From Micromonospora sp. FIMYZ51 (GTDB lineage: Bacteria; Actinomycetota; Actinomycetes; Mycobacteriales; Micromonosporaceae): a stretch of 64,000 nucleotides of DNA. Positions 1 to 64,000 of the stretch are shown piece by piece (positions within the stretch are counted from its first letter, which is position 1; each line of letters starts with the position of its first letter). The position numbers and the translations under genes are program-made. The stretch lies in contig NZ_CP134706.1 in assembly GCF_038246755.1 (NCBI RefSeq), forward strand, positions 5,270,001-5,334,000. Reading direction: 5' to 3'. The notes below the pieces were generated by a model, which did no database searches, was not told where the DNA came from, and saw only the letters and a program-made list of their open reading frames with translations.

Positions 1-517
1 CGGCGTTGGACAGGCCCTGGCCGACCAGGGTGAGCACCTCCCGCTCCCGGTCGGTGATCCCGGTCAGGGACCGCGACCGGGGTGCCGAGGTCGGTCGGTG
101 GGCGAACTCGGCGATGAGCCGGCGGGTCACCCCCGGGGCGAGCAGCGCGTCTCCGGCGGCGACCACCCGGATCGCGGCGAGGATCTCCTCCAGCGCCATG
201 TCCTTGACCAGGAAGCCGCTCGCCCCGGCACGCAGCGCGCCGTGCACGTGCTCGTCATCGTCGAACGTGGTGAGCACCAGCACCCGGGTCGGTCCGCCCG
301 CCGCGGTGATCGCCCGGGTGGCCTGGATGCCGTCCGTGCCGGGCATCCGCAGGTCCATCAACACCACGTCGGGCGCGATCTCGCGGGCCAGGCGGACCGC
401 CTCGGCGCCGGTGGCGGCCTCCCCGATCACCTCGATGTCCGGCACGTCGGCGATCAGCACCCGCAACCCGGCCCGGACCAACGGCTGATCGTCGACGAGC
501 AACACCCGGACGCTCAC
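1..517 (-). CDS. NarL/LuxR-family response regulator, C-terminus cut by window edge
   Basis: DNA-binding response regulator, partner of the adjoining histidine kinase. The receiver domain (about residues 3-115) shows the acidic pair DD at 9-10, the phosphoacceptor Asp55 in VVLMDLRMPG and the conserved Lys105 in GFLVKDM. The LuxR helix-turn-helix begins at ITDREREVL and is cut at QGLSNA by the left edge of the window. The GTG start (517-515) overlaps the kinase TGA as GTGA, so the two genes are translationally coupled. By family it binds DNA after phosphotransfer. The divergent ABC exporter genes are a natural target, but that is inferred from position only. Confidence 0.93.
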   Translation of the reverse strand, partial: MSVRVLLVDDQPLVRAGLRVLIADVPDIEVIGEAATGAEAVRLAREIAPDVVLMDLRMPGTDGIQATRAITAAGGPTRVLVLTTFDDDEHVHGALRAGASGFLVKDMALEEILAAIRVVAAGDALLAPGVTRRLIAEFAHRPTSAPRSRSLTGITDREREVLTLVGQGLSNA

Positions 518-1836
518 GGCCGCACCCCCGCACCCAACTGATCCCCGCCAACCGGCCGGTCATCGTCGGTCGGACGGTCGCCGTCGGTCGGCCGGTCGCT
601 GACGGGCGGGGGGTCGCTGACGGGCGGGCGGTCGCTGACGGGCGGGCGGTCGCTGACGGGCGGCGCGGGCAGCGGCAGTCGGGCGGTCACCCGGAAGCCG
701 CCCTCGGGTCGCGGGCCGGCCTGGAATCGGCCGCCGAGGGCCAGGACCCGTTCCCGCATGCCGATCAGCCCGTGCCCGTCGCCGCCGACCGAGCCACCCC
801 GGCCGTCGTCGGTCACCTCCACGGTGACCTCGTCGTCGTCGCACTCGACACTGACCCGGCAGGCGTCGACGCCGGCGTGGCGTACCACGTTGGTGAGCCC
901 TTCCTGGACGATGCGGAATCCGGCGAGGCCGACCTCCGGCGGGACCGGGCGATCGCCGTACCGGCGCAACTCGACCCGGACCCCGGCGTCGGCCGCCGCC
1001 GCGACCAGGCGGTCCAGGTCGGCCAGGCCGGGCGTCGGGTCCAACGGTGCCGACTCCCCCACCCCACGGCGCAGTGCACCGAGGGTACGCCGCAGCTCGG
1101 CCAGGGTGTCCCGGCTCGTCGCCTCGATGGTGCTCAACGCGGCGCGGGCCTGTGCCGGCTGGGTGTCGATCACCCGGGCCCCCACGCCCGCCTGGATGGC
1201 GATCACGCCGATGCTGTGCGCCACCACGTCGTGCAGTTCGCGGGCGATGCGCAGCCGCTCGGCGGTGACCGCCTCAGCGGCGGTGTGCGCACGCAGTGCG
1301 GCGGCCTGCTCCCGTCGCGCCCGCACCGAGTTGCCGAGCGCCCAGGCGGTCGCGACCGTCAGCACGGAGAGCGCGGCCTGGTCGACGCCGTCGACCAAAC
1401 CGTTGACGAAGGGCGCGAGGAGCTGGGCCACCAGCACCACGGCGGCGGCGAGCCCGGACACCCGGCGGGAACGGTTCGCGGCGACCACGCCGAGCGCCGC
1501 GTCGACGGCGAGGAACTGCACGTTGAACAGGATGGTGTGGTAGTCCTGGCTCCAACCGTGCACGGTAATGCTGGTCCAGAGCGCTCCGGCGAGCATCAGC
1601 CCCAGGCCGGTCAGCGGCCGGCGGCGCAGCAACGCCGCCGGCAGGGCCACGATCAGCAGCGGCACCAGGTACCGCTCGGGCAACCACCAGCCCACCACGC
1701 CGATCCCGCCGCCGCTTGTCGACACGACCGGTGCCAGCGCCCAGAGCAGCGGCAGGACGGCCACCCCGGCCCAGACCAACACCGCCCGCACCGCCGACAG
1801 GGCGGTCCGGCGCCGGAGCGAGGCGGGATTCTCCAC
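514..1836 (-). CDS. Sensor histidine kinase, NarX/DesK type (HisKA_3)
   Basis: Membrane sensor kinase of about 440 residues. Four to five hydrophobic segments fill residues 20-175. A HisKA_3 dimerisation domain follows, with phosphoacceptor His near 202 in RELHDVVAHS, and then an HATPase domain with the G-box DDGRGG and GHGLIGMRERV. The start chosen is GTG at 1836, because a -10 box TAGCGT lies exactly 6 nt upstream, implying a leaderless mRNA; GTG at 1842 is the alternative. The last 45 residues are a low-complexity tail built from PPVSDR repeats, encoded by an 18-bp tandem repeat and probably dispensable. It is cotranscribed with the response regulator and divergent from an ABC-2 exporter, an arrangement often seen in drug or peptide sensing. 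Confidence 0.92.
   Translation of the reverse strand: MENPASLRRRTALSAVRAVLVWAGVAVLPLLWALAPVVSTSGGGIGVVGWWLPERYLVPLLIVALPAALLRRRPLTGLGLMLAGALWTSITVHGWSQDYHTILFNVQFLAVDAALGVVAANRSRRVSGLAAAVVLVAQLLAPFVNGLVDGVDQAALSVLTVATAWALGNSVRARREQAAALRAHTAAEAVTAERLRIARELHDVVAHSIGVIAIQAGVGARVIDTQPAQARAALSTIEATSRDTLAELRRTLGALRRGVGESAPLDPTPGLADLDRLVAAAADAGVRVELRRYGDRPVPPEVGLAGFRIVQEGLTNVVRHAGVDACRVSVECDDDEVTVEVTDDGRGGSVGGDGHGLIGMRERVLALGGRFQAGPRPEGGFRVTARLPLPAPPVSDRPPVSDRPPVSDPPPVSDRPTDGDRPTDDDRPVGGDQLGAGVRP
598..669. repeat. 18-bp tandem repeat, about 4 copies, inside the kinase gene
   Basis: Four head-to-tail copies of an 18-bp unit beginning gctgacgggcggg. Being a multiple of three, it stays in frame and encodes the PPVSDR repeats at the C-terminus of the kinase. 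Confidence 0.85.
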
Positions 1837-1842
1837 GGGCAC

Positions 1843-1848
1843 ACGCTA
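1843..1848 (-). promoter_or_regulatory. -10 box TAGCGT of the kinase/regulator operon
   Basis: TAGCGT on the minus strand is followed by 6 nt and then GTG (1836), the spacing expected when transcription starts on the start codon. The same layout recurs at several genes in the window. No clear -35 box is seen. Confidence 0.5.
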
Positions 1849-1967
1849 TCCAGCCAGATGCGTCGCGGGCATCGGCCCACGGGCGTACGCCCATCGGCCA
1901 CCACCGGGCGTTGCGGTGTGGCCGGCGGGACGACGCCGACCGACCCGCCGCCGGGCAGCGTGAAGGC

Positions 1968-2879
1968 ATGATCGAACTCCAGGCCCTGACCAGGCGGTAC
2001 GGCCGCACCACCGCCGTCGACGAGCTGACCCTGACCGTGCGGCCCGGTCACGTCACCGGCTTCCTCGGCCCCAACGGCGCCGGCAAGTCCACCACCCTGC
2101 GCATGATCCTCGGGCTGACCACACCGACCAGCGGCACCGCCACGGTCGGCGGCGTCCGGTTCCGGGACCTGCCCCGGGGGCTACGGCACGCCGGCGCGCT
2201 GCTCGACGCCGGGGACGTGCACGGTGGGCGCAGTGCCCGCGCCCATCTGGCCAGCCTGGCCCGCAGCAACGGCATCGGAATCGGGCGGGTCGACGAGGTA
2301 CTGGGCCAGGTCGGCCTGGACCGTGCCGCCGGCCGCCGGGTCGGCGGGTTCTCGCTCGGCATGCGGCAGCGCCTCGGCATCGCCGCCGCGCTGCTCGGTG
2401 ACCCGCCCGTGCTGCTCTTCGACGAGCCGTTCAACGGGCTGGATCCGGAGGGGGTGCGCTGGGTACGGGGACTGTTCCGGCGGCTCGCCGCCGAGGGCCG
2501 AACCGTCTTCGTCTCCAGTCACCTGATGGGCGAGATGGCGCACTGCGCCGACCAACTCGTGGTCATCGGCCGAGGTCGGCTGATCGCCGAGGAGTCCCTG
2601 GCCGACTTCGCCGCCCGCGCCGGCCGGTCGGAGGTGGTGGTCCGTACCCCCGAACCGACGTCGCTCGGGACCGCGCTGACCGCCGAGGGCGCGACCGTGC
2701 GGTCCGCTCCGGACCAGACCCTCGCCGTGACCGGCCTGGCCGCCGAACGGATCGGCGACCTGGCCCTGGGCCTGCGAATCCCGCTGTACCAGCTGACCAC
2801 CCGTACCGCCGCACTGGAGGAGGCATTCATGGCACTCACCGCCGCCGACGTCGAATACGCCACCGGGGAGCAGCGATGA
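1968..2879 (+). CDS. ABC transporter ATP-binding protein (ABC-2 exporter family)
   Basis: ATPase subunit of about 303 residues for a drug/peptide-type ABC-2 exporter. It has the Walker A motif GPNGAGKST near residues 34-42, a signature-like GGFSLGMRQR, Walker B VLLFDEPFNGLDPEG and the switch His in VSSHLMGEM. The ATG at 1968 follows gaaggc and matches the family start MIELQALTRRYG. The C-terminal 80 residues resemble the extension common in this subfamily. The stop overlaps the permease start (ATGA at 2876). The divergent two-component system probably senses the substrate; the substrate itself cannot be told from sequence. Confidence 0.95.
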   Translation: MIELQALTRRYGRTTAVDELTLTVRPGHVTGFLGPNGAGKSTTLRMILGLTTPTSGTATVGGVRFRDLPRGLRHAGALLDAGDVHGGRSARAHLASLARSNGIGIGRVDEVLGQVGLDRAAGRRVGGFSLGMRQRLGIAAALLGDPPVLLFDEPFNGLDPEGVRWVRGLFRRLAAEGRTVFVSSHLMGEMAHCADQLVVIGRGRLIAEESLADFAARAGRSEVVVRTPEPTSLGTALTAEGATVRSAPDQTLAVTGLAAERIGDLALGLRIPLYQLTTRTAALEEAFMALTAADVEYATGEQR

Positions 2880-3781
2880 GCGCCCTACTCTCGTCCGCCG
2901 CCGCCCCCGCACACCCGGCGCGCTTCCGCGACCTGCTCGCCGCCGAATGGATCAAGCTCTGGTCGCTCCGCTCGACCTGGGCCTCCTTCGCCCTGATCCT
3001 GCTCGCCATGGTCGGCCTCGCCATCCACGCCGCGCTGGCCACCCACGCGGGCTGGCCGGACTGGCCGGCCGAGCGGCGGGCGGTACGCTCCCCGCTCTGG
3101 GACGCCTTCCCCACCGAGGCGCAGATGTTCGTCGTACTCGCCGCCAGTGGTGTGGGCGCGGTGGCCATCGGCAGCGAGTACGCCTCCGGGCTGATGCGCA
3201 CCACGTTCGCGGCCGTCCCCCGGCGCGGTGCCGTCGCCGCCGCCAAGCTGACCGTGCTGACCGGAGTGCTGACCCTGCTCGGGATGCTTGGCGCGGCGGC
3301 GGCGTTCGCCGGGTCGCAGGCGATCCTCGCCGACGTCGGCGCGAACATGTCGGTCGGCGACCCTGGCGCGCTGCGCGGGATCGCCGCGTCCGCGCTCCTG
3401 GTACCGCTCTGCGCGCTGGTCGGCATGGCCCTGGCCGCGCTGACCCGGCACACCGCGCCGGCGATCGTGACCGCCGCGACGGTGCTGCTCCTGCTGCCCA
3501 CCGCCGTCGACGAGGACGAACGCTGGAGCGCGCTGCTCCGGCACGCCATGCCGGTGCCGGCGTGGCAGCGGCTGATCGAACCGACCGGGCCTCCGCCGTG
3601 GATGACCGACATATACCCGGCCACCGTCGCCGGGGCCTGGACCACGTACGCCGGCTGGGCAGTGGCGACCGCCCTGATCACCACCCTCGCCCTAAACCGC
3701 CGCACCCCTAACCCACCCACCCACCCCACCTCACCCACCCCCACCCTCACCCTGTTGATCATGAGGTTGGCGGCAGTTTGA
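2876..3781 (+). CDS. ABC-2 type permease
   Basis: Membrane subunit, 301 residues, coupled to the ATPase by an ATGA overlap. It opens with FRDLLAAEWIKLWSLRSTW, the usual cytoplasmic lead-in of ABC-2 permeases. About six transmembrane segments follow, at roughly 35-55, 80-100, 125-150, 175-195, 200-215 and 255-275. The last ten codons run into the left arm of a 24-bp inverted repeat and the stop codon lies in its loop. The terminal LLIMRLAAV is therefore repeat-derived sequence, not part of the fold. Confidence 0.92.
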   Translation: MSALLSSAAAPAHPARFRDLLAAEWIKLWSLRSTWASFALILLAMVGLAIHAALATHAGWPDWPAERRAVRSPLWDAFPTEAQMFVVLAASGVGAVAIGSEYASGLMRTTFAAVPRRGAVAAAKLTVLTGVLTLLGMLGAAAAFAGSQAILADVGANMSVGDPGALRGIAASALLVPLCALVGMALAALTRHTAPAIVTAATVLLLLPTAVDEDERWSALLRHAMPVPAWQRLIEPTGPPPWMTDIYPATVAGAWTTYAGWAVATALITTLALNRRTPNPPTHPTSPTPTLTLLIMRLAAV

Positions 3782-3814
3782 AGATCAACGACTGCCGCCA
3801 ACCTCATGATCAAC
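3754..3814. repeat. Perfect 24-bp inverted repeat between convergent genes
   Basis: Arms 3754-3777 and 3791-3814 are perfectly complementary (gttgatcatgaggttggcgg...), with a 13-nt loop. It sits between the converging permease and leuS genes and contains the permease stop codon. It could form a strong hairpin in either transcript and so act as a bidirectional terminator or mRNA end-stabiliser. It lacks a clear T-tract and looks like a dispersed palindrome. Confidence 0.85.
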
Positions 3815-3848
3815 GAGGCAATGGGGTGGGGGTGGGGGTGGGGTGGGG

Positions 3849-6707
3849 TCACAGCACTACGGAGACCATGCGGGCGGGGACGACGATGACCTTGCGGGGT
3901 TCCTTGCCGGCCAGTACGGCGGCCACCGCTGCCAGTGCCTGGGTACGGACGTCGTCCTCGGTCGCGTCGGCGGGGACTTCGATCCGGCCGCGAACCTTGC
4001 CGTTCACCTGCACCGGGTAGGTGACCGTCTCGGCGACCAGCAGGGCCGGGTCGGCGACCGGGAAGTCGGCGTAGGTCAGCGAGGTGTCGTGGCCCAGCCG
4101 CTGCCACAGTTCCTCGGCGATGTGCGGGGCGACCGGCGCCAGCATCAGCACCAGCGGCTCGGCCACCTCGCGCGGGGTCCGGTTCAGCCGGGTCACCGCG
4201 TTGGTCAGCTCGATCAGCTTGGCGATCGCGGTGTTGAACCGGATCCCCGCCATGTCGCCCCGGACGCCGTCGATCACCTTGTGCAGCAGCCGCCGGGTGG
4301 CCTCGTCGGCCGGCTCGTCGGTGACCCGGGACGCGCCGGTCTGCTCGTCGACGATCGCCCGCCAGACCCGTTGCAGGAATCGGTACGAGCCGACCACCGC
4401 CCGGGTCTCCCACGGGCGGGACACCTCCAGCGGGCCCATCGACATCTCGTACACCCGGAACGTGTCGGCGCCGTACGCCGCGCACATCTCGTCCGGGGTG
4501 ACCACGTTCTTCAGGGACTTGCCCATCTTGCCGTACTCGCGGTTGACCTGGACGTCGCCCAGGTAGAAGCCGCCGTCGCGCTCGACGACCTCCTCGGCCG
4601 GCACGTACGCGCCCCGGGCGTCGGTGTACGCGTACGCCTGGATGTAGCCCTGGTTGAACAGCTTGCGGAACGGCTCGAAGCTGGAGACGTGGCCCAGGTC
4701 GTACAGCACCTTGTGCCAGAACCGGGCGTACAGCAGGTGCAGCACCGCGTGTTCGGCACCGCCGACGTACAGGTCCACGCCACCGCAGTCGCCCTCGGCG
4801 CGCGGCCCCATCCAGTAGCGCTCGTTCTCCGCGTCGACGAACCGTTCGGTGTTGGTCGGGTCCAGGTAGCGCAGTTCGTACCAGCAGGAGCCGGCCCACT
4901 GCGGCATCACGTTCGTCTCCCGGGTGTAGCGCTTGGGCCCGTCACCCAGGTCCAGCTCCACCTCCACCCAGTCGCGTCGGCGCGACAGCGGCGTCTCGGG
5001 GTCGCTGTCGGCGTCCTGCGGATCGAAGGTACGCGGGGAGAAGTCGTCCACCTCGGGCAGCTCGACCGGCAGCATCTCCTCCGGCAGTGCGATGGCGGTG
5101 CCGTCGGCGTCGTACACGATCGGGAACGGCTCGCCCCAGTAGCGCTGCCGGCTGAACAGCCAGTCCCGCAGCCGGTAGGTGGTCGCGCCCTGCCCGGCGC
5201 CGTTCGCCTCCAGCCACTCGATGATCCGGGCCTTGGCGTCGGCCACCCCCAGGCCGTTCAGGTCCAGGCCGCGCTCGGGCGCGGCGCTGTTGACCGCCGG
5301 CCCCTCCCCGGTGTACGCCTTGCCGTCGAAGCCCTCCGGCGGTGCCACGGTACGCACGATCGGCAGCTCGAACAGCTCGGCGAAGTCCCAGTCCCGCTCG
5401 TCCTGAGCGGGCACCGCCATGATCGCGCCGGTGCCGTAGCCGGCCAGCACGTAGTCGGCGATGAAGATCGGAATCCGCGCACCGGTGACCGGGTTGGTGG
5501 CGTACGCGCCGGTGAAGACGCCGCTCTTCTCCTTGGTCTCGGCCTGCCGCTCGACGTCGGTCTTGGCCGCCGCCGCCTTGCGGTACGCCTCCACGGCGGC
5601 GCGGGGGTTGGCGTGCCCGCCGGTCCACGCCTCGCGGGTGCCCTCCGGCCAGACCGCCGGTACCAGCGCGTCGACCAGCTCGTGTTCCGGCGCCAGCACC
5701 ATGTAGGTGGCCCCGAAGATGGTGTCCGGCCGGGTGGTGAAAACAGTGATGCGGGCTTCGCCCGCAGAATCGGAATCACGGGTCGCGGCCGGGAAGAACA
5801 CGTGCGCGCCCTGCGAGCGGCCGATCCAGTTGCGCTGCATCAGCTTGATCGGCTCCGGCCAGTCCAGCTTGTCCAGGTCTTCCAGCAGCCGGTCGCCGTA
5901 CGCGGTGATCCGCATCATCCACTGCTTCAGGTTGCGCTTGAAGACCGGGAAGTTGCCCCGCTCCGAGCGACCGTCGGCGGTGACCTCCTCGTTGGCCAGC
6001 ACGGTGCCCAGCCCCGGGCACCAGTTGACCGGTGCCTGCGACACGTACGCCAGCCGGTGGTCGTCGATGATCTGGCGACGCTCGGCGGACGACAGCTGCG
6101 CCCACGGGCGGCCGTCCGGGGTGGGCCGGGTGCCGGCGGTGAACTCGGCGGTCAGCTCGCTGATCGGGCGGGCCCGGCCGGCTTCCCGGTCGTACCAGGA
6201 GTTGAAGATTTGCAGGAAGATCCACTGGGTCCAGCGGTAGAAGTCGGTGTCGATGGTGGCCACCGAACGCCGCTCGTCGTGGGCCAGGCCCAGGCGGCGC
6301 AGCTGCGCCCGGTACCGGTCGATGTTGGCCTCGGTGGTGGTGCGCGGATGGGTGCCGGTCTGCACCGCGTACTGCTCGGCGGGCAGGCCGAACGCGTCGA
6401 AGCCCATCGCGTGCAGCACGTTGCGCCCGGCCATCCGCTGGTAGCGGGCGAAGCAGTCGGTGCCGATGTAGCCCAGCGGGTGCCCCACGTGCAGCCCGGC
6501 CCCGGACGGGTAGGGGAACATGTCCAGCACGTACAGCTTCTCCGCGTCGAAGCGCGGGTGGCCCGGGTCGGCCAGCGGGCCGGACGGGTTCGGCGCGTGG
6601 AAGCTGCCGTCCCGTTCCCAGATGTCCTGCCAGCGGCGCTCGATCTCGTCGGCCAGCACGGCGGTGTACCGGAATGGTGGGGTGTCGCTGGTAGCTGCTT
6701 CGGTCAT
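3849..6707 (-). CDS. leuS: Leucyl-tRNA synthetase
   Basis: Charges tRNA-Leu in the cytoplasm. About 952 residues, the normal bacterial length. The class I signature HIGH is present as HVGH at residues 73-76, after YPSGAGL. The KMSKS loop reads KMGKS near residue 725, followed by [10 protein letters not shown]. The large editing domain (CP1) lies between, including [13 protein letters not shown]. The ATG at 6707 is preceded by gaggagaaggcc, a good ribosome binding site. The longer open frame that reaches 6983 crosses the attenuator and was not used. The upstream leader peptide with three Leu codons and the terminator imply control by leucine supply. Confidence 0.97.
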
Positions 6708-6819
6708 GGCCTTCTCCTCGCGTCGCTCGGCGGAGTCTGTCCGTGCTGGCTGGTCTGGTGGCTGCCTCGGTGGCCCGCCCTGCGGCCGACGACGGACCCC
6801 GCAGCCGGCGGCGGGCACG

Positions 6820-6844
6820 AAAAAGCCCCTCACGCAGGAGGGGC
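6820..6844 (-). terminator. Intrinsic terminator in the leuS leader (attenuator)
   Basis: Read on the minus strand, GCCCCTC (6844-6838), a 6-nt loop and GAGGGGC (6831-6825) form a 7-bp GC stem followed directly by TTTTT (6824-6820). It lies about 113 nt upstream of the leuS start and downstream of the leader peptide, so it would stop transcription before leuS. Confidence 0.8.
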
Positions 6845-6845
6845 C

Positions 6846-6880
6846 GCCGTGCTGTCGCGCCTTCAGCGCATCAGCACGGC
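6846..6880 (-). promoter_or_regulatory. Candidate antiterminator stem of the leuS leader
   Basis: GCCGTGCTG (6880-6872), which covers the last leader codons, can pair over 9 bp with CAGCACGGC (6854-6846), which abuts the terminator stem. A ribosome stalled on the Leu codons would leave this stem free to form; a ribosome reaching the leader stop would cover its 5' arm. The exact switching is inferred and was not modelled. Confidence 0.45.
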
Positions 6881-6909
6881 CCGGTAAGAAGCAGGAAAAC
6901 TCCGGCCAT
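6871..6909 (-). CDS. Putative leuS leader peptide [12 protein letters not shown]
   Basis: A 12-codon open frame (ATG to TGA) reading [12 protein letters not shown], with three consecutive Leu codons CTG-CTT-CTT. CTT is rare in DNA this GC-rich, so its double use is notable. A -10 box TACACT lies exactly 6 nt before the ATG, so the peptide would be translated from a leaderless mRNA. The frame ends inside the 5' arm of a potential antiterminator stem, ahead of an intrinsic terminator and then leuS. Together these are the elements of classical ribosome-mediated attenuation. It is too short to have any other recognisable role. Confidence 0.72.
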
Positions 6910-6915
6910 GCCCGC

Positions 6916-6921
6916 AGTGTA
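6916..6921 (-). promoter_or_regulatory. -10 box TACACT of the leuS leader
   Basis: TACACT on the minus strand followed by GCGGGC and the leader ATG at 6909. The 6-nt spacing places the start of transcription at or next to the ATG. Confidence 0.6.
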
Positions 6922-6979
6922 CCGCCACCGACAGCAGGCCCGCCGACCACTATCCCGCTCGCGGCGCGCATCCCGTCGG

Positions 6980-7441
6980 TCAACGCTGACGCTCACCGCT
7001 GCGACCGGCATCGTCACCGGTCGCAGCATCCCCGTCCCGGCCGCCGCCCGCCCCGGTTCTGCCGTCGTCGTCCCCGCCCCGACCGTCGTCCGCCCCGGCC
7101 CGACCGTCGCTCTCCCCGGCTCGGCCGCCGAGTTCGTCGTAGCGGGTGATCGGCGCCAGCGGCGCTCCGGCCCGGTAGGCGGCCCGGGCCAGCGCGTACC
7201 CGCCGACCGGCGCGGTGAAGAGTTGCAGGCCGATCGCCACCAGCACCACCACTGCGGTACGCACGCTGGGCACCAGCAGCAGGACGCCGAGCAGGACCAG
7301 GCTCAGCCCGAGCCCGGCCGCCTTGGCGACGGCGTTCATCCGGTTGTAGACGTCCGGCAGCCGGATCAGCCCGACCGCGCCGATCGCGATCAACGCGGTA
7401 CCGAGCAGCAACAGGGCGTACGCCGCCACCGTGCGGATCAT
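6980..7441 (-). CDS. mnhG: Mrp antiporter subunit G
   Basis: Small membrane subunit (153 residues) of the multisubunit Na+(K+)/H+ antiporter. The first 90 residues carry three hydrophobic segments and the family pattern [18 protein letters not shown]. The remaining 60 are a hydrophilic, Gly/Asp-rich tail ([16 protein letters not shown]) longer than in most MnhG proteins and low in complexity. The start overlaps the mnhF stop (ATGA). It is the last gene of the seven-gene operon. Confidence 0.93.
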
Positions 7442-7695
7442 CGCTTTCCCCGGTCCACCAGCCGGGCCATCGCCACCGTGGCCAGGAAGCTCACAAGCGT
7501 CCCGGTCAGCACCAGATCGAGCAGGTCCGGCGTGTCCAACCGGGCGGCGAGCAGGGCGACGGCCGCCAGGAAGACGAAGAAGCCGAGGTCCAGGGCGGCG
7601 GCCCGGTCGGCGTCGGTCGGGCCGGCCACCAGCCGGTAGACCACCGCCACCATCGCGCCCGCGAGGACCACGAGCAGTACGTCGAGCAGGATCAT
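7438..7695 (-). CDS. mnhF: Mrp antiporter subunit F
   Basis: 85-residue membrane protein with three hydrophobic helices and the family pattern RLVAGPTDADRAAALD, then LVSFLATVAMARLVDRG near the end. The ATG at 7695 overlaps the mnhE stop as ATGA. A GTG two codons upstream (7701) is possible but less likely. It belongs to the membrane-embedded part of the Mrp complex. Confidence 0.94.
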   Translation of the reverse strand: MILLDVLLVVLAGAMVAVVYRLVAGPTDADRAAALDLGFFVFLAAVALLAARLDTPDLLDLVLTGTLVSFLATVAMARLVDRGKR

Positions 7696-8282
7696 GGCCA
7701 CCTCCGCGGCACGTCCGGATCGTCATCGGGCGGTTCGGGATCCCGCTCCTCGGCGGCCGGACCGGAGGCGGGCGGGTCGGGGGCAGGCGGACCGGCGGCG
7801 GGCGGGTCGGGGGCAGGCGGACCAGGGGCGGGCGGGTCGGCGGCAGGCGGACCGACGGCAGGCGGACCGGGGGCGGGCGGATCGGCGGCAGGCGGATCGG
7901 CGGCGGGGTGGTCGGCGGGGCGTAGTGCGGCCAGCACCCGCCGCTCCAACTCGACGGTGTACCGGCGGACCGCCACCGGGTCGGCGGCGTACATGCCGTG
8001 CACCGACAGCGCCATCGGATCGCGGTGCACGGCCAGGACGAGCGTGCCCGGGGTCAGGCTCACCGCCAACGTCACGGCCGCGATCTCGCTGTCGGTGACC
8101 GCGCGCACCGGCACCCGTACCACGGCCGGGTGCAGCCCGGAACCGGGGGTCAGGATCTCCCGGGCCACGGTCAGGTTCGTCTGCACCAGCCGGACCGCGT
8201 ACCAGCCGGCGAAACTCAGGACCCGTCCGGTACGCAGCACCGCCCGCCGACCGAGGCCGGGTCGCTTGGTCCGCCCGCTCAT
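7692..8282 (-). CDS. mnhE: Mrp antiporter subunit E
   Basis: Membrane subunit, 196 residues. Residues 1-125 form the MnhE domain with LVQTNLTVAREIL, TLAVSLTPGTLVLAV and MYAADPVAVRRYTVELERRV. The C-terminal 65 residues are an unusual Pro/Ala-rich tail made of PPAADPPAPG-type repeats and probably extend into the cytoplasm. The start overlaps the mnhD stop (ATGA), and its own stop overlaps mnhF in the same way. Confidence 0.94.
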   Translation of the reverse strand: MSGRTKRPGLGRRAVLRTGRVLSFAGWYAVRLVQTNLTVAREILTPGSGLHPAVVRVPVRAVTDSEIAAVTLAVSLTPGTLVLAVHRDPMALSVHGMYAADPVAVRRYTVELERRVLAALRPADHPAADPPAADPPAPGPPAVGPPAADPPAPGPPAPDPPAAGPPAPDPPASGPAAEERDPEPPDDDPDVPRRWP

Positions 8283-9745
8283 CGACCGGTCACCGCCCGT
8301 ACGTAGCCGGCCGGGTCGGTCAGCCCGGCGGCGGCGGTGTCGGCCACCAGCAACAGCGGCTGGGCGGCCAGCCCCGCCACCAGGGCGAGCCCGGCCAGGG
8401 CCAGCGGCGGCCCGACCAGCGACCGCCCGATCCGCTGCCGCACCGCCGCGCCCGGCGGCTCGTCGCTTGTGAACAACGCGCTCCAGATCTTCAGCATGGA
8501 GAGCAGGGTGGCCAGGCTGACCAGGATCGCCACCGTCATCGCCGGCCAGGCACCGACCTCTGCGGTGGCCCGCAGCAGCAGGAACTTGGCCAGGAAGCCG
8601 GAGAAGGGCGGCAGGCCGGCCAGCGACAGCGCCGCCGCGCCGAAGGCCAGGGCGAGCGCCGGCCGCTGACTCGCGAGACCACCCGAGCCGTCCAGCCGGT
8701 CGCTGCCCCGACCGGCGCGCACCGCCGCGGCGCAGAGGAACAACGCCGCCTTCACCACGATGTACTGGGCCAGGTAGTACACGGTCGCGGCCAGGCTCGC
8801 GGCGGTGAACAGCGCCAGGCCGAGCAGCAGGTACCCGATCTGGCTGACCATGTGGAAGGTGAGGATCCGGCGCATCGTGCTCTCCCCGAGCGCGCCGAGC
8901 ACGCCGACCACCATCGACAGCAGCGCCACCGCGCCGAGCAGCCAGTGGTAGGCCGGGTCGCCGCCGTACACCACGGCGTAGATCCGGATGACGGCGTAGA
9001 GACCGACCTTGGTGAGCAGCCCGGAAAAGAGGGCCACCACCACCGGCGAGGCCACCGGGTAGGTGCGCGGCAGCCAGTCGTGCACCGGCACCAGCGCACT
9101 CTTGACCGCCAGCGCGAGCAGTACCACGCCACCGGCGACCGCCACCGCCGGGTCGTCCCGCGCCGCGCCGGCCAGCGCGCCCAGACCCACCGTGCCGGCG
9201 GTGCCGTAGAGCAGGGCCACCCCGGTCAGCAGCAGGGTGGAGCCGAGCAGGTTGGTCGCCACGTACACCCGGCCCGCGCCGCCCCGCCCGGCGCCGCCGG
9301 TCAGACTCAGCAGCACGTACGAGGGCACCAGCATGACCTCGATCAGCACGAAGAGGTTGAACAGGTCGGTGGTGAGGAAGGCGCCGTTCGCCCCGGCGGC
9401 GAGCACCAGCACCAGCGGTAGGAAGTACGGCCGCCGGTCGTCCCCGGAACCGGCGGCGGAGATCAGGCAGCAGAACACCACAAGCGTCGCCACCGTCACC
9501 AGCAGGGCGCTGAACGCGTCGGCCGCCAGGCCGATGGCGACCGGCGCCGGCCACCCGCCGACCCGCAGCACCGCCACCGCGCCGTCGGCGGTGCCGACCA
9601 GCAGCGCCACGGCGCCTGCCAGCACCGCCGCCGTGGTGGCCAGGGCGGCAGCCCGATGCAGCCGGGTGCGTCCGGGCAGGGCCAGGAGCAGCCCGGCCAC
9701 CAGCAGCGGCCCGGCGATCGGCAGCAACAGCAGCAGGCCGTTCAT
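8279..9745 (-). CDS. mnhD: Mrp antiporter subunit D (proton-channel type)
   Basis: 488-residue polytopic protein related to complex I subunits NuoM/NuoN. About 14 hydrophobic helices are visible. Charged residues expected in the proton path are present: Glu in FNLFVLIEVMLVPSYVLLS, Lys in ALAVKSALVPVHDWLPRTYP and the Lys of LLTKVGLYAVIRIY. The start overlaps mnhC (ATGA). In the complex it works with MnhA as one of two antiporter-like subunits. Confidence 0.96.
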   Translation of the reverse strand: MNGLLLLLPIAGPLLVAGLLLALPGRTRLHRAAALATTAAVLAGAVALLVGTADGAVAVLRVGGWPAPVAIGLAADAFSALLVTVATLVVFCCLISAAGSGDDRRPYFLPLVLVLAAGANGAFLTTDLFNLFVLIEVMLVPSYVLLSLTGGAGRGGAGRVYVATNLLGSTLLLTGVALLYGTAGTVGLGALAGAARDDPAVAVAGGVVLLALAVKSALVPVHDWLPRTYPVASPVVVALFSGLLTKVGLYAVIRIYAVVYGGDPAYHWLLGAVALLSMVVGVLGALGESTMRRILTFHMVSQIGYLLLGLALFTAASLAATVYYLAQYIVVKAALFLCAAAVRAGRGSDRLDGSGGLASQRPALALAFGAAALSLAGLPPFSGFLAKFLLLRATAEVGAWPAMTVAILVSLATLLSMLKIWSALFTSDEPPGAAVRQRIGRSLVGPPLALAGLALVAGLAAQPLLLVADTAAAGLTDPAGYVRAVTGR

Positions 9746-10140
9746 CGGGACACCTCCGGTCCGCCGTCGGCCGGTCGGTGCGCCTCGTCGTCGGCGGGGC
9801 CGCCGTCGCCCGCCCCGGTGTCGTCGTCGCCGTCGAGGTCGCCGCCACCGGCATCCGGGTCCGCCGTGCCCCGGCGCAGCAGGCCGAGCAGGTGGACGGT
9901 GATACCGAAGGTGATCACGATCGCGGTCAGCACGAACGCCTGCGGCAGCGGGTCCGCCGTCTCGGGGCCCACTTCCGCCAGCGGCGACGTACGGCGTTGC
10001 AGCCCGCCTGCGGCGAGCAGCACCACGTTTACCGCGTGCCCGAGCAGGACGAAGCCGAGCACCAGGCGCAACTGGCCGGGACGCAGCAGCAGGAAGACCC
10101 CGGCCGCGACAAGCGTGCCGACCATCAACGCGGCGCTCAT
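9742..10140 (-). CDS. mnhC: Mrp antiporter subunit C
   Basis: NuoK-like small membrane subunit, 132 residues. Three helices lie within residues 3-90, with the family pattern GHAVNVVLLAAGG and QAFVLTAIVITFGITVHLLGLL. The last 40 residues are an acidic, low-complexity tail (DADGGD-type). The start and stop overlap the neighbouring genes by ATGA. Confidence 0.95.
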   Translation of the reverse strand: MSAALMVGTLVAAGVFLLLRPGQLRLVLGFVLLGHAVNVVLLAAGGLQRRTSPLAEVGPETADPLPQAFVLTAIVITFGITVHLLGLLRRGTADPDAGGGDLDGDDDTGAGDGGPADDEAHRPADGGPEVSR

Positions 10141-10859
10141 GACGCACCTCTCGCGGCGCTGCGGGGCGCGTCCGGCGCGGCGGCCGGCGGTAGGCCGAGC
10201 CGGCGTACCGCGGCCACCACCAGGGCCAGGACCATCAGATAGACGCCCAGGTCGAACAGGAGCGCGGTGCTCAGCGACGGCACCGGTCCGGGTGGGCTGA
10301 CGTGCAGCGGGGTGAGGAAGGACCGGCCGGCGGCGAGCGGCACCAACCCGGCACCGACGGCCGTCAGCAGCCCGACGGTCAGCAGCGGCACCGCCCGCAG
10401 CCGGCCCACCAGCGCAGCGTTACCCGGATGGGCGAGCTGACCGAGCCCGACGGCGGTGCCCGCGAGCAGCGCCGCGATGAACCCGCCGCCGGTCTCGTCG
10501 TGGCCGCGCAGGAACAGCACGGCCGAGGCGATGAGCATCAGCGGCGCGAGCATCCGGTAGGCCAACCGCAGCACCGGGTCGCGGTCGGCCCGCTCGCCAC
10601 CCGTGGCCCGGCCGCGATCCGTGACCCGGCCGGCGTTCGTCGCCCGGCCGGCATCCGTGGCCCGACCGGCATCCCGGGCCCGGCCGACGAGTTGGACCAG
10701 GCCGAGCGCCACCACCGCGAGCACCACCGCCTCGCCGAGGGTGTCCAGGGCGCGGAAGTCCACCAGGATGGTGTTGACCACGTTCGTGCCGCCGGTCAGC
10801 TCCTCGGCGTGGTCGAGATACCACCGGCTGGGCTCGGACGGTTCGGCACGACCGGTCAG
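10137..10859 (-). CDS. mnhB: Mrp subunit B with the MnhA C-terminal (MbhE-like) domain
   Basis: The open frame holds two parts. Near its start is GGTNVVNTILVDFRALDTLGE, normally the C-terminal domain of MnhA. After it comes a typical MnhB domain (FLRGHDETGGGFIAALLAG; LLFDLGVYLMVLALV). Between them lies a simple-sequence insert of GRATDAGR-type repeats. No ATG, GTG or TTG precedes the conserved part in this frame. The coordinate given is a CTG at 10859 whose TG overlaps the mnhA TGA (CTGA). A -1 frameshift from mnhA in the preceding GGGGGCGCGGCGG stretch would instead give the fused MnhAB protein seen in other actinobacteria. About 240 residues. Confidence 0.75.
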   Translation of the reverse strand: MTGRAEPSEPSRWYLDHAEELTGGTNVVNTILVDFRALDTLGEAVVLAVVALGLVQLVGRARDAGRATDAGRATNAGRVTDRGRATGGERADRDPVLRLAYRMLAPLMLIASAVLFLRGHDETGGGFIAALLAGTAVGLGQLAHPGNAALVGRLRAVPLLTVGLLTAVGAGLVPLAAGRSFLTPLHVSPPGPVPSLSTALLFDLGVYLMVLALVVAAVRRLGLPPAAAPDAPRSAARGAS

Positions 10860-12952
10860 GGCCGCCGTGCCGGCCGCCGCCGCGCCCCCGCCGCCAGCGC
10901 GAGCAACGCCGCGCCGACCACCGGCCGACGGCGGCCGATCGGGGCGAGCCGGTCCGGCTGCTGCCGCAGGGCCAGCATGACGACCACCGCGGTGAGCACC
11001 TCCACAAGCATCAGCGTCAACGCCACATCCGGCGCACCGACGGTCAGGAACCAGACCGTCAGCAGCAGCCCCACCAGGCCGGTGAGCGCGATCGCGGCAA
11101 GCGCCGAGCGCACCACCAGCAGGCCGACGAGGGTCAGGCCGAGCAGGCCCAGCAGCAGCCAGTCGGTGGACCGGGCGAGATCGCCGCCGGAGATGGCCGG
11201 CACACCCGGCAGCAGCACAGCGACCGCCGCGAGGAGCACCACGGCCAGCAGCGGCCGGGCCAGGTAGGGGGCCGGTCCCGGGGCGTGGGCCGGCCGGGCG
11301 ACCAGCGCGCCGACCCGCAGCAGCCCGTGCCGCCCACGCTCCAGCAACTCGGCCAGGGGCGGCGTGGTCGGCACCGCCCGCAGCCACCGGTCCACCCGCA
11401 CCCGTCCGAGGAAGAGCGCGGTACCCAGCAGTACGGTGAGCGCGCTCAGGCCCAGCGCCGGGGTGAACCCGTGCCAGAAGGCCAGGTAGGGCGGGGTGCC
11501 TTCCGGGCGGGCGTCGTCGGCGGCCCGTTCCACAAGCGGGCTCAGCACGGCCACCGCCGGACCGAGCGCGGTGGCCACCACCGCGGCGACCGCGGCGGGA
11601 GCCAGGAACGACCAGGAGGGCTCGTGCAGCCGGCGCTGCCGGGTCGGCCCCTCGATCATTCCGTACACGAGCCGGGCCGCGTAGGCGAAGGTGAGCACCG
11701 AGGCGAGCACCGCGAGCCCGGCGGCGGACCAGCCCAGCCACCACACCCCGCGTGACTCGCCGAGCGCCTCGAAGATCGCCTCCTTGCCGACGAAGCCGAT
11801 GGTCGGCGGCAGGCCGGCCATCGACATGGCGGCCAGGGCGGTGAGCCAGACCGTCACCGGCATCACCCGGTGCAGCCCGGAGAGTTCCCGCACGTCCCGG
11901 CTGCCGGCCTGGTGGTCGATGATGCCGACAAGCATGAAGAGCGTGGCCTTGAACAACGCGTGGGCGACGGTGTAGAGGATCGCCGCCGCGTCGGCGGCCG
12001 GGGTGCCCGCACCGATCACCCCGACCAGCAGGCCGAGTTGGCTGACCGTGGAGTACGCCAGCAGCGCCTTGAGGTCGTACTGCCGCAGCGCCAGCGCCGC
12101 ACCGAGGATCGCGGTCAGCAGCCCGCCGACCATCAGCACGGTGTCCCACACCACCGTGCCGCCGAACACCGCCGAGAACCGCATCAGCAGATAGATGCCG
12201 GCCTTCACCATCGTGGCCGCGTGCAGGTACGCGCTCACCGGCGTGATCGCCACCATCGCGCCGGGCAGCCAGAAGTGGAACGGCAGCTGCGCGGACTTGG
12301 TGAACGCGGCGATCAGGATCAGCGCGCCGATCGTCCAGGCCGGCCCGCCGGTGAGCCGCTCCGGTTCGTCGACGATCGTGTTCAGGCTTGTGGTGCCGGC
12401 GTGCACCGCCACCAGCACGATCGCGGCCAGCAGGGCCAGCCCGCCGGTGACGGTGACCAGCAGGGCCTGCACGGCCGGACCGGTGGCGGCCGGCCGGCCG
12501 CCCTGCCCGATCAGGACGAACGACAGGATGGAGGTCAGTTCCCAGAAGACGAAGAGCACCAGCAGGTCGTCGGAGAGCACCAGGCCCAGCATCGCGGCGG
12601 CGAAGAGGGTAAGCGTGGCGTACACCCGCTCGTGCCGGCCCTCCTCGGCGCTGAGGTACCGGGGGCAGTAGGCCATGATCAACGCGCCGACGCCGAGGGC
12701 CAGCAGGGCGAAGACCAGGCCGAGCGCGTCCATCCGCAGCGCGGCGCTGACCTCCAGCGCGGGCAGCCACCGCCAGGCCACGGCGATCTCCCGGTTGTCG
12801 AGGATCGCCGGCAGTTGGCTGAGCAGCAGGCCGGCACCGACCAGGTAGCCGGCGGCCAGCGGGTAGCCGGCGTCGCGCCCGAACCGCCGGGTCAGCAGCG
12901 GGGTGCAGCCGGCCAGCACGGCCTGCCAGGCGAGGACGACCGCGAGGATCAC
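10856..12952 (-). CDS. mnhA: Mrp antiporter subunit A (frame ends early)
   Basis: 698-residue NuoL-like antiporter subunit with 16 or more helices. Landmarks are LLVLFVFWELTSILSFVLIG (with the conserved Glu), FTKSAQLPFHFWLPGAM (Lys), HAATMVKAGIYLLMR (His and Lys) and FVGKEAIFEAL. The C-terminal NVVNVILVDFR domain usual in MnhA is missing from this frame. It continues one base back in the next frame, where the protein ends in LALAAGARRRPARRP. Start GTG 12952 is the only candidate, since an in-frame stop lies six codons upstream. The gene follows the hydrolase gene after 15 nt. Confidence 0.9.
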   Translation of the reverse strand: MILAVVLAWQAVLAGCTPLLTRRFGRDAGYPLAAGYLVGAGLLLSQLPAILDNREIAVAWRWLPALEVSAALRMDALGLVFALLALGVGALIMAYCPRYLSAEEGRHERVYATLTLFAAAMLGLVLSDDLLVLFVFWELTSILSFVLIGQGGRPAATGPAVQALLVTVTGGLALLAAIVLVAVHAGTTSLNTIVDEPERLTGGPAWTIGALILIAAFTKSAQLPFHFWLPGAMVAITPVSAYLHAATMVKAGIYLLMRFSAVFGGTVVWDTVLMVGGLLTAILGAALALRQYDLKALLAYSTVSQLGLLVGVIGAGTPAADAAAILYTVAHALFKATLFMLVGIIDHQAGSRDVRELSGLHRVMPVTVWLTALAAMSMAGLPPTIGFVGKEAIFEALGESRGVWWLGWSAAGLAVLASVLTFAYAARLVYGMIEGPTRQRRLHEPSWSFLAPAAVAAVVATALGPAVAVLSPLVERAADDARPEGTPPYLAFWHGFTPALGLSALTVLLGTALFLGRVRVDRWLRAVPTTPPLAELLERGRHGLLRVGALVARPAHAPGPAPYLARPLLAVVLLAAVAVLLPGVPAISGGDLARSTDWLLLGLLGLTLVGLLVVRSALAAIALTGLVGLLLTVWFLTVGAPDVALTLMLVEVLTAVVVMLALRQQPDRLAPIGRRRPVVGAALLALAAGARRRPARRP

Positions 12953-12967
12953 GAGAGCCGGTCCGTC

Positions 12968-13792
12968 TCAGGAACCACTCGCCTTCCGGTACGGCTGCGG
13001 GTTTGCGAACGCCTCGGTGGTGGTGACGAAGCCCCAGCACTGCTTGGTGTTGAACAGCACCGCGTCCTTGCAGTAGGCGGGGCTGGAGGTGGCGGTCGCA
13101 TCGGCGATGACCACCGGGTTGTAGTCCCGGAAGTAGGCGTCCTCCACGGTCGTGCTGACGCACTGGTCGGTGTTGACGCCGCAGACGTAGAGCGTCTGGA
13201 TGCCCTGGGTACGCAGCACCTGGTCCAGGTGGGTGCCGTAGAACCCGCTCATCCGCACCTTCTCGACATGGATGTCGTCGTCGGTCAGGTGGCCCTTCAG
13301 CTCGTCGACCATCTCCGCGCCCCAGGAACCGGCGGTGAGCACCTGTCCCCGCTCCAGTTGCTCACCGATGCCGGCCTGGTCGAGCCGGTGCTTGAACGAG
13401 TGCAGCGTCGGGGCGCCGAGGTTGCGCAGGTCGGGCCGGTTGTGCCAGTAGATCCAGATGACGAACATGCCGTGCCTGCGCGCCGCGTCGATGGCCCGCT
13501 GCACCCCGGGGATGGCCGACCGGCAGGCCTGGTAGTCGAGCCCGGAGCGGTCGGTCCAGCCGCCGGCGGCGCAGAAGTCGTTCTGCATGTCGACCACGGC
13601 CAGCGCCCCGCGGTCGAGGCTGTCGACGAAGGGCAGCAGCTCGGCGTCGAAGCGCATCAGCCGGCCTGCGGAATGCTGCGGCGCCAGGTGGACGTGGTCC
13701 TCGTAGAGGTACCAGCGGTCGGCGCTGGCACCGAGCTGCACCCCGCCGTCGCCGGTGTCCCGGTAGATCTCGCGGTAACCGTGGTCGGGCAT
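12968..13792 (-). CDS. Isochorismatase-family cysteine hydrolase
   Basis: 274-residue hydrolase of the isochorismatase/RutB superfamily. The catalytic triad is visible as Asp in LAVVDMQNDF, Lys in HVEKVRMSGFYGT and Cys in CGVNTDQCVSTT, with the cis-peptide region just before the Cys. Family members hydrolyse amide bonds in small molecules such as ureidoacrylate or biuret; the substrate here is not evident. The ATG at 13792 follows gaggtgac. The upstream in-frame extension to 13909 is repeat-derived and was rejected. The gene ends 15 nt before mnhA, so it is probably the first gene of the Mrp transcript. Confidence 0.88.
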   Translation of the reverse strand: MPDHGYREIYRDTGDGGVQLGASADRWYLYEDHVHLAPQHSAGRLMRFDAELLPFVDSLDRGALAVVDMQNDFCAAGGWTDRSGLDYQACRSAIPGVQRAIDAARRHGMFVIWIYWHNRPDLRNLGAPTLHSFKHRLDQAGIGEQLERGQVLTAGSWGAEMVDELKGHLTDDDIHVEKVRMSGFYGTHLDQVLRTQGIQTLYVCGVNTDQCVSTTVEDAYFRDYNPVVIADATATSSPAYCKDAVLFNTKQCWGFVTTTEAFANPQPYRKASGS

Positions 13793-14133
13793 GTCACCTC
13801 TCGCTTCCGTCTGGGTCCGGCGTGAACCTCGGCGCGACCGGGCCGGCCCGGCGACGGCCACTGGCGCCGACCCGGCGACGGCCACTGGCGCCGGCCCGGC
13901 GTCGGCCACTGGCTGGCCGCATTACCCGGCACAGTCGTCGACATGCGTTGCGTGAATGACAAATCACTGTGTAACCGGTCAAACACCTGCGGCGGTCGGC
14001 GTTGGCGACAAACATGGTTAGCCTGAGAGGCCAGTGAGATTGCTGCGGCAGACGAGGCTCGCACGTCGCGAACCCAACGGCGGGTCCAGGTGCTCTTTTC
14101 AGAGCTGCCGTGACGGCGACGAGGAGGAGGCCC
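13793..14133. other. Intergenic region between divergent hydrolase/Mrp and moxR operons
   Basis: 341 bp with no convincing gene. It holds three 24-bp tandem repeats and a somewhat AT-richer stretch near 13950-14030 that should contain both divergent promoters. No confident -35/-10 pair could be assigned. Confidence 0.6.
13848..13919. repeat. 24-bp tandem repeat, 3 copies
   Basis: Three adjacent copies of a unit beginning ccggcgacggccactggc (13848-13871, 13872-13895, 13896-13919). The third copy has one change in the shared first part and a divergent end. It lies in the 5' region of the hydrolase gene. Confidence 0.85.
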
Positions 14134-15186
14134 GTGACACAACAGACCTGGGACGAAGTTGGCGGATTGCTGCCGCACGACGAGTTCCGCGCCGCAAGCG
14201 ACGCAATCGTGGCCAACATCGAGCAGGTCATCGAGGGCAAGACCGCCACCGTGCGGCTGGCCCTCGCCGTCCTACTCGCCGAGGGTCACCTACTCATCGA
14301 GGACGTCCCCGGCGTCGGCAAGACCAAGCTGGCCAAGGCCCTGGCGCGGTCCATCGACTGTTCGGTACGCCGGATCCAGTTCACTCCCGACCTGCTGCCC
14401 AGCGACGTCACCGGGGTGAGCGTCTACAACCAGGAGACGCACGACTTCGAATTCCGCCCGGGTGCCGTCTTCGCCAACCTGGTGGTCGGTGACGAGATCA
14501 ACCGGGCCTCACCGAAGACCCAGTCCGCGCTGCTGGAGTGCATGGAGGAACGGCAGGTCACGGTCGACGGGGTGACGTACCAGCTACAGACCCCGTTCAT
14601 GGTGATCGCGACGCAGAACCCGATCGAGATGGAGGGGACCTATCCGCTGCCGGAGGCGCAGCGCGACCGGTTCACCGCCCGGATCGCGATGGGTTACCCG
14701 GACCCCACCGCCGAGTTGGCCATGCTCGACGGCCACGGCGCGGTGGACCCGCTGCCGGCGCTGCGGCCGGTCTCCGACGCCGAGACCGTCCGCCGGCTGA
14801 TCGGCCACGTCCGGCAGGTGCACGTCGCCGACGCGGTCAAGCAGTACGCCGTCGACCTGGTCACCGCCACCCGCGAATCGCCCGACCTGCGGCTGGGTGC
14901 CTCGCCCCGATGCACGTTGCAGCTGCTGCGTACCGCCCGCGCGGTGGCCGCCCTGGACGGGCGTGACTACGTGCTCCCGGACGACCTCCAGGTGCTCGCC
15001 GTCCCGGTGCTGGCGCACCGGCTCATCCCCACCGCCGACGCCCAGCTCGCCCGCCGCACCACCGACGCGATAATCGCCGACCTGGTGCACCGGCTGCCGC
15101 TGCCGCACGACCGCAACCGCTCGCCGTACGACAGCCGCCCGCCGAGCGGCAACGGCCGGGCACCATTCGAGCCCCGGAGGCCGTGA
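14134..15186 (+). CDS. moxR: MoxR-family AAA+ ATPase
   Basis: 350-residue AAA+ chaperone-like ATPase. Walker A is GVGKTKLAKAL near residue 58, Walker B is VVGDEINRAS near 115, sensor 1 is MVIATQNPIEMEGTYPLPEAQRDRF, and a C-terminal lid domain follows. The start is GTG 14134, directly after gaggaggaggccc; an upstream GTG at 14110 would include this ribosome binding site in the coding region. MoxR proteins act with the DUF58 and transglutaminase-like partners encoded just downstream, probably in maturation or assembly of envelope proteins. The client is unknown. Confidence 0.95.
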   Translation: MTQQTWDEVGGLLPHDEFRAASDAIVANIEQVIEGKTATVRLALAVLLAEGHLLIEDVPGVGKTKLAKALARSIDCSVRRIQFTPDLLPSDVTGVSVYNQETHDFEFRPGAVFANLVVGDEINRASPKTQSALLECMEERQVTVDGVTYQLQTPFMVIATQNPIEMEGTYPLPEAQRDRFTARIAMGYPDPTAELAMLDGHGAVDPLPALRPVSDAETVRRLIGHVRQVHVADAVKQYAVDLVTATRESPDLRLGASPRCTLQLLRTARAVAALDGRDYVLPDDLQVLAVPVLAHRLIPTADAQLARRTTDAIIADLVHRLPLPHDRNRSPYDSRPPSGNGRAPFEPRRP

Positions 15187-15187
15187 C

Positions 15188-16486
15188 GTGCGTGACGGGC
15201 TACGCGGGCTGACCACCCGCGGCCGTTCCTTCCTGGCCGCCGCACTCGCCGCGGCCATCTCCGCCGGCATCCTCGGCGAGAAGGACCTGCTGCGGGTGGC
15301 GGTGCTGCTGGCCGTCCTGCCGCTGCTCGCCGCGCTCTACGTCGGCCGTAGCCGCTACAAGCTGGCCTGCCACCGGTCGCTGGACCCGCACCGGGTGCCG
15401 GTCGGCGCCAGCGCCCGGGTGGTGCTGCGGTTGCAGAACATGTCCCGGCTGCCCACCGGCACCCTGCTGCTGGAGGACCGCCTCCCGTACGCGCTGGGCA
15501 GCCGGCCCCGGGTGGTGCTGGAACGGCTCGGCGCGCACCAGGCCAGCTCGGTGGCGTACACCGTGCGGGCCGACGTACGCGGCCGGTACGAGGTGGGCCC
15601 GCTGGTGGTCCGGATGGCCGACCCGTTCGGGCTCTGCGAACTGACCCGCGCGTTCCCCGGCACCGACCGGCTCACGGTCGTGCCGCAGGTGGTGCCGCTG
15701 CCCTCGGTACGGCTGCCCGGCGAGTACGCCGGCAGCGGCGAGAGCCGGGCCCGCTCGGTCGCGGTGCACGGCGAGGACGACGCGGCGACCCGGGAGTACC
15801 GGCGCGGCGACGACCTGCGCCGGGTGCACTGGAAGTCCACCGCGCGTACCGGCGAGCTGATGGTGCGGCGTGAGGAACAGCCCTGGGAGAGCCGGGCCAC
15901 CGTGCTGCTGGACACCCGGGCGTACGGCCATCGGGGCGACGGCCCGACGGCCAGCTTCGAGTGGGCCGTGTCCGCCGCCGCAAGCGTCGCCGTCCACCTG
16001 CGCCAGGCCGGCTACAAGCTGCGTCTGGTCACCGGCTCCGGCGGGGACGTCGACGCGAGCGAGGGGGCCGGTGACGGGCTGCTGCTCGATCACCTCGCCG
16101 AGGTCCGGCTGGACCAGCGGGTCGAGATCACCACGCTGATCCAGCACGTCCGACAGCGCTCCGACGGCGGTCTGATCATCGGCGTGTTCGGGTCGTTGAG
16201 CACCGCCGAGGCGGAACTGCTCGCCGGGTTGCGGGCCAACGGTGCCACCTGCGTGTGCTTCCTGCTGGACAGCTCCGCCTGGCTCAACCTGCCGGCGCAC
16301 GCCCGGGTCGAGGCCGATCAGGCGCACGACACGGCTGCGCTGGCCCTGCTCCAGTCCGGCTGGCGGGTGATCGGCGTCGGCCACGGTGACCGGCTGGCGG
16401 CGCTCTGGCCGCAGGCGGGCCGCGGTTCCCAGGGGTTCGCCCTCCGTGCGGCGATGGCCGAGACGGTGGCGGGTACCGCGCGATGA
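15188..16486 (+). CDS. DUF58 membrane protein
   Basis: 432 residues. Two hydrophobic helices (about 13-55) anchor a soluble region, and the DUF58 core is DDAATREYRRGDDLRRVHWK around residues 198-217. A von Willebrand A-like fold is expected from the family. The GTG start lies 1 nt after the moxR stop. MoxR, DUF58 and TgpA-like proteins are a recurring trio, and DUF58 proteins are thought to recruit MoxR to its client. Confidence 0.93.
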   Translation: MRDGLRGLTTRGRSFLAAALAAAISAGILGEKDLLRVAVLLAVLPLLAALYVGRSRYKLACHRSLDPHRVPVGASARVVLRLQNMSRLPTGTLLLEDRLPYALGSRPRVVLERLGAHQASSVAYTVRADVRGRYEVGPLVVRMADPFGLCELTRAFPGTDRLTVVPQVVPLPSVRLPGEYAGSGESRARSVAVHGEDDAATREYRRGDDLRRVHWKSTARTGELMVRREEQPWESRATVLLDTRAYGHRGDGPTASFEWAVSAAASVAVHLRQAGYKLRLVTGSGGDVDASEGAGDGLLLDHLAEVRLDQRVEITTLIQHVRQRSDGGLIIGVFGSLSTAEAELLAGLRANGATCVCFLLDSSAWLNLPAHARVEADQAHDTAALALLQSGWRVIGVGHGDRLAALWPQAGRGSQGFALRAAMAETVAGTAR

Positions 16487-16502
16487 ACGGAAGGTCCCCC
16501 TC

Positions 16503-18977
16503 ATGATCGCCCATCGAAATCTGGGCCTGGTGGCCGCCGCCGCGACGCTGCTCGCCGCCGCGCCGCTGTCGGCCATCTTCGAACGCTGGACGTGGCTGGT
16601 CCAGGCCGTCATCGCGGTGGCCGCGGTGGCCGCCGCGGCGGCGCTGGCCCGGCTCGGCCGGACCCCGGTCTGGGTTCAGGTGCTGGCCATGCTCGGCGGC
16701 CTCACGCTCGCCCTGACCTGGCTGTTCCCCAGCGGTGAGGAACTGCTGGCCGTGCTGCCCACCCCGGCCACCTTCGGGCACTTCGCCGAACTGGTCGCCG
16801 GCTCGGGCGAGGACATGCGCACCCACAGCGTGCAGGTGCCGGACACCGACCCGCTGCTGTTCGTCACCGTGCTCGGGGTGGGCGCGGTGGCGGTGCTTGT
16901 GGACGTGCTCTGCGTCGGGCTGCGCCGGCCCGCCCTGGCCGGGCTGCCGATGCTGGCCATCTACTCGGTGCCGGTGGCGGTCTACGTGGACAGCGTCCCG
17001 CCGCTGCCGTTCGCGATCGGTGCCGCCGGTTTCCTCTGGCTGCTGGTCACCGACAACGTGGACCGGGTACGCCGGTTCGGCCGGCGGTTCACCGGCGACG
17101 GCCGCGACGTCGACGTCTGGGAGGCGTCGCCGCTGGCCGCCGCCGGACGCCGGTTGGCCGTGGTCGGCCTCGCGCTGGCCGTGCTGGTGCCGCTGGCCGT
17201 GCCGGGGATGACCGCCGGCCTGATGAGCAACCTGAACCCCGGCGCGGGTTCCGGTCTCGGCGGCGGTGGACTTGGCGGCTCCCCCGGGCGGGTCGACCTC
17301 TTCGCCGCGCTCAGCGGACGGCTCAACCAGTCCCAGGTGACCGACCTGGTCAAGGTCACCACCACCGAGGAGGAGCCCTTCTACCTGCGCTTCGGGGTCG
17401 CCGACGACCTCCAGGCGGACGGGTTCCGGGTGCGGGGCCCGAACGGCCAGCGGGTCACCGGTGACCTGCCCGACCCGGCGCGGCGGACGCTGCCCGGGGT
17501 CGAGCGGACCCGACACCAGGCCACCGTGGAGGTCAGCCGCGACCTGGACATGCGGCTGCTGCCGGTGTACGCCGAGCCGGTCCGCTTCGCCGACCTCGGC
17601 AACAGCTGGTTCTACGACCCGAACCTGCAAATCGTCTTCTCCAACCGGGAGAACTCGCGGGGCCGCACGTACTCGTTCGACTACGTGCGCTCGACGTACA
17701 GCCCGCAGGCGCTGCGCTCGGCCCGGCCGCTCCCAGCCGACCTGCCGCTACGCCGGGAGCAGACCCGCACCCCCGAGGTGGGCGAGGTGCGCGAGCTGGT
17801 GGCGGAGCTGGTCCGGGGCAAGCGCACCGAGTACGACAAGGTGCGGGCCATCTACAACTACTTCTCCGAGGACAACGGCTTCACCTACCAGCTGACCACG
17901 GAGGAGGGCACCAGCGGCGAGCAGATCCTCGACTTCCTGGAGAACAAGGCCGGCTTCTGCCAGCAGTACGCCGCGGCGATGGCCTGGATGGTGCGGGACG
18001 CCGGCATTCCGGCCCGGGTCGCGTTCGGCTTCACCAACGGCAACCGGCGCAGCGGTGACACCTTCACCCTGACCAACCGGAACCTGCACGCCTGGACCGA
18101 GGTTTACTTCGACCAGGTCGGCTGGGTGCCGTTCGACGCCACCCCGAGCTACGGGGTGCCCGGCTCGACCCGCTCGGCCTGGGCGCCGGACGTCGACGCC
18201 CCGGAGGACTCGACGCCGCAGACCGGCACGGCGGACACCCCGGACGAGAGCGAACCCTCGGCCGGCCCGGACCGCGCACCGGACCAGTTCGAGGAGGGCG
18301 ACGACCCGACGGCGGCCGGCAGTGACGGCACGTCCGCCCAGTCGACACCGGTCTGGCCCTGGTTGGCGGTCGTCGGCGTACTGGCGCTGTTCGTCCTGCT
18401 CGCCGTCCCCGCGCTGCGCCGGCTCGCGCTGCGCCGTCGCCGGGGCCGGCCGGCCCCGGTGTTGCGGACGGTCGACGCGCCGGACGCGGACGCCACCGGC
18501 GCGGACCAACCGGTCATGGTGGTCGGTACCGATCCGGATCGGGCCCGCGCCGACGCGCACGCGGCCTGGGAGGAACTGATCGACACGCTTGTCGACTACC
18601 GGGTCCGGGTGGACCGGGCGGAAACGCCACGAGCCACCGCGGAACGGCTGGCCGGCGAGCCGCTGCGCGCCGACGCCGCGGCCGGCACTGCGGCACGCCT
18701 GCTCGGCCGGGCCGAGGAGCGGGCCCGCTACGCGCGGGACCCGTTGACCGGCGAACCCCTGCCGGCGGCCCTGCGCACGGTACGCGAGGCGCTGGCCGGT
18801 CAGGCCGATCGGCGTACCCGTCTGATGGCGACCGTGCTGCCGCCGTCGGTGCTGCACCGGTGGCGGACCGCCGTGGCGGACACTTCGGCGCAGTTGGTGG
18901 CCTCCGGTGAGCGGCTGCGGTACCGGCTGCTGCGGTTCAGCCCACGCCGGCTGATCGCCAGCCGCACGGGGCGCTGA
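16503..18977 (+). CDS. Transglutaminase-like membrane protein (TgpA-type, DUF3488/DUF4129)
   Basis: 824 residues. An N-terminal block of five to six helices (1-235, DUF3488-like) precedes an extracytoplasmic transglutaminase core. The triad is Cys near residue 486 in AGFCQQYAAAMAWM, His near 528 in NLHAWTEVYF and Asp near 545 in VPFDATP. An Asp/Glu-rich linker (580-620), one more helix (about 621-640) and a DUF4129-like cytoplasmic tail complete it. The ATG at 16503 follows ggaaggt, 16 nt after the DUF58 gene. The likely role is envelope protein or peptidoglycan processing together with MoxR. A strong terminator follows. Confidence 0.92.
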   Translation: MIAHRNLGLVAAAATLLAAAPLSAIFERWTWLVQAVIAVAAVAAAAALARLGRTPVWVQVLAMLGGLTLALTWLFPSGEELLAVLPTPATFGHFAELVAGSGEDMRTHSVQVPDTDPLLFVTVLGVGAVAVLVDVLCVGLRRPALAGLPMLAIYSVPVAVYVDSVPPLPFAIGAAGFLWLLVTDNVDRVRRFGRRFTGDGRDVDVWEASPLAAAGRRLAVVGLALAVLVPLAVPGMTAGLMSNLNPGAGSGLGGGGLGGSPGRVDLFAALSGRLNQSQVTDLVKVTTTEEEPFYLRFGVADDLQADGFRVRGPNGQRVTGDLPDPARRTLPGVERTRHQATVEVSRDLDMRLLPVYAEPVRFADLGNSWFYDPNLQIVFSNRENSRGRTYSFDYVRSTYSPQALRSARPLPADLPLRREQTRTPEVGEVRELVAELVRGKRTEYDKVRAIYNYFSEDNGFTYQLTTEEGTSGEQILDFLENKAGFCQQYAAAMAWMVRDAGIPARVAFGFTNGNRRSGDTFTLTNRNLHAWTEVYFDQVGWVPFDATPSYGVPGSTRSAWAPDVDAPEDSTPQTGTADTPDESEPSAGPDRAPDQFEEGDDPTAAGSDGTSAQSTPVWPWLAVVGVLALFVLLAVPALRRLALRRRRGRPAPVLRTVDAPDADATGADQPVMVVGTDPDRARADAHAAWEELIDTLVDYRVRVDRAETPRATAERLAGEPLRADAAAGTAARLLGRAEERARYARDPLTGEPLPAALRTVREALAGQADRRTRLMATVLPPSVLHRWRTAVADTSAQLVASGERLRYRLLRFSPRRLIASRTGR

Positions 18978-18999
18978 GGCCGGCGGCGAAACGACGACC

Positions 19000-19037
19000 G
19001 GGCCGGCGGTGGGAAGTCTCCCACCGCCGGCCCGTTT
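19000..19037 (+). terminator. Terminator hairpin after the moxR operon
   Basis: Perfect 15-bp stem (19000-19014 / 19019-19033) with a 4-nt loop agtc, followed by gttt. It lies 23 nt past the transglutaminase stop codon. Confidence 0.8.
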
Positions 19038-19085
19038 CTACGCCAACGTCCGGTTCTCTCGTCAACGCCCGGCCCGCTCGTAGAC

Positions 19086-19229
19086 GCAGCGGCGCGCGAA
19101 GGCAGCACTTCGCGAACGTAACGGCGCGCGAACGTAACGGCGCGCGAACGCAGCGGCTCGCGAACGCAGCGGCTCGCGAACGCAGCGGCGCGCGAACGCA
19201 GCGGCGCGCGAGCACAGCGGTTCGCTGGC
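19086..19229. repeat. 16-bp tandem repeat, 9 units
   Basis: Nine consecutive 16-bp units of the type gcagcggcgcgcgaac, with the first two and the last diverged. They fill the gap between the moxR-operon terminator and the DUF3040 gene. Together with that terminator they account for most of the gene-free stretch 18978-19280. No coding signal is seen on either strand. Confidence 0.9.
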
Positions 19230-19280
19230 GGCGGAGAGCCCGGCCCGACCTGGGTACGCCTCAGGAACGGCGCGACCGGG

Positions 19281-19676
19281 TCAGCGGTGGCCCTCCGGGC
19301 GTTGCCGCCAGCGGTCCTCCAGCCGGTCGATCAGGCCGGATCGCCGACCGGCCCGGCCCCGGGACCGGCGACGGCTCGCCGTGCCTCCGACGACGTGCAG
19401 GTCGGGTGACTGTGCCCGGCGGTGCGACTGCACCGCGAAGGCGGCCGAGGCCAGCATGACGACGAATCCCGCCACTGCCAGCGGCGGAGTCTTGATCACC
19501 GCGCCATAGACCAACAACGCCAGGCCAGCAATGATCACGCCGGCAGCGACGAGCAGGCGACGCCGCGCATGGAAGCGCGGATCGCTGGCGCGCACGGCCG
19601 AGGCGAACTTGGGGTCCTCGGCAAGCGACCGCTCGATCTGCTCGAACAGCCGCTGCTCGTGCTCCGAGAGCGGCAC
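19281..19676 (-). CDS. DUF3040 family membrane protein
   Basis: 131 residues. It begins MPLSEHEQRLFEQIERSLAED, the hallmark of DUF3040, with two adjacent hydrophobic helices (about 40-58 and 63-83) and a basic C-terminal tail (RRRSRGRAGRRSG). GTG start with gggaggagt upstream. Function unknown; such proteins are common single-copy or low-copy membrane proteins in actinobacteria. Confidence 0.92.
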   Translation of the reverse strand: MPLSEHEQRLFEQIERSLAEDPKFASAVRASDPRFHARRRLLVAAGVIIAGLALLVYGAVIKTPPLAVAGFVVMLASAAFAVQSHRRAQSPDLHVVGGTASRRRSRGRAGRRSGLIDRLEDRWRQRPEGHR

Positions 19677-19698
19677 GGCACTCCTCCCCGGTCACGTT

Positions 19699-19718
19699 GG
19701 TCGGTCCGGTCGGACCGA
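19699..19718. terminator. Short hairpin between dinB and the DUF3040 gene
   Basis: gtcggtcc, 4-nt loop, ggaccgac: an 8-bp perfect stem in the gap after dinB. No T-tract, so a terminator role is uncertain; it could also be an operator. Confidence 0.35.
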
Positions 19719-19791
19719 CAGACCGTGGCAGCCAACCGGCTGCTTACCCGCAAGTCTACGAGGGCCCTCGCGCGTCGGAAAGCGGGACGAC

Positions 19792-21051
19792 CTATGGCCG
19801 GGTCGGATTTTCATTTCGGTGGGTATCACGCCCGGTGAGCAGACTAGCCGGACCTATGACGGACCGCCCGAAACGGGCAGCCGCGGCGTCGGCGGCGGCC
19901 TCCGCCTCGCGCCAGCCGCGCTCAGGTGCACCGAGGGCGAGCTGTCGGGGCGTCTCGGCCGCCGCAGTGAGCCCTTCGGCCCGTACGCCGACCAGACGGA
20001 TCGGCTCACCCGGGTGCAGGGCGGTGAAGAGGGACCAGGACGTGTCGAACATCTCCCGGGCGACATCGGTGGGCACGTCCAGGGTGCGCGAGCGGGTGAA
20101 CGTCCGAAAGTCGGATATCCGCACCTTCACCGAAATCGTCCGCCCCACCTGCCCGGCGGCGCGCAACCGGGCCCCGACCTTCTCGGCCAGCGCGAGCAGG
20201 GTGCGCCGGATCTCGGCCGGGTCGACGACGTCGACGTCGAAGGTGACCTCCGCACCGATCGACTTCTCGACCTGCTCCGGGCTGACCCGGCGCGGGTCCC
20301 GCCCGGCGGCCAGTTCGTGCAGGTGCACCGCAGCCGCCTCGCCGAGCGCGGTGCGCAGCATGCCGACCGGTGCCGCCGCGAGGTCACCGACGGTGCGCAG
20401 ACCGAGCCGCAACAGCGCCTGCTCGGAGCGCTCACCGACCCCCCAGAGGGCGGAGACCGGCAGCGGATGGAGGAAGTCGAGCACCTGCGCGGCCGGGACG
20501 ACGAGCAGGCCGTCGGGCTTGGCCCGGGTCGACCCGAGCTTTGCCACGAACTTGGTCGGCGCCACCCCGACCGAGCAGGTCAGCCCCTGCTCGGCGGCGA
20601 CCCGCTCGCGGATGTGCCGGGCGATCGCGGCAGGCGGGCCGAAGAGCCGCCGGGCACCGGCGACGTCGAGGAACGCCTCGTCCAACGAGAGTGGCTCGAC
20701 CAGCGGCGTGACGTCGCGGAAGATCTGCATGACCGCCCGCGAGGCGGCCGAGTAGCGGGTGAAGTCCGGCGGTAGGAAGACCGCGTGCGGGCAGAGCGCG
20801 CGGGCCCGCATGGTCGGCATCGCGCTGCGTACCCCGTAGCGGCGGGCCTGGTAGCTGGCCGAGCTGACCACGCCGCGCGGACCGACTCCGCCGACCACGA
20901 CGGCCCGGCCGCGCAGCTCCGGCCGGTGGCGCACCTCCACCGAGGCGTAGAAGGCGTCCATGTCGACGTGCAGGATCGAACAGCCGGTGTCGTCGGCGTC
21001 CGGCCCGAACCGGGGATCACCGCCCCGGGGTATCGACTGGCTGCGGCCCAC
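19792..21051 (-). CDS. dinB: DNA polymerase IV (Y family)
   Basis: Translesion polymerase of 419 residues. Catalytic acidic residues are intact: HVDMDAFYASVE near 29-40 and SLDEAFLDV near 124-132. The steric residues and helix-hairpin-helix (LWGVGERSEQALLRLGL) and the little-finger domain follow. The start is GTG 21051, preceded at 6 nt by a -10 box TAACCT that is part of a RecA-NDp-like promoter, so the mRNA is probably leaderless and damage-induced. A clear QxxL[FL]-type clamp motif was not found at the C-terminus. Confidence 0.95.
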   Translation of the reverse strand: MGRSQSIPRGGDPRFGPDADDTGCSILHVDMDAFYASVEVRHRPELRGRAVVVGGVGPRGVVSSASYQARRYGVRSAMPTMRARALCPHAVFLPPDFTRYSAASRAVMQIFRDVTPLVEPLSLDEAFLDVAGARRLFGPPAAIARHIRERVAAEQGLTCSVGVAPTKFVAKLGSTRAKPDGLLVVPAAQVLDFLHPLPVSALWGVGERSEQALLRLGLRTVGDLAAAPVGMLRTALGEAAAVHLHELAAGRDPRRVSPEQVEKSIGAEVTFDVDVVDPAEIRRTLLALAEKVGARLRAAGQVGRTISVKVRISDFRTFTRSRTLDVPTDVAREMFDTSWSLFTALHPGEPIRLVGVRAEGLTAAAETPRQLALGAPERGWREAEAAADAAAARFGRSVIGPASLLTGRDTHRNENPTRP

Positions 21052-21057
21052 CCGCGC

Positions 21058-21080
21058 AGGTTATCCCCCGGGACCGACAT
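21058..21080 (-). promoter_or_regulatory. RecA-NDp/PafBC-like promoter of dinB
   Basis: On the minus strand: ATGTCGGTC, exactly 8 nt, TAACCT. This matches 7 of 9 positions of TTGTCRGTG plus the N8 spacer and the TANNNT box of the LexA-independent DNA-damage promoter known from mycobacterial recA. The -10 lies 6 nt before the GTG start. Confidence 0.6.
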
Positions 21081-21089
21081 GCCGACCGG

Positions 21090-22397
21090 TCAACCCCGCA
21101 CCACCAGCAGCGGGATGGTCATCTCGGCCGCCGTGTCCGCGCCGTGCAGCGCCACCAGCCGGGACACCGCCGGGCTCTCCGACCGGCTGGCCAGCACCGC
21201 GTACGTGTCGTTGCAGACCACCACGACGTCGCCGATGCGGCGCAGGTGTTCCTCGGGCACCGGCCCGAACCAGCCGGTGGCCACCGCCTCGTCGCGGGTC
21301 AGCACCCGGGCGGCGGACCCCAGCACGCCCGACCAGCTGGCCACCACGTCGGCGGTGGCACCCGGCTCGACGTGCAGGTAGCGCACCCGGGGCTCGCCCG
21401 CGACGACCCGTACCCCGGCGGTCAGCCGGGGATCGGTGTCCAGGTCGAAACGGTCCCCCGGCGGCACGTCCAGCTGCCCGTGGTCGGCGGTGACCAGCAG
21501 CGCCGCGTCCGGTGGCAGGCCGTCCACCAGCCGGCTCAGCAGCGCGTCCACCTCGGTCACGGCCGCTCGCCACGGCATCGAGTCCACCCCGCTGAGGTGG
21601 CCGTGCCGGTCGACGTCCGGGTGGTAGCCGGAGACCAGGGTGGGCCCGGTCCCGGCGGCCAGGGCGGTGAGCATCGTGGCGGCCAGCTCGTCGACGCCCG
21701 CCGCGCCCCGGTAGTCGCCGCCCCGGTTCGCGGCCAGGGTCAGGCCGGTGCCGCCGAACTCCGGTCGGCTCACCACGGTCACCGCCACCCCGGCGGCCCG
21801 GGCCCGCTCCAGCCAGGTGGTCACCGGCTGCCAGCGCAGCGGCGACGGGTCGTCGGCCCACTCGATGTGGCTGAGCACCCGGTCGGTGCCGGGCACCCGC
21901 AGGGTGAAGCCGACCACGCCGTGCGCGCCGGCCGGCACTCCGGTGCCCAGGGTCACCAGACTGGTCGGGGTGGTCGAGGGAAAGCCGCAGGTGAGCGGCC
22001 GACCGACGGTGGCGGTCAGCCCGGCCAGAGCCGGCGCGTACGGCGCGGCGACCGGAATCTGGTACCAGCCGAGGCCGTCGACCAGCAGCACCGCGATCCG
22101 GCGTACCCCGGCCAACTCGGCGCCCAGCCCGAGCAGATCCACAGCGCCGGGCACCCCGAGCACGCCGAGTGCGCTCGGCAACACGTCCGCCAGGCTCCCC
22201 CCGCCATACTCCGGCGACACCGGTGCAAGGAAGGGCCCCTTGTTAACGCCTGGAGTAGAGGAAGGGCCCCCTTTTAACACCTGCCGAGCGCCGGGCGCCT
22301 GCCGGGCGGCGGGCAACGGGTGCGCGGCGGGCAGCGGGTGCGCGTCGGGCAGCGGGTGCGCGTCGGGCAGCGGGTGCGCGTCGGGCGGGCCGGTCAT
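21090..22397 (-). CDS. Alkaline-phosphatase-superfamily phosphodiesterase / nucleotide pyrophosphatase
   Basis: 435 residues. Metal-binding motifs are VLLVDGLGWYQ, FPSTTPTSLVTLGTG (nucleophile Thr/Ser), SGYHPDVDRHGHLSG (DxxxH) and TADHGQ. By family it hydrolyses phosphodiester or pyrophosphate bonds; the substrate is unknown. The ATG at 22397 overlaps the methyltransferase stop (ATGA). The first 60 residues are odd. They comprise DAHPLP repeats from an 18-bp tandem repeat, then LKGGPSSTPGVNKGPFL, which is an in-frame copy of the dispersed AGGAAGGGCCCC element. GTG near 22218 (MSPEYGGG), just before the conserved part, is an alternative start. Confidence 0.88.
   Translation of the reverse strand: MTGPPDAHPLPDAHPLPDAHPLPAAHPLPAARQAPGARQVLKGGPSSTPGVNKGPFLAPVSPEYGGGSLADVLPSALGVLGVPGAVDLLGLGAELAGVRRIAVLLVDGLGWYQIPVAAPYAPALAGLTATVGRPLTCGFPSTTPTSLVTLGTGVPAGAHGVVGFTLRVPGTDRVLSHIEWADDPSPLRWQPVTTWLERARAAGVAVTVVSRPEFGGTGLTLAANRGGDYRGAAGVDELAATMLTALAAGTGPTLVSGYHPDVDRHGHLSGVDSMPWRAAVTEVDALLSRLVDGLPPDAALLVTADHGQLDVPPGDRFDLDTDPRLTAGVRVVAGEPRVRYLHVEPGATADVVASWSGVLGSAARVLTRDEAVATGWFGPVPEEHLRRIGDVVVVCNDTYAVLASRSESPAVSRLVALHGADTAAEMTIPLLVVRG
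22224..22284. repeat. Dispersed paired element (copy 1), inside a coding region
   Basis: Two tandem half-units, aaggaagggccccttgttaac and aggaagggcccccttttaac, joined by a short linker. Each contains the palindromes GGGCCC and a TTAAC/GTTAAC core. The copy is read through in frame by the phosphodiesterase gene. Other copies: 35657, 45595, 58277. Confidence 0.9.
22317..22388. repeat. 18-bp tandem repeat, 4 copies, at the phosphodiesterase N-terminus
   Basis: Four 18-bp units of the type cgggtgcgcgtcgggcag. On the coding (minus) strand they give the DAHPLP/AAHPLP residues directly after the start codon. Confidence 0.88.
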
Positions 22398-23140
22398 GCC
22401 GGGCGGCGGGCGAACAGGTGCAGCTGGGCGGCCAGGTCCCGCCAGGGCGGCTGGGCGGCGAGGGTACGTTCCAACTCGACAAGCGCCGCCGGCTGACCGT
22501 CGGCCACGGCCGCCGGAAGCAGGTCGGCGAGGACGCGTACGCCGTGGATCTCCTCGACCGTGAGCCCGGCGGTGGTGAGCAGCGCGGCGGCGCTCTCGGC
22601 GTCGAAACGCCGACGCAGCGTGTCCCGGGCACCGGCGCTGCCCTCGGGGTCGACGGCCAGCGTCGCGGCCACGTCGAGGTGGCCGTTCATCGCCCGGCCG
22701 AGCACCGCCGCGGCCCGCCCGGCGACCAGCACGCTCGCCGCACCGCCCGGCCGCAGGGTGCCGGCCAGCGCGACCGCCACCAGCGTCGGGTCGTCGACGA
22801 CCTCCAGCACCGCGTGGCAGAGCACCAGGTCGACGCTGGCCGGCTCGACCAGCCCGGCGAGCGCGTCGCCGTCGCCCTGGACGGCGCGTACCCGTCCGGC
22901 CACCCCCGCCTCGGCGGCCCGGCGGCTGAGCGCGGCGAGCGCGTCGGGACTGGCATCGACCACGGTGACCCGGTGCCCGGCCCGGGCCAGCGGCACGGCG
23001 AAGCCACCCGTGCCGCCGCCCACATCGAGCACGGTCAGCTCGGTGCCGGGGCGGCGGTCCAGTTCGGCGCGGAGCACCGACCAGACCACGGCGGTACGGG
23101 GAGTCAGTGGCGGTCCGGACGGGTTCAGGGTCTGTTCCAC
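22394..23140 (-). CDS. SAM-dependent methyltransferase
   Basis: Class I methyltransferase of about 248 residues. SAM-binding motif I is VLDVGGGTGGFAVPLA, an acidic residue ends strand 2 (VTVVDASPDAL), and motif IV is VDLVLCHAVLEVV. The C-terminal half resembles the tRNA-methyltransferase-like SmtA/CmoM group, but the substrate is not evident. The start chosen is GTG 23140 because a -10 box TAGGCT (23148-23153) sits 7 nt upstream; GTG 23170 is also open. Its stop overlaps the start of the phosphodiesterase gene, so the two are coupled. It lies 38 nt downstream of dnaE2. Confidence 0.86.
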   Translation of the reverse strand: MEQTLNPSGPPLTPRTAVVWSVLRAELDRRPGTELTVLDVGGGTGGFAVPLARAGHRVTVVDASPDALAALSRRAAEAGVAGRVRAVQGDGDALAGLVEPASVDLVLCHAVLEVVDDPTLVAVALAGTLRPGGAASVLVAGRAAAVLGRAMNGHLDVAATLAVDPEGSAGARDTLRRRFDAESAAALLTTAGLTVEEIHGVRVLADLLPAAVADGQPAALVELERTLAAQPPWRDLAAQLHLFARRPA

Positions 23141-23208
23141 CTGGTCGAGCCTAGTCAGCCCGGCCCGCACCGCCAGGGCACCCTACCGGCGGCCGGTGGA
23201 AGCGCTGG

Positions 23209-26200
23209 TCAGCGGAAGTCGCGGGAAGCGGGGCTGACCGGCGGTTCGATCGCGTCCAGCCGGTCGGCGACCAGGTTTACCACTCCCTCGTGCCGCTGCA
23301 ACCGCCCGCGCACCACAAGCGCCGCGCTGGTGCGGGCCACCCGCCGGTAGCGCTGCCACAGCCCCGGCGAACAGGTGACGTTGAGCATGCCGGTCTCGTC
23401 CTCCAGGTTGAGGAAGGTGACCCCGCCCGCCGTTCCCGGGCGCTGCCGGTGGGTGACGATCCCGCCGACCCGGATCCGTCGACCCGGCTCGACCCGGCCC
23501 AACCGGTCGATCGGCACCGCACCGAGGGCGTCCAGCCGCGGCCGGACGAACCGGGCCGGATGGCTCTCCGGGGAGAGCCCGGTGGCCCAGACGTCGGCGA
23601 CCAGCCGGTCCACCGCCGCCATGCCGGGCAGGGTGGGGGCCGTCGCGCCGGTCACCGTGCCGGGCAGCCGGCCCGGCCGGTCCTGCGCCGCCGCGCCGGC
23701 CGCCCAGAGCGCCTGCCGCCGGGTCAGCCCGAAACAGGCGAAGGCGTCCGCGGTGGCCAGCGCCTCCAGCTGCGCGGCGGTCAGCCCGGTCCGCCGGGCC
23801 AGATCCGGCATGTCGCGGTACGGCCCGTGCGCCACCCGCTCGGCCTCGATCCGCTCGGCCACCTCGTCGCCGAGGGTACGCACCCCGGCGAGCCCGAGCC
23901 GTACCGCCGGCCCGCCCAGCCCCCAGGCGTGCGGTGGCTCCCCCGGCTGGCTGCCCCACCGGGTCTGCGGGGTGGACTCCAGCACCGGCTTCGCGCCGCT
24001 GGCGTTGACATCCGGTCGGCGTACCTCCACTCCGTGCCGGCGGGCGTCGTCGACCAGGGTCTGCGGCGAGTAGAAGCCCATCGGCTGGGCACTGAGCAGC
24101 GCGGCCAGGAACGGCCCGGGGTGGTAGCGCTTGAGCCAGGAGCTGGCGTAGACCAGGTAGGCGAAGCTCATCGCATGGCTCTCCGGGAAGCCGTAGCTGG
24201 CGAACGCGGTGAGCTTGCGGTAGACGTCGTCGGCCAGCTCACCGGTGATGCCCCGGTCCGCCATGCCGGTGTAGAGCCGGTCGGCGATCTGCGCCATCCG
24301 CGCCACCGACCGTTTGGCGCCCATCGCCCGGCGCAGCTGGTCGGCCTCGGCCGCGTCGAAGCCGGCCAGATCGATGGCGAGCTGCATCAGCTGCTCCTGG
24401 AAGAGCGGCACGCCGAGGGTCTTCTCCAGCGCGTTGCGCATCAGCGGATGCGGGAAGGTCACCGGCTCCTGACCGTTGCGACGCCGGATGTACGGGTGCA
24501 CCGAGCCGCCCTGGATCGGGCCGGGCCGGATCAGCGCCACCTCGACCACCAGGTCGTAGAACTCGCGGGGTTTGAGCCGGGGCAGGGTGGCCATCTGGGC
24601 CCGGCTCTCCACCTGGAACACCCCCACCGAGTCGGCCCGGCAGAGCATGTCGTAGACCTCGGGGTCGTCAAGCGTCATGTCGCCGAGATCGAGGCTCATC
24701 CCGATCATGTCGTAGCCGTGGTGCAGCGCCGACAGCATGCCGAGGCCGAGCAGGTCGAACTTGACCAGCCCGACGGCGGCGCAGTCGTCCTTGTCCCACT
24801 GGAGCACGCTGCGGCCGGGCATCCGGCCCCACTCCACCGGACAGACCTCGATCACCGGCCGGTCGCAGATCACCATGCCACCGGAGTGGATGCCCAGGTG
24901 CCGGGGGAAAGTCTGGAGCTCGTTGGCGTACGCGATCACCTGCTCGGGGATCTCCGGCACGTCCACCGTGGCCACGTCGCCCCACCTGTCGATCTGCTTG
25001 CTCCAGGCGTCCTGCTGGCCGGGTGAGAAGCCGAACGCCTTGGCCACGTCCCGCACCGCCGAGCGGGGCCGGTACGAGATCACGTTGGCCACCTGGGCGG
25101 TGTGCTCCCGGCCGTACCGGGCGTAGACGTGCTGGATGACCTCCTCCCGGCGGCCCGACTCGATGTCCACGTCGATGTCGGGCGGACCGTCGCGCTCGGG
25201 GGCCAGGAACCGCTCGAACAGCAGCCGGTGCCGGACCGCGTCCACGTTTGTGATCCGCAGCGCGTAGCAGACCGCCGAGTTCGCCGCCGAGCCCCGGCCC
25301 TGGCAGTAGATGTCCGCCCGCCGGCAGAAGTCGACGATGTCGTAGACCACCAGGAAGTAGCCGGGGAAACCCAGCTCCTCGATCATGTTCAGTTCGTGGT
25401 CGAGCTGGGCGTACGCCTGCGGGTGTGCCGCGCGCGGGCCGTAGCGTTCCCGCGCGCCCGCCTCGGTGAGCTGCCGCAGCCAGCTCATCTCGGTGTGCCC
25501 CGGCGGCACCGGGTACGCCGGCAGCTGCGGCGCCACCAGTTGCAGGTCGAAGGCGAGTTCCGCACCGAACTCGGCGGCCCGGGCCACCGCGCCCGGGTAG
25601 CCGGCGAACCGGGCCGCCATCTCGGCACCGGAGCGCAGGTGGGCGGTGCCGGCGGCGGGCAGCCAGCCGTCGATCTCGTCCAGGCTGCGCCGGGCCCGTA
25701 CGGCGGCGAGGGTGGTGGCCAGCCGGTGCCGCCCCGGGGCGGCGTAGTGCACATTGTTCGTGGCCACCGTGGGCAGCCCGGCGGCGGCGGCCAACTCGGC
25801 CAGGGCGTCGTTGCGGTCACCGTCGACCGGATGCCCGTGGTCGGTCAGCTCCACCGCCACCGTCTCCGCGCCGAACAGCGCGGTGAGCCGGTCCAGTTCC
25901 CGGGCAGCCGCGTCGACCCCCTCGGTGAGCAGGGCGGCCGGCACGTGCCCCTTGCGGCAGCCGGTCAGCACCAGCACGTGGTCGCGCAGGTCGGCGGCGA
26001 TCTCCGCCAACTCGCCGTAGCGCGGGCGGCCCTTCTCTCCGCCGCGCAACTGGGCGCGGGCGATGGTCGCGGCCAGCCGGGCGTACCCCTCGTGGCCGTG
26101 CGCCAGCACCAGCAGGTGGTTGCCGGGCGGATCCGGGTGCCCGCCCCGACCGGACGCCCCGCGTTGCGCCGGGGCTTCCGGGTCGAGGGAGAGTTCCGCT

Positions 26201-26637
26201 CCGAAGATCGTCGGCAGGTTCAGCGCGCGGGCCGCCTCGGCGAAGCGGACCACACCGTAGAAGCCGTCGTGGTCGGTGACGGCGAGCGCGGTGAGCCCCA
26301 GCCGGACGGCCTCCTCGACCAGTTCCTCGGGGTGGCTGGCACCGTCCAGGAAGCTGAAGTTGGTGTGTGCGTGCAACTCGGCGTACGGCACCACGCCGTC
26401 GGGGCGGGTCAGTTCCGGCGGCCGGTACTGCTCCCGGCGTCGGCTTCCCGCTGGCGAGTCGCCCCCGTCGGCGTCGACCGCGAGCGGATCCACCACATGC
26501 AGATGCCGTTCCCTGCCGCCGCGTCCCCATCCGCCGCCGTTCCGCTTCCCGCCGCCGCTTACCTTCCCGCCCTTCGTCCGCCCGGAGAGCACCCGCTCCA
26601 ACTCCGACCACGACAGCTGCGGATTGTGGAAACTCAC
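23209..26637 (-). CDS. dnaE2: Error-prone DNA polymerase DnaE2
   Basis: Mutasome polymerase of about 1142 residues. The PHP domain starts at YAELHAHTNFSFLDGASHPEE. The C-family polymerase motifs are CQGRGSAANSAVCYAL, PDIDVDIESGRREE (catalytic Asp pair) and FDLLGLGMLSALH. Helix-hairpin-helix and OB-fold (RIRVGGIVTHRQRPGTAGG) regions follow. The C-terminus ends soon after the OB fold, as in DnaE2 rather than DnaE1. GTG 26637 with ggggag upstream is the likely start. Family knowledge: DnaE2 performs damage-induced mutagenic bypass with ImuA' and ImuB, which are encoded directly upstream on the same strand. Confidence 0.95.
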   Translation of the reverse strand: MSFHNPQLSWSELERVLSGRTKGGKVSGGGKRNGGGWGRGGRERHLHVVDPLAVDADGGDSPAGSRRREQYRPPELTRPDGVVPYAELHAHTNFSFLDGASHPEELVEEAVRLGLTALAVTDHDGFYGVVRFAEAARALNLPTIFGAELSLDPEAPAQRGASGRGGHPDPPGNHLLVLAHGHEGYARLAATIARAQLRGGEKGRPRYGELAEIAADLRDHVLVLTGCRKGHVPAALLTEGVDAAARELDRLTALFGAETVAVELTDHGHPVDGDRNDALAELAAAAGLPTVATNNVHYAAPGRHRLATTLAAVRARRSLDEIDGWLPAAGTAHLRSGAEMAARFAGYPGAVARAAEFGAELAFDLQLVAPQLPAYPVPPGHTEMSWLRQLTEAGARERYGPRAAHPQAYAQLDHELNMIEELGFPGYFLVVYDIVDFCRRADIYCQGRGSAANSAVCYALRITNVDAVRHRLLFERFLAPERDGPPDIDVDIESGRREEVIQHVYARYGREHTAQVANVISYRPRSAVRDVAKAFGFSPGQQDAWSKQIDRWGDVATVDVPEIPEQVIAYANELQTFPRHLGIHSGGMVICDRPVIEVCPVEWGRMPGRSVLQWDKDDCAAVGLVKFDLLGLGMLSALHHGYDMIGMSLDLGDMTLDDPEVYDMLCRADSVGVFQVESRAQMATLPRLKPREFYDLVVEVALIRPGPIQGGSVHPYIRRRNGQEPVTFPHPLMRNALEKTLGVPLFQEQLMQLAIDLAGFDAAEADQLRRAMGAKRSVARMAQIADRLYTGMADRGITGELADDVYRKLTAFASYGFPESHAMSFAYLVYASSWLKRYHPGPFLAALLSAQPMGFYSPQTLVDDARRHGVEVRRPDVNASGAKPVLESTPQTRWGSQPGEPPHAWGLGGPAVRLGLAGVRTLGDEVAERIEAERVAHGPYRDMPDLARRTGLTAAQLEALATADAFACFGLTRRQALWAAGAAAQDRPGRLPGTVTGATAPTLPGMAAVDRLVADVWATGLSPESHPARFVRPRLDALGAVPIDRLGRVEPGRRIRVGGIVTHRQRPGTAGGVTFLNLEDETGMLNVTCSPGLWQRYRRVARTSAALVVRGRLQRHEGVVNLVADRLDAIEPPVSPASRDFR

Positions 26638-26737
26638 CGTTTCTCCCCCGAGCCCTGACCGGCACACCAACCCACCTGACCGGTAAACCAGCCCACTTCG
26701 CCCCGATATATCCCAAAAGTCACCACTATCGCAGTGA

Positions 26738-26783
26738 ATCTTGGACCCGGAAGGCCCCTATGGGGGCAGAAAGCGTCCAAGAT
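26738..26783. repeat. Hairpin in the imuB-dnaE2 gap
   Basis: atcttggac (26738-26746) pairs with gtccaagat (26775-26783). A third related piece, ccaagat, follows at 26827. The 207-nt gap between imuB and dnaE2 also holds the AT-rich word gatatatc (26704-26711), a possible part of a dnaE2 promoter. No LexA-type GAAC-N4-GTTC box was found here. Confidence 0.5.
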
Positions 26784-26844
26784 CGCCTGCTGGGAGTGAT
26801 CTGGCCCTCCCGGGGGCCGGGACGTACCAAGATCTGGATTCGTC

Positions 26845-28500
26845 TCAGTCATAGATCGCCTCGATCAGCCATCGGCCGCGCTCCACGGCGAGCAGCAGCG
26901 CGGCGCCGTCGGCCAAGCGGACCTGGAACCGGGCCCGGCGACGCGCCTCGGCGGGTGCCCACCACCGCTCGTCGACCGGCCACGGGCCGGCCCAACCGAC
27001 GATCTCGGCCGACCCGCCCACACCGACTCCGCCGACGACCTCCGCCGTCGCATCGATGGTCAGCCGGGCCGGCGGGGCACTCACCGCCAGCCGGGCGCTC
27101 ACCACGACCGGCGTACCGGTGGCGTCCAGCACGCTCGCGTCGACCGGCGTGGGCAGCACCACCGCCGGCGCGGGCGGCGGCAGTCGCCCCGGCCAGGCCG
27201 GTACGACCATCCCAGCGCCCACCCGCCGCCTACCAGCACCGACCGCCCCACCGTGTTCGACGGATTCGGGCGGCGCCGGACCGGGCCGGGTGGGCAGCCG
27301 TTCGTCGCCCCACGGCACCAGCCGCGTCTGGTCGGCCGGTGACCGCCCACCGCCGAGCACGGCGGTGACCACCGCCTCGGGGCCGAGCAGTCCCTGCACC
27401 CGGCTCAGCGCCCGATGCGCCCGCTCGCGCTCCTCGCCGGTCTCCCCCCACAGCCCGGCCTGTAGCCCGGCCTGGGCGATCATCCCGTCCGGCACCAGCC
27501 GAAGCCGGATGATCCCCGCGGTGGGCCGGGCCGGTGCGCCCCGGCGGGCACCGGTGAGCCAGCCGTCCAGTTGCCAGCGGACCCGGTCGGCGATCGCCGC
27601 CGCGGTGAGCAGACCGTCGTGCCGCCAGACCCGGTGCAGTTCCTGGCCGTGCGCGGTGACCGCCTCGATGCCGAGCCGGGTGCAGGCCAACCCGTGCCCG
27701 GCGAGCCGTTCGTGCAGTCGCTCGGCCAGCGTCCGGGCCGTGAACGCCGCGACATCCACGCGGTCGATCGGCTCGTCGAGGTCGGCGGTGACCGCCAGGT
27801 CGGCGGGAGGTTGCCGCACCGCCAGCGGACGGTCGTCCCGGCCGGCCGCCAGCCGGTGAGCCAACGCACCGTCGAACCCGAACCGGGCCAGCACGTCCCC
27901 GGCGGGCAGCGCGGCGAAGTCACCGAGCGTACGCACTCCGAGCCGGTGCAGCAGGTCGGCCAGGGCGGGCCGGCCGAGCGCCGCCACGGGTTGGCCGGCC
28001 AGGAACTCCGGTGTCCCGCCGGGCGGCACGATCCGGCCCTGGCGGGCGGCCAGCCCGGCGGCGAACGTTCCGTCGGCGATGCCGACCTGGCTCTCCACCG
28101 CGCAGCTCTGCGCGACGTGCTCGACGATCCGTTCGGCTGCCGCCTCCTCACCGCCGAGATACCGGCTCGGCCCGCGGGCGGCCAGCGCGCAGGCTCCGGG
28201 GCGAATCACCTCGACCCCGACCGCCACCTCCTCGACCGCGGCCACCACCGGCTCGAAGGCCCGTGCGTCCCGCCCGGGATCGTGGTCGACGACGGTCAGC
28301 CCCGGGCAGCGTCCCTGTGCCTCGCGCCGACGCAGCCCTCGGCGTACCCCCTCGGCCCTGGCCTGCTCGGAGCAGGCGACCACCCGGTTGGCGTGCAGCA
28401 CCGCCACCGGCCCGGTGGCGGACACCCCGTCGACGATCTCGGCGGCGAGCACCGGCCAGTCCGGACACCAGAGCAGCAGGGTCCGCGTCGCCACCCTCAC
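26845..28500 (-). CDS. imuB: ImuB, catalytically inactive Y-family polymerase
   Basis: Mutasome hub protein of about 551 residues. It has the Y-family fold (DRVRWQLDGW; LLHRLGVRTLGDFAALP helix-hairpin-helix), but the catalytic acids are absent. The first motif reads LLWCPDWPVLAAE where an active enzyme has HVDMDAFYASVE, and the SLDEAFLD motif is replaced by VIRPGACALAA. QTRLVPWGDE near residue 360-370 fits a beta-clamp binding motif. GTG 28500 with ggggagagcgag upstream is the chosen start. By family it bridges DnaE2 and ImuA' to the sliding clamp. Confidence 0.92.
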   Translation of the reverse strand: MRVATRTLLLWCPDWPVLAAEIVDGVSATGPVAVLHANRVVACSEQARAEGVRRGLRRREAQGRCPGLTVVDHDPGRDARAFEPVVAAVEEVAVGVEVIRPGACALAARGPSRYLGGEEAAAERIVEHVAQSCAVESQVGIADGTFAAGLAARQGRIVPPGGTPEFLAGQPVAALGRPALADLLHRLGVRTLGDFAALPAGDVLARFGFDGALAHRLAAGRDDRPLAVRQPPADLAVTADLDEPIDRVDVAAFTARTLAERLHERLAGHGLACTRLGIEAVTAHGQELHRVWRHDGLLTAAAIADRVRWQLDGWLTGARRGAPARPTAGIIRLRLVPDGMIAQAGLQAGLWGETGEERERAHRALSRVQGLLGPEAVVTAVLGGGRSPADQTRLVPWGDERLPTRPGPAPPESVEHGGAVGAGRRRVGAGMVVPAWPGRLPPPAPAVVLPTPVDASVLDATGTPVVVSARLAVSAPPARLTIDATAEVVGGVGVGGSAEIVGWAGPWPVDERWWAPAEARRRARFQVRLADGAALLLAVERGRWLIEAIYD

Positions 28501-28520
28501 CTCGCTCTCCCCCGCCCACC

Positions 28521-28543
28521 GCGATCCTGCACTTCGGGTCGCC
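28521..28543. repeat. Half copy of the gatcttgcacttt palindrome
   Basis: gcgatcctgcacttcgggtc at 28521 matches the left arm of the large inverted repeat at 42175 in about 20 of 23 positions. The right arm is degenerate. It lies in the short imuA'-imuB gap. Confidence 0.55.
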
Positions 28544-28561
28544 CGACAAGACGCAGAATGC

Positions 28562-29296
28562 TCATCCCGACGACCGCAGGTGCATGATCGGCGTGCGCTC
28601 ACCGGCGGGGGTGGCCGTGGCGGGGGTGGGGATGGTGCGGGTCAGGTTGTCGCCGGGTAGCCAGACCCGGACCTCCTTGGGGCGGGCGGCGGCACCCCGA
28701 CCGCGAGCCGAGATGGTCACCTCCCGACGGCGCAGCCGGCCCCGGCCCGCACCGAGCCCGTCCCACACCCCGCGAACCACCTGGAGCAGCACGTCCGCGC
28801 CGTCCCACCGGCCGTACGGCACGAGCACGCAGCCGCGCTGCCGGGCCCGGGCGGCCAGCCGGCTGGCGACCGAGGCGGAGACGGTGGCCGGTACGGCGAT
28901 GACCACCACGTCGACCCCGTCGATGAGCGCGGCCACCACGGTGGGCCAGTCGGGGCCGGGCTGCGGTACCAGGGCGAGCCGGTCCAGGGCGATCCCGGCC
29001 TCGGCCGCCGCGCCCGCCCCGAAGGTCGGCATCCCGACCACGGCACACCAGGAACCGGCCCGGGACGCCTCGGCGAGCAGGGCGAACAGCAGCGACGTGG
29101 TGCCGCTGTGCCGGAGCTGCCCGGCGCCGACCGCGATGGTGCTGCCCCGCCGTAGCCCGCGGCCGGGCAACAGCCCGGTCAGCTCGGAGCGGACGGGCAG
29201 CACCCGGTGCCCGGCCGCCGGGTCGGGTGCGCTGGCCGGGCGGACCAGCCCGGCCAGCGCGGCGGAACCGACCACCATGCGGCCCGCCATCGCCAT
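28562..29296 (-). CDS. imuA: ImuA', RecA-fold mutasome protein
   Basis: 244-residue protein with a RecA-like core (about 45-165), but the Walker A loop is degenerate (VGAGQLRHSGTTSLLF, no GKT), so ATP hydrolysis is doubtful. Other landmarks are CAVVGMPTFGAGAAAEAGI and VDVVVIAVPATVSASVASR. The ATG at 29296 follows gggggtag; in-frame ATGs at 29290 and 29278 are possible. Gene order imuA'-imuB-dnaE2 on one strand matches mutasome cassettes of other bacteria. A 21-bp direct repeat lies just upstream. Confidence 0.88.
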   Translation of the reverse strand: MAMAGRMVVGSAALAGLVRPASAPDPAAGHRVLPVRSELTGLLPGRGLRRGSTIAVGAGQLRHSGTTSLLFALLAEASRAGSWCAVVGMPTFGAGAAAEAGIALDRLALVPQPGPDWPTVVAALIDGVDVVVIAVPATVSASVASRLAARARQRGCVLVPYGRWDGADVLLQVVRGVWDGLGAGRGRLRRREVTISARGRGAAARPKEVRVWLPGDNLTRTIPTPATATPAGERTPIMHLRSSG

Positions 29297-29341
29297 CTAC
29301 CCCCGTCGTGTCGCCCGGGTGCCGGCCCGTGGCTGGTGCGT

Positions 29342-29383
29342 TTCGTCGGATCAGTTGAGTGCTTCGTCGGATCAGTCAAGTGC
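29342..29383. repeat. 21-bp direct repeat upstream of imuA'
   Basis: Two adjacent copies of ttcgtcggatcagttgagtg(c) (29342-29362 and 29363-29383) differing at two positions, 46 nt upstream of the imuA' start. On the minus strand one copy contributes TTGACT, a possible -35. The 21-bp period places both copies on the same DNA face, as expected for a regulator site. Confidence 0.6.
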
Positions 29384-29400
29384 GGACATGCCGTGCCGGA

Positions 29401-29444
29401 CGGCGTCCGGCCACCCTGGGTCCCGCCGTGGTGGCCGGACGCCG
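29401..29444 (-). terminator. 15-bp hairpin just after the HEPN gene
   Basis: Perfect arms 29401-29415 and 29430-29444 with a 14-nt loop, 5 nt past the HEPN stop. No T-tract follows. It may partly separate the HEPN gene from imuA' transcription. Confidence 0.55.
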
Positions 29445-29448
29445 CGAC

Positions 29449-29898
29449 TCAGGCGACGAGACCGTCGATCGCCGGCTGGTGCGCCAGGCCGAGCGCCTGC
29501 TCCACCACCGTCACGAACTCCTCGGCGGCGCGGAGCAGGTCGTCGGCTTCCCGGGCGGTGACCACCCGGGGTATGCCGGCCTCGGCGGCGGCGCGCTTGC
29601 CGGCACCGAGGGCGAAGTAACTGGCCCACTCGTCGAGTTCGGGGGCGACACCGGCGAGCAGGACCCAGACACTTGTGATCCGGTTGCGTCGGGTGGGCGC
29701 GGGACGGGCGCGGGCGGCGAGCACCGCGGCGGCGGCGCGCAGCGCCGCGAGATGGGCGGCGGCGTACCGGAGGCCGTCGGGACGGGTCCGGGCGGCCTCG
29801 GCCAGCCCCTGCCGGGCCACCGTGAGCAGTTGGGCGGGAGTGCGGTGCGGCAGCACGTGCGCGGGCACCGTCGGCGCCGGGGCCGGACTGGTCGGCAT
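29449..29898 (-). CDS. HEPN-domain protein, SAV_6107-like, under DNA-damage control signals
   Basis: 149-residue all-helical protein resembling the SAV_6107-type HEPN family. A short disordered Pro/Ala N-terminus precedes the helices. RYAAAH at residues 44-49 gives the R-x4-H pattern of HEPN ribonucleases. Whether it is an active RNase is unknown. The ATG at 29898 has ggaggag upstream. The open frame continues to an ATG at 30198, but that extension is Arg/Pro-rich and looks untranslated. It lies 5' of imuA'-imuB-dnaE2 on the same strand, about 150 nt from imuA'. Its upstream region holds two LexA boxes and a RecA-NDp-like promoter. A damage-response role is inferred from this context. Confidence 0.82.
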   Translation of the reverse strand: MPTSPAPAPTVPAHVLPHRTPAQLLTVARQGLAEAARTRPDGLRYAAAHLAALRAAAAVLAARARPAPTRRNRITSVWVLLAGVAPELDEWASYFALGAGKRAAAEAGIPRVVTAREADDLLRAAEEFVTVVEQALGLAHQPAIDGLVA

Positions 29899-30211
29899 GT
29901 CTCCTCCAGGTGGGCCGGTGCGGGCGGATCGCGCGCGGCGGAAGGCGGCTCCGGCGGCGCGCGAGGCACCCGTGACGGGCGGTGCGGAGGAAGACGCACC
30001 AGGTGGGTGGCCGGCCGGGTGCGGAGCTTCCCCACACCACACCCGGCCGGCAGTACCGGCGGGTCCGTCGTCCGCCGCCCGGGGTCGTGGGCGGCGGACG
30101 ACGGTCCTGCCTGAGCGGGCCCGGACTCGCGACTGCCCGGGGCCCGGTGCGGTCCGCGGCACCGCACCTGTCGGGAGCCGGTGCCGCGAAACACCCACTC
30201 CCGAGGGGTTG
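29899..30211 (-). other. Long 5' leader region of the HEPN gene
   Basis: About 310 nt separate the LexA boxes from the HEPN start codon. It is open in the HEPN frame but has no ribosome binding site at 30198 and is low in complexity. The most striking feature is the 16-bp hairpin at 30065-30104. It may be an untranslated leader. Confidence 0.5.
30065..30104. repeat. Perfect 16-bp inverted repeat in the HEPN leader
   Basis: Arms 30065-30080 and 30089-30104 (ccgtcgtccgccgccc and its complement) with an 8-nt loop. No T-tract on either strand. It could be an RNA structure or a protein site. Confidence 0.75.
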
Positions 30212-30244
30212 GAACGAACGTTCGAGGCAATCGAACACTCGTTC
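30212..30244 (-). promoter_or_regulatory. Two LexA-type SOS boxes
   Basis: GAAC-GAAC-GTTC at 30212-30223 and GAAC-ACTC-GTTC at 30233-30244, the second inside TCGAACACTCGTTCTA. Both fit the actinobacterial consensus (TC)GAAC-N4-GTTC(GA). Their centres are 21 bp apart, two helical turns. They lie just downstream of the predicted -10 of the HEPN promoter, a position suited to repression. Confidence 0.78.
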
Positions 30245-30256
30245 TAACTACTGCTG

Positions 30257-30279
30257 ACAGTACACCCTCCCGCCGACGA
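30257..30279 (-). promoter_or_regulatory. RecA-NDp/PafBC-like promoter upstream of the HEPN gene
   Basis: On the minus strand: TCGTCGGCG, exactly 8 nt (GGAGGGTG), TACTGT. This matches TTGTCRGTG at 7 of 9 positions, the N8 spacer exactly and TANNNT exactly. The start of transcription would fall near 30250, directly in front of the LexA boxes. Confidence 0.6.
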
Positions 30280-30358
30280 AAACGCAACGTGTGACGCGCC
30301 GACATCACCCCGACGCGGGCCCGCACCGCCGCCGCCGGGCAGGGCACGGAGATCTCCG

Positions 30359-30384
30359 CCCGGCCACGCCGCGGCGTGGCCGGG
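30359..30384. repeat. 26-bp perfect palindrome upstream of ybaK
   Basis: CCCGGCCACGCCG joined to its exact reverse complement with no spacer, 36 nt before the ybaK start. It could be an operator for the ybaK-carotenoid operon or a hairpin. Confidence 0.6.
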
Positions 30385-30420
30385 TGCACCGGCGGCCGGC
30401 GTACCGGGAAGAATGGCGGT

Positions 30421-30909
30421 ATGCAGCCACACCCGAACGTACGGGCGGTGCAGGACGCGCTGGAGAGCGCGAACGCCCGGGACGGCTCCGGCACCCCCGC
30501 CACGATCCGCCTGTTGCCCGACGCGGTGCACACCGCCGCAGCCGCCGCCGAGGCGCTCGGCGTCGACGTGGGCGCCATCGCCAACTCGCTCGTCTTCGAC
30601 GCCGACGGGGCACCGTTGCTGGTGCTCACCTCGGGCGCACACCGGGTGGACACCGCCGGCCTGGCCGGCCGGCTCGGCATCACCCGGCTGCGCCGGGCCA
30701 CCCCGCAGTTCGTCAAGGAGCACACCGGGCAGGTGATCGGCGGCGTCGCCCCGGTCGGCCACCCGCAGCCACTCCGCACGCTCGTGGACACCGCCCTGGA
30801 GAAGTACGACGAGATCTGGGCCGCCGGTGGCGTGCCGCAGGCGGTCTTCCCCACCACGTACGCCGAGTTGCTGCGGGTCACCGGCGGCACCCCGACCGAC
30901 GTGGCGTGA
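30421..30909 (+). CDS. ybaK: YbaK/EbsC-family aminoacyl-tRNA deacylase
   Basis: 162 residues, YbaK/ProX-like editing domain. Family features are IANSLVFDADGAPLLVLTSGAHRVD and VIGGVAPVGHP (GxxxPxxH type). Such proteins hydrolyse mischarged Cys- or Ala-tRNA. The ATG at 30421 is used; the frame upstream to 30376 crosses a palindrome. Its stop overlaps the GTG of the next gene (GTGA). This makes it the first gene of the carotenoid operon, an odd partnership that may be only translational coupling. Confidence 0.88.
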   Translation: MQPHPNVRAVQDALESANARDGSGTPATIRLLPDAVHTAAAAAEALGVDVGAIANSLVFDADGAPLLVLTSGAHRVDTAGLAGRLGITRLRRATPQFVKEHTGQVIGGVAPVGHPQPLRTLVDTALEKYDEIWAAGGVPQAVFPTTYAELLRVTGGTPTDVA

Positions 30910-31646
30910 CCGGGCCGACGAGCGTTCCGGAGCTGGTCACCCTGCACGTGTGGCGGGTACCCCGCAGCGCGCTGCCCCGGGTGCTGGTCCGGATGGCCCT
31001 CGATCCGCGCCGGTTGCGAGCCCTGCCCGGCGTACGGTTCGGCAAGTTGCTCGGCACCGGGACCGGCACCGGCTTCGGGCCAGGCGACGCCGACCCGACC
31101 CGCTGGGCGGCGCTCACGGTGTGGGAGTCCGCCGCCGCAGCGGCCCGGTTCGCCGACTCCCCCGTGGGCCGGGCCTGGTCCGGCCTCGCCCAGTCGGGTG
31201 TCCGGCTCGACCTACGGCCGCTGACCAGCCGGGGTGAGTGGTCCGGCCGGCGACCGTTCGGCGAGCCGCCGGGCGGACGGACCGCCGGGCCGGTGCTGGC
31301 GCTGACCCGGGCCCGGCTGCGCCCGACGCGGGCGGTCACCTTCTGGCGGGCGGTCCCGCCGGTCGCCACCGCCCTGCACGCCGCGCCCGGCCTGCTGGCC
31401 CGCTTCGGCGTCGGCGAGGCACCACTGGGCTGGCAGGGCACCGTGAGCGTGTGGCGTGACCCGGCGGATCTGGTGGCGTTCGCGTACCGTCACCCGGAGC
31501 ACCGGGCCGCGATCACCCGGACGGACACCGAGCGGTGGTACGCGGAGGAACTCTTCGCCCGGTTCGAGGTGCGTGACGTGATCGGTGACCGGACGGTACT
31601 GGGATGGGTCGCCGACGGCGATCCGGCGAAGGATGGGCGGGCATGA
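30906..31646 (+). CDS. CrtA-like (spheroidene monooxygenase family) protein
   Basis: 246 residues. Its internal pattern FGKLLGTGTGTGFGPGDADPTRWAALTVWES (cut here: FGKLLGTGTG and RWAALTVWES) resembles the F-KLMGSGTGEGF and W-VY-AILATW features of spheroidene monooxygenase, with a repeat-like second half (LARFGVGEAPLGWQGTVSVW). CrtA enzymes introduce keto groups into carotenoids in phototrophs. Position directly before cruF-like and desaturase genes supports a carotenoid role. The GTG start overlaps the ybaK stop and its own stop overlaps the next gene (ATGA). Confidence 0.72.
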   Translation: MTGPTSVPELVTLHVWRVPRSALPRVLVRMALDPRRLRALPGVRFGKLLGTGTGTGFGPGDADPTRWAALTVWESAAAAARFADSPVGRAWSGLAQSGVRLDLRPLTSRGEWSGRRPFGEPPGGRTAGPVLALTRARLRPTRAVTFWRAVPPVATALHAAPGLLARFGVGEAPLGWQGTVSVWRDPADLVAFAYRHPEHRAAITRTDTERWYAEELFARFEVRDVIGDRTVLGWVADGDPAKDGRA

Positions 31647-32206
31647 GACTGGTGCGGTGGACCCCGGACGACCTGCTGCGCCGGCTGGACGACGTGGTGG
31701 CCGTCTACGGCGAGGCCATGGGCTACCGGGCCGACCTGCTGGAGGCTCGTCGCGGCTACATCGCCACCCACGTCCGCCGGCCCGGTTTCCGCGCCGTCGC
31801 CAGCCTGACCAGCGAGGGCCACCTGGCCGGCTTCGGGTACGGCTACCTGGGCGGACCCGGCCAGTGGTGGCACGACCAGGTCTGGCGGGCGATCGACCCG
31901 GCCACCCGGCAACGCTGGCTGACCGACTGCTTCGAAGTGGTCGAGCTGCACGTCCGGCCACCGGCCCAGGGGCACGGTCTGGGCGCCGGCCAGCTACGTG
32001 CCCTGCTCACCCTGGCCGAGGGCACGACCACGCTGCTCTCCACCCCGGAGGCCGACGAGAAAACCTCCCGCGCCTGGCGGCTGTACCGCCGGTTCGGCTT
32101 CGTCGACATCCTGCGCGACTTCCGCTTCCCCGGCGACGAACGCCCGTTCGGGGTGCTCGGCCGGGACCTGCCCCTGCCGGCACCCGAGCCCGCCGGTCGG
32201 TCATGA
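31643..32206 (+). CDS. GNAT-family N-acetyltransferase
   Basis: 187 residues. The acetyl-CoA loop is visible as VRPPAQGHGLGAGQLRAL, with the end-of-fold pattern RAWRLYRRFGFVD. Substrate unknown. It is locked into the carotenoid operon by ATGA overlaps at both ends, so cotranslation is certain by layout, but a role in carotenoid modification is only inferred. Confidence 0.87.
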   Translation: MRLVRWTPDDLLRRLDDVVAVYGEAMGYRADLLEARRGYIATHVRRPGFRAVASLTSEGHLAGFGYGYLGGPGQWWHDQVWRAIDPATRQRWLTDCFEVVELHVRPPAQGHGLGAGQLRALLTLAEGTTTLLSTPEADEKTSRAWRLYRRFGFVDILRDFRFPGDERPFGVLGRDLPLPAPEPAGRS

Positions 32207-33018
32207 CCAGGCTGGCGCGCGGCTACGCCTGGGCGCTGCTGGCCCTGCTCGTGCTGGCCCAGATCGGCTATCCGCTGACCGAGGGGACCACCCGGGCCCG
32301 GCTGACCGTGGCCACCGTCGTGCTCGGCTACCTCCTCTCGGTCGGCCACGCGCTGCTGACCCGGGGGACGCGTACGGCGCTGGCGCTGGTCGCGCTGGCC
32401 ACCGGCGGCGGGTTCGCCATCGAGGCGCTGGGGGTGGCCACCGGCTTCCCGTTCGGCAGCTACGACTACTCCGGCCAACTCGGCCCGAAGCTGGCCGGGG
32501 TGCCGCTGATCATCCCGCTGGCCTGGACCTGGATGGCCTGGCCGGCCTGGCTGGTGGCGGCCCGGATCGTCAAGTGGTGGCCGGGGCGGATCGCGCTGGC
32601 CACGCTCGGGCTGGCCACCTGGGATCTCTTCCTCGATCCGCAGATGGTGGCCGAGGGCCACTGGGTGTGGCGGGACGCCGATCCGGCGCTGCCCGGCCTG
32701 GCCGGCATCCCGGTCAGCAACTACCTGGGCTGGCTGCTCTTCGCGGTGCTGGTGATGAGCGCGCTGCGTCCGCTCGCCGGGCCCGCCGTGGCCGGTACCG
32801 ACACCGGCGACCACCCGATGTACGCGCTCTACCTCTGGACGTACGGCTCCAGCGTGCTGGCCCACGCGGTCTTCCTCGACCTGCCCGCCTCGGCGGTGTG
32901 GGGTGCGGCCGGCATGGGCGTGATCGCCGTGCCGCTGGCGGTCACGCTGCTGCGCGGACGCCGGCCCCGCGACCGCGACGCCGGCCCGGCCCGGCACCGG
33001 GTCGACGCCGCCGCATGA
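32203..33018 (+). CDS. cruF: CruF-like carotenoid 1',2'-hydratase
   Basis: 271-residue membrane protein with seven to eight helices, of the DUF422/CruF family. Conserved segments are ALGVATGFPFGSYDYSGQLGP, VPLIIPLAWTWMAWPAW, LGLATWDLFLDPQMVAEGHW and GIPVSNYLGWL. CruF adds water to the psi-end of carotenoids, making the hydroxyl that is later glycosylated. The adjacent glycosyltransferase fits that order. ATGA overlaps on both sides. Confidence 0.9.
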   Translation: MTRLARGYAWALLALLVLAQIGYPLTEGTTRARLTVATVVLGYLLSVGHALLTRGTRTALALVALATGGGFAIEALGVATGFPFGSYDYSGQLGPKLAGVPLIIPLAWTWMAWPAWLVAARIVKWWPGRIALATLGLATWDLFLDPQMVAEGHWVWRDADPALPGLAGIPVSNYLGWLLFAVLVMSALRPLAGPAVAGTDTGDHPMYALYLWTYGSSVLAHAVFLDLPASAVWGAAGMGVIAVPLAVTLLRGRRPRDRDAGPARHRVDAAA

Positions 33019-34145
33019 TCTGGTTGTCGCTCGCCGTGCTCGGCGTCCTCGCCGTGCTGACCGGGCACACCGTGGTCAACGCCGGTCGGTGGCTGCGCCG
33101 GCCGACCGGCGGACCGGTGCAGACCACCGAACGGGTGGCGGTGCTGCTGCCGCTGCGGGACGAGGCCGCCCGGGTCACCGGATGCCTGCGGGCCCTGCTC
33201 GCCCAGCGCGGCGTGCCCGGACTGCGGATCGTGGTGCTCGACGACGGCTCGACCGACGGCACCGCCGAGGTGGTCCGCGCGGTGGCCGCCGGTGATCCCC
33301 GGGTCACCCTGCTCACCGGCGTCGCCCCACCGCCGGGCTGGCTGGGCAAACCGCACGCCTGCTGGCAGTTGGCCACCCGCGTCGAGGCGTCGGCCGACGC
33401 GCTGGTCTTCGTGGACGCCGACGTGGTGCTCGCCCCGTACGCCGTCGCGGCGGCGGTCACCGAGCTGCGCGCCGCCGGAGCGACCCTGCTGTCGCCGTAC
33501 CCGAAGATCGTGGTGCGGACGGTGACGGACCGGCTGGTGCAGCCGCTGTTGCAGTGGTTGTGGCTTACCTTCCTGCCGCTGCGCGCGATGGAACGCTCGC
33601 CGCGACCGTCGCTGGCGGCGGCCGGCGGGCAGTTCCTGGTCGTGGACCGGGCCGGCTACCTGCGGGCCGGCGGGCACGCGGCGGTCGCCGACCGGGTGCT
33701 GGAGGACATCGAGCTGGCCCGGGCGGTGAAACGCGCCGGCGGCCGGATCGCCCTCGCCGACGGTTCCCGGCTGGCCTCCTGCCGGATGTACGACAACTGG
33801 CCGCAGCTGCGCGACGGCTACACCAAGTCGCTCTGGGCCTCGTTCGGGCACCCGGGCAACGCCGCGCTTGTGGTGACCCTGCTGCTCCTGTTCTACACCG
33901 CGCCACCGCTGGTCGCCGCGACCGCGCTGCTGGCCGGCGCGCCGACGCTGGCCGGGCTCGCCGTCGGCGGGTACCTGACGGGGGTGGCCGGGCGGGTGGT
34001 CAGTGCCCGGGCGACCGGCGGGCGGGCCTGGCCCGACGCGCTGGGCCACCCCGTGTCGGTCGCGATCCTCGGCTGGCTGACCTTACGGTCGTACCATCTG
34101 CGCAAGCGGCGGCGCCTGTCCTGGCGCGGCCGTCCGGTCGACTAG
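33015..34145 (+). CDS. Family 2 glycosyltransferase, probable carotenoid glycosyltransferase
   Basis: 376 residues. A single N-terminal helix (1-18) precedes a GT-A domain with VAVLLPLRDEA, VVLDDGSTDGT, the metal-binding DxD in VFVDADVV and the acceptor motif EDIELARAVKRAG. Two to three C-terminal helices follow. It resembles CruG/CrtQ-type enzymes that add sugar to hydroxycarotenoids. Coupled to cruF by ATGA. The next gene follows after 11 nt with its own aggagg. Confidence 0.87.
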   Translation: MIWLSLAVLGVLAVLTGHTVVNAGRWLRRPTGGPVQTTERVAVLLPLRDEAARVTGCLRALLAQRGVPGLRIVVLDDGSTDGTAEVVRAVAAGDPRVTLLTGVAPPPGWLGKPHACWQLATRVEASADALVFVDADVVLAPYAVAAAVTELRAAGATLLSPYPKIVVRTVTDRLVQPLLQWLWLTFLPLRAMERSPRPSLAAAGGQFLVVDRAGYLRAGGHAAVADRVLEDIELARAVKRAGGRIALADGSRLASCRMYDNWPQLRDGYTKSLWASFGHPGNAALVVTLLLLFYTAPPLVAATALLAGAPTLAGLAVGGYLTGVAGRVVSARATGGRAWPDALGHPVSVAILGWLTLRSYHLRKRRRLSWRGRPVD

Positions 34146-34156
34146 GAGGACGCGGC

Positions 34157-35644
34157 ATGGCGCGGATCGTGGTCGTCGGCGCCGGGGTGGGCGGGCTCGC
34201 CACCGCCGCCCGGCTCGCCGTCATCGGGCACCAGGTGACCGTGCTGGAGCGGGCCGAGGTGGTCGGCGGCAAGTTGGGCCGGCACACCCGCACCACCGAA
34301 GCCGGATCGTTCCACTTCGACACCGGCCCCAGCCTGCTCACCCTGCCCCAGGTCTTCGAGGAGCTGTTCGAGGCCACCGGAGCCAAGCTCGACGAGTACC
34401 TCGACCTGGTGCCGCTGGACCCGATCGTGCGGCACGTCTTCCCGGGCGGCGGCCCGGTGCTCGACTCCTGCGCCGACCCGGTGGAGTTCACCGCCCGCAT
34501 CGGCGCGGCCCTCGGCGACCGGGCCGCCGCCGACTGGCAGCGGCTCTGGCGGCGCGCCGGCCGGGTGTGGCGCGCCTCCGAGCACGACATCCTGCGCCGC
34601 CGGGTCGACTCGCCGCCGGACCTGGCCCGGCTGGCCTGGCGGCTGGGTGACCTGGCCGCGATCCGGCCCGGGCAGAGCCTGCGCGGGCTGGGCCGCGCCC
34701 ACCTGTCCGACCCACGGCTGCGGATGCTGCTGGACCGGTACGCCACCTACACCGGCGCCGACCCGCGCCGCGCACCGGCCGCGCTGGTCGCGGTCCCCTA
34801 CGCCGAGCTGGCCTACGGCGGCTGGTACCTGCGCGGCGGGCTGGGCACCCTCGCCGACGCGCTGCTGTCGCGCTGTCTGGACCTGGGGGTGGTGCTGCGT
34901 ACCGGCGCCACGGTCACCCGGATCGACGCCGCCGGTGGCCGGGTGCACGGGGTACGCGTCGCCGGGCAGCACGCCCCGATCCCCGCCGACGTGGTGGTGG
35001 CAAACGTCGACGCGCTCACCGTCTACCGTGACCTGCTGCCCGACCCGCGCCGGCTGGCCGGGCTCGCCGACCGCAGCCTGGCCGGCTTCGTCCTGCTGCT
35101 CGGCGTACGCGGCGACTCGGGGCTGGCCCACCACAACGTCTTCTTCCCGGGCGACTACGACGCCGAGTTCGACGCGGTCTTCGGCGCCCCGGGTCGCGGG
35201 GTGCCCGCCCGGCCCGCCGCCGACCCGACGGTCTTCGTCACCGTGGCCGACGACCCGGCGGTCCGCCCGACCGGCCACGAGGCGTGGTTCGTGCTGGTGA
35301 ACGCCGCCCGCCAGGGCACCGCCGCCGGGGCGGTCGACTGGCGTCGGCCGGGGCTGGCGCAGGCGTACGCCGACCGGATCCTCGACGTGCTGGCCGAGCG
35401 TGGCGTGGACGTCCGCGACCGGCTGCTCTTCCGCGACATCCGCACCCCGGCCGACCTGGCCACCGCGACCGGCGCGCCGGGCGGAACCATCTACGGCACG
35501 GCCGGTGGCCTGCTCCGCCCGGCCAACCGGGGCCCGGCGCACGGGCTGTGGCTGGTCGGCGGCTCCAGCCACCCGGGCGGCGGCCTGCCGATGGTCACCC
35601 TCTCCGCCCAGATCGTCGCCGACGCCATCGGGCCCGCCTGGTAG
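34157..35644 (+). CDS. Carotenoid desaturase / hydroxyneurosporene dehydrogenase-like (CrtI/CrtD family)
   Basis: 495-residue FAD enzyme. The N-terminal dinucleotide fold is VVVGAGVGGLATAARLA with LERAEVVGGKLGRH, and the C-terminal CrtI signature is LWLVGGSSHPGGGLPMV. The sequence DTGPSLLTLP is typical of the CrtI/CrtD group. With cruF and a glycosyltransferase upstream, a CrtD-like 3',4'-desaturation of the hydroxylated end is the best guess; phytoene desaturation cannot be excluded. The ATG at 34157 follows aggaggacgcggc. Confidence 0.9.
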   Translation: MARIVVVGAGVGGLATAARLAVIGHQVTVLERAEVVGGKLGRHTRTTEAGSFHFDTGPSLLTLPQVFEELFEATGAKLDEYLDLVPLDPIVRHVFPGGGPVLDSCADPVEFTARIGAALGDRAAADWQRLWRRAGRVWRASEHDILRRRVDSPPDLARLAWRLGDLAAIRPGQSLRGLGRAHLSDPRLRMLLDRYATYTGADPRRAPAALVAVPYAELAYGGWYLRGGLGTLADALLSRCLDLGVVLRTGATVTRIDAAGGRVHGVRVAGQHAPIPADVVVANVDALTVYRDLLPDPRRLAGLADRSLAGFVLLLGVRGDSGLAHHNVFFPGDYDAEFDAVFGAPGRGVPARPAADPTVFVTVADDPAVRPTGHEAWFVLVNAARQGTAAGAVDWRRPGLAQAYADRILDVLAERGVDVRDRLLFRDIRTPADLATATGAPGGTIYGTAGGLLRPANRGPAHGLWLVGGSSHPGGGLPMVTLSAQIVADAIGPAW

Positions 35645-35656
35645 CTCCTGGTCCTG

Positions 35657-35717
35657 GTGCAAGGAAGGGCCCCCTATTAACGCCTCAGGTAGAGGAAGGG
35701 CCCCTTGTTAACACACC
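35657..35717. repeat. Dispersed paired AGGAAGGGCCCC element (copy 2)
   Basis: Half-units caaggaagggccccctattaa and agaggaagggccccttgtta..., in the gap between convergent desaturase and phosphatidyltransferase genes. Same orientation as copies 1 and 3. Confidence 0.9.
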
Positions 35718-35726
35718 CGAAGATCG

Positions 35727-36416
35727 TCAGGCCGCGTCGATAAGTGCCCGGCGCACGGCGGAGAGCAACTGCCCGAGCCCGAACGCGGCCAGCAGCACCC
35801 AGACCGCGGTGGCCATGGTGATGGTGCCGGCGGCCAGGTCCAGCTGGACCAGCCCGGTCAGGCCGGCCAGCAGCAGCCCGGCCACGGCCACGCAGACCCG
35901 GGTGGGCCGCTCGCCCACGGTGACCGCGCCGATCTCCCGCATGCCGGCGGCGACCGCGCGGGCTCGGACGTACTCGTGCAGCCAGGACAGTGCGCCAGCC
36001 GCGGCGACCAGCGCGCCCGGCGCGCCGACCAGCCAGAACGCCACCAGCCACGCGGCCTCGCCGAGCCGGTCGGCGAGCGAGTCGTAGACGTAGCCGAGTC
36101 GGGTGGTGCGGCCGGTGATCACCGCCACCGCCCCGTCGACACTGTCGGCCACCGAGGCGAGCAGCACGAACGCCGCCGCCAGGAACGGTCCGTCGCCCGG
36201 CCGCACCGCGAACAGCGGTACGCAGAAGCAGAGCAGTACGCCGACCACAGTCACCGCGGTCGGGCCGACCCGCAGCCGCCCCAACAGGAAACCGAGGTGG
36301 TACGAGAAGCGCAGCCATCCGCGTACCACCGCAGTGGCGGCCCGGGGGTCAAAGCCGCCGTGCAGCCGGGCCCACGCCGTGGCGTACTCGTTCCAGTTCA
36401 GCTGTCTGCCCACCAC
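35727..36416 (-). CDS. CDP-alcohol phosphatidyltransferase family protein
   Basis: 229-residue membrane enzyme with about six helices. The signature region reads ADSVDGAVAVITGR then RLGYVYDSLADRLGE. It therefore keeps D-x2-D-G and G-x3-D-x3-D of the motif D-x2-D-G-x2-A-R-x8-G-x3-D-x3-D, but the Arg after Ala is replaced by Val. Family enzymes join CDP-diacylglycerol to an alcohol; the substrate is unknown. Adjacent GTG codons at 36416 and 36413 are both possible starts. Confidence 0.88.
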   Translation of the reverse strand: MVGRQLNWNEYATAWARLHGGFDPRAATAVVRGWLRFSYHLGFLLGRLRVGPTAVTVVGVLLCFCVPLFAVRPGDGPFLAAAFVLLASVADSVDGAVAVITGRTTRLGYVYDSLADRLGEAAWLVAFWLVGAPGALVAAAGALSWLHEYVRARAVAAGMREIGAVTVGERPTRVCVAVAGLLLAGLTGLVQLDLAAGTITMATAVWVLLAAFGLGQLLSAVRRALIDAA

Positions 36417-36459
36417 GGTTCAACCGGCTCGACGGCGCTGAGGTATCGCGCCGCGGGTG

Positions 36460-37377
36460 TCACGTCGCGGCGCCCACCCGGAGGTTCTGCCAGATCTCCC
36501 GGGTCGCGGTGGACCGGTTGAAGGTGATGAAGTGGATGCCCGGAACCCCCTCGTCGAGCAGCCGCTGGCACATCTCGCTGGTCTGCTCGATGCCGAGTCG
36601 GCGGACCGCCTCCGGGTCATCGGCCACCCGCTCGAACCGGGCCGCCAACGCCGGCGGGAAGGGCGCGCCGGAGAGCTGCACCGAGCGCTCGATCGTGCCG
36701 ATCCGGGTCACCGGCATCACCCCGGCCAGGATCGGGGTGTCGCAGCCGGCGGCGGCGACCCGGTCGCGCAGGCGGAGGTACTCGTCGGCGTCGAAGAACA
36801 TCTGGGTGATCGCGAACTCCGCACCGGCCCGGCACTTGCGGACGAAGTGCTCGGTGTCGGTGGCGATGTCCGGCGAGCGGGGATGCCGGTACGGGAAGGC
36901 GGCCACGCCGACACTGAAGTCGCCGGAGCGGCGGACCAGGCGGACGAGGTCCTCGGCGTACTGCACGCCCTCGGGATGCGGCACCCACTCGCCGGTGGGG
37001 TCGCCGGGCGGATCGCCCCGCACGGCGAGCACGTTGCGCACTCCGGCACCGGCCAGCCGACCGATCACGTGCCGCAGCTCGGCCACCGAGTGGTTGACCG
37101 CGGTCAGGTGGGCCAACGGCAACAGGGTGGTCTCGGTGGCGATCCGCTCGGTGACCGCCACCGTGGTGTCCCGGGTCGACCCGCCGGCCCCGTAGGTGAT
37201 CGAGACGAACGACGGACGCAGCGACTCCAGCTCACGGATGGCCTGCCAGAGCTGCCGCTCCCCCTGCTCGGTCTTGGGGGGCATGAACTCGAAGGAGAAG
37301 GTCGGCTGGCAGGTGCGGACCAGCTCCCCGATCGCCGGGTGCGAATTCGGAAGAATCGAGGGAAGACCGAGCGCCAC
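36460..37377 (-). CDS. metF: 5,10-methylenetetrahydrofolate reductase
   Basis: 305 residues, the usual length. FAD-dependent enzyme feeding methyl groups to methionine synthesis. Conserved segments are FSFEFMPPKTEQGE, FVSITYGAGGSTRD, HLTAVNHS, VLAVRGDPPGD, FAITQMFFDADEYLRLRD and GVPGIHFITFNRS. The GTG at 37377 is the start, preceded at 6 nt by TAGAGT, so the mRNA is probably leaderless. Divergent from the polyprenyl synthase gene. Confidence 0.96.
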   Translation of the reverse strand: MALGLPSILPNSHPAIGELVRTCQPTFSFEFMPPKTEQGERQLWQAIRELESLRPSFVSITYGAGGSTRDTTVAVTERIATETTLLPLAHLTAVNHSVAELRHVIGRLAGAGVRNVLAVRGDPPGDPTGEWVPHPEGVQYAEDLVRLVRRSGDFSVGVAAFPYRHPRSPDIATDTEHFVRKCRAGAEFAITQMFFDADEYLRLRDRVAAAGCDTPILAGVMPVTRIGTIERSVQLSGAPFPPALAARFERVADDPEAVRRLGIEQTSEMCQRLLDEGVPGIHFITFNRSTATREIWQNLRVGAAT

Positions 37378-37383
37378 GTCCCG

Positions 37384-37389
37384 ACTCTA
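37384..37389 (-). promoter_or_regulatory. -10 box TAGAGT of metF
   Basis: TAGAGT-CGGGAC-GTG on the minus strand. The spacer CGGGAC is identical to that before the divergent polyprenyl synthase gene (TAGCGT-CGGGAC-GTG). Confidence 0.6.
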
Positions 37390-37460
37390 GCGGGTGACAC
37401 CGGCTATCTCACCAGCTTCCCACGTCCGCCGTTGAATCACCGGACTTTCCGGATCGGAGC

Positions 37461-37556
37461 CGGGTGGGCCACGACGCGCCGGACCCGGGTGGCTCGGCGC
37501 GCCCGACCCGGGTGGGCCACGACGCGCCGGACCCAGGTGGCTCGGCGCGCCGGGAC
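37461..37556. repeat. 48-bp direct repeat, 2 copies
   Basis: Copies at 37461-37508 and 37509-37556, starting cgggtgggccacgacgcgcc, nearly identical. They lie between metF and the polyprenyl synthase gene, immediately upstream of the latter's promoter. Confidence 0.85.
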
Positions 37557-37565
37557 CTGACCCAT

Positions 37566-37571
37566 TAGCGT
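37566..37571 (+). promoter_or_regulatory. -10 box TAGCGT of the polyprenyl synthase gene
   Basis: TAGCGT, 6 nt (CGGGAC), then the GTG start at 37578: leaderless arrangement. Confidence 0.6.
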
Positions 37572-37577
37572 CGGGAC

Positions 37578-38660
37578 GTGACCCACGCTGCTCCCGTCTC
37601 CCCGGTCGACCGCGCCAGCCTGCGGCGACGGGTCGACCAGGCCCTGTCCGACTTCCTCGCCGATCGCCGCGCCTGGATGACCGATGTCGATGAGGCTCTG
37701 GTGCCGGTCGCCGAGGCGATCGAGGCGTTCGTGCTCGGTGGTGGGAAGCGATTGCGGCCGGCCTTCGCCTACTGGGGCTACCGGGGTGCCGGCGGGGTGG
37801 ACACCGACCCGGTGGTGACCGCCCTTGCCGCGCTGGAGTTCGTCCAGGCCAGCGCGCTCATCCACGACGACCTGATGGACCGGTCGGACACCCGCCGGGG
37901 CGAGCCGGCGATACATCGCCGGTTCGCCGCCCGGCACCGGGCGGCCGGTTGGGGTGGCGACCCGGACGGCTTCGGTGACGCGGCGGCGATCCTGCTGGGC
38001 GACCTGTGCCTGGTCTGGTCCGACGAACTGCTGCACTCGGCCGGGCTCGACCCCCGGACGGTGGCCCGCGCCCGGCCGGACTTCGACGAGATGCGTACCG
38101 AGGTCACCGTCGGGCAGTACCTCGACGTGCTGACCCAGGTCACCGGGGACACCTCGGTGGAGCGGGCCGGAAAGGTCGCCCGGTACAAGTCGGCGAAGTA
38201 CACCGTCGAGCGACCGCTGCTGCTCGGCGCGGCGCTCGCCGACGCCCCCGCCGACGTCCGCATCGCCTACTCCGCGTACGGCCTGCCGCTGGGTGAGGCG
38301 TTCCAGTTGCGCGACGACGTGCTGGGGGTCTTCGGTGACCCGGCGCAGACGGGCAAGCCGGCCGGCGACGACCTGCGTGAGGGTAAGCGGACCTACCTGG
38401 TGGCGGCGGCGATGGAGGCGACCGACGAGGCCGGCCGGGCACTGCTGCGCGCCGGTCTGGGCGACGCGGACCTGGCCCCGGCCGGAGTGGACCGGCTACG
38501 GGAACTGATCACCACCAGCGGCGCGCTGGCCCGTACGGAGCAGCTGATCGTCACGCTTACCGATACCGCGCTCGCCGCGCTGACCACGGTCGACCTGGAC
38601 ACCGAAGCCCGGCAGGCGCTTGTCGACCTGGCCATCGCCGCCACCCGCCGGGCCGACTGA
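37578..38660 (+). CDS. Trans-polyprenyl (geranylgeranyl-type) diphosphate synthase
   Basis: 360 residues. First Asp-rich motif SALIHDDLMDRSDTRRG near residues 94-110; second, FQLRDDVLGVFGD, near 241-253; GGGKRLRP near 55-62. Condenses isopentenyl diphosphate with allylic diphosphates in the cytoplasm. Chain length cannot be fixed by eye. Geranylgeranyl diphosphate would feed the carotenoid operon 2 kb away, but in mycobacteria the gene at this place (next to metF and Rv2175c) is idsA2-like. GTG start, leaderless. Confidence 0.93.
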   Translation: MTHAAPVSPVDRASLRRRVDQALSDFLADRRAWMTDVDEALVPVAEAIEAFVLGGGKRLRPAFAYWGYRGAGGVDTDPVVTALAALEFVQASALIHDDLMDRSDTRRGEPAIHRRFAARHRAAGWGGDPDGFGDAAAILLGDLCLVWSDELLHSAGLDPRTVARARPDFDEMRTEVTVGQYLDVLTQVTGDTSVERAGKVARYKSAKYTVERPLLLGAALADAPADVRIAYSAYGLPLGEAFQLRDDVLGVFGDPAQTGKPAGDDLREGKRTYLVAAAMEATDEAGRALLRAGLGDADLAPAGVDRLRELITTSGALARTEQLIVTLTDTALAALTTVDLDTEARQALVDLAIAATRRAD

Positions 38661-38724
38661 CCCGGAAAAGCACCCCTGCTGCCCCGACGCCTTTCGCCGG
38701 AAAGACCGCCCAGATCAGTGGTGT

Positions 38725-39099
38725 TCAGAAACCGAGCGCCTGGGCGCGCCGCTTGACCTCGCGGGCCTGGTCGCTGCCGAGGGCGGCGGCGGGGGTACGG
38801 CCGGGCAGGCTGTCGTCCGGCTGGTAGAGCCAGCGCAGCGCCGCCTCGTCGTCGTAGCCGGCATCCGTCAGCAGGGTGAGCACGCCGGGCAGGTGCTTGC
38901 CCACGGTGCGGTTGGCCACCAGGTCGGCCGGGACGCGGCGAACGCCGTCGCGACGCACCGCGATCAGTTCCCGGTCCCGGATCATCTGGTGCACCTTGCT
39001 GATCGTCACGTCGAGCCGTTCGGCGACGTCCGGCAGGGTCAACCAGTCGGTGGGGCCGGGCTCGGGCGCGGCGCTCTCGGCGGGCAGGGAGTCGGTCAC
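38725..39099 (-). CDS. Rv2175c-family DNA-binding protein
   Basis: 124 residues with a winged-helix/excisionase-like N-terminal HTH (LTLPDVAERLDVTISKVHQMI, about 20-40) and the conserved C-terminal part LTDAGYDDEAALRWLYQPDDSLPG. The mycobacterial homologue Rv2175c binds DNA and is phosphorylated by PknL. Here too the gene is divergent from pknL. GTG 39099 is preferred over the ORF start at 39120 because it matches the family N-terminus. Confidence 0.9.
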   Translation of the reverse strand: MTDSLPAESAAPEPGPTDWLTLPDVAERLDVTISKVHQMIRDRELIAVRRDGVRRVPADLVANRTVGKHLPGVLTLLTDAGYDDEAALRWLYQPDDSLPGRTPAAALGSDQAREVKRRAQALGF

Positions 39100-39265
39100 C
39101 CGATCACCCTGCCACGTCACCCCTCCCCCGGGTCAACGGCCTCCCGCCGACCGTGCTGAGCAGGGCGGATCGAGCGCGTCGCGGGCAGGGTGGAGCGGGC
39201 GGAACCAACGCGGCGGTAGCATCCTGTGCAACCTCCACCCCGTCCGACACATAGACTCCCTGCCG

Positions 39266-41263
39266 ATGGACACACAGGTCGCCGACACGTTGCCAGGCTC
39301 GCTGATCGACGGGCGCTACCGCATCCGCGGTCGCGTGGCCCGTGGTGGCATGGCGACCGTGTACACCGCCACCGACGAGCGGCTCGAACGCACCGTGGCG
39401 ATCAAGATCATTCACGCCACCCAGGACCCGCCGGGTCGCACCGGGCCGGCGGGTTTCGTCGACCGGTTCGCCGACGAGGCCAAGACCATCGCCCGACTCA
39501 CCCACCCCAACGTGGTGGCGGTCTACGACCAGGGTACCCACGCCGGAATGCCGTACCTGGTGATGGAGTACGTACGCGGGCGCACGCTGCGCGAGGTGCT
39601 CACCGAACGACGCCGGCTCAACCCGGACGAGGCGCTCGCGATCGCCGAGCAGATGCTCGCCGCAATCGCCGCCGCCCACCGGGCCGGGCTGGTGCACCGC
39701 GACGTCAAGCCGGAGAACGTGCTCGTCGCCGAGGCGCCCAGCGGTGGCCCGGCCAACCTCGTCGACGGCGTGGTCAAGGTCACCGACTTCGGGCTGGCCC
39801 GTGCCGTCGAGGCGAGCACCGACCACGACAGCGGCAACCAACTGATGGCCACGGTGGCGTACGTCGCCCCCGAACTGGTCACCGAGGGCCGTGCCGACGC
39901 CCGCACGGACGTCTACGCGGCGGGCATCGTGCTGTTCGAGATGCTCACCGGCCGGGTGCCGTACGACGGCGACCGGCCGATCGACATCGCCTGGCAGCAC
40001 GTCGACCGGGACGTCCCCGCGCCGTCGATGCTGGTACCCGGCCTGCCCCGGGTGCTCGACGAACTGGTCGCCCGGGCCACCCGGCGGGATCCGGCGGGCC
40101 GCCCCGCCGACGCCGGCACCCTGCTCGCCGAGGTGCAGCTGGCCCGGGAGAACCTGGCCGGCTCGCACAGCCAGACCACCATGCTGCCCTCCCTGCCCGG
40201 CGGGCCGGCGGTCGCCGAACCGACGATGGTGGTGGCCGCGGTCCGCCCACCCGAGCGGCCGTCCTGGGCCCGGTTGCCCGACGGCGGCGCGCCCACCCGG
40301 GGCCGACGCCGGGCGGCCCCGGACCGCGGCGGCGAGGCGAACCTGGGTGCCCGGCTGGCGGCCCTGCGGGACCGGCTGCTTGGCGAATCAGGAAACAACC
40401 GCTTCGCGGTCGCCGCCGTCGTGGTGGTGCTCGGTCTGGTGGCCGCGCTCGGCGGCTGGTGGTACGGCGTGGGCCGCTACACCGAGACGCCGGAGCTGGT
40501 CAGCCTGACCAAGGCCCAGGCGGAAGCGGCGGCCCGGCAGGGCGGCTTCACCCTGCGCTACACCGACCCCCGCCACGACGAGCAGGTCCCGCGCGACGGC
40601 GTGGTGGCACAGGACCCGGCCTCCGCCGCCCGGATCGTCCGGGGCGGCACCATCACCCTGACCCTGTCGCTCGGCCCGGAGCGGTTCCCGATGCCCGACG
40701 TGGTGGGCAAGGAGTTCGACCTGGCCGAGGCGGATCTGGTCAGCGCCCAGCTGACGGTCGTCAAGGGCACCGCCCGCTACGACGACAGTCTGCCCGAGGG
40801 AGTGGTGGTGGCCACCAAACCGGAGGCGGGCAAGGAGGTCAAGCCGGGCGACGAGATCACCGTCATCCTCAGCAAGGGCCGAGCTCCGATCACCGTGCCG
40901 AACCTGGTCGGCAAGAACCTCAACGAGGCCCGCGACCAGATCGCGCAACTCGGTCTGGTGCTGGTCGAGCCGACCTACAAGCAGTCCGACAAGCCGCGCG
41001 ACGAGGTGCTCGGGCAGAGCCCGGCCGACGGCAGCGGAGTGGAAAAGGGCGCCCAGGTCCGGCTGGAGGTCAGCGAGGGACCGCCCCTGGTGACCGTGCC
41101 CCGGGTCGTCGACCTGCCCTGCCAGCAGGCCAAGCAGGCGCTGGAGAGTCAGGGCTTCCAGGTGACGGTGCAGTTCAACCCGAACGCGGTCGCCCGGTTC
41201 CAGAACCCGCCCGAGAACGCCCAGGTTGCTCCGGGCAGCGCGGTCACCGTCGGGTGCTTCTGA
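39266..41263 (+). CDS. pknL: PASTA-domain Ser/Thr protein kinase PknL
   Basis: 665 residues. The kinase domain (about 15-285) has the Gly loop RVARGGMATVY, Lys47 in VAIK, HRDVKPEN with catalytic Asp146, and DFG at 174-176. A Pro/Arg-rich juxtamembrane segment (285-388) leads to one membrane helix (about 392-415). Four extracellular PASTA repeats (about 420-665) include PMPDVVGKEFDLAEADL and ITVPNLVGKNLNEARDQI. The catalytic and PASTA features are complete. A -10-like TAGACT lies 8 nt before the ATG. The stop overlaps nfo (TGATG). By family it senses envelope state and phosphorylates the divergent regulator. Confidence 0.95.
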   Translation: MDTQVADTLPGSLIDGRYRIRGRVARGGMATVYTATDERLERTVAIKIIHATQDPPGRTGPAGFVDRFADEAKTIARLTHPNVVAVYDQGTHAGMPYLVMEYVRGRTLREVLTERRRLNPDEALAIAEQMLAAIAAAHRAGLVHRDVKPENVLVAEAPSGGPANLVDGVVKVTDFGLARAVEASTDHDSGNQLMATVAYVAPELVTEGRADARTDVYAAGIVLFEMLTGRVPYDGDRPIDIAWQHVDRDVPAPSMLVPGLPRVLDELVARATRRDPAGRPADAGTLLAEVQLARENLAGSHSQTTMLPSLPGGPAVAEPTMVVAAVRPPERPSWARLPDGGAPTRGRRRAAPDRGGEANLGARLAALRDRLLGESGNNRFAVAAVVVVLGLVAALGGWWYGVGRYTETPELVSLTKAQAEAAARQGGFTLRYTDPRHDEQVPRDGVVAQDPASAARIVRGGTITLTLSLGPERFPMPDVVGKEFDLAEADLVSAQLTVVKGTARYDDSLPEGVVVATKPEAGKEVKPGDEITVILSKGRAPITVPNLVGKNLNEARDQIAQLGLVLVEPTYKQSDKPRDEVLGQSPADGSGVEKGAQVRLEVSEGPPLVTVPRVVDLPCQQAKQALESQGFQVTVQFNPNAVARFQNPPENAQVAPGSAVTVGCF

Positions 41264-42135
41264 TGACCGGCACCGATCCCGGTCACCGGCCGGTCGGCTC
41301 GCACACGCCCACCTCGGGCGGGCTGGCGAAGGCGGCGCTGCCGTACCTCGACGCGGCCGGCTCCGAGGTGGCCCAGGTCTACGTCGGCAACTCCCGGGGA
41401 TGGGCGACGCCAACCGGCAACCCGGCCCAGGACGCGCTGTTCCGCCAGGGCTGCGCCGAGCGGGGCGTGGCGGTCTACATTCACGCATCGCTGCTGGTCA
41501 ACCTGGGCTCCCCGACCGCCGCGACGGTCGAGCGGTCGGTGCAGACGCTTACCCACGCGCTGCGCCGCGGCACCGAGATCGGGGCCCGCGGGGTGGTCTT
41601 CCACGCCGGCAGCGCGGTGGACGCCGGGCACACCGAGGCGGCGATGCGGCAGGTACGCGAGTCCCTGCTGCCGCTGCTGGACTCGGCCGCCGCCACCGGT
41701 GGGCCGATGCTGCTGGTCGAGCCGAGCGCAGGTGGTGGCCGGTCACTGGCCTGCCGGGTGGAGCAGTTGGGGCCGTACCTCGACGCGGTGGATCGGCACC
41801 CCTGGCTCGGCGTCTGCTTCGACACCTGCCACGCCTGGGCGGCCGGGCACGACCTGGCCGCCGAGGGCGGCATGACCGAGACGCTGGACACCCTGGTGGC
41901 CACCGTCGGCGCGGACCGGCTCCGGCTGGTGCACGCCAACGACTCGAAGGACCTGTGCGGTTCCACCCGCGACCGGCACGAGAACATCGGCAAGGGCACC
42001 ATCGGTGAGCCGGCCTTCGCCGAACTGATGCGCCATCCCGCCACGGCCGGCGTACCGATCCTGGTGGAAACCCCCACCGAGCGCCACGAGGGCCACGCGG
42101 CCGACATCACCACCCTCCGCCGCCTAACCCCCTAA
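41263..42135 (+). CDS. nfo: Deoxyribonuclease IV (AP endonuclease)
   Basis: 290-residue TIM-barrel AP endonuclease. Metal ligands are visible in VVFHAGSAVDAG, MLLVEPSAGGG, GVCFDTCHAWAAGHD, LRLVHANDSKD and RHENIGKGTIGEPAF. It starts at ATG 41263 within TGATG, overlapping the pknL stop by one base. The longer open frame reaching back to 39226 is a shadow of pknL. Base-excision repair enzyme; coupling to a kinase gene is unusual but may reflect only compact packing. Confidence 0.94.
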   Translation: MTGTDPGHRPVGSHTPTSGGLAKAALPYLDAAGSEVAQVYVGNSRGWATPTGNPAQDALFRQGCAERGVAVYIHASLLVNLGSPTAATVERSVQTLTHALRRGTEIGARGVVFHAGSAVDAGHTEAAMRQVRESLLPLLDSAAATGGPMLLVEPSAGGGRSLACRVEQLGPYLDAVDRHPWLGVCFDTCHAWAAGHDLAAEGGMTETLDTLVATVGADRLRLVHANDSKDLCGSTRDRHENIGKGTIGEPAFAELMRHPATAGVPILVETPTERHEGHAADITTLRRLTP

Positions 42136-42174
42136 CCCCCTAACCCCCTGACCCACCCCCCACCCCCAGCTGCC

Positions 42175-42245
42175 GCGATCTTGCACTTTTGGTCGCCGTT
42201 ATGCCCGGTATGCGACAAATGCGGCGACGGAAAGTGCAAGATCGC
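42175..42245. repeat. Large imperfect inverted repeat between convergent genes
   Basis: Arms 42175-42198 and 42222-42245 (gcgatcttgcacttt... and ...aaagtgcaagatcgc) pair at 22 of 24 positions around a 23-nt loop. It sits between convergent nfo and threonine aldolase genes. A half copy occurs at 28521. Flanks are C-rich (ccccctaacccc) and G-rich tracts. Confidence 0.85.
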
Positions 42246-42297
42246 CGCACAGAGGGAGGGGCGGCGAGGGAGGGGGTGGGGCGGTTGTGGGCGGGGT

Positions 42298-43344
<1,047 letters not shown>

Positions 43345-43394
43345 GGCCGACCTCGCCGCCGCCGACGGTACGGCTCGTCGGCGCACTCCGCGCG

Positions 43395-45041
<1,647 letters not shown>

Positions 45042-45527
45042 TCAGGGCGACGGCGCGGGCTCGGGGCTGTTCCCGCCGGGCCGCTCGTCCGAGATGCACC
45101 AGTCGAGCCCGTCCCGGGTGACCGTGAACAGCAACGGACGGTCCGCCTCGCGTTTACCCACGGCAACCGTGACCGAGACGCTTACCTCCTGCCCGGCCGG
45201 CCCGGACCGGATGTCGAGGATCTCCGCGGCCGGCACCTCGAAGTGCTCCGCGAAGTCGCCGTTCGGCCCGGTGGCCGCCCCGTCGAACGTCTCGTGCAGC
45301 ACGGCGCAGAGCTGGCTGCGCCCGGCCGCGACATCCTTGGCCGCCATCGCGTCCAGGTACGCCTGCACCCGCTCCCGGGACTTCGTCAGGGCCTCCTCGG
45401 CCGCCGCCCGACCCGGCTGCTCCGCCTCGTCCGCACCGCCGCCGACGAGCCCGCAGCCGGAGAGCGCGAGCGACATGGTCGTGATCACGACGGCGGTGGC
45501 CGCCGAGCGCCCGTACCTGACCCGCAT
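45042..45527 (-). CDS. Secreted lipoprotein, unknown function
   Basis: 161 residues. Signal peptide with a basic start (MRVRYGRS), a hydrophobic core and lipobox LALSGC placing the lipidated Cys near residue 25. The mature part (about 135 residues) looks like an NTF2-like/DUF4878-type fold: ALTKSRERVQAYLDAMAAKD, a middle region with one Cys, and a C-terminal strand-rich part with a second Cys (LDWCISDERPGG). The ATG at 45527 has ggaggtgacg upstream. Function unknown. Confidence 0.85.
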   Translation of the reverse strand: MRVRYGRSAATAVVITTMSLALSGCGLVGGGADEAEQPGRAAAEEALTKSRERVQAYLDAMAAKDVAAGRSQLCAVLHETFDGAATGPNGDFAEHFEVPAAEILDIRSGPAGQEVSVSVTVAVGKREADRPLLFTVTRDGLDWCISDERPGGNSPEPAPSP

Positions 45528-45594
45528 CGTCACCTCCACCAACGGACATCGAGACCCATCCGAGCGGACGAGTCTGTCACACCCGGCCGAGGTG

Positions 45595-45650
45595 CAAGGA
45601 AGGGCCCCTTGTTATCGCTTTCTGTATAGGAAGGGCCCCCTGTTAACACT
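45595..45650. repeat. Dispersed paired AGGAAGGGCCCC element (copy 3)
   Basis: caaggaagggccccttgtta and aggaagggccccctgttaac half-units between the lipoprotein and chitinase genes. Confidence 0.9.
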
Positions 45651-45696
45651 TCACCCCGGCGAGCCGGCCGGTCAGCTTCCCCGGCAACCCGGCACG

Positions 45697-45730
45697 GACG
45701 GGGAGGGGCCGGTGCGGGCCCCTCCCCGTC
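45697..45730 (-). terminator. Terminator-like hairpin after the chitinase gene
   Basis: Perfect 14-bp stem (gacggggaggggcc / ggcccctccccgtc) with a 6-nt loop, 26 nt past the chitinase stop. No T-tract. Confidence 0.65.
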
Positions 45731-45755
45731 GGTGGGTGATGCGTCGGCCGTCGGC

Positions 45756-47363
<1,608 letters not shown>

Positions 47364-47381
47364 GTTGGCGTCTCCAAACAG

Positions 47382-47398
47382 TTAGGAAACTTTCCAAA
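47382..47398 (-). promoter_or_regulatory. Operator-like palindrome upstream of the chitinase gene
   Basis: ttaggaaactttccaaa: GGAAA-c-TTTCC core with TT/AA outer pairs. Its place close to the start codon fits a repressor operator. The regulator is unknown. Confidence 0.5.
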
Positions 47399-47659
47399 AG
47401 GTTGAGGAGACGCTACTCACACGACACCACTTCGTCAAGATGTGCATGTATCGATCCCAACGCCGACCAGGACCGTGACCACCCGACCTCGACCAGCGGG
47501 TCACCACCGTCCGACCTCGACCGGCCGACCGGACCCGGCGCCGCCCGACGGGCGCGTACGCCCGCACCGGCGCAACGCGACCGGGCACCTCACCCGGCAC
47601 CCGACTGCGGCATGACGACAGGCGTGGCGCGATTTGACTACGGAGCGGAATCCCGGCAA

Positions 47660-47729
47660 CGGATTTGTAGGTCCCATGTAGGTATCACATAGGTTCCATG
47701 TAGGTACTGTGTACGTTCCGTAAAATCCG
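47660..47729. repeat. 22-bp direct repeats flanked by a 7-bp inverted repeat
   Basis: taggtcccatgtaggtatca(ca) at 47668 and taggttccatgtaggtactg(tg) at 47690 are 22-bp units, followed by a degenerate third (tacgttccg...). The block is bounded by cggattt (47660-47666) and aaatccg (47723-47729). Base composition is clearly more AT-rich than the surroundings. It looks like a multi-site regulator-binding region. Confidence 0.7.
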
Positions 47730-47873
47730 CTTCCATCGATTGGCGCGACCACCCCCTCCAGCATCCGGATATGCGGTCTGAATCGCCGTGCAATCGGGCA
47801 CAAATGTTGACCAAAATCACTCGTTGCAGCGGTTTCGGTGGCTACCACCTCGCGCTACGACGCGGTCGTCGCC

Positions 47874-47904
47874 TTGCCACTCGGGGATGAGCGTCAGGTA
47901 GGGT
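47874..47904 (+). promoter_or_regulatory. Probable promoter of the betaine transporter operon
   Basis: TTGCCA (47874-47879), 19 nt, TAGGGT (47899-47904), about 120 nt before the likely start codon. The spacer is one or two bases longer than ideal. Confidence 0.4.
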
Positions 47905-48020
47905 CGCTCAGTTCCCGCCCACTGGGGCTACTGCCGGCAAGCGCGACGACATGACGGATTTCGATGGGCCCCGCCCCACGCCCGTTGTCTGGAATGGTCG
48001 TCACACCGGATGTCCGTTGG

Positions 48021-49361
48021 ATGGAGACCGTGTCCGTACTCAGAGTGAAATCCCTATACAAAATTTATGGGAACCGCGCCGAAAAAGCGGTCGAACTTCT
48101 CAGCGACGGTGCACACCGGGACGAGAAGCTGGCCGGGCTGCCGGTGACGGCGGCGGTCATCGACGCGAACTTCGAGGTCCGGCGTGGCGAGATCTTCGTG
48201 GTCATGGGGCTGTCCGGTTCGGGCAAGTCCACCCTGATCCGGATGCTCAACGGCCTGCTGACCCCGACGCACGGCACGGTGGAGGTCGACGGAGTCGACA
48301 TCACCAAACTCAAGCCCGCCGCGCTGCGGAAGCTGCGCCGCGAGAAGATCAGCATGGTCTTCCAGCATTTTGCGCTGCTACCGCACCGCTCGGTGCTGGA
48401 CAACGCTGGCTACGCGCTGGAGGTGGCGGGCCTGCCGAAGGCCGAGCGCCGAGAGCGGGCCATGGAGGCACTGCGGATGGTCGGCCTGGACACCTGGGCC
48501 GACAAGCTGCCGCAGGAACTCTCCGGTGGCATGCGCCAGCGGGTCGGCCTGGCCCGCGCGCTCGCCGCCGGCACCGACATCATGCTCATGGACGAGGCGT
48601 TCTCCGCACTCGACCCGCTCATCCGTCGCGAGGTCCAGGATCAGCTGCTCGAACTACAGGCCCAACTCGGCAAGACGATCGTCTTCATCACGCACGACCT
48701 GAACGAGGCGATGCGCCTCGGCGACCGCATCGCGGTCATGCGGGACGGTCGGATCGTCCAGGTCGGCACCGCCGAGGAGATCCTCACCGATCCGTCCAAC
48801 GACTACGTGGCGCAGTTCGTCGCCGACGTGGACCGGACCAGGATCCTCACCGCCTCGTCGGTGATGGAGCGACCGCTCGGCGTGGTCGATGTGGATTCCG
48901 GCCCCCGGGTGGCCGCCCGGGTGCTGCGCGAGACCCAGACCACGGCGGTCTACGTCACCGGGCGGGACAAGAAGTTCCTGGGTACGGTCACCGCCGACGC
49001 CGCCACCGCAGCCGTCCGTGACGGCGGGCAGAACCTCCGGGAGATCGTGTCGACCGAGGACGTCCGGACCGTCACCGAGGAAACGCCGGTGGCGGACGTC
49101 TTCGCGCCCTGCGCGACGAGCCCGCATCCGGTCGCCGTGGTCGACACCGCCGGGCGACTAGCCGGTGTGATTCCGCGGGTCACCCTGCTCAGCGCGCTGG
49201 GCAGCCTGAGCACCGAGGTCAACGACGCCCGGGGTCGGACGTCGACGTCGACCGTGCCGCCGGAGGCGACCCAGCCGTCGCCGGCCGGCGACGAAGCCCC
49301 ACCACCGGCGGCACCGCCTGCGACCGTACCGCCGGTCCGGCTGGAGGGAGAGCCCGCATGA
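48021..49361 (+). CDS. proV: Glycine betaine/choline ABC transporter ATP-binding protein (ProV/OpuAA)
   Basis: About 446 residues. Energises uptake of an osmoprotectant. Walker A GLSGSGKST near residue 66, signature LSGGMRQR, Walker B DIMLMDEAFSALDP and the switch His in VFITHDLNEAM. It includes the ProV-type insert QHFALLPHRSVLDNAGYALEV (quoted in part: FALLPHRSVLDNAGY). A CBS-like C-terminal region (about 280-390) precedes a Pro/Ala-rich tail. Start choice is uncertain: ATG 48021 (METVSVLRV), GTG 48030 with ggagacc, or ATG 47994. The stop overlaps proW (ATGA). Confidence 0.94.
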   Translation: METVSVLRVKSLYKIYGNRAEKAVELLSDGAHRDEKLAGLPVTAAVIDANFEVRRGEIFVVMGLSGSGKSTLIRMLNGLLTPTHGTVEVDGVDITKLKPAALRKLRREKISMVFQHFALLPHRSVLDNAGYALEVAGLPKAERRERAMEALRMVGLDTWADKLPQELSGGMRQRVGLARALAAGTDIMLMDEAFSALDPLIRREVQDQLLELQAQLGKTIVFITHDLNEAMRLGDRIAVMRDGRIVQVGTAEEILTDPSNDYVAQFVADVDRTRILTASSVMERPLGVVDVDSGPRVAARVLRETQTTAVYVTGRDKKFLGTVTADAATAAVRDGGQNLREIVSTEDVRTVTEETPVADVFAPCATSPHPVAVVDTAGRLAGVIPRVTLLSALGSLSTEVNDARGRTSTSTVPPEATQPSPAGDEAPPPAAPPATVPPVRLEGEPA

Positions 49362-50245
49362 ACAGTGCCGACGGACTGACCGACCTGGTGCCGTACATCA
49401 AGATCGGCGCGGCGTTCGAGGCCGCCGTCGACTGGTCGACCGACCACATGTCCCCGGTCTTCGACGGCATCGCCACCTTCGTCGACGCGCTCGTCGGGCC
49501 ACTGGCGGACCTGCTGACCGCGCCGCCGGCGATCGTCGTCACCCTCATCTTCGCGGGTCTCGGCTGGTGGCTGCGCGGCTGGAAGTTCGGCCTCGGCACG
49601 GCCCTGGGTCTCACCCTGGTCGCCGGCATGCCGTTCTGGGAACACACAATGAACACCCTGGCCCTGGTCCTGGTGGCCAGCGGGCTGGCCCTGCTGTTCG
49701 CCGTACCGCTTGGCATCTTCATCGCAGAGAACCGCCGGGCCTCGGCGCTGGCCCGTCCGGTGCTGGACCTGATGCAGACGATGCCCGCCTTCGTCTACCT
49801 GATCCCGGCCATCTTCTACTTCGGTGTCGGCGCCGTGCCCGGGGTGCTGGCCACCGTGGTGTTCAGCATGCCGCCCGGGGTACGGCTGACGGAGTTGGGC
49901 CTGCGTCAGGTCGACCGGGAGGTCATCGAGGCCGGCGAGGCGTTCGGCGCCTCCCCCTGGACGATCCTGCTGCGCACCAAGCTGCCGCTGGCGTTGCCGA
50001 CCATCATGACCGGCGTCAACCAGGTCATCATGCTGGCGCTGTCCATGGTGGTCATCGCCGGAATGGTCGGTGCCGGTGGCCTCGGCGAAGTGATCATGAC
50101 GGCCCTCGCCCGGGTCCAGGTCGGCGCGGGATTCGAGGGCGGAATCGCCGTGGTCATCCTCGCGGTGGTACTGGACCGCCTGACCGACTCGATCGGCGCC
50201 CGCACCGCCTCCGCGAAGGCGCAACGCGCCGCGCAGCAGACCTGA
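49358..50245 (+). CDS. proW: Glycine betaine/choline ABC transporter permease (ProW)
   Basis: 295-residue permease with about seven helices. The inner-membrane binding-protein-dependent transport signature is EAGEAFGASPWTILLRTKLPLALP near residues 187-210 (EAGEAFGASPWTILLR). Other landmarks are LMQTMPAFVYLIPAIFYFG and GVNQVIMLALSMVVIAGMVGAGGLG. Coupled to proV by ATGA; proX follows after about 90 nt with its own ribosome binding site. Confidence 0.95.
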   Translation: MNSADGLTDLVPYIKIGAAFEAAVDWSTDHMSPVFDGIATFVDALVGPLADLLTAPPAIVVTLIFAGLGWWLRGWKFGLGTALGLTLVAGMPFWEHTMNTLALVLVASGLALLFAVPLGIFIAENRRASALARPVLDLMQTMPAFVYLIPAIFYFGVGAVPGVLATVVFSMPPGVRLTELGLRQVDREVIEAGEAFGASPWTILLRTKLPLALPTIMTGVNQVIMLALSMVVIAGMVGAGGLGEVIMTALARVQVGAGFEGGIAVVILAVVLDRLTDSIGARTASAKAQRAAQQT

Positions 50246-50334
50246 CCCACTCTTCCCGGCCTACGCAGGGAAGTCACGGTGCCGGCGCCCTGCCTCGTCA
50301 ACGCGAGTTCCGCCGGCGAACGAAAGGAACTGGT

Positions 50335-51234
50335 ATGTGGAGTAGTAGATCGCTGCGCCGGGTCGCGCTGGCGGCCACGGCCGCCCTGGCGCTGACCGGT
50401 GCCGCCGCCTGCGGCAACGACTCCGGCGACTCCGCCGGCGGCGACAAGAAGATCACCATTGGCTACATGGCCTGGGACGAGGCGATCGCCGCCTCCTACC
50501 TCTGGAGCAACCTGCTGGAGGAGAAGGGCTTCGACGTCGAGCTGAAGAACGTCGAGGCGGGCGTCGTCTACCAGGGCCTGTCGACCGGGGACATCGACCT
50601 GTTCCTCGACGGCTGGCTGCCGCAGACCCACGCCTCCTACTGGGAGCGCTACGGCGACGACCTGGAGAAGATCGGCGTCTGGTACGACAACGCCAGCCTC
50701 AGCATCGCCGTGCCGGAGTACGTGACCGGCATCGACTCGCTGGCCGACCTGGCCGCCAACGCCGACACCTTCGATGGCCAGATCATCGGCATCGAGCCGG
50801 GCGCCGGCCTGACCGCCGCCACCCAGGACAAGGTCATCCCCGAGTACGACCTGACCGGGAAGCTGAACCTGCGGACCTCGTCGACCCCGGCCATGCTGGC
50901 GGCGCTGGACGGCGCGATCAAGGACCAGAAGCCGATCGTGGTGACCCTGTGGCACCCGCACTGGGCCTACGCGAAGTACCCGCTGAAGGACCTGGCGGAC
51001 CCGAAGGGCACGCTCGGCCAGGCCGAGGAGATCACCACTCTGGCCCGCAAGGGCTTCAGCGCGGACTTCCCCGAGGCCACCGAGATGCTGAAAAAGTTCA
51101 AGATGGACGACGAGCAGCTCGGCTCGCTCGAGGACCTGATGTTCAACGTGCACACCGACAACGAGGAGAAGGCTGTCGAGGAGTGGCTGAAGGCCAACCC
51201 GGACTTCGCCCCGGCACTGGGCGCCACCTCCTGA
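50335..51234 (+). CDS. proX: Glycine betaine/choline-binding lipoprotein (ProX/OpuAC)
   Basis: 299 residues. Lipoprotein signal (SRSLRRVALAATAALALTG, lipidated Cys near residue 26 in GAAACGND). The mature OpuAC domain contains the aromatic cage expected for quaternary amines: Trp in YMAWDEA, LFLDGWLPQTHASYW and VTLWHPHWAYAKYPL. The ATG at 50335 follows aaaggaactggt. It captures the osmolyte outside the membrane for ProVW. Confidence 0.95.
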   Translation: MWSSRSLRRVALAATAALALTGAAACGNDSGDSAGGDKKITIGYMAWDEAIAASYLWSNLLEEKGFDVELKNVEAGVVYQGLSTGDIDLFLDGWLPQTHASYWERYGDDLEKIGVWYDNASLSIAVPEYVTGIDSLADLAANADTFDGQIIGIEPGAGLTAATQDKVIPEYDLTGKLNLRTSSTPAMLAALDGAIKDQKPIVVTLWHPHWAYAKYPLKDLADPKGTLGQAEEITTLARKGFSADFPEATEMLKKFKMDDEQLGSLEDLMFNVHTDNEEKAVEEWLKANPDFAPALGATS

Positions 51235-51257
51235 CCTGCCCCTGAGCGGTCCGCCGC

Positions 51258-51286
51258 CGGTGGCGGGGGCAGCGTCCCCGCCACCG
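51258..51286 (+). terminator. Hairpin after proX
   Basis: Perfect 11-bp stem cggtggcgggg / ccccgccaccg with a 7-nt loop, 24 nt past the proX stop. No T-tract. Confidence 0.6.
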
Positions 51287-51303
51287 ACCCGGCGCCCGGC
51301 GGG

Positions 51304-51309
51304 TAGCCT
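51304..51309 (+). promoter_or_regulatory. -10 box TAGCCT of the thiol peroxidase gene
   Basis: TAGCCT-CGCGCC-ATG: 6-nt spacing, leaderless arrangement. Confidence 0.6.
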
Positions 51310-51315
51310 CGCGCC

Positions 51316-51807
51316 ATGTCCGTCTTCGACACCCAGATCAACTCCCTCACCGGCGGCCCGGCTGATCTCGCGCAGTACCGGGGGCGCGCCCTGCTTGTGG
51401 TGAACGTCGCCTCCCGCTGCGGCCTCACCCCGCAGTACGCCGGCTTGCAGGCCCTACAGGACGAGTACGCCGACCGTGGCCTGGTGGTGCTCGGCGTTCC
51501 GTGCAACCAGTTCGCCGGCCAGGAGCCCGGTAGCTCCGCAGAGATCAGCGAGTTCTGCCAGGTCAACTACGGAGTCACCTTTCCGCTCACGGAAAAGGTC
51601 GAGGTGAACGGTGCCGACCGCCATCCGCTCTACGCGGCCCTGGTGAACACTCCCGACGCCGACGGCCACACCGGTGACGTCCGCTGGAACTTCGAGAAGT
51701 TCCTGGTCGCACCGGACGGCACCGTGGCCGCCCGGTTCGCCCCGACGGTCACCCCCGACGACCCCGCGCTGCGCTCCGCCGTCGAGAAGACCCTGCCCAC
51801 CCCGTAG
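51316..51807 (+). CDS. Glutathione-peroxidase-family thiol peroxidase
   Basis: 163 residues. Catalytic Cys35 in NVASRCGLTPQY, the conserved VPCNQFAGQEPG segment with Gln, and WNFEKFLVAPDG with the active-site Trp/Asn. A second Cys in EFCQVNYGVTFPL fits the resolving Cys of thioredoxin-dependent members. Actinobacteria lack glutathione, so mycothiol or thioredoxin is the likely reductant. ATG 51316, probably leaderless. Confidence 0.94.
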   Translation: MSVFDTQINSLTGGPADLAQYRGRALLVVNVASRCGLTPQYAGLQALQDEYADRGLVVLGVPCNQFAGQEPGSSAEISEFCQVNYGVTFPLTEKVEVNGADRHPLYAALVNTPDADGHTGDVRWNFEKFLVAPDGTVAARFAPTVTPDDPALRSAVEKTLPTP

Positions 51808-51935
51808 CCATCCGGATCGACCGCCACCGGCTCGGCAAGGCATGCCTGCGGCGGGTGGCTGCTTCAGGTCCACGTGGCGGAACGGGCGGGTAGGTTCGGA
51901 ACCTGGGGGGTCGACGTACGGCGAAAGGAGTGCGC

Positions 51936-52613
51936 GTGTCGGTCGTGGGGTTGATCGGAAGCGGGCAGATCGGAAGCACCGTGGCACGGCTCGCGGTGGC
52001 TGCCGGGTACGAAGTGGTCTTGAGCAACTCGCGCGGGCCGGACACCCTGGCCGACCTGATCGACGAGTTGGGGCCGGCAGCGAGTGCGGGCACCGCCGAG
52101 GCGGCGGCCCGCGCCGGTGACCTGGTGGTGGTCAGCATCCCGCTCAGGTCGTACCGGGCGGTGCCGCCGCAGCCGCTGGCCGGCAAGGTGGTGATCGACA
52201 CCAACAATTACTACCCACAGCGCGACGGTCAGTTCCCCGAGCTGGACGAGGGCAGCGCCACCAGCAGCGAACTGCTGCAACAGCACCTGCCCGAAGCCAG
52301 GGTGGTGAAGGCGTTCAACAACATCTTCTTCAAGCACCTGCGCACCCTGGCCCGGCCCGCTGGCGCGGCGGACCGCAGCGCGCTGCCGATCGCCGGCGAC
52401 GACGCCGAGGCCAAGGCCGTCGTCACCGCCTTCCTCGACCGGATCGGCTACGACGCGGTGGACGTCGGCACCCTCGCCGACAGCTGGCGGTTCCAGCCGG
52501 ACACCCCGGCGTACGGCAGCATCTACTCCGCCGACCCGGCCAACTGGGAACAGGAGTCCCCCGGCGACGCCGGCAAGCTGCGTGCCGCGCTGGCCAAGGC
52601 CGAGCGAAGCTGA
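51936..52613 (+). CDS. NADPH-dependent F420 reductase-like oxidoreductase
   Basis: 225 residues with an N-terminal Rossmann fold GLIGSGQIGSTVARLAVAAG, SNSRGPDTLADL (NADPH-type phosphate-binding region) and VVKAFNNIFF. It resembles the F420-dependent NADP reductase / NADP-oxidoreductase family. GTG 51936 is preferred because aaaggag lies at proper distance; GTG 51930 overlaps that site. Actinomycetes of this group make F420, which is consistent. Convergent with the following membrane protein gene, 7 nt apart. Confidence 0.86.
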   Translation: MSVVGLIGSGQIGSTVARLAVAAGYEVVLSNSRGPDTLADLIDELGPAASAGTAEAAARAGDLVVVSIPLRSYRAVPPQPLAGKVVIDTNNYYPQRDGQFPELDEGSATSSELLQQHLPEARVVKAFNNIFFKHLRTLARPAGAADRSALPIAGDDAEAKAVVTAFLDRIGYDAVDVGTLADSWRFQPDTPAYGSIYSADPANWEQESPGDAGKLRAALAKAERS

Positions 52614-52620
52614 CCTGCCA

Positions 52621-53298
52621 CTAGGCTTCCCGCGCGGCGCCGTCCACGGTGGCCCGCAGCCCGTACCAGCCGATCGCGGCCACCAGGCAGACCTGTAGCA
52701 GGTAGTCCACGATGGCGACCGCCCGGCCGAACTCCGCAAGCGGCAGCGCCACGAAGACCACGGCGTACCCCAGGGCGGCGATGATCAGCGGGCGGGGCAT
52801 GGTCCGCGCGATCAGGGCCCCGACCAGACCCAGCAGCATGCCCACGACGATCGTCAGCTGGCTGCCGACGATGCCCGGGAGCACCCAGTCCAGGTTGTCG
52901 TTGAGGACGTCGAACAGCGCGCGTCCCTGCGGCTCCGGCAACACCGCCGGGTCGGCCGCGTACGCGAACGGAAGCACCTCCGCGGTGATCACCAGCGCGA
53001 ACACCACGCCACCGAGACCGACCAGGAAGGCCCCGACCAGGTTCAGCACCCCGGCCCGGCCCCTGCCGAGCCGGACGATGAAGACCGCGGCGGCGACCCA
53101 GGACACGGCGTACGCCGGACCGCCCAGGTAGCTGTTCATGGGCCAGTAGGCAGTGCCCAGTTGGCGGATCTCGTCGTAATCAATCGAGCCGTCGAACGGC
53201 GGCTCCCAGATCATGAACACGGTCCGGCCGAGCAGGGACACCAACAGCAGGACGAAGAGGGCGACGAGTGCGACGCGGCGCAGGTTCGGGACGGACAC
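52621..53298 (-). CDS. Polytopic membrane protein, unknown function
   Basis: 225 residues with six or seven hydrophobic helices (about 7-25, 60-77, 85-110, 140-165, 168-190, 195-212). The loop IWEPPFDGSIDYDEIRQLG lies outside after the first helix. No family recognised. GTG start (MSVPNLRR). It may form a unit with the membrane LuxR gene upstream, but the 290-nt gap contains tandem repeats. Confidence 0.8.
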   Translation of the reverse strand: MSVPNLRRVALVALFVLLLVSLLGRTVFMIWEPPFDGSIDYDEIRQLGTAYWPMNSYLGGPAYAVSWVAAAVFIVRLGRGRAGVLNLVGAFLVGLGGVVFALVITAEVLPFAYAADPAVLPEPQGRALFDVLNDNLDWVLPGIVGSQLTIVVGMLLGLVGALIARTMPRPLIIAALGYAVVFVALPLAEFGRAVAIVDYLLQVCLVAAIGWYGLRATVDGAAREA

Positions 53299-53472
53299 GG
53301 TGTGAGCCTCCGTTGATCGAATGGTGGCTCACCGTGCCCCCGGACCGCCCACACGGGCATCGGCCTCAACACCTATCTTCAGAAAACGCCAGCTCAGCGG
53401 CACTGCTCAGCAGGCTCAGCAGTCGCGGCGGACGGCTCAGCAGTCGCGCTTGGCCGACAGAGCAGCCGCGCA

Positions 53473-53596
53473 CTGGACGGGGTTGAGCAGTTCGCGCTGG
53501 GCGGGGTTGAGCAGCGCGCTGGGCGGGCTGAGCAGCGCGCTGGGCGGGCTGAGCAGCGCGCTGGACGGGCTGAGCAGCGCGCTGGACGGGCTCAGG
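53473..53596. repeat. 21-24-bp tandem repeat, about 6 units
   Basis: Units of the type ctgggcgggctgagcagcg(cg), shifting from 24 and 22 bp to 21 bp. They run from the intergenic region up to the stop codon of the LuxR gene (53592). A related shorter repeat, ggctcagcagtcgcg, occurs twice near 53415-53450. Confidence 0.88.
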
Positions 53597-55100
53597 GGCC
53601 CTGCTGGGCGTGCTCAAGCCAGATCCGCGCCGCCTGCACCCGCCGGTTGGTGGTCCCGCCGGGCGTCAGGTCGAGCTTGACGAAGATCGCGCGCAAGTGG
53701 GCGTCGACCGTACGCTCGGACACCACCAACTGCGCCGCGATCCCGGCATTGCTGGCCCCCTCGGCAAGCGCGGCGAGCACCTCACACTCACGCGCCGTCA
53801 ACCCCCCGACCGCCACCGCCCCAGCCGCCGACACCGCCCCGCCCGTACCCGCCGAACCGCCCGTACCTGCCGCACCGGCCGCCGACACCGCCCGGCCAGT
53901 GCCCGCCGCCTGGCCCCCGCCCGGGGCTCCAAGCGGGGACGTCGCATCTTCCGGCGCGGCATCCAGGGTCCCGCCCTTCGCCGCTACCCGTCCCGCCGCG
54001 ACCGCCGTTCCCGCTGGCGATGTCGCCGCCGGATCCACCGGCCCGAAGCGTGGCCAGGGCAGGACGGGCGTGAGCGTACGCGCCAGGCGGGCCGTGCCGA
54101 CCCAGGCCGAGCCACCGATGAGGACCGTCAACGCCGAGACGAGCAGGGTGACCGAGGTCGGACCGAGACTGGAAGCGGGAGCGGCCACGATCGTGCCGAT
54201 GCCAGTGATCAGCAGGCTCGCGGCGGCCAAGCCGGCGACCCGGACCACGACGGTGACCTGACGGGGCTCGGCGGCGCCCCGGGCAGCGGCGACCGCGCAG
54301 CCGACGGCGAACAGAGCAGCGCCCGACAGCGCCACCAGGAAGGCGACCGAACCCAGCGACGGTGACACGTCGCCGGGGCTGCGGACAACCGCCAGGAGCA
54401 GGCAGAAGGCGACGGTGAGCGGCGCCGCGGTGGTCGCCGCAGCGGCAATGCCGAGCCGCGCCCGGACGGCCTCGTGCGAGCCGAGGGCTGCCCGCCAGAG
54501 CGTCACCGGCAGCAGGAGCAGGGCAACCAGCCCCAGCAGGGTGGCGGCGGTGCCGACCGGTGCGAGCGCTGTCCGCCACGACTCCCCGGCGATCGTCGGA
54601 AGCCCCGCGAACGGTTCGCTCGCCGTGGTCAGCAGCGCGTTGACGAGCGTGACCGCGCCCAGCGTGAAACCCACGGCCCGGTGCGTCCAGGGGGTCGCGG
54701 AACCGGTGCGGACGGCGGCCGAGGCGGTGAGTTGCAGCAACGCGAGCGGCGGGATCCAGGCCGGGTTCCACGCCGCGACGGTCGGCCCGGCCCAGGAATG
54801 CCCGGCCGCGACCGTGGCCACCGCCAGGACGGTGAGCATGAGGTACGCGAGCAGCGACGCGGCCAGCCCAGCCGCCAGCCGGCCGGCGGCGCGGTGGCCC
54901 GACCGGGTCAGCCGGACAGCCGCGACGGTAGCGGCCGTGGCCGCCACGGCCAGAGCACCGGAGCCGACCGGATCGGTCGCGAAGCCGCCGTGGCCGGCTG
55001 CCCCCAGGGCGGCCAGCGCGACGACACCCGTACCGGCCGTGCTCGCGGCGACCACCGGCAGGACCTGCCGGACCGGTGCCGGTCGGACGAGAGCCGCCAT
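53592..55100 (-). CDS. Membrane-embedded LuxR-type transcriptional regulator
   Basis: 502 residues. Residues 10-340 form nine to eleven hydrophobic helices without a recognised sensor family. A low-complexity Gly/Ala/Ser linker follows (about 375-430, GTGRAVSAAGAAGTGG). The C-terminus is a LuxR helix-turn-helix (LTARECEVLAALAEGASNAGIA, then VSERTVDAHLRAIFVKLDL). It probably senses a membrane signal and binds DNA while anchored or after proteolysis. ATG 55100 lies 9 nt after TAGGGT, which overlaps the stop of the upstream acetyltransferase gene. Confidence 0.87.
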   Translation of the reverse strand: MAALVRPAPVRQVLPVVAASTAGTGVVALAALGAAGHGGFATDPVGSGALAVAATAATVAAVRLTRSGHRAAGRLAAGLAASLLAYLMLTVLAVATVAAGHSWAGPTVAAWNPAWIPPLALLQLTASAAVRTGSATPWTHRAVGFTLGAVTLVNALLTTASEPFAGLPTIAGESWRTALAPVGTAATLLGLVALLLLPVTLWRAALGSHEAVRARLGIAAAATTAAPLTVAFCLLLAVVRSPGDVSPSLGSVAFLVALSGAALFAVGCAVAAARGAAEPRQVTVVVRVAGLAAASLLITGIGTIVAAPASSLGPTSVTLLVSALTVLIGGSAWVGTARLARTLTPVLPWPRFGPVDPAATSPAGTAVAAGRVAAKGGTLDAAPEDATSPLGAPGGGQAAGTGRAVSAAGAAGTGGSAGTGGAVSAAGAVAVGGLTARECEVLAALAEGASNAGIAAQLVVSERTVDAHLRAIFVKLDLTPGGTTNRRVQAARIWLEHAQQGP

Positions 55101-55112
55101 GCCCGCCGTACC

Positions 55113-55676
55113 CTAGTTTTCGTCGCCAGCCCGGCGGGCCCGCCACTCGGGAGCCAGCAGCGACCAGACCTCAAGATCGCGCCGGCCGTCCGGCCCCGGG
55201 GACACCTCGCGCAGTACGCCGTCGCGGCGCATGCCGAGCCGACGGGCCACCGCGATGCTGCGTACGTTGCCGGCAAGCACTCGCCACTCGACCCGGTGCA
55301 GCCCGCGCTCGTCGATCACCCAGTCGATGAGTCGGCTGACCGCACGGGTCACCAGCCCGCGCCCCTCGGCGGCCGGCTCCAACCAGCAGCCCGCCTCGCA
55401 GACTCCGGTGTCGACGTCGAGCGACACGAGCAGCACCCCGCCGACAAGCGTGCCGTCGCACCAGATGCCCCAGATGCCGCCATCGTCGCGGGCCCACCGC
55501 TCGGCGTAGCGCTGCAACACGTGCCGCGCCCGGTCCAGGTCGGTGGCGATGAAGGCCGGCGCGACCCAGGGCGTCATGTTCTTGCGCGCCCGGTCCAGGT
55601 TGGCCAGGAACTCCTCGGCATGCCACGGATTGAGCGGACGCAGCTCGGCGTCGGCGGTCAACGGCACGGCAAACAT
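55113..55676 (-). CDS. RimJ/RimL-type GNAT acetyltransferase
   Basis: 187 residues, protein- or small-molecule N-acetyltransferase. AELRPLNPWHAEEFLANLDRAR at the start, GIWCDGTLVGGVLL, the acetyl-CoA loop AAEGRGLVTRAVSRLIDW and NVRSIAVARRLGMRRDGVLRE near the end are typical of the RimJ/RimL group. ATG 55676 with gggaggacgctg upstream; longer frames upstream were rejected. Confidence 0.92.
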   Translation of the reverse strand: MFAVPLTADAELRPLNPWHAEEFLANLDRARKNMTPWVAPAFIATDLDRARHVLQRYAERWARDDGGIWGIWCDGTLVGGVLLVSLDVDTGVCEAGCWLEPAAEGRGLVTRAVSRLIDWVIDERGLHRVEWRVLAGNVRSIAVARRLGMRRDGVLREVSPGPDGRRDLEVWSLLAPEWRARRAGDEN

Positions 55677-55707
55677 CAGCGTCCTCCCGAAAGGAGCCTG
55701 GGCAGGG

Positions 55708-56058
55708 TCAGACCGGGCGGCGGCCGGCGAAGCCGCAGTCGGCGCGGTGGTACCAGCGCACGTCGGTGTCCCCCTCCAGCCAGCACCAGAGCACCGGTCG
55801 GCCGGCACGCTCGCCGGGGAAGTCGAGCAGCACCGGGGCCACGCCCTTGACCTCGATGCCGTGCTGCCGCAACTCGTCGAGGATCGCGTGCAGCCGGGCT
55901 TCCAGCCCCTTGACCTCGGGCCGGCCACCGAGCGCGCTGAGGCCGTGGGTGGCCAGGTCGGTCTGCAACTCGGTCAGGTCGGCCCGGACCCGGATCAGCT
56001 CGTCGATGCGGGGGCGCAGGGTGGCCACCAGGTGCCGGGCCTGGGCGAGAGTGAACAC
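55708..56058 (-). CDS. DUF2203 family protein
   Basis: 116 residues. MFTLAQARHLVATLRPRIDELI, GLEARLHAILDELRQHGIEVKG and the C-terminal WCWLEGDTDVRWYHR are the DUF2203 hallmarks. N-terminal half helical, probably coiled-coil. Function unknown. A weak -10-like CATACT lies 6 nt before the GTG. Confidence 0.9.
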   Translation of the reverse strand: MFTLAQARHLVATLRPRIDELIRVRADLTELQTDLATHGLSALGGRPEVKGLEARLHAILDELRQHGIEVKGVAPVLLDFPGERAGRPVLWCWLEGDTDVRWYHRADCGFAGRRPV

Positions 56059-56085
56059 CGCGCCAGTATGGCACCGGAGGAGGAC

Positions 56086-56904
56086 TCACTCGGCCTGGGC
56101 GGCCAACTCCCGGGCCCGGTCGCGGGCAGCTTCCAGGGCGGCCAGCAGTGCTGCGCGTACGCCATGATTTTCCAGCTCGCGGATCGCGGAGATGGTGGTG
56201 CCGGCGGGCGAGGTGACCGCCTCGCGCAGCTTCACCGGATGCTCGCCGGAATCGCGCAGCATCACCGCCGAGCCGATCGCGGTCTGCACGATCAGGTCGT
56301 GCGCCACCTGACGAGGCAGGCCGAGCAGGATGCCCGCGTCGGTCATCGCCTCGACCAGGAGATAGAAGTAGGCCGGGCCGGAGCCGGAAAGCGCGGTCAC
56401 CGCGTCCTGCTGGCTCTCCGGCACCCGGATCGTCGCGCCCAGCGGCTTGAACAGCTCCTCGGCGAGCGCCAGGTGCTCGCCGGTGGCGTGCGCCCCGGCG
56501 GAGATTGCGGTCATCGCCTGGTCCACCAGGGCAGGCGTGTTGGTCATCACCCGCACCACCGGGGTGCCCTCGGGCAGCCGGCGGCTGAAGAAGGCGCTCG
56601 GCAGGCCGGCGCAGAGCGAGATCACCAGCTTGTCGGCGGGCACCTTGGGGCCGACCTCGTCCAGCAGCACCGCCGCGTCCTGCGGTTTGACCGCGACGGC
56701 CAGCACCTCGGCCTCGTCGACCGCGGCGAGATTGTCCACCACCCGTACGCCGTACCGGGTAGTCAGCTCCTCCGCGCGTGCCGGTCGGCGGGCGGTGGCC
56801 AGCAGCCGGTCCACCGGCCAGCCCGAGCGGAGCAGCCCGGAGAGCATCAGCTCACCGATCTTGCCCGCGCCGATCACCGCGACCGTGTGCTTGCCGCCCA
56901 CCAT
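56086..56904 (-). CDS. proC: Pyrroline-5-carboxylate reductase
   Basis: 272 residues, last step of proline synthesis. NAD(P)-binding AVIGAGKIGELMLSGLLRSG, VAVKPQDAAVLLDEV, VISLCAGLPSAFF, RVMTNTPALV and the C-terminal signature SGSGPAYFYLLVEAMTDAG followed by SPAGTTISAIRELE. ATG 56904; the frame extending to 57318 was rejected. Confidence 0.96.
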   Translation of the reverse strand: MVGGKHTVAVIGAGKIGELMLSGLLRSGWPVDRLLATARRPARAEELTTRYGVRVVDNLAAVDEAEVLAVAVKPQDAAVLLDEVGPKVPADKLVISLCAGLPSAFFSRRLPEGTPVVRVMTNTPALVDQAMTAISAGAHATGEHLALAEELFKPLGATIRVPESQQDAVTALSGSGPAYFYLLVEAMTDAGILLGLPRQVAHDLIVQTAIGSAVMLRDSGEHPVKLREAVTSPAGTTISAIRELENHGVRAALLAALEAARDRARELAAQAE

Positions 56905-56957
56905 GCCACCGACCCCTCTACTCGTTCCCGTCCCACCGCACGGCCCACCCGGGGTCC

Positions 56958-57004
56958 GGTCCGGGCATCGTCGGAACTCCGCTGGCGGCGACGATGCCCG
57001 GACC
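56958..57004 (-). terminator. 16-bp hairpin between pfkA and proC
   Basis: Perfect arms 56958-56973 and 56989-57004 (ggtccgggcatcgtcg and complement) with a 15-nt loop, 34 nt past the phosphofructokinase stop. No T-tract. Confidence 0.7.
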
Positions 57005-57038
57005 GACAGGACCCGGTCGGGCGGCGCGGGGCAGTGGC

Positions 57039-58067
57039 TCAGCTGCCGAAGAAGACCTCTGCCTCGGCGTAGCGCTCCAGCGGGACGGTCTTCAGCTCGC
57101 GGGTGGCGTCGGCGAGCGGAACGCGGACGATGTCCGTGCTCTGCATCGCAACCATCTTGCCCCAGTCGCCCTCGTGCGCCGCGTCGATCGCCTGCAGGCC
57201 GAGCCGGGTGGCGAGCACCCGGTCGAAGGCGGTCGGGGTGCCACCGCGCTGGATGTGCCCGAGCACGACCGTGCGAGCCTCCTTGCCGGTCTTGGCCTCC
57301 AACTGCTCGGCCAGCCACTGGCCGATGCCGCCGAGCCGGACGTGACCGAAGGCGTCCAGCTCCTGGTTCTGGAGGACCATCTGGCCCTCCAGCGGCTGAG
57401 CGCCCTCGGCGACCACGACGATCGGGGCGTACTGGTGCTGGAAGCGCTTCTCGACGTAGCCGGCGACCTGCTCGACGTCGAACTGCCGCTCCGGCAGCAG
57501 GATCACGTTCGCGCCACCGGCCAGGCCGGCGTGCAGGGCGATCCAGCCGGCGTGCCGACCCATCACCTCGACCACCAGGGTGCGGTGGTGGCTCTCGGCG
57601 GTGGTGTGCAGCCGGTCGATCGCCTCCATGGCGATGTTGACCGCGGTGTCGAAGCCGAAGGTGTAGTCGGTGGCGCCCAGGTCGTTGTCGATGGTCTTCG
57701 GCACGCCGATGACGTTGACGCCCAGCTCGTGCAGCTTGGTGGCGACGCCGAGGGTGTCCTCACCGCCGATCGCGATCAGGGCGTCGACACCCTGCGTGCC
57801 CAGGTTCTCCTTGATCCGCTCGACGCCATTCTCGATCTTGAAGGGGTTGGTCCGGGAAGAGCCGAGGATCGTGCCGCCGCGCGGCAGGATCCCGCGGACC
57901 TCCGCGATACCCAGTGGGCGGGAGAGTCCTTCCAGCGGCCCCTTCCAGCCGTCCCGGAACCCCACGAACTCATGGCCGTAGCTGGCGACGCCCTTGCGGA
58001 CCACCGCCCGGATGACCGCGTTGAGACCCGGGCAGTCGCCGCCGCCGGTGAGCACGCCGATACGCAT
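57039..58067 (-). CDS. pfkA: 6-phosphofructokinase, probably PPi-dependent
   Basis: 342 residues, glycolysis. MRIGVLTGGGDCPGLNAVI at the start, substrate region PKTIDNDLGATDYTFGFDTA, VVEVMGRHAGWIALHAGLA and GHIQRGGTPTAFDRVLATR. The nucleotide/PPi site reads IGGEDTLGVA with Asp where ATP-dependent enzymes have Gly (GGEGT), and Lys in PKTIDND. This Asp/Lys pair is the known mark of PPi-dependent enzymes such as that of Amycolatopsis methanolica. ATG 58067 with aggaggatgag upstream. Confidence 0.93.
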   Translation of the reverse strand: MRIGVLTGGGDCPGLNAVIRAVVRKGVASYGHEFVGFRDGWKGPLEGLSRPLGIAEVRGILPRGGTILGSSRTNPFKIENGVERIKENLGTQGVDALIAIGGEDTLGVATKLHELGVNVIGVPKTIDNDLGATDYTFGFDTAVNIAMEAIDRLHTTAESHHRTLVVEVMGRHAGWIALHAGLAGGANVILLPERQFDVEQVAGYVEKRFQHQYAPIVVVAEGAQPLEGQMVLQNQELDAFGHVRLGGIGQWLAEQLEAKTGKEARTVVLGHIQRGGTPTAFDRVLATRLGLQAIDAAHEGDWGKMVAMQSTDIVRVPLADATRELKTVPLERYAEAEVFFGS

Positions 58068-58276
58068 GATTCGCTCATCCTCCTGGGGAGCATCTGGTCA
58101 AGCCCGATCAAGCCCCAGGATATGTGTCAGGTCAGACCATCGGCGCCGTTGCCGGCCCGGGGCGGGCCGTCACTGCGACTGTAGTCGCCACCGGCCCCGG
58201 TCCGACACCGCGCCCCGCTACCCGCCAGTAGCCGAGCCGCGCCCGCCGCCGCCCGTCCGACGCGCTCGCTGCCGTT

Positions 58277-58330
58277 TGTTAAAAGGGGGCCCTTCCTATA
58301 CCGCAGGCGTTAACAAGGGGCCCTTCCTTT
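58277..58330. repeat. Dispersed paired AGGAAGGGCCCC element (copy 4, inverted)
   Basis: tgttaaaagggggcccttcc and gttaacaaggggcccttcct: the same paired element on the opposite strand, between the PPOX-family gene and pfkA. Confidence 0.9.
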
Positions 58331-58334
58331 CACT

Positions 58335-58745
58335 TCACCACGTCCAGTGGCGGGCGTCGGTGATGTGTACGGCGATCAGGGTCAGACCGGCCGCGTCCGG
58401 GCCGTCCGGGAACCAGGGGGCCAGCTCCGGCTGCCAGAGCTGCTCGGCCCGCTCCGGCTGGTAGCTGTCCCGCGCGGTGCCGGTGAGCGACATCCAGCGC
58501 CGCTGCACCGGTACGCCGAAGCTGATCTCGACCTCCGGGTTGACCCGCAGCTGCCGGACGGTGGACGAGCCCGCGTGGGCCAGGAACCACAGCTCGCCGT
58601 CGTACTCCGTCTGCGGCAGGAGCATCGGCCGGCCGGAGAGTCGGCCGTCGAGGGCGATGGTGGTGAGTGTGCAGACCCGGGCGGCCCGGATCAGTTCGGT
58701 GACCCGCTGCCGGCCCGCCGCGACGGTCATCGCCTCGTCATCCAT
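58335..58745 (-). CDS. Pyridoxamine 5'-phosphate oxidase-like flavin-binding protein
   Basis: About 136 residues, split-barrel fold of the general stress protein 26 group. TLTTIALDGRLSGRPMLLP, LWFLAHAGSSTVRQLRVNPEVEISF and WMSLTGTARDS are typical. Binds FMN or F420 by family; reaction unknown. Start ATG 58745 follows gagggag at some distance; ATG 58769 is an alternative. The stop codon abuts a copy of the dispersed paired element. Confidence 0.88.
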   Translation of the reverse strand: MDDEAMTVAAGRQRVTELIRAARVCTLTTIALDGRLSGRPMLLPQTEYDGELWFLAHAGSSTVRQLRVNPEVEISFGVPVQRRWMSLTGTARDSYQPERAEQLWQPELAPWFPDGPDAAGLTLIAVHITDARHWTW

Positions 58746-58812
58746 ACCGTCGGCACTCCCTCGCATCACCCCGTTTGGCCGAACCCGATGCCCTGGGTGG
58801 GACGAGCCAAAC

Positions 58813-59310
58813 CTACGAACCGGTCATCGCTCGCCAGCGGGCCAGGTTGTGCCGGGCGTCGACAAGTGCGTCGTGCCGGGCCGCGGCGGCGTTGGGCAGT
58901 CGCGGTCGGCCCCGGTCGTCCCAGAGCTGCCGCAGCTCCTTGGTGAACCGGGGGATCTCCCGGGGCAGGGTGGGCATCGAGCCCCAGAGCTGCGCCAGCG
59001 CCACGTGGTCGTACGCGGCGTACCAGGCCCACAGCTCCAGTTCCTCGCCGGGGCGTTCCCGGATCGGTTCGACCAGGAAGTCGTACAGCTCGTCGCGGAT
59101 GCGCTCCCGGGACCGCCAGGCGCGGTCGGCCGGCGAGGGTAGCTTGTCCAGCACGTTGCGGCGTACCCAGGGCACCGCCCGGGACGCGTCGAATTCGGTG
59201 GAGACCGCGTAGAACTCGCGGCCGTACTCGTCGACGACGCCGATCGACACCAGCTCGACGGTCCGGCCGTCCTCGATGAACTCGCAGTCGTAGAAGTAGC
59301 GGTAGGCCAT
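58813..59310 (-). CDS. RNase AS, 3'-to-5' exoribonuclease (Rv2179c-like)
   Basis: 165 residues, DEDD-family 3'-5' exoribonuclease. YFYDCEFIEDGRTVELVSIG carries the first Asp/Glu pair; AWYAAYDHVALAQLWG and ARHDALVDARHNLARW carry the remaining acids and the His. The mycobacterial homologue Rv2179c degrades adenylated RNA and lies next to aroG. ATG 59310 (MAYRYFYD) is chosen over the ORF start at 59397. Confidence 0.9.
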   Translation of the reverse strand: MAYRYFYDCEFIEDGRTVELVSIGVVDEYGREFYAVSTEFDASRAVPWVRRNVLDKLPSPADRAWRSRERIRDELYDFLVEPIRERPGEELELWAWYAAYDHVALAQLWGSMPTLPREIPRFTKELRQLWDDRGRPRLPNAAAARHDALVDARHNLARWRAMTGS

Positions 59311-59412
59311 CCCCGTCATCCTCGCCCACGCCCCGGCGGCCGGCACGACCGGGGCGCACCTCCCGGGAGCGCTCTCCGCACGTGCGGTGGAGGGCATCCG
59401 CAGCTAAAGCGG

Positions 59413-59506
59413 TCACGGAAGTGATTTGAGGGGTGTACAGCACGCGACCGGAGCGTCATGATCTGATGTGTACCGCTGCCGGACGCCGAACGGGTGTCAG
59501 ATCACC
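59413..59506. promoter_or_regulatory. Possible regulator sites before the Crp/Fnr gene
   Basis: The 261-nt gap 59311-59571 holds TCAC-GGAA-GTGA (59413-59424) and GGTG-TCAGAT-CACC (59493-59506). The second is half-like a GTGA-N6-TCAC Crp site. Either could serve autoregulation of the Crp/Fnr gene or control of the RNase AS gene. Weak evidence. Confidence 0.25.
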
Positions 59507-59571
59507 TCGTCAGGGGCCGCCAGGCTCACCCGGTGAGCGAATTGGGTCCTTGACCGGGGAGGGGTGGGGCC

Positions 59572-60264
59572 GTGGAGATGCGCCTGCCGGAGCCGGGCGA
59601 CGCGCTCACGGGTGTCGAGATGTTCGCCGGGCTGGAGCCCGAGGTCCGCCAGCGGGTGATCGCCGCAGCGGTGCCCCGGACGTACCGCAAGGGTCAGTTG
59701 CTCTTCGTGGAGAACGACCCGGGCGAGTCGCTCATCGTGCTGCGCCGTGGCGCGGTGGCCGTGTTCCGCACCGCGCCGACCGGCGAACGGGCGGTGCTGT
59801 CGGTGATCCGCCCGCCCGACGTGCTCGGTGAGGTCTCCCTGCTGGACGCCTCCACCCGCTCCGCCTCGGCCGAGGCGATCGAGGACTGCGCCGCCCTCGC
59901 CCTGTCCCGGGGCGCCTTCATGGAGCTGGTGCACTCGAACCCGCGCATCCTCGACGCGGTGATGCGCTCGCTCGGTGGGCTGATCCGCCGGCTGACCGAG
60001 CAGAACGCCGACCATGTCTTTCTCGACCTGCCCGGCCGGGTGGCCAAGACGCTGGTCCGGCTCGCCGGCGAGAGTCAGGCACCGATGATCACCATCGAGC
60101 TGAACCAGAGCCAGCTCGCGGAGATGGCCGGCGGTTCGCGGCAGAGCGTCAACCAGGCGATCGGATCCTTCGCCAACCGGGGTTGGCTGCGTACCGAGGG
60201 CCGCCGGATCGTGGTCACCGACGTGCCGGCGCTGCGTCGGCGCGCCGGCATGAACGACCGCTGA
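59572..60264 (+). CDS. Crp/Fnr-family transcriptional regulator
   Basis: 230 residues. Cyclic-nucleotide-binding beta-roll (about 15-130, GQLLFVENDPGESLIVLRRGAVAV split as LLFVENDPGESLIVLRRG; VLGEVSLLDASTRSASAEA in the phosphate-binding region), a dimer helix, and a C-terminal winged helix with LNQSQLAEMAGGSRQSVNQAI. The presence of GE and RSASA in the pocket suggests it may bind cAMP. GTG 59572 follows ggggaggggtggggcc. The cyclase-domain gene 450 bp downstream could supply the ligand. Confidence 0.94.
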   Translation: MEMRLPEPGDALTGVEMFAGLEPEVRQRVIAAAVPRTYRKGQLLFVENDPGESLIVLRRGAVAVFRTAPTGERAVLSVIRPPDVLGEVSLLDASTRSASAEAIEDCAALALSRGAFMELVHSNPRILDAVMRSLGGLIRRLTEQNADHVFLDLPGRVAKTLVRLAGESQAPMITIELNQSQLAEMAGGSRQSVNQAIGSFANRGWLRTEGRRIVVTDVPALRRRAGMNDR

Positions 60265-60269
60265 ACGAC

Positions 60270-60308
60270 CACGTGGGGCCGGGGCGCGTGCGCGCCCGGC
60301 CCCACGTG
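60270..60308. terminator. Hairpin between convergent crp and the small-protein gene
   Basis: Perfect 14-bp arms 60270-60283 and 60295-60308 (cacgtggggccggg / cccggccccacgtg), inner gcgcgtgcgcg. Serves either direction. Confidence 0.7.
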
Positions 60309-60319
60309 ATGCGCCTCGA

Positions 60320-60544
60320 TCAGGGCTGGACGCTGCCCGGACCGACCCACTCGGCGCCACCCGGCCCGACCCACTCGCTGCCGTCCTTGGTGCCACCGCC
60401 GTTGCCGGAGCCCGCCTGCTCGCTGACGATGCCCTCGGCCTGGAGAGCGGCGAGCGTCGCGGCGTCGACGTCGACGGAGTCACCAGCCAGGTGGGTCACT
60501 CCGTTGCCGTCGGTCCACTCCTTCTGAAGCATGACGTAGACCAT
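60320..60544 (-). CDS. Small protein of unknown function with EWVGPG repeats
   Basis: 74 residues. N-terminal half MLQKEWTDGNGVTHLAGDSV and VDAATLAALQAEGIV looks like a small beta-strand/helix domain seen in short actinobacterial proteins. The C-terminal half is a Gly-rich tail with EWVGPGGAEWVGPG. ATG 60544 has ggggacagtttt upstream. Convergent to the Crp/Fnr gene. No function can be assigned. Confidence 0.7.
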   Translation of the reverse strand: MVYVMLQKEWTDGNGVTHLAGDSVDVDAATLAALQAEGIVSEQAGSGNGGGTKDGSEWVGPGGAEWVGPGSVQP

Positions 60545-60710
60545 AAAACTGTCCCCCTGATCAGCAACTCGACGATCGGCTGCCTGAATCTAGCCGTTCC
60601 CGGGTGACCCATGGAGGCTGGTGCAGTGTCCACAAGCCAACAGCCCGGTACCCGACAGAGCGCTGGTCCGCGATACTCGACCGGGTGCCTGTTGGCGTAG
60701 GGGCCGGCCA

Positions 60711-63700
60711 GTGGAGGGTGTCATCGCCGCGCGATGTGACCGCTGTGGACGCACCGCCTCCGACGGCGACCGCTTCTGCGGTGGCTGTGGGGCGGAGCTC
60801 GGCTCGGTCTGCGCACACTGCCTGCGACCGCTCGCCACGGACGTGGCCTTCTGCACCGCCTGCGGCGCGCCCCGGCCGGGCAGCGGACAACCGGCCGCCA
60901 TCGCCCAGGAGGACCGCCGCCGGGTAAGCGTGCTCTTCGTCGACCTGATCGACTTCACGCCGTACGTCGAGCGGGCGGACCCGGAGCTGGTCCGGGGCAT
61001 GCAGACCGGCTTCTTCTCGGCCGCCCGCCGGGTGGTCGGCCAGTACGGCGGGGTGGTGGAGAAGTACATCGGCGACGCGGTGATGGCGTTGTTCGGCGCG
61101 CCGGTGGCCACCGAGACCGACGCGCTGCGCTGCGTACGGGCCGGGTTGGAGCTGCAACGGGTGCTGACCCGGTTCACCCCCACCGGCACCGACGGGCTGC
61201 GCTTCCGGGTCGGGGTGGCCACCGGCGAGGCGCTTGTCGACGTGGCCGCCGCCCGCGACGGCGGGCAGGCGATCGTGGCCGGCGACGTGGTCAACACCGC
61301 GTCCCGGTTGCAGTCGGTGGCACCGCCGGGCGGGGTCCTCGTCGACGGCACCACGCACGCGCTGACCCGGGACACCATCCGCTACGCCGAGCAGCCGCCG
61401 GTCACCCTGCGTGGACGGTCCGCGCCGACCGAGGTCTGGTTGGCGCTGGCCGCGGTACGTCAGCAGCCCACCGACCGGGAGCCGGACGCCACCCCGCTCA
61501 TCGACCGCGAACACGAGCTGGGCATGCTTGTCAACGCCCTGCACCGCAGCCTGCGTGACCGACGCCCGCAGGTGGTCACCGTCTTCGGTCGGGCCGGGAT
61601 CGGCAAGAGCCGGCTGATCCGCGAGCTGCACCGGCACACCGGCCGGCTGGTCGACGAACCGCTGACCTGGCGCACCGGGCGGTGCCCGCCGTTCGGCGAG
61701 AACGTCACGTTCGCCGCGCTTGCCGACATCGTCAAGGCCGAGGCGGGCATCCTGGACACCGATCCGGCCACCAGCGCCGCGCAGCGGCTCGGCACGGCCG
61801 TGGCCGAACTGGTCGGCCCCGGCGAGCGGGACCGGGTGGCCGACGCGCTTCGTCCGCTGGTGGGTCTGCCGGGTCCGCCGCTGCCGGCCGAGGAGGCCGA
61901 GTCGGCGTGGCGGCGGTTCCTGCTGGCGCTGGCCGCCCGCCGCCCGACCGTGCTGGTCTTCGAGGATCTGCACTGGGCCGACGACGCCATGCTGCGTTTC
62001 GTGGAGTTGCTCGGCGCGGCGGCCCGGGACGTACCGCTGCTGCTGCTCTGCACCGCCCGCCCCGAGCTGATCGAGCGGGATCCGAGCTGGGCCGGCACCA
62101 TCACCGGCTCGGTGACGATCACCCTGCCGCCGCTGCGGGACACCGGCATCGCCGCCCTCTACGCGCACATGTTCGGCCAGGCCGCGTTCTCCGCCGATCT
62201 GCTCTCCCCGTTGATCGAGGTGGCCGGGGGTAACCCGCTCTACGCCCACGAGTACGTCCGGATGCTGATCGAGCAGGGCGCGTTGCGCCAGTCCGGGCGG
62301 GCCTGGTCGCTGGAGAAGCACCTGGACCTGCCGATGCCGGAGAGCGTGCACGCGGTCATCGCCAATCGGGTCGATCTGCTCGACGCGAAGGACCGGGCGG
62401 TGCTGCTGGCCGCGGCGGTGGTCGGGGTGCAGTTCTGGCCCGGCGCGGTGGCCGCCGCGGTCGGGCAGTCGGTCGAGTCGGTCGAGCGGGCGCTGCGCCG
62501 GCTTGAGCAACGGGACTTCGTGCACGAGCAGAGTGCTTCGACGATGGCCGGGCAGCCGGAGTACCGCTTCCGGCACGTGCTGGTGCGCGACGTCTGTTAC
62601 CAGCGGCTACCGCGCACCGAGCGGGTGGCCCGGCACGAACGGACGGCCGACTGGCTGGACACGCTCTCGCAGAGCCGGGACACCGACCTGGCCGAGGTGC
62701 TGGCCCATCACCGCTGGGCGGCGCACGAGATCGCCCGGTCGCTGGGCATGGAGACCTCCCGCTACGCCGGGCCGGCCCGCGCCGCGCTGCACCGGGCGGC
62801 CCGCCGGGCGTACGCGCTGCACGGGCTGGACGCCGCCGCCGGGCACGCCGGTCGGGCGCTCGGGCTGGCCGACGACTCGGACCCGGTGGGCCGGCTCCAA
62901 CTGGAGCTGCTCAGCACGGAGATCTCCTTCTACCGCGACGGCAACGCGTTCCTGTCCAGCGGCGGGCCGGAGCAGTTACCGGCCCTGGCCGACCGGCTGC
63001 TGGCGTACGGCGACGAGGCGTGTGCCGCGCGGGCCTGGACGCTGCTCGGCCAGGCGGCCTGGCTGCGGGCCGACCGGCAGGCCGCGCTGGCCTGCCTGGA
63101 CCGCGCCGTGCAGCTGTTCGAGCCGCTGCCGGACAGCGCCCAGAAGGCGGACGCCTATGCCGAGCTGGGCCGGTTGCACATGCTCAACTACGAGCGGGAC
63201 GCGGCGGTGGCTGCGGCGGACACCGCCGTCGAGATCGCCGACCGGCTGGGGCTCACCGAGACCGGGACCAACGCCCGGATCACCGCGGCCACCGCCCGCT
63301 ACCAGGCCGGCGATCGGTCCGGTCTGGACGAGTTGTACAACATCGTCGAGTTCGCCCGGGCCCGCCAGTTGCTCGCGTTGCCGCGGGCCATCCAGAACCT
63401 CGCGTACGCGGTCTGCGAGGAGGGCGACTCGCGGCGCTTCGACGCGCTGTTGTCCGCCTCCCCGGCCCGGACCGCGAGCGGACAGTCGCTGACCACCAGC
63501 TACTCGGCCGAGGCGGTCCGGTCCTGGTTCGCGGGCGACTTCGGTCGCTTCCTGGCCGCCGCCGAGGCGTTCGTGCACACCCCGACCGGCAGCTGGGACA
63601 TGCAGGTACGCGGCCTGCGGGCGGTCCTGCTGGTGCTGCGTGGCCAGCCGGTTCCGCCGGCCGACCCGGGGCGCGACGACGTGGCCGACGCGTTGGACAC

Positions 63701-64000
63701 CGCCCGGCGCAGCGGCTTCCACCGGGTGCACTGGACGATGCTGGCGATGGGCGCGCTGTGCCGGGCCCTACAGGGGCGTACCGACGAGGCCGCCGCCCTG
63801 GTCGACGAGTTGGCCGAGGCGTGGACGGCGGTGCCGGCGCTGGCCAGTGGCGAGTGGATCGCCGCGGCCAGCTGGGCGGCCACTCTCGCCGGGCGCAAGC
63901 CGGCGGCCCGGGTACGCGGCATGTTGGACCAGGTCGGTCACCGTACGCCCTGGTCGGAGGCGGCGCGGCGGATCGTGACCGGCGCGCTTACCGGCGCCGA
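60711..64000 (+). CDS. Adenylate/guanylate cyclase-AAA ATPase-TPR protein, cut by window edge
   Basis: At least 1096 residues, open at the right edge. N-terminus: two zinc ribbons (CDRCG...FCGGCG; CAHC...FCTACG, residues 8-52). Next a class III cyclase domain (about 65-245): metal Asp in LFVDLIDFT, VEKYIGDAVMALFG, and VNTASRLQ with the transition-state Asn/Arg. Then an AAA/STAND ATPase (about 260-600): Walker A GRAGIGKSRL, Walker B VLVFEDLHWADD. A TPR-like helical region follows. The GTG at 60711 is the start. It probably makes cAMP in response to a signal sensed by the ATPase/TPR part; the nearby Crp/Fnr regulator is a candidate effector. Confidence 0.9.
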   Translation, partial: MEGVIAARCDRCGRTASDGDRFCGGCGAELGSVCAHCLRPLATDVAFCTACGAPRPGSGQPAAIAQEDRRRVSVLFVDLIDFTPYVERADPELVRGMQTGFFSAARRVVGQYGGVVEKYIGDAVMALFGAPVATETDALRCVRAGLELQRVLTRFTPTGTDGLRFRVGVATGEALVDVAAARDGGQAIVAGDVVNTASRLQSVAPPGGVLVDGTTHALTRDTIRYAEQPPVTLRGRSAPTEVWLALAAVRQQPTDREPDATPLIDREHELGMLVNALHRSLRDRRPQVVTVFGRAGIGKSRLIRELHRHTGRLVDEPLTWRTGRCPPFGENVTFAALADIVKAEAGILDTDPATSAAQRLGTAVAELVGPGERDRVADALRPLVGLPGPPLPAEEAESAWRRFLLALAARRPTVLVFEDLHWADDAMLRFVELLGAAARDVPLLLLCTARPELIERDPSWAGTITGSVTITLPPLRDTGIAALYAHMFGQAAFSADLLSPLIEVAGGNPLYAHEYVRMLIEQGALRQSGRAWSLEKHLDLPMPESVHAVIANRVDLLDAKDRAVLLAAAVVGVQFWPGAVAAAVGQSVESVERALRRLEQRDFVHEQSASTMAGQPEYRFRHVLVRDVCYQRLPRTERVARHERTADWLDTLSQSRDTDLAEVLAHHRWAAHEIARSLGMETSRYAGPARAALHRAARRAYALHGLDAAAGHAGRALGLADDSDPVGRLQLELLSTEISFYRDGNAFLSSGGPEQLPALADRLLAYGDEACAARAWTLLGQAAWLRADRQAALACLDRAVQLFEPLPDSAQKADAYAELGRLHMLNYERDAAVAAADTAVEIADRLGLTETGTNARITAATARYQAGDRSGLDELYNIVEFARARQLLALPRAIQNLAYAVCEEGDSRRFDALLSASPARTASGQSLTTSYSAEAVRSWFAGDFGRFLAAAEAFVHTPTGSWDMQVRGLRAVLLVLRGQPVPPADPGRDDVADALDTARRSGFHRVHWTMLAMGALCRALQGRTDEAAALVDELAEAWTAVPALASGEWIAAASWAATLAGRKPAARVRGMLDQVGHRTPWSEAARRIVTGALTGA

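Follow-up and report, generated by a model that had tools for sequence, protein, structure and literature searches.

A conserved, putatively regulatory RNA leader heads a HEPN and translesion-polymerase gene cluster behind a damage-type promoter in Micromonospora

Within the window (the whole 64-kb stretch of Micromonospora sp. FIMYZ51 DNA that was analysed), the strongest and most unusual feature was a structured leader between a damage-type promoter and a small HEPN gene, a feature absent from an earlier note on the same DNA. Comparison with relatives indicates that the ~350 nt separating this promoter from the HEPN start codon form a conserved structured RNA (Table 1). We consider it probable that the locus is the head of a damage-inducible translesion operon with a regulatory RNA leader, and that HEPN is a non-catalytic partner in it. 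The whole evidence base is comparative, and our confidence was lowered very slightly because one alignment (A1) had been picked by a motif in hairpin P5 and because hairpins in the HEPN-imuA' gap extend beyond Micromonospora.

In the favoured model, LexA bound over the transcription start would hold the HEPN promoter down, and an activator of the PafBC type, acting at the RecA-NDp motif, would raise its output. Transcripts made after damage would begin with the ~350-nt structured leader, run through HEPN and continue, at least partly, into imuA'-imuB-dnaE2. With its repeated UUCGCGG-type loops in P1-P3 and the hairpins P4, P5 and P6 behind them, the leader would act as a regulatory RNA in which the P5 loop GGGGAAG contacts the P6 loop CUUCCUC or CUUCCCC; folding in Micromonosporaceae further predicts that the HEPN ribosome-binding site is covered by the P6 strand. 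The leader would probably set when or how much the operon mRNA is translated, or how stable it is. Damage-induced mutation is driven by error-prone polymerases, whose control is mostly placed at the promoter (LexA, PafBC) and at the protein level. If the model is true, a conserved leader adds RNA-level control over the polymerase operon, that is, over self-inflicted mutation, and HEPN, which travels with imuA'-imuB-dnaE2, DUF6504-dnaE or methyltransferase-dinB, would count as a translesion component that has so far escaped notice.

Table 1. Features of the HEPN-mutasome locus (positions counted from the first letter of the window)
Feature	Position	Strand	Basis
RecA-NDp/PafBC-type promoter, TCGTCGGCG-N8-TACTGT	30257..30279	minus	sequence; consensus PMC5656591; motif recurs just 5' of a LexA box in relatives
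LexA box 1, nearer promoter	30233-30244		exact GAACN4GTTC, 12 nt after -10 hexamer TACTGT
LexA box 2	30212-30223		exact GAACN4GTTC, 21 bp from box 1
5' leader of HEPN mRNA, ~350 nt	29899..30250	minus	conserved across relatives; predicted start ~7 nt after -10
Hairpin P1, UUCGCGG loop	30171..30204	minus	YCGCGR in 22/22 aligned Micromonosporaceae leaders; fold
Hairpin P2, YCGCGR loop	30146..30168	minus	motif in 19/22
Hairpin P3, YCGCGR loop	30117..30145	minus	motif in 20/22
Hairpin P4, 16-bp stem, loop ACGACCCC (consensus YCGACCCC)	30065..30104	minus	7/15 modelled pairs changed on both sides
Hairpin P5, GGGGAAG loop (30033-30027)	30010..30051	minus	9/15 modelled pairs changed on both sides
Hairpin P6, CUUCCUC loop (29993-29987), complementary to P5 loop	29981..30000	minus	4/6 stem pairs changed on both sides
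Covariance model R1 match (P4-P6)	29978..30112	minus	129.1 bits; window's own copy is in the model
HEPN_SAV_6107 gene	ATG 29898 to stop 29449	minus	149 aa; PF18726 125.6 bits
Strong hairpin after HEPN stop, without T run; possible partial terminator	29403..29442	minus	sequence; strong folds in 14/41 relatives' gaps
imuA'	28562..29296	minus	NF058630 178.9 bits
imuB	26845..28602	minus	PF00817 54.2 bits; placed between imuA' and dnaE2
dnaE2	23209..26670	minus	NF004225 1527.8 bits
SAM-dependent methyltransferase-like gene	22394..23170	minus	tblastn 183 bits to relative from L098; in cluster of many relatives
ORF without assignment	22397-21090	minus	between methyltransferase-like gene and dinB
dinB (DNA polymerase IV)	19792..21051	minus	NF002677 322.7 bits, first 300 residues

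Loci compared

HEPN loci were read from 70 of the 97 Micromonosporaceae genomes with a match (27 were not read), as the 30 best-scoring loci (L001-L030, flanks of 1.5 kb per side) and forty more (L031-L070, 3 kb). The 68 loci from other families comprised 40 hand-picked to spread over families and the best 28 of the new loci (15 from family f20); flanks of 1.5-2 kb were covered for L201-L240. The named loci (L121-L200, flanks up to 10 kb) are the 80 best of 518 relatives.

A conserved, base-paired RNA on the HEPN strand

The region 29970-30235 folds at z = -6.5, with none of 200 shuffles equally stable, and the YCGCGR loop motif is present at 2.9 copies per row compared with 0.85 in mononucleotide shuffles (22 rows). 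The 25 sequences of A1 were aligned with plain MAFFT; pairing holds in 95.1% of cells and falls to 42-55% when the partner is shifted by 1-3 columns. Changes on both sides of a pair were found in 63 cells versus 15.5 in shuffles, and none of 500 shuffles reached any of the five measures used. On the HEPN strand, G-U exceeded A-C in the A1 stems by 58:12 (p = 2e-8), as it did by 130:20 in a 51-row cross-family set that was itself fitted to the model. Because of this G-U excess, the conserved element is read as an RNA in the direction of HEPN and not as a DNA element or a product of the other strand. A1 was picked by the pattern GG[TC]G[TA]GGGGAAGC, found in 51 of 70 family loci, so that the constancy of the P5 loop in this alignment is partly a matter of choice. 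Pair counts from a further alignment, A3, were given no weight because they come from a fit to the model and count 12 second or opposite-strand hits. The P5 sequence GGYGTGGGGAAGC occurs once in the 7.05 Mb single-contig genome, at this leader. By eye, three loci from other families (L083, L091 and L093) carry a CTCGCGG-bearing, hairpin-like stretch before P4 that resembles one copy of the P1-P3 repeat.

Loop complementarity and masking of the ribosome site

The P5 loop reads GGGGAAG and the P6 loop of relatives CUUCCUC or CUUCCCC. From the 51 rows we removed one without the P5 motif and nine without an aligned P6; all seven P5-P6 pairs (G-U allowed) are kept in 36 of the remaining 41, compared with 1.9 in shuffles, and are not kept in five. 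Since the P5 loop hardly varies, this complementarity is conservation and not covariation, and it is most simply read as a putative loop-loop contact.

Folding of the 41 leaders also paired the HEPN Shine-Dalgarno sequence with P6 (0.68 on average), leaving it unpaired at 0.13 versus 0.30 in shuffles and lower than shuffled in 34 of 41. Pairing with the leader's own site ranked in the top 10% in 18 of 41 leaders in which HEPN is the first gene, compared with 1 of 14 in which DUF6504 is first. By duplex energies, 53% of generic Shine-Dalgarno sites pair with the window's P6 equally well or better. Masking of the Shine-Dalgarno as a universal function of P6 was rejected, as duplex energies were little specific in general and not at all in the window; it may be a lineage feature at most, with loop complementarity the general one. 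A more far-reaching reading, which we put forward only tentatively, is an SOS-induced RNA switch in which the loops of P4 (CCCC), P5 (GGGGAAG) and P6 (CUUCCCC/CUUCCUC) would compete, and a second, RNA-level signal after release of LexA would decide translation of the operon; HEPN would then be a general non-catalytic partner of actinobacterial error-prone polymerases that may bind UUCGCGG-type loops for control of its own operon.

Distribution and identity of the leader

Of the 25 sequences behind covariance model R1, 23 are Micromonosporaceae and also count among its matches. The model matched 60 of 70 Micromonosporaceae loci at E<=1.3e-7 (including the 23 that helped to build it), 44 of the 80 named loci (the best of 518 relatives) at E<=0.01 in the orientation of HEPN and 17 of the 40 hand-picked loci of other families at E<=0.1 (in one of which, L230, the strand was not compared with that of HEPN). 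None of the 27 named Streptomyces loci, in which HEPN is present, gave a match. Six further family genomes with HEPN divided into two with a match and four without, and the four family genomes lacking HEPN, three of which are drafts of about 800 contigs, gave none.

Across 296 genomes of the class, 21 matches were found at E<=0.01, one each, of which 19 lie upstream of HEPN; the two away from it (G145 and G367) fit the ~3 expected by chance. HEPN itself was found in 197 of these 296 genomes, so that no such RNA is recognisable in many HEPN-bearing lineages. The leader RNA sits before DUF6504 where that is the first gene, and in several other families it precedes an operon of the DUF6504-HEPN-dnaE type, which indicates that the RNA goes with the promoter and operon head. 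By these sequence comparisons, the leader appears tied to the damage-type promoter and operon head without being universal.

Among Rfam 15 families, none reached its gathering score anywhere in the window. Around the leader (29250-30450) there were 14 sub-threshold matches at E<=10, mostly to microRNA families, the best at the leader being a microRNA family at 28.4 bits against a cut-off of 100; eight other loci gave no match at E<=0.01. The actinobacterial 6C RNA has C-rich loops. Identification of the leader as 6C RNA (RF01066) was rejected, as this family is not among the 14 matches; it was found elsewhere in the genome (C1:407776-407848, 70.8 bits).

LexA boxes and a RecA-NDp/PafBC-type promoter

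The earlier note had described two LexA-type boxes 21 bp apart and a RecA-NDp/PafBC-like promoter upstream of HEPN, and both descriptions held. The boxes are exact matches, and by their sequence (GAAC-N4-GTTC near a promoter) they conform to the actinobacterial LexA operator. On the minus strand, TCGTCGGCG (30279-30271) is followed after 8 nt by TACTGT (30262-30257). Relative to the RecA-NDp consensus given in the accessible part of PMC5656591 (tTGTCRgtg-8 nt-TannnT), the promoter has a mismatch at the second T, a strong position, and another at a weak position, and we counted it as belonging to this type; the TTGTC form is present in 28 of the 38 Micromonosporaceae loci where the promoter pattern was found. 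LexA and PafBC are predicted from these motifs to act at the HEPN promoter, and the same genome has a pair of neighbouring WYL genes at 3.93 Mb, the arrangement expected of pafB and pafC.

Exact GAACN4GTTC occurs three times in the 64-kb window, compared with 0.39 expected, and none of 100 shuffles reached three. As the third match (32138-32149) is within a GNAT-type gene, none of imuA', imuB and dnaE2 has an exact box in front of it in the window, in agreement with the earlier note. Of the 70 Micromonosporaceae loci, 65 carry an exact box in the 1200 nt preceding the estimated HEPN start, and 50 of 68 loci from other families carry one in the 1500 nt before HEPN. Family f20 accounts for 15 of the 18 boxless loci in this second set, and in two of the other three (L213 and L222) a box follows shortly after the estimated start of HEPN. 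The NDp motif, counted as GTC[AG]G-N9-11-TAnnnT, ends 0-25 nt 5' of the LexA box in 37 of 70 Micromonosporaceae loci versus 0.24 expected from shuffled 60-nt stretches, and does so in 17 of 68 other-family loci versus 0.08 expected (within 1500 nt). In the Micromonosporaceae loci the median spacing between motif and box is 12 nt, which places the LexA box over the expected transcription start. Among the named loci (best 80 of 518 relatives), the box was found in 49 and the NDp motif in 29 (0.26 expected), against a background of 0.05 exact boxes per kb over named loci longer than 15 kb, and the 27 loci titled Streptomyces had no exact box upstream of HEPN (for L168 only 392 nt upstream were covered).

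Some relatives (L013, L035, L121, L122 and L133) also have two boxes spaced 21 bp apart. The match within the GNAT-type gene, CGAACGCCCGTTCG, is a perfect LexA-like palindrome, and L121 (-2492), L129 (-2314) and L144 (-2360) also have an exact box about as far from HEPN.

The HEPN protein

The small HEPN protein with an R-x4-H motif that had been proposed from the open reading frame alone is a clear member of the HEPN_SAV_6107 family in Pfam, where its PF18726 score exceeds a curated cut-off of 27.2 bits. Its closest named matches are Micromonospora (among the best 80 of 518 relatives). The AlphaFold model (mean pLDDT 87) places helices at residues 21-37, 41-63, 77-84, 86-106 and 115-135. Its best PDB neighbours by Foldseek (2hsb, 3o10 and 1wol) are all HEPN domains with probabilities of 0.99-1.00, while their E-values are weak (0.026 to 0.42, none <=0.001), and sequence search of solved structures returned only 2hsb (E 0.34). 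As modelled, the protein has the helical-bundle fold of the HEPN superfamily.

The R-x4-H of the window protein is R44-YAAA-H49, within helix 2, and R[YF]xxAH is kept in 94 of the 98 HEPN proteins read from loci. The canonical catalytic HEPN motif, R-x4-6-H, sits in the C-terminal helices. HepT H107 (of 141 residues), for example, is named in the title of structure 7ae2. Residues 86-135 of the window protein, which hold its last two helices, contain no histidine, and with R-x4-H in helix 2 the protein was rejected as a catalytic HEPN ribonuclease; by sequence and model, catalytic RNase activity is unlikely. In the part of the 2013 HEPN survey that was available (PMC3710099), the HEPN-M (SAV_6107) row gives actinobacteria and has 'No' in a column of inferred meaning, whose entry for a related family is 'Mostly conserved'. 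HEPN is most likely a helical adaptor or partner, non-catalytic, that would work with translesion polymerases, and another reading to test would be an RNA-binding regulator of the leader.

In a phylum-wide sample, HEPN matches were found in 20 of 198, 14 of them above the cut-off. A single family genome of the 101 (G095) has two HEPN_SAV_6107 matches, on contigs C35 and C84, and the copy on C35 (L029) has no exact upstream LexA box, R1 match or imuA' within 1.5 kb on each side.

Gene order around HEPN

All three genes of the ImuA'-ImuB-DnaE2 mutasome are present together in the window and, as noted earlier, on the strand of HEPN. Many named relatives share a wider order of idsA, metF, GNAT and YbaK, followed by HEPN-imuA'-imuB-dnaE2-methyltransferase-dinB. 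Downstream of HEPN, imuA' was found in 61 of 70 Micromonosporaceae loci; of the other nine, two stop at contig ends (L013 and L032), three have an imuB match only (L043, L053 and L061) and four have neither (L029, L067, L068 and L069). Across the 40 hand-picked loci of other families, where a DUF6504 gene often precedes HEPN, a dnaE2, imuA', imuB or dinB match lies downstream of HEPN in 25 and not in 15 (~1.5 kb covered). No dnaE2 or imuA' match was found near HEPN in the 27 named Streptomyces loci (flanks up to 10 kb), in which a methyltransferase is the sole searched gene just downstream. Of the two groups that the earlier note had named for a comparison, Micromonosporaceae bore out conservation of the gene order and of LexA boxes upstream of HEPN, and the named Streptomyces loci did not. 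On these sequence comparisons, HEPN appears to accompany translesion-polymerase genes often but not always.

Two near-identical 21-bp direct repeats (TTCGTCGGATCAGT..) lie at 29342-29383 between HEPN and imuA', and these could be a regulator site or elements of an imuA' promoter.

Alternative explanations

Could the conserved stretch be a DNA-level element or a peptide-coding leader and not a structured RNA? Its 5' end does overlap operator DNA, and GC-rich DNA folds easily; both-side changes, the asymmetry of G-U over A-C and the fold z-score argue against this, and a conserved short ORF was rejected for the GTGTGGGGAAGC frame (that frame only), which ends at very different lengths among the 24 relatives compared, leaving the explanation highly improbable. 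A structured RNA could still be mainly a trans-acting sRNA made from the SOS promoter, processed or terminated so that its C-rich loops (YCGACCCC in P4, CUUCCCC in P6) and its G-rich loop pair with other mRNAs, with HEPN merely the next gene. C-rich loops are present, the G-rich motif lies anywhere from 80 (L010) to 737 nt (L066) before the estimated HEPN start, and P6 of the window shows no clear preference for its own Shine-Dalgarno site over generic ones; moreover, according to the accessible part of PMC6789036, the C-rich 6C RNA rises about two-fold after mitomycin C in Corynebacterium. Against a trans-acting role, nearly all genome-wide R1 matches (19 of 21) are tied to the HEPN operon, the four family genomes without HEPN (drafts included) have no match, and the window sequence has no T-run terminator after P5 or P6. 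We regard this reading as unlikely and favour a cis-regulatory leader because of its fixed place at the operon head.

The cis-regulatory leader is itself compatible with separate transcription units, in which the damage promoter would serve the leader and HEPN, the hairpin at 29403-29442 would end this unit, and imuA'-imuB-dnaE2 would have a promoter of its own. The gap between HEPN and imuA' is ~150 nt in the window, and 14 of 41 such gaps, not confined to Micromonospora, form strong folds (-39 kcal/mol or lower over the first 60 nt); in S. venezuelae, dnaE2 has its own SOS boxes according to the part of PMC9380542 available. Folds are weaker in the other 27 gaps, however, none of the 41 gaps read, from HEPN to the imuA' match, contains an exact LexA box or an NDp motif of the T[TC]GTC[AG]G type, and the HEPN-imuA' order recurs in most family loci (61 of 70). 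We consider separate units rather unlikely; at least partial read-through from HEPN into imuA' is the predicted arrangement, and the hairpin could uncouple the two genes. As for HEPN, the earlier note had suggested, as a possibility, a damage-induced RNase or growth-slowing factor made with the mutasome, which its fold, the damage-type promoter and the conserved R-x4-H would permit. The position of R44-H49 in helix 2, the histidine-free residues 86-135 and the 'No' in the accessible row for SAV_6107 in PMC3710099 speak against it, as do the weak PADLOC match (PDC-M05B, 18.9 bits, the only one) and the presence of PF18726 HEPN in 97 of 101 family genomes, single-copy in all but one, unlike a mobile toxin. 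An RNA-cutting HEPN thus went unsupported, and we judge it very unlikely.

Comparison with known systems

The accessible text of PMC3710099, which covers the HEPN_SAV_6107 family, has no occurrence of dnaE2, DinB or 'DNA repair'; SOS-type control and translesion neighbours are features of the window. The mycobacterial mutasome consists of the same three proteins, ImuA', ImuB and DnaE2, and is DNA-damage-inducible there (PMC10421592, seen in part), whereas here HEPN and a structured leader head the cluster and methyltransferase-like and dinB genes lie downstream. The 17 same-order g45 genomes among those listed (g45 is putatively Mycobacterium) have no PF18726 match. An SOS box and a RecA-NDp motif occur together in mycobacterial recA-type promoters (PMC8223512, in part), as they do here, but the genes behind the dual sites here are HEPN and the mutasome, preceded by a long structured leader. 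The PafBC motif of smegmatis is reported not to be conserved in S. venezuelae in the available part of PMC9380542. For 6C RNA, a rise after DNA damage is reported in the part of PMC6789036 available, and here it occupies a separate genomic locus.

A literature search, with most subscription papers and all preprints outside its scope, found no paper on HEPN SAV_6107 with dnaE2 or imuB, on DUF6504 or on the leader. Actinobacterial DnaE2B systems with a standalone ImuB-C are described in PMC12926913, the accessible part of which contains neither HEPN nor DUF6504; the operons of other families here have a small DUF6504-like first gene, of conjectural relation to the ImuB C-terminus, before HEPN and a dnaE-type gene. 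In one locus (L162, 10379-14548), a polymerase of 1389 aa lies downstream of HEPN, which we call dnaE-type because it scored nearly equally, and below both cut-offs, against the DnaE1-type and error-prone (DnaE2) models (642 vs 637 bits).
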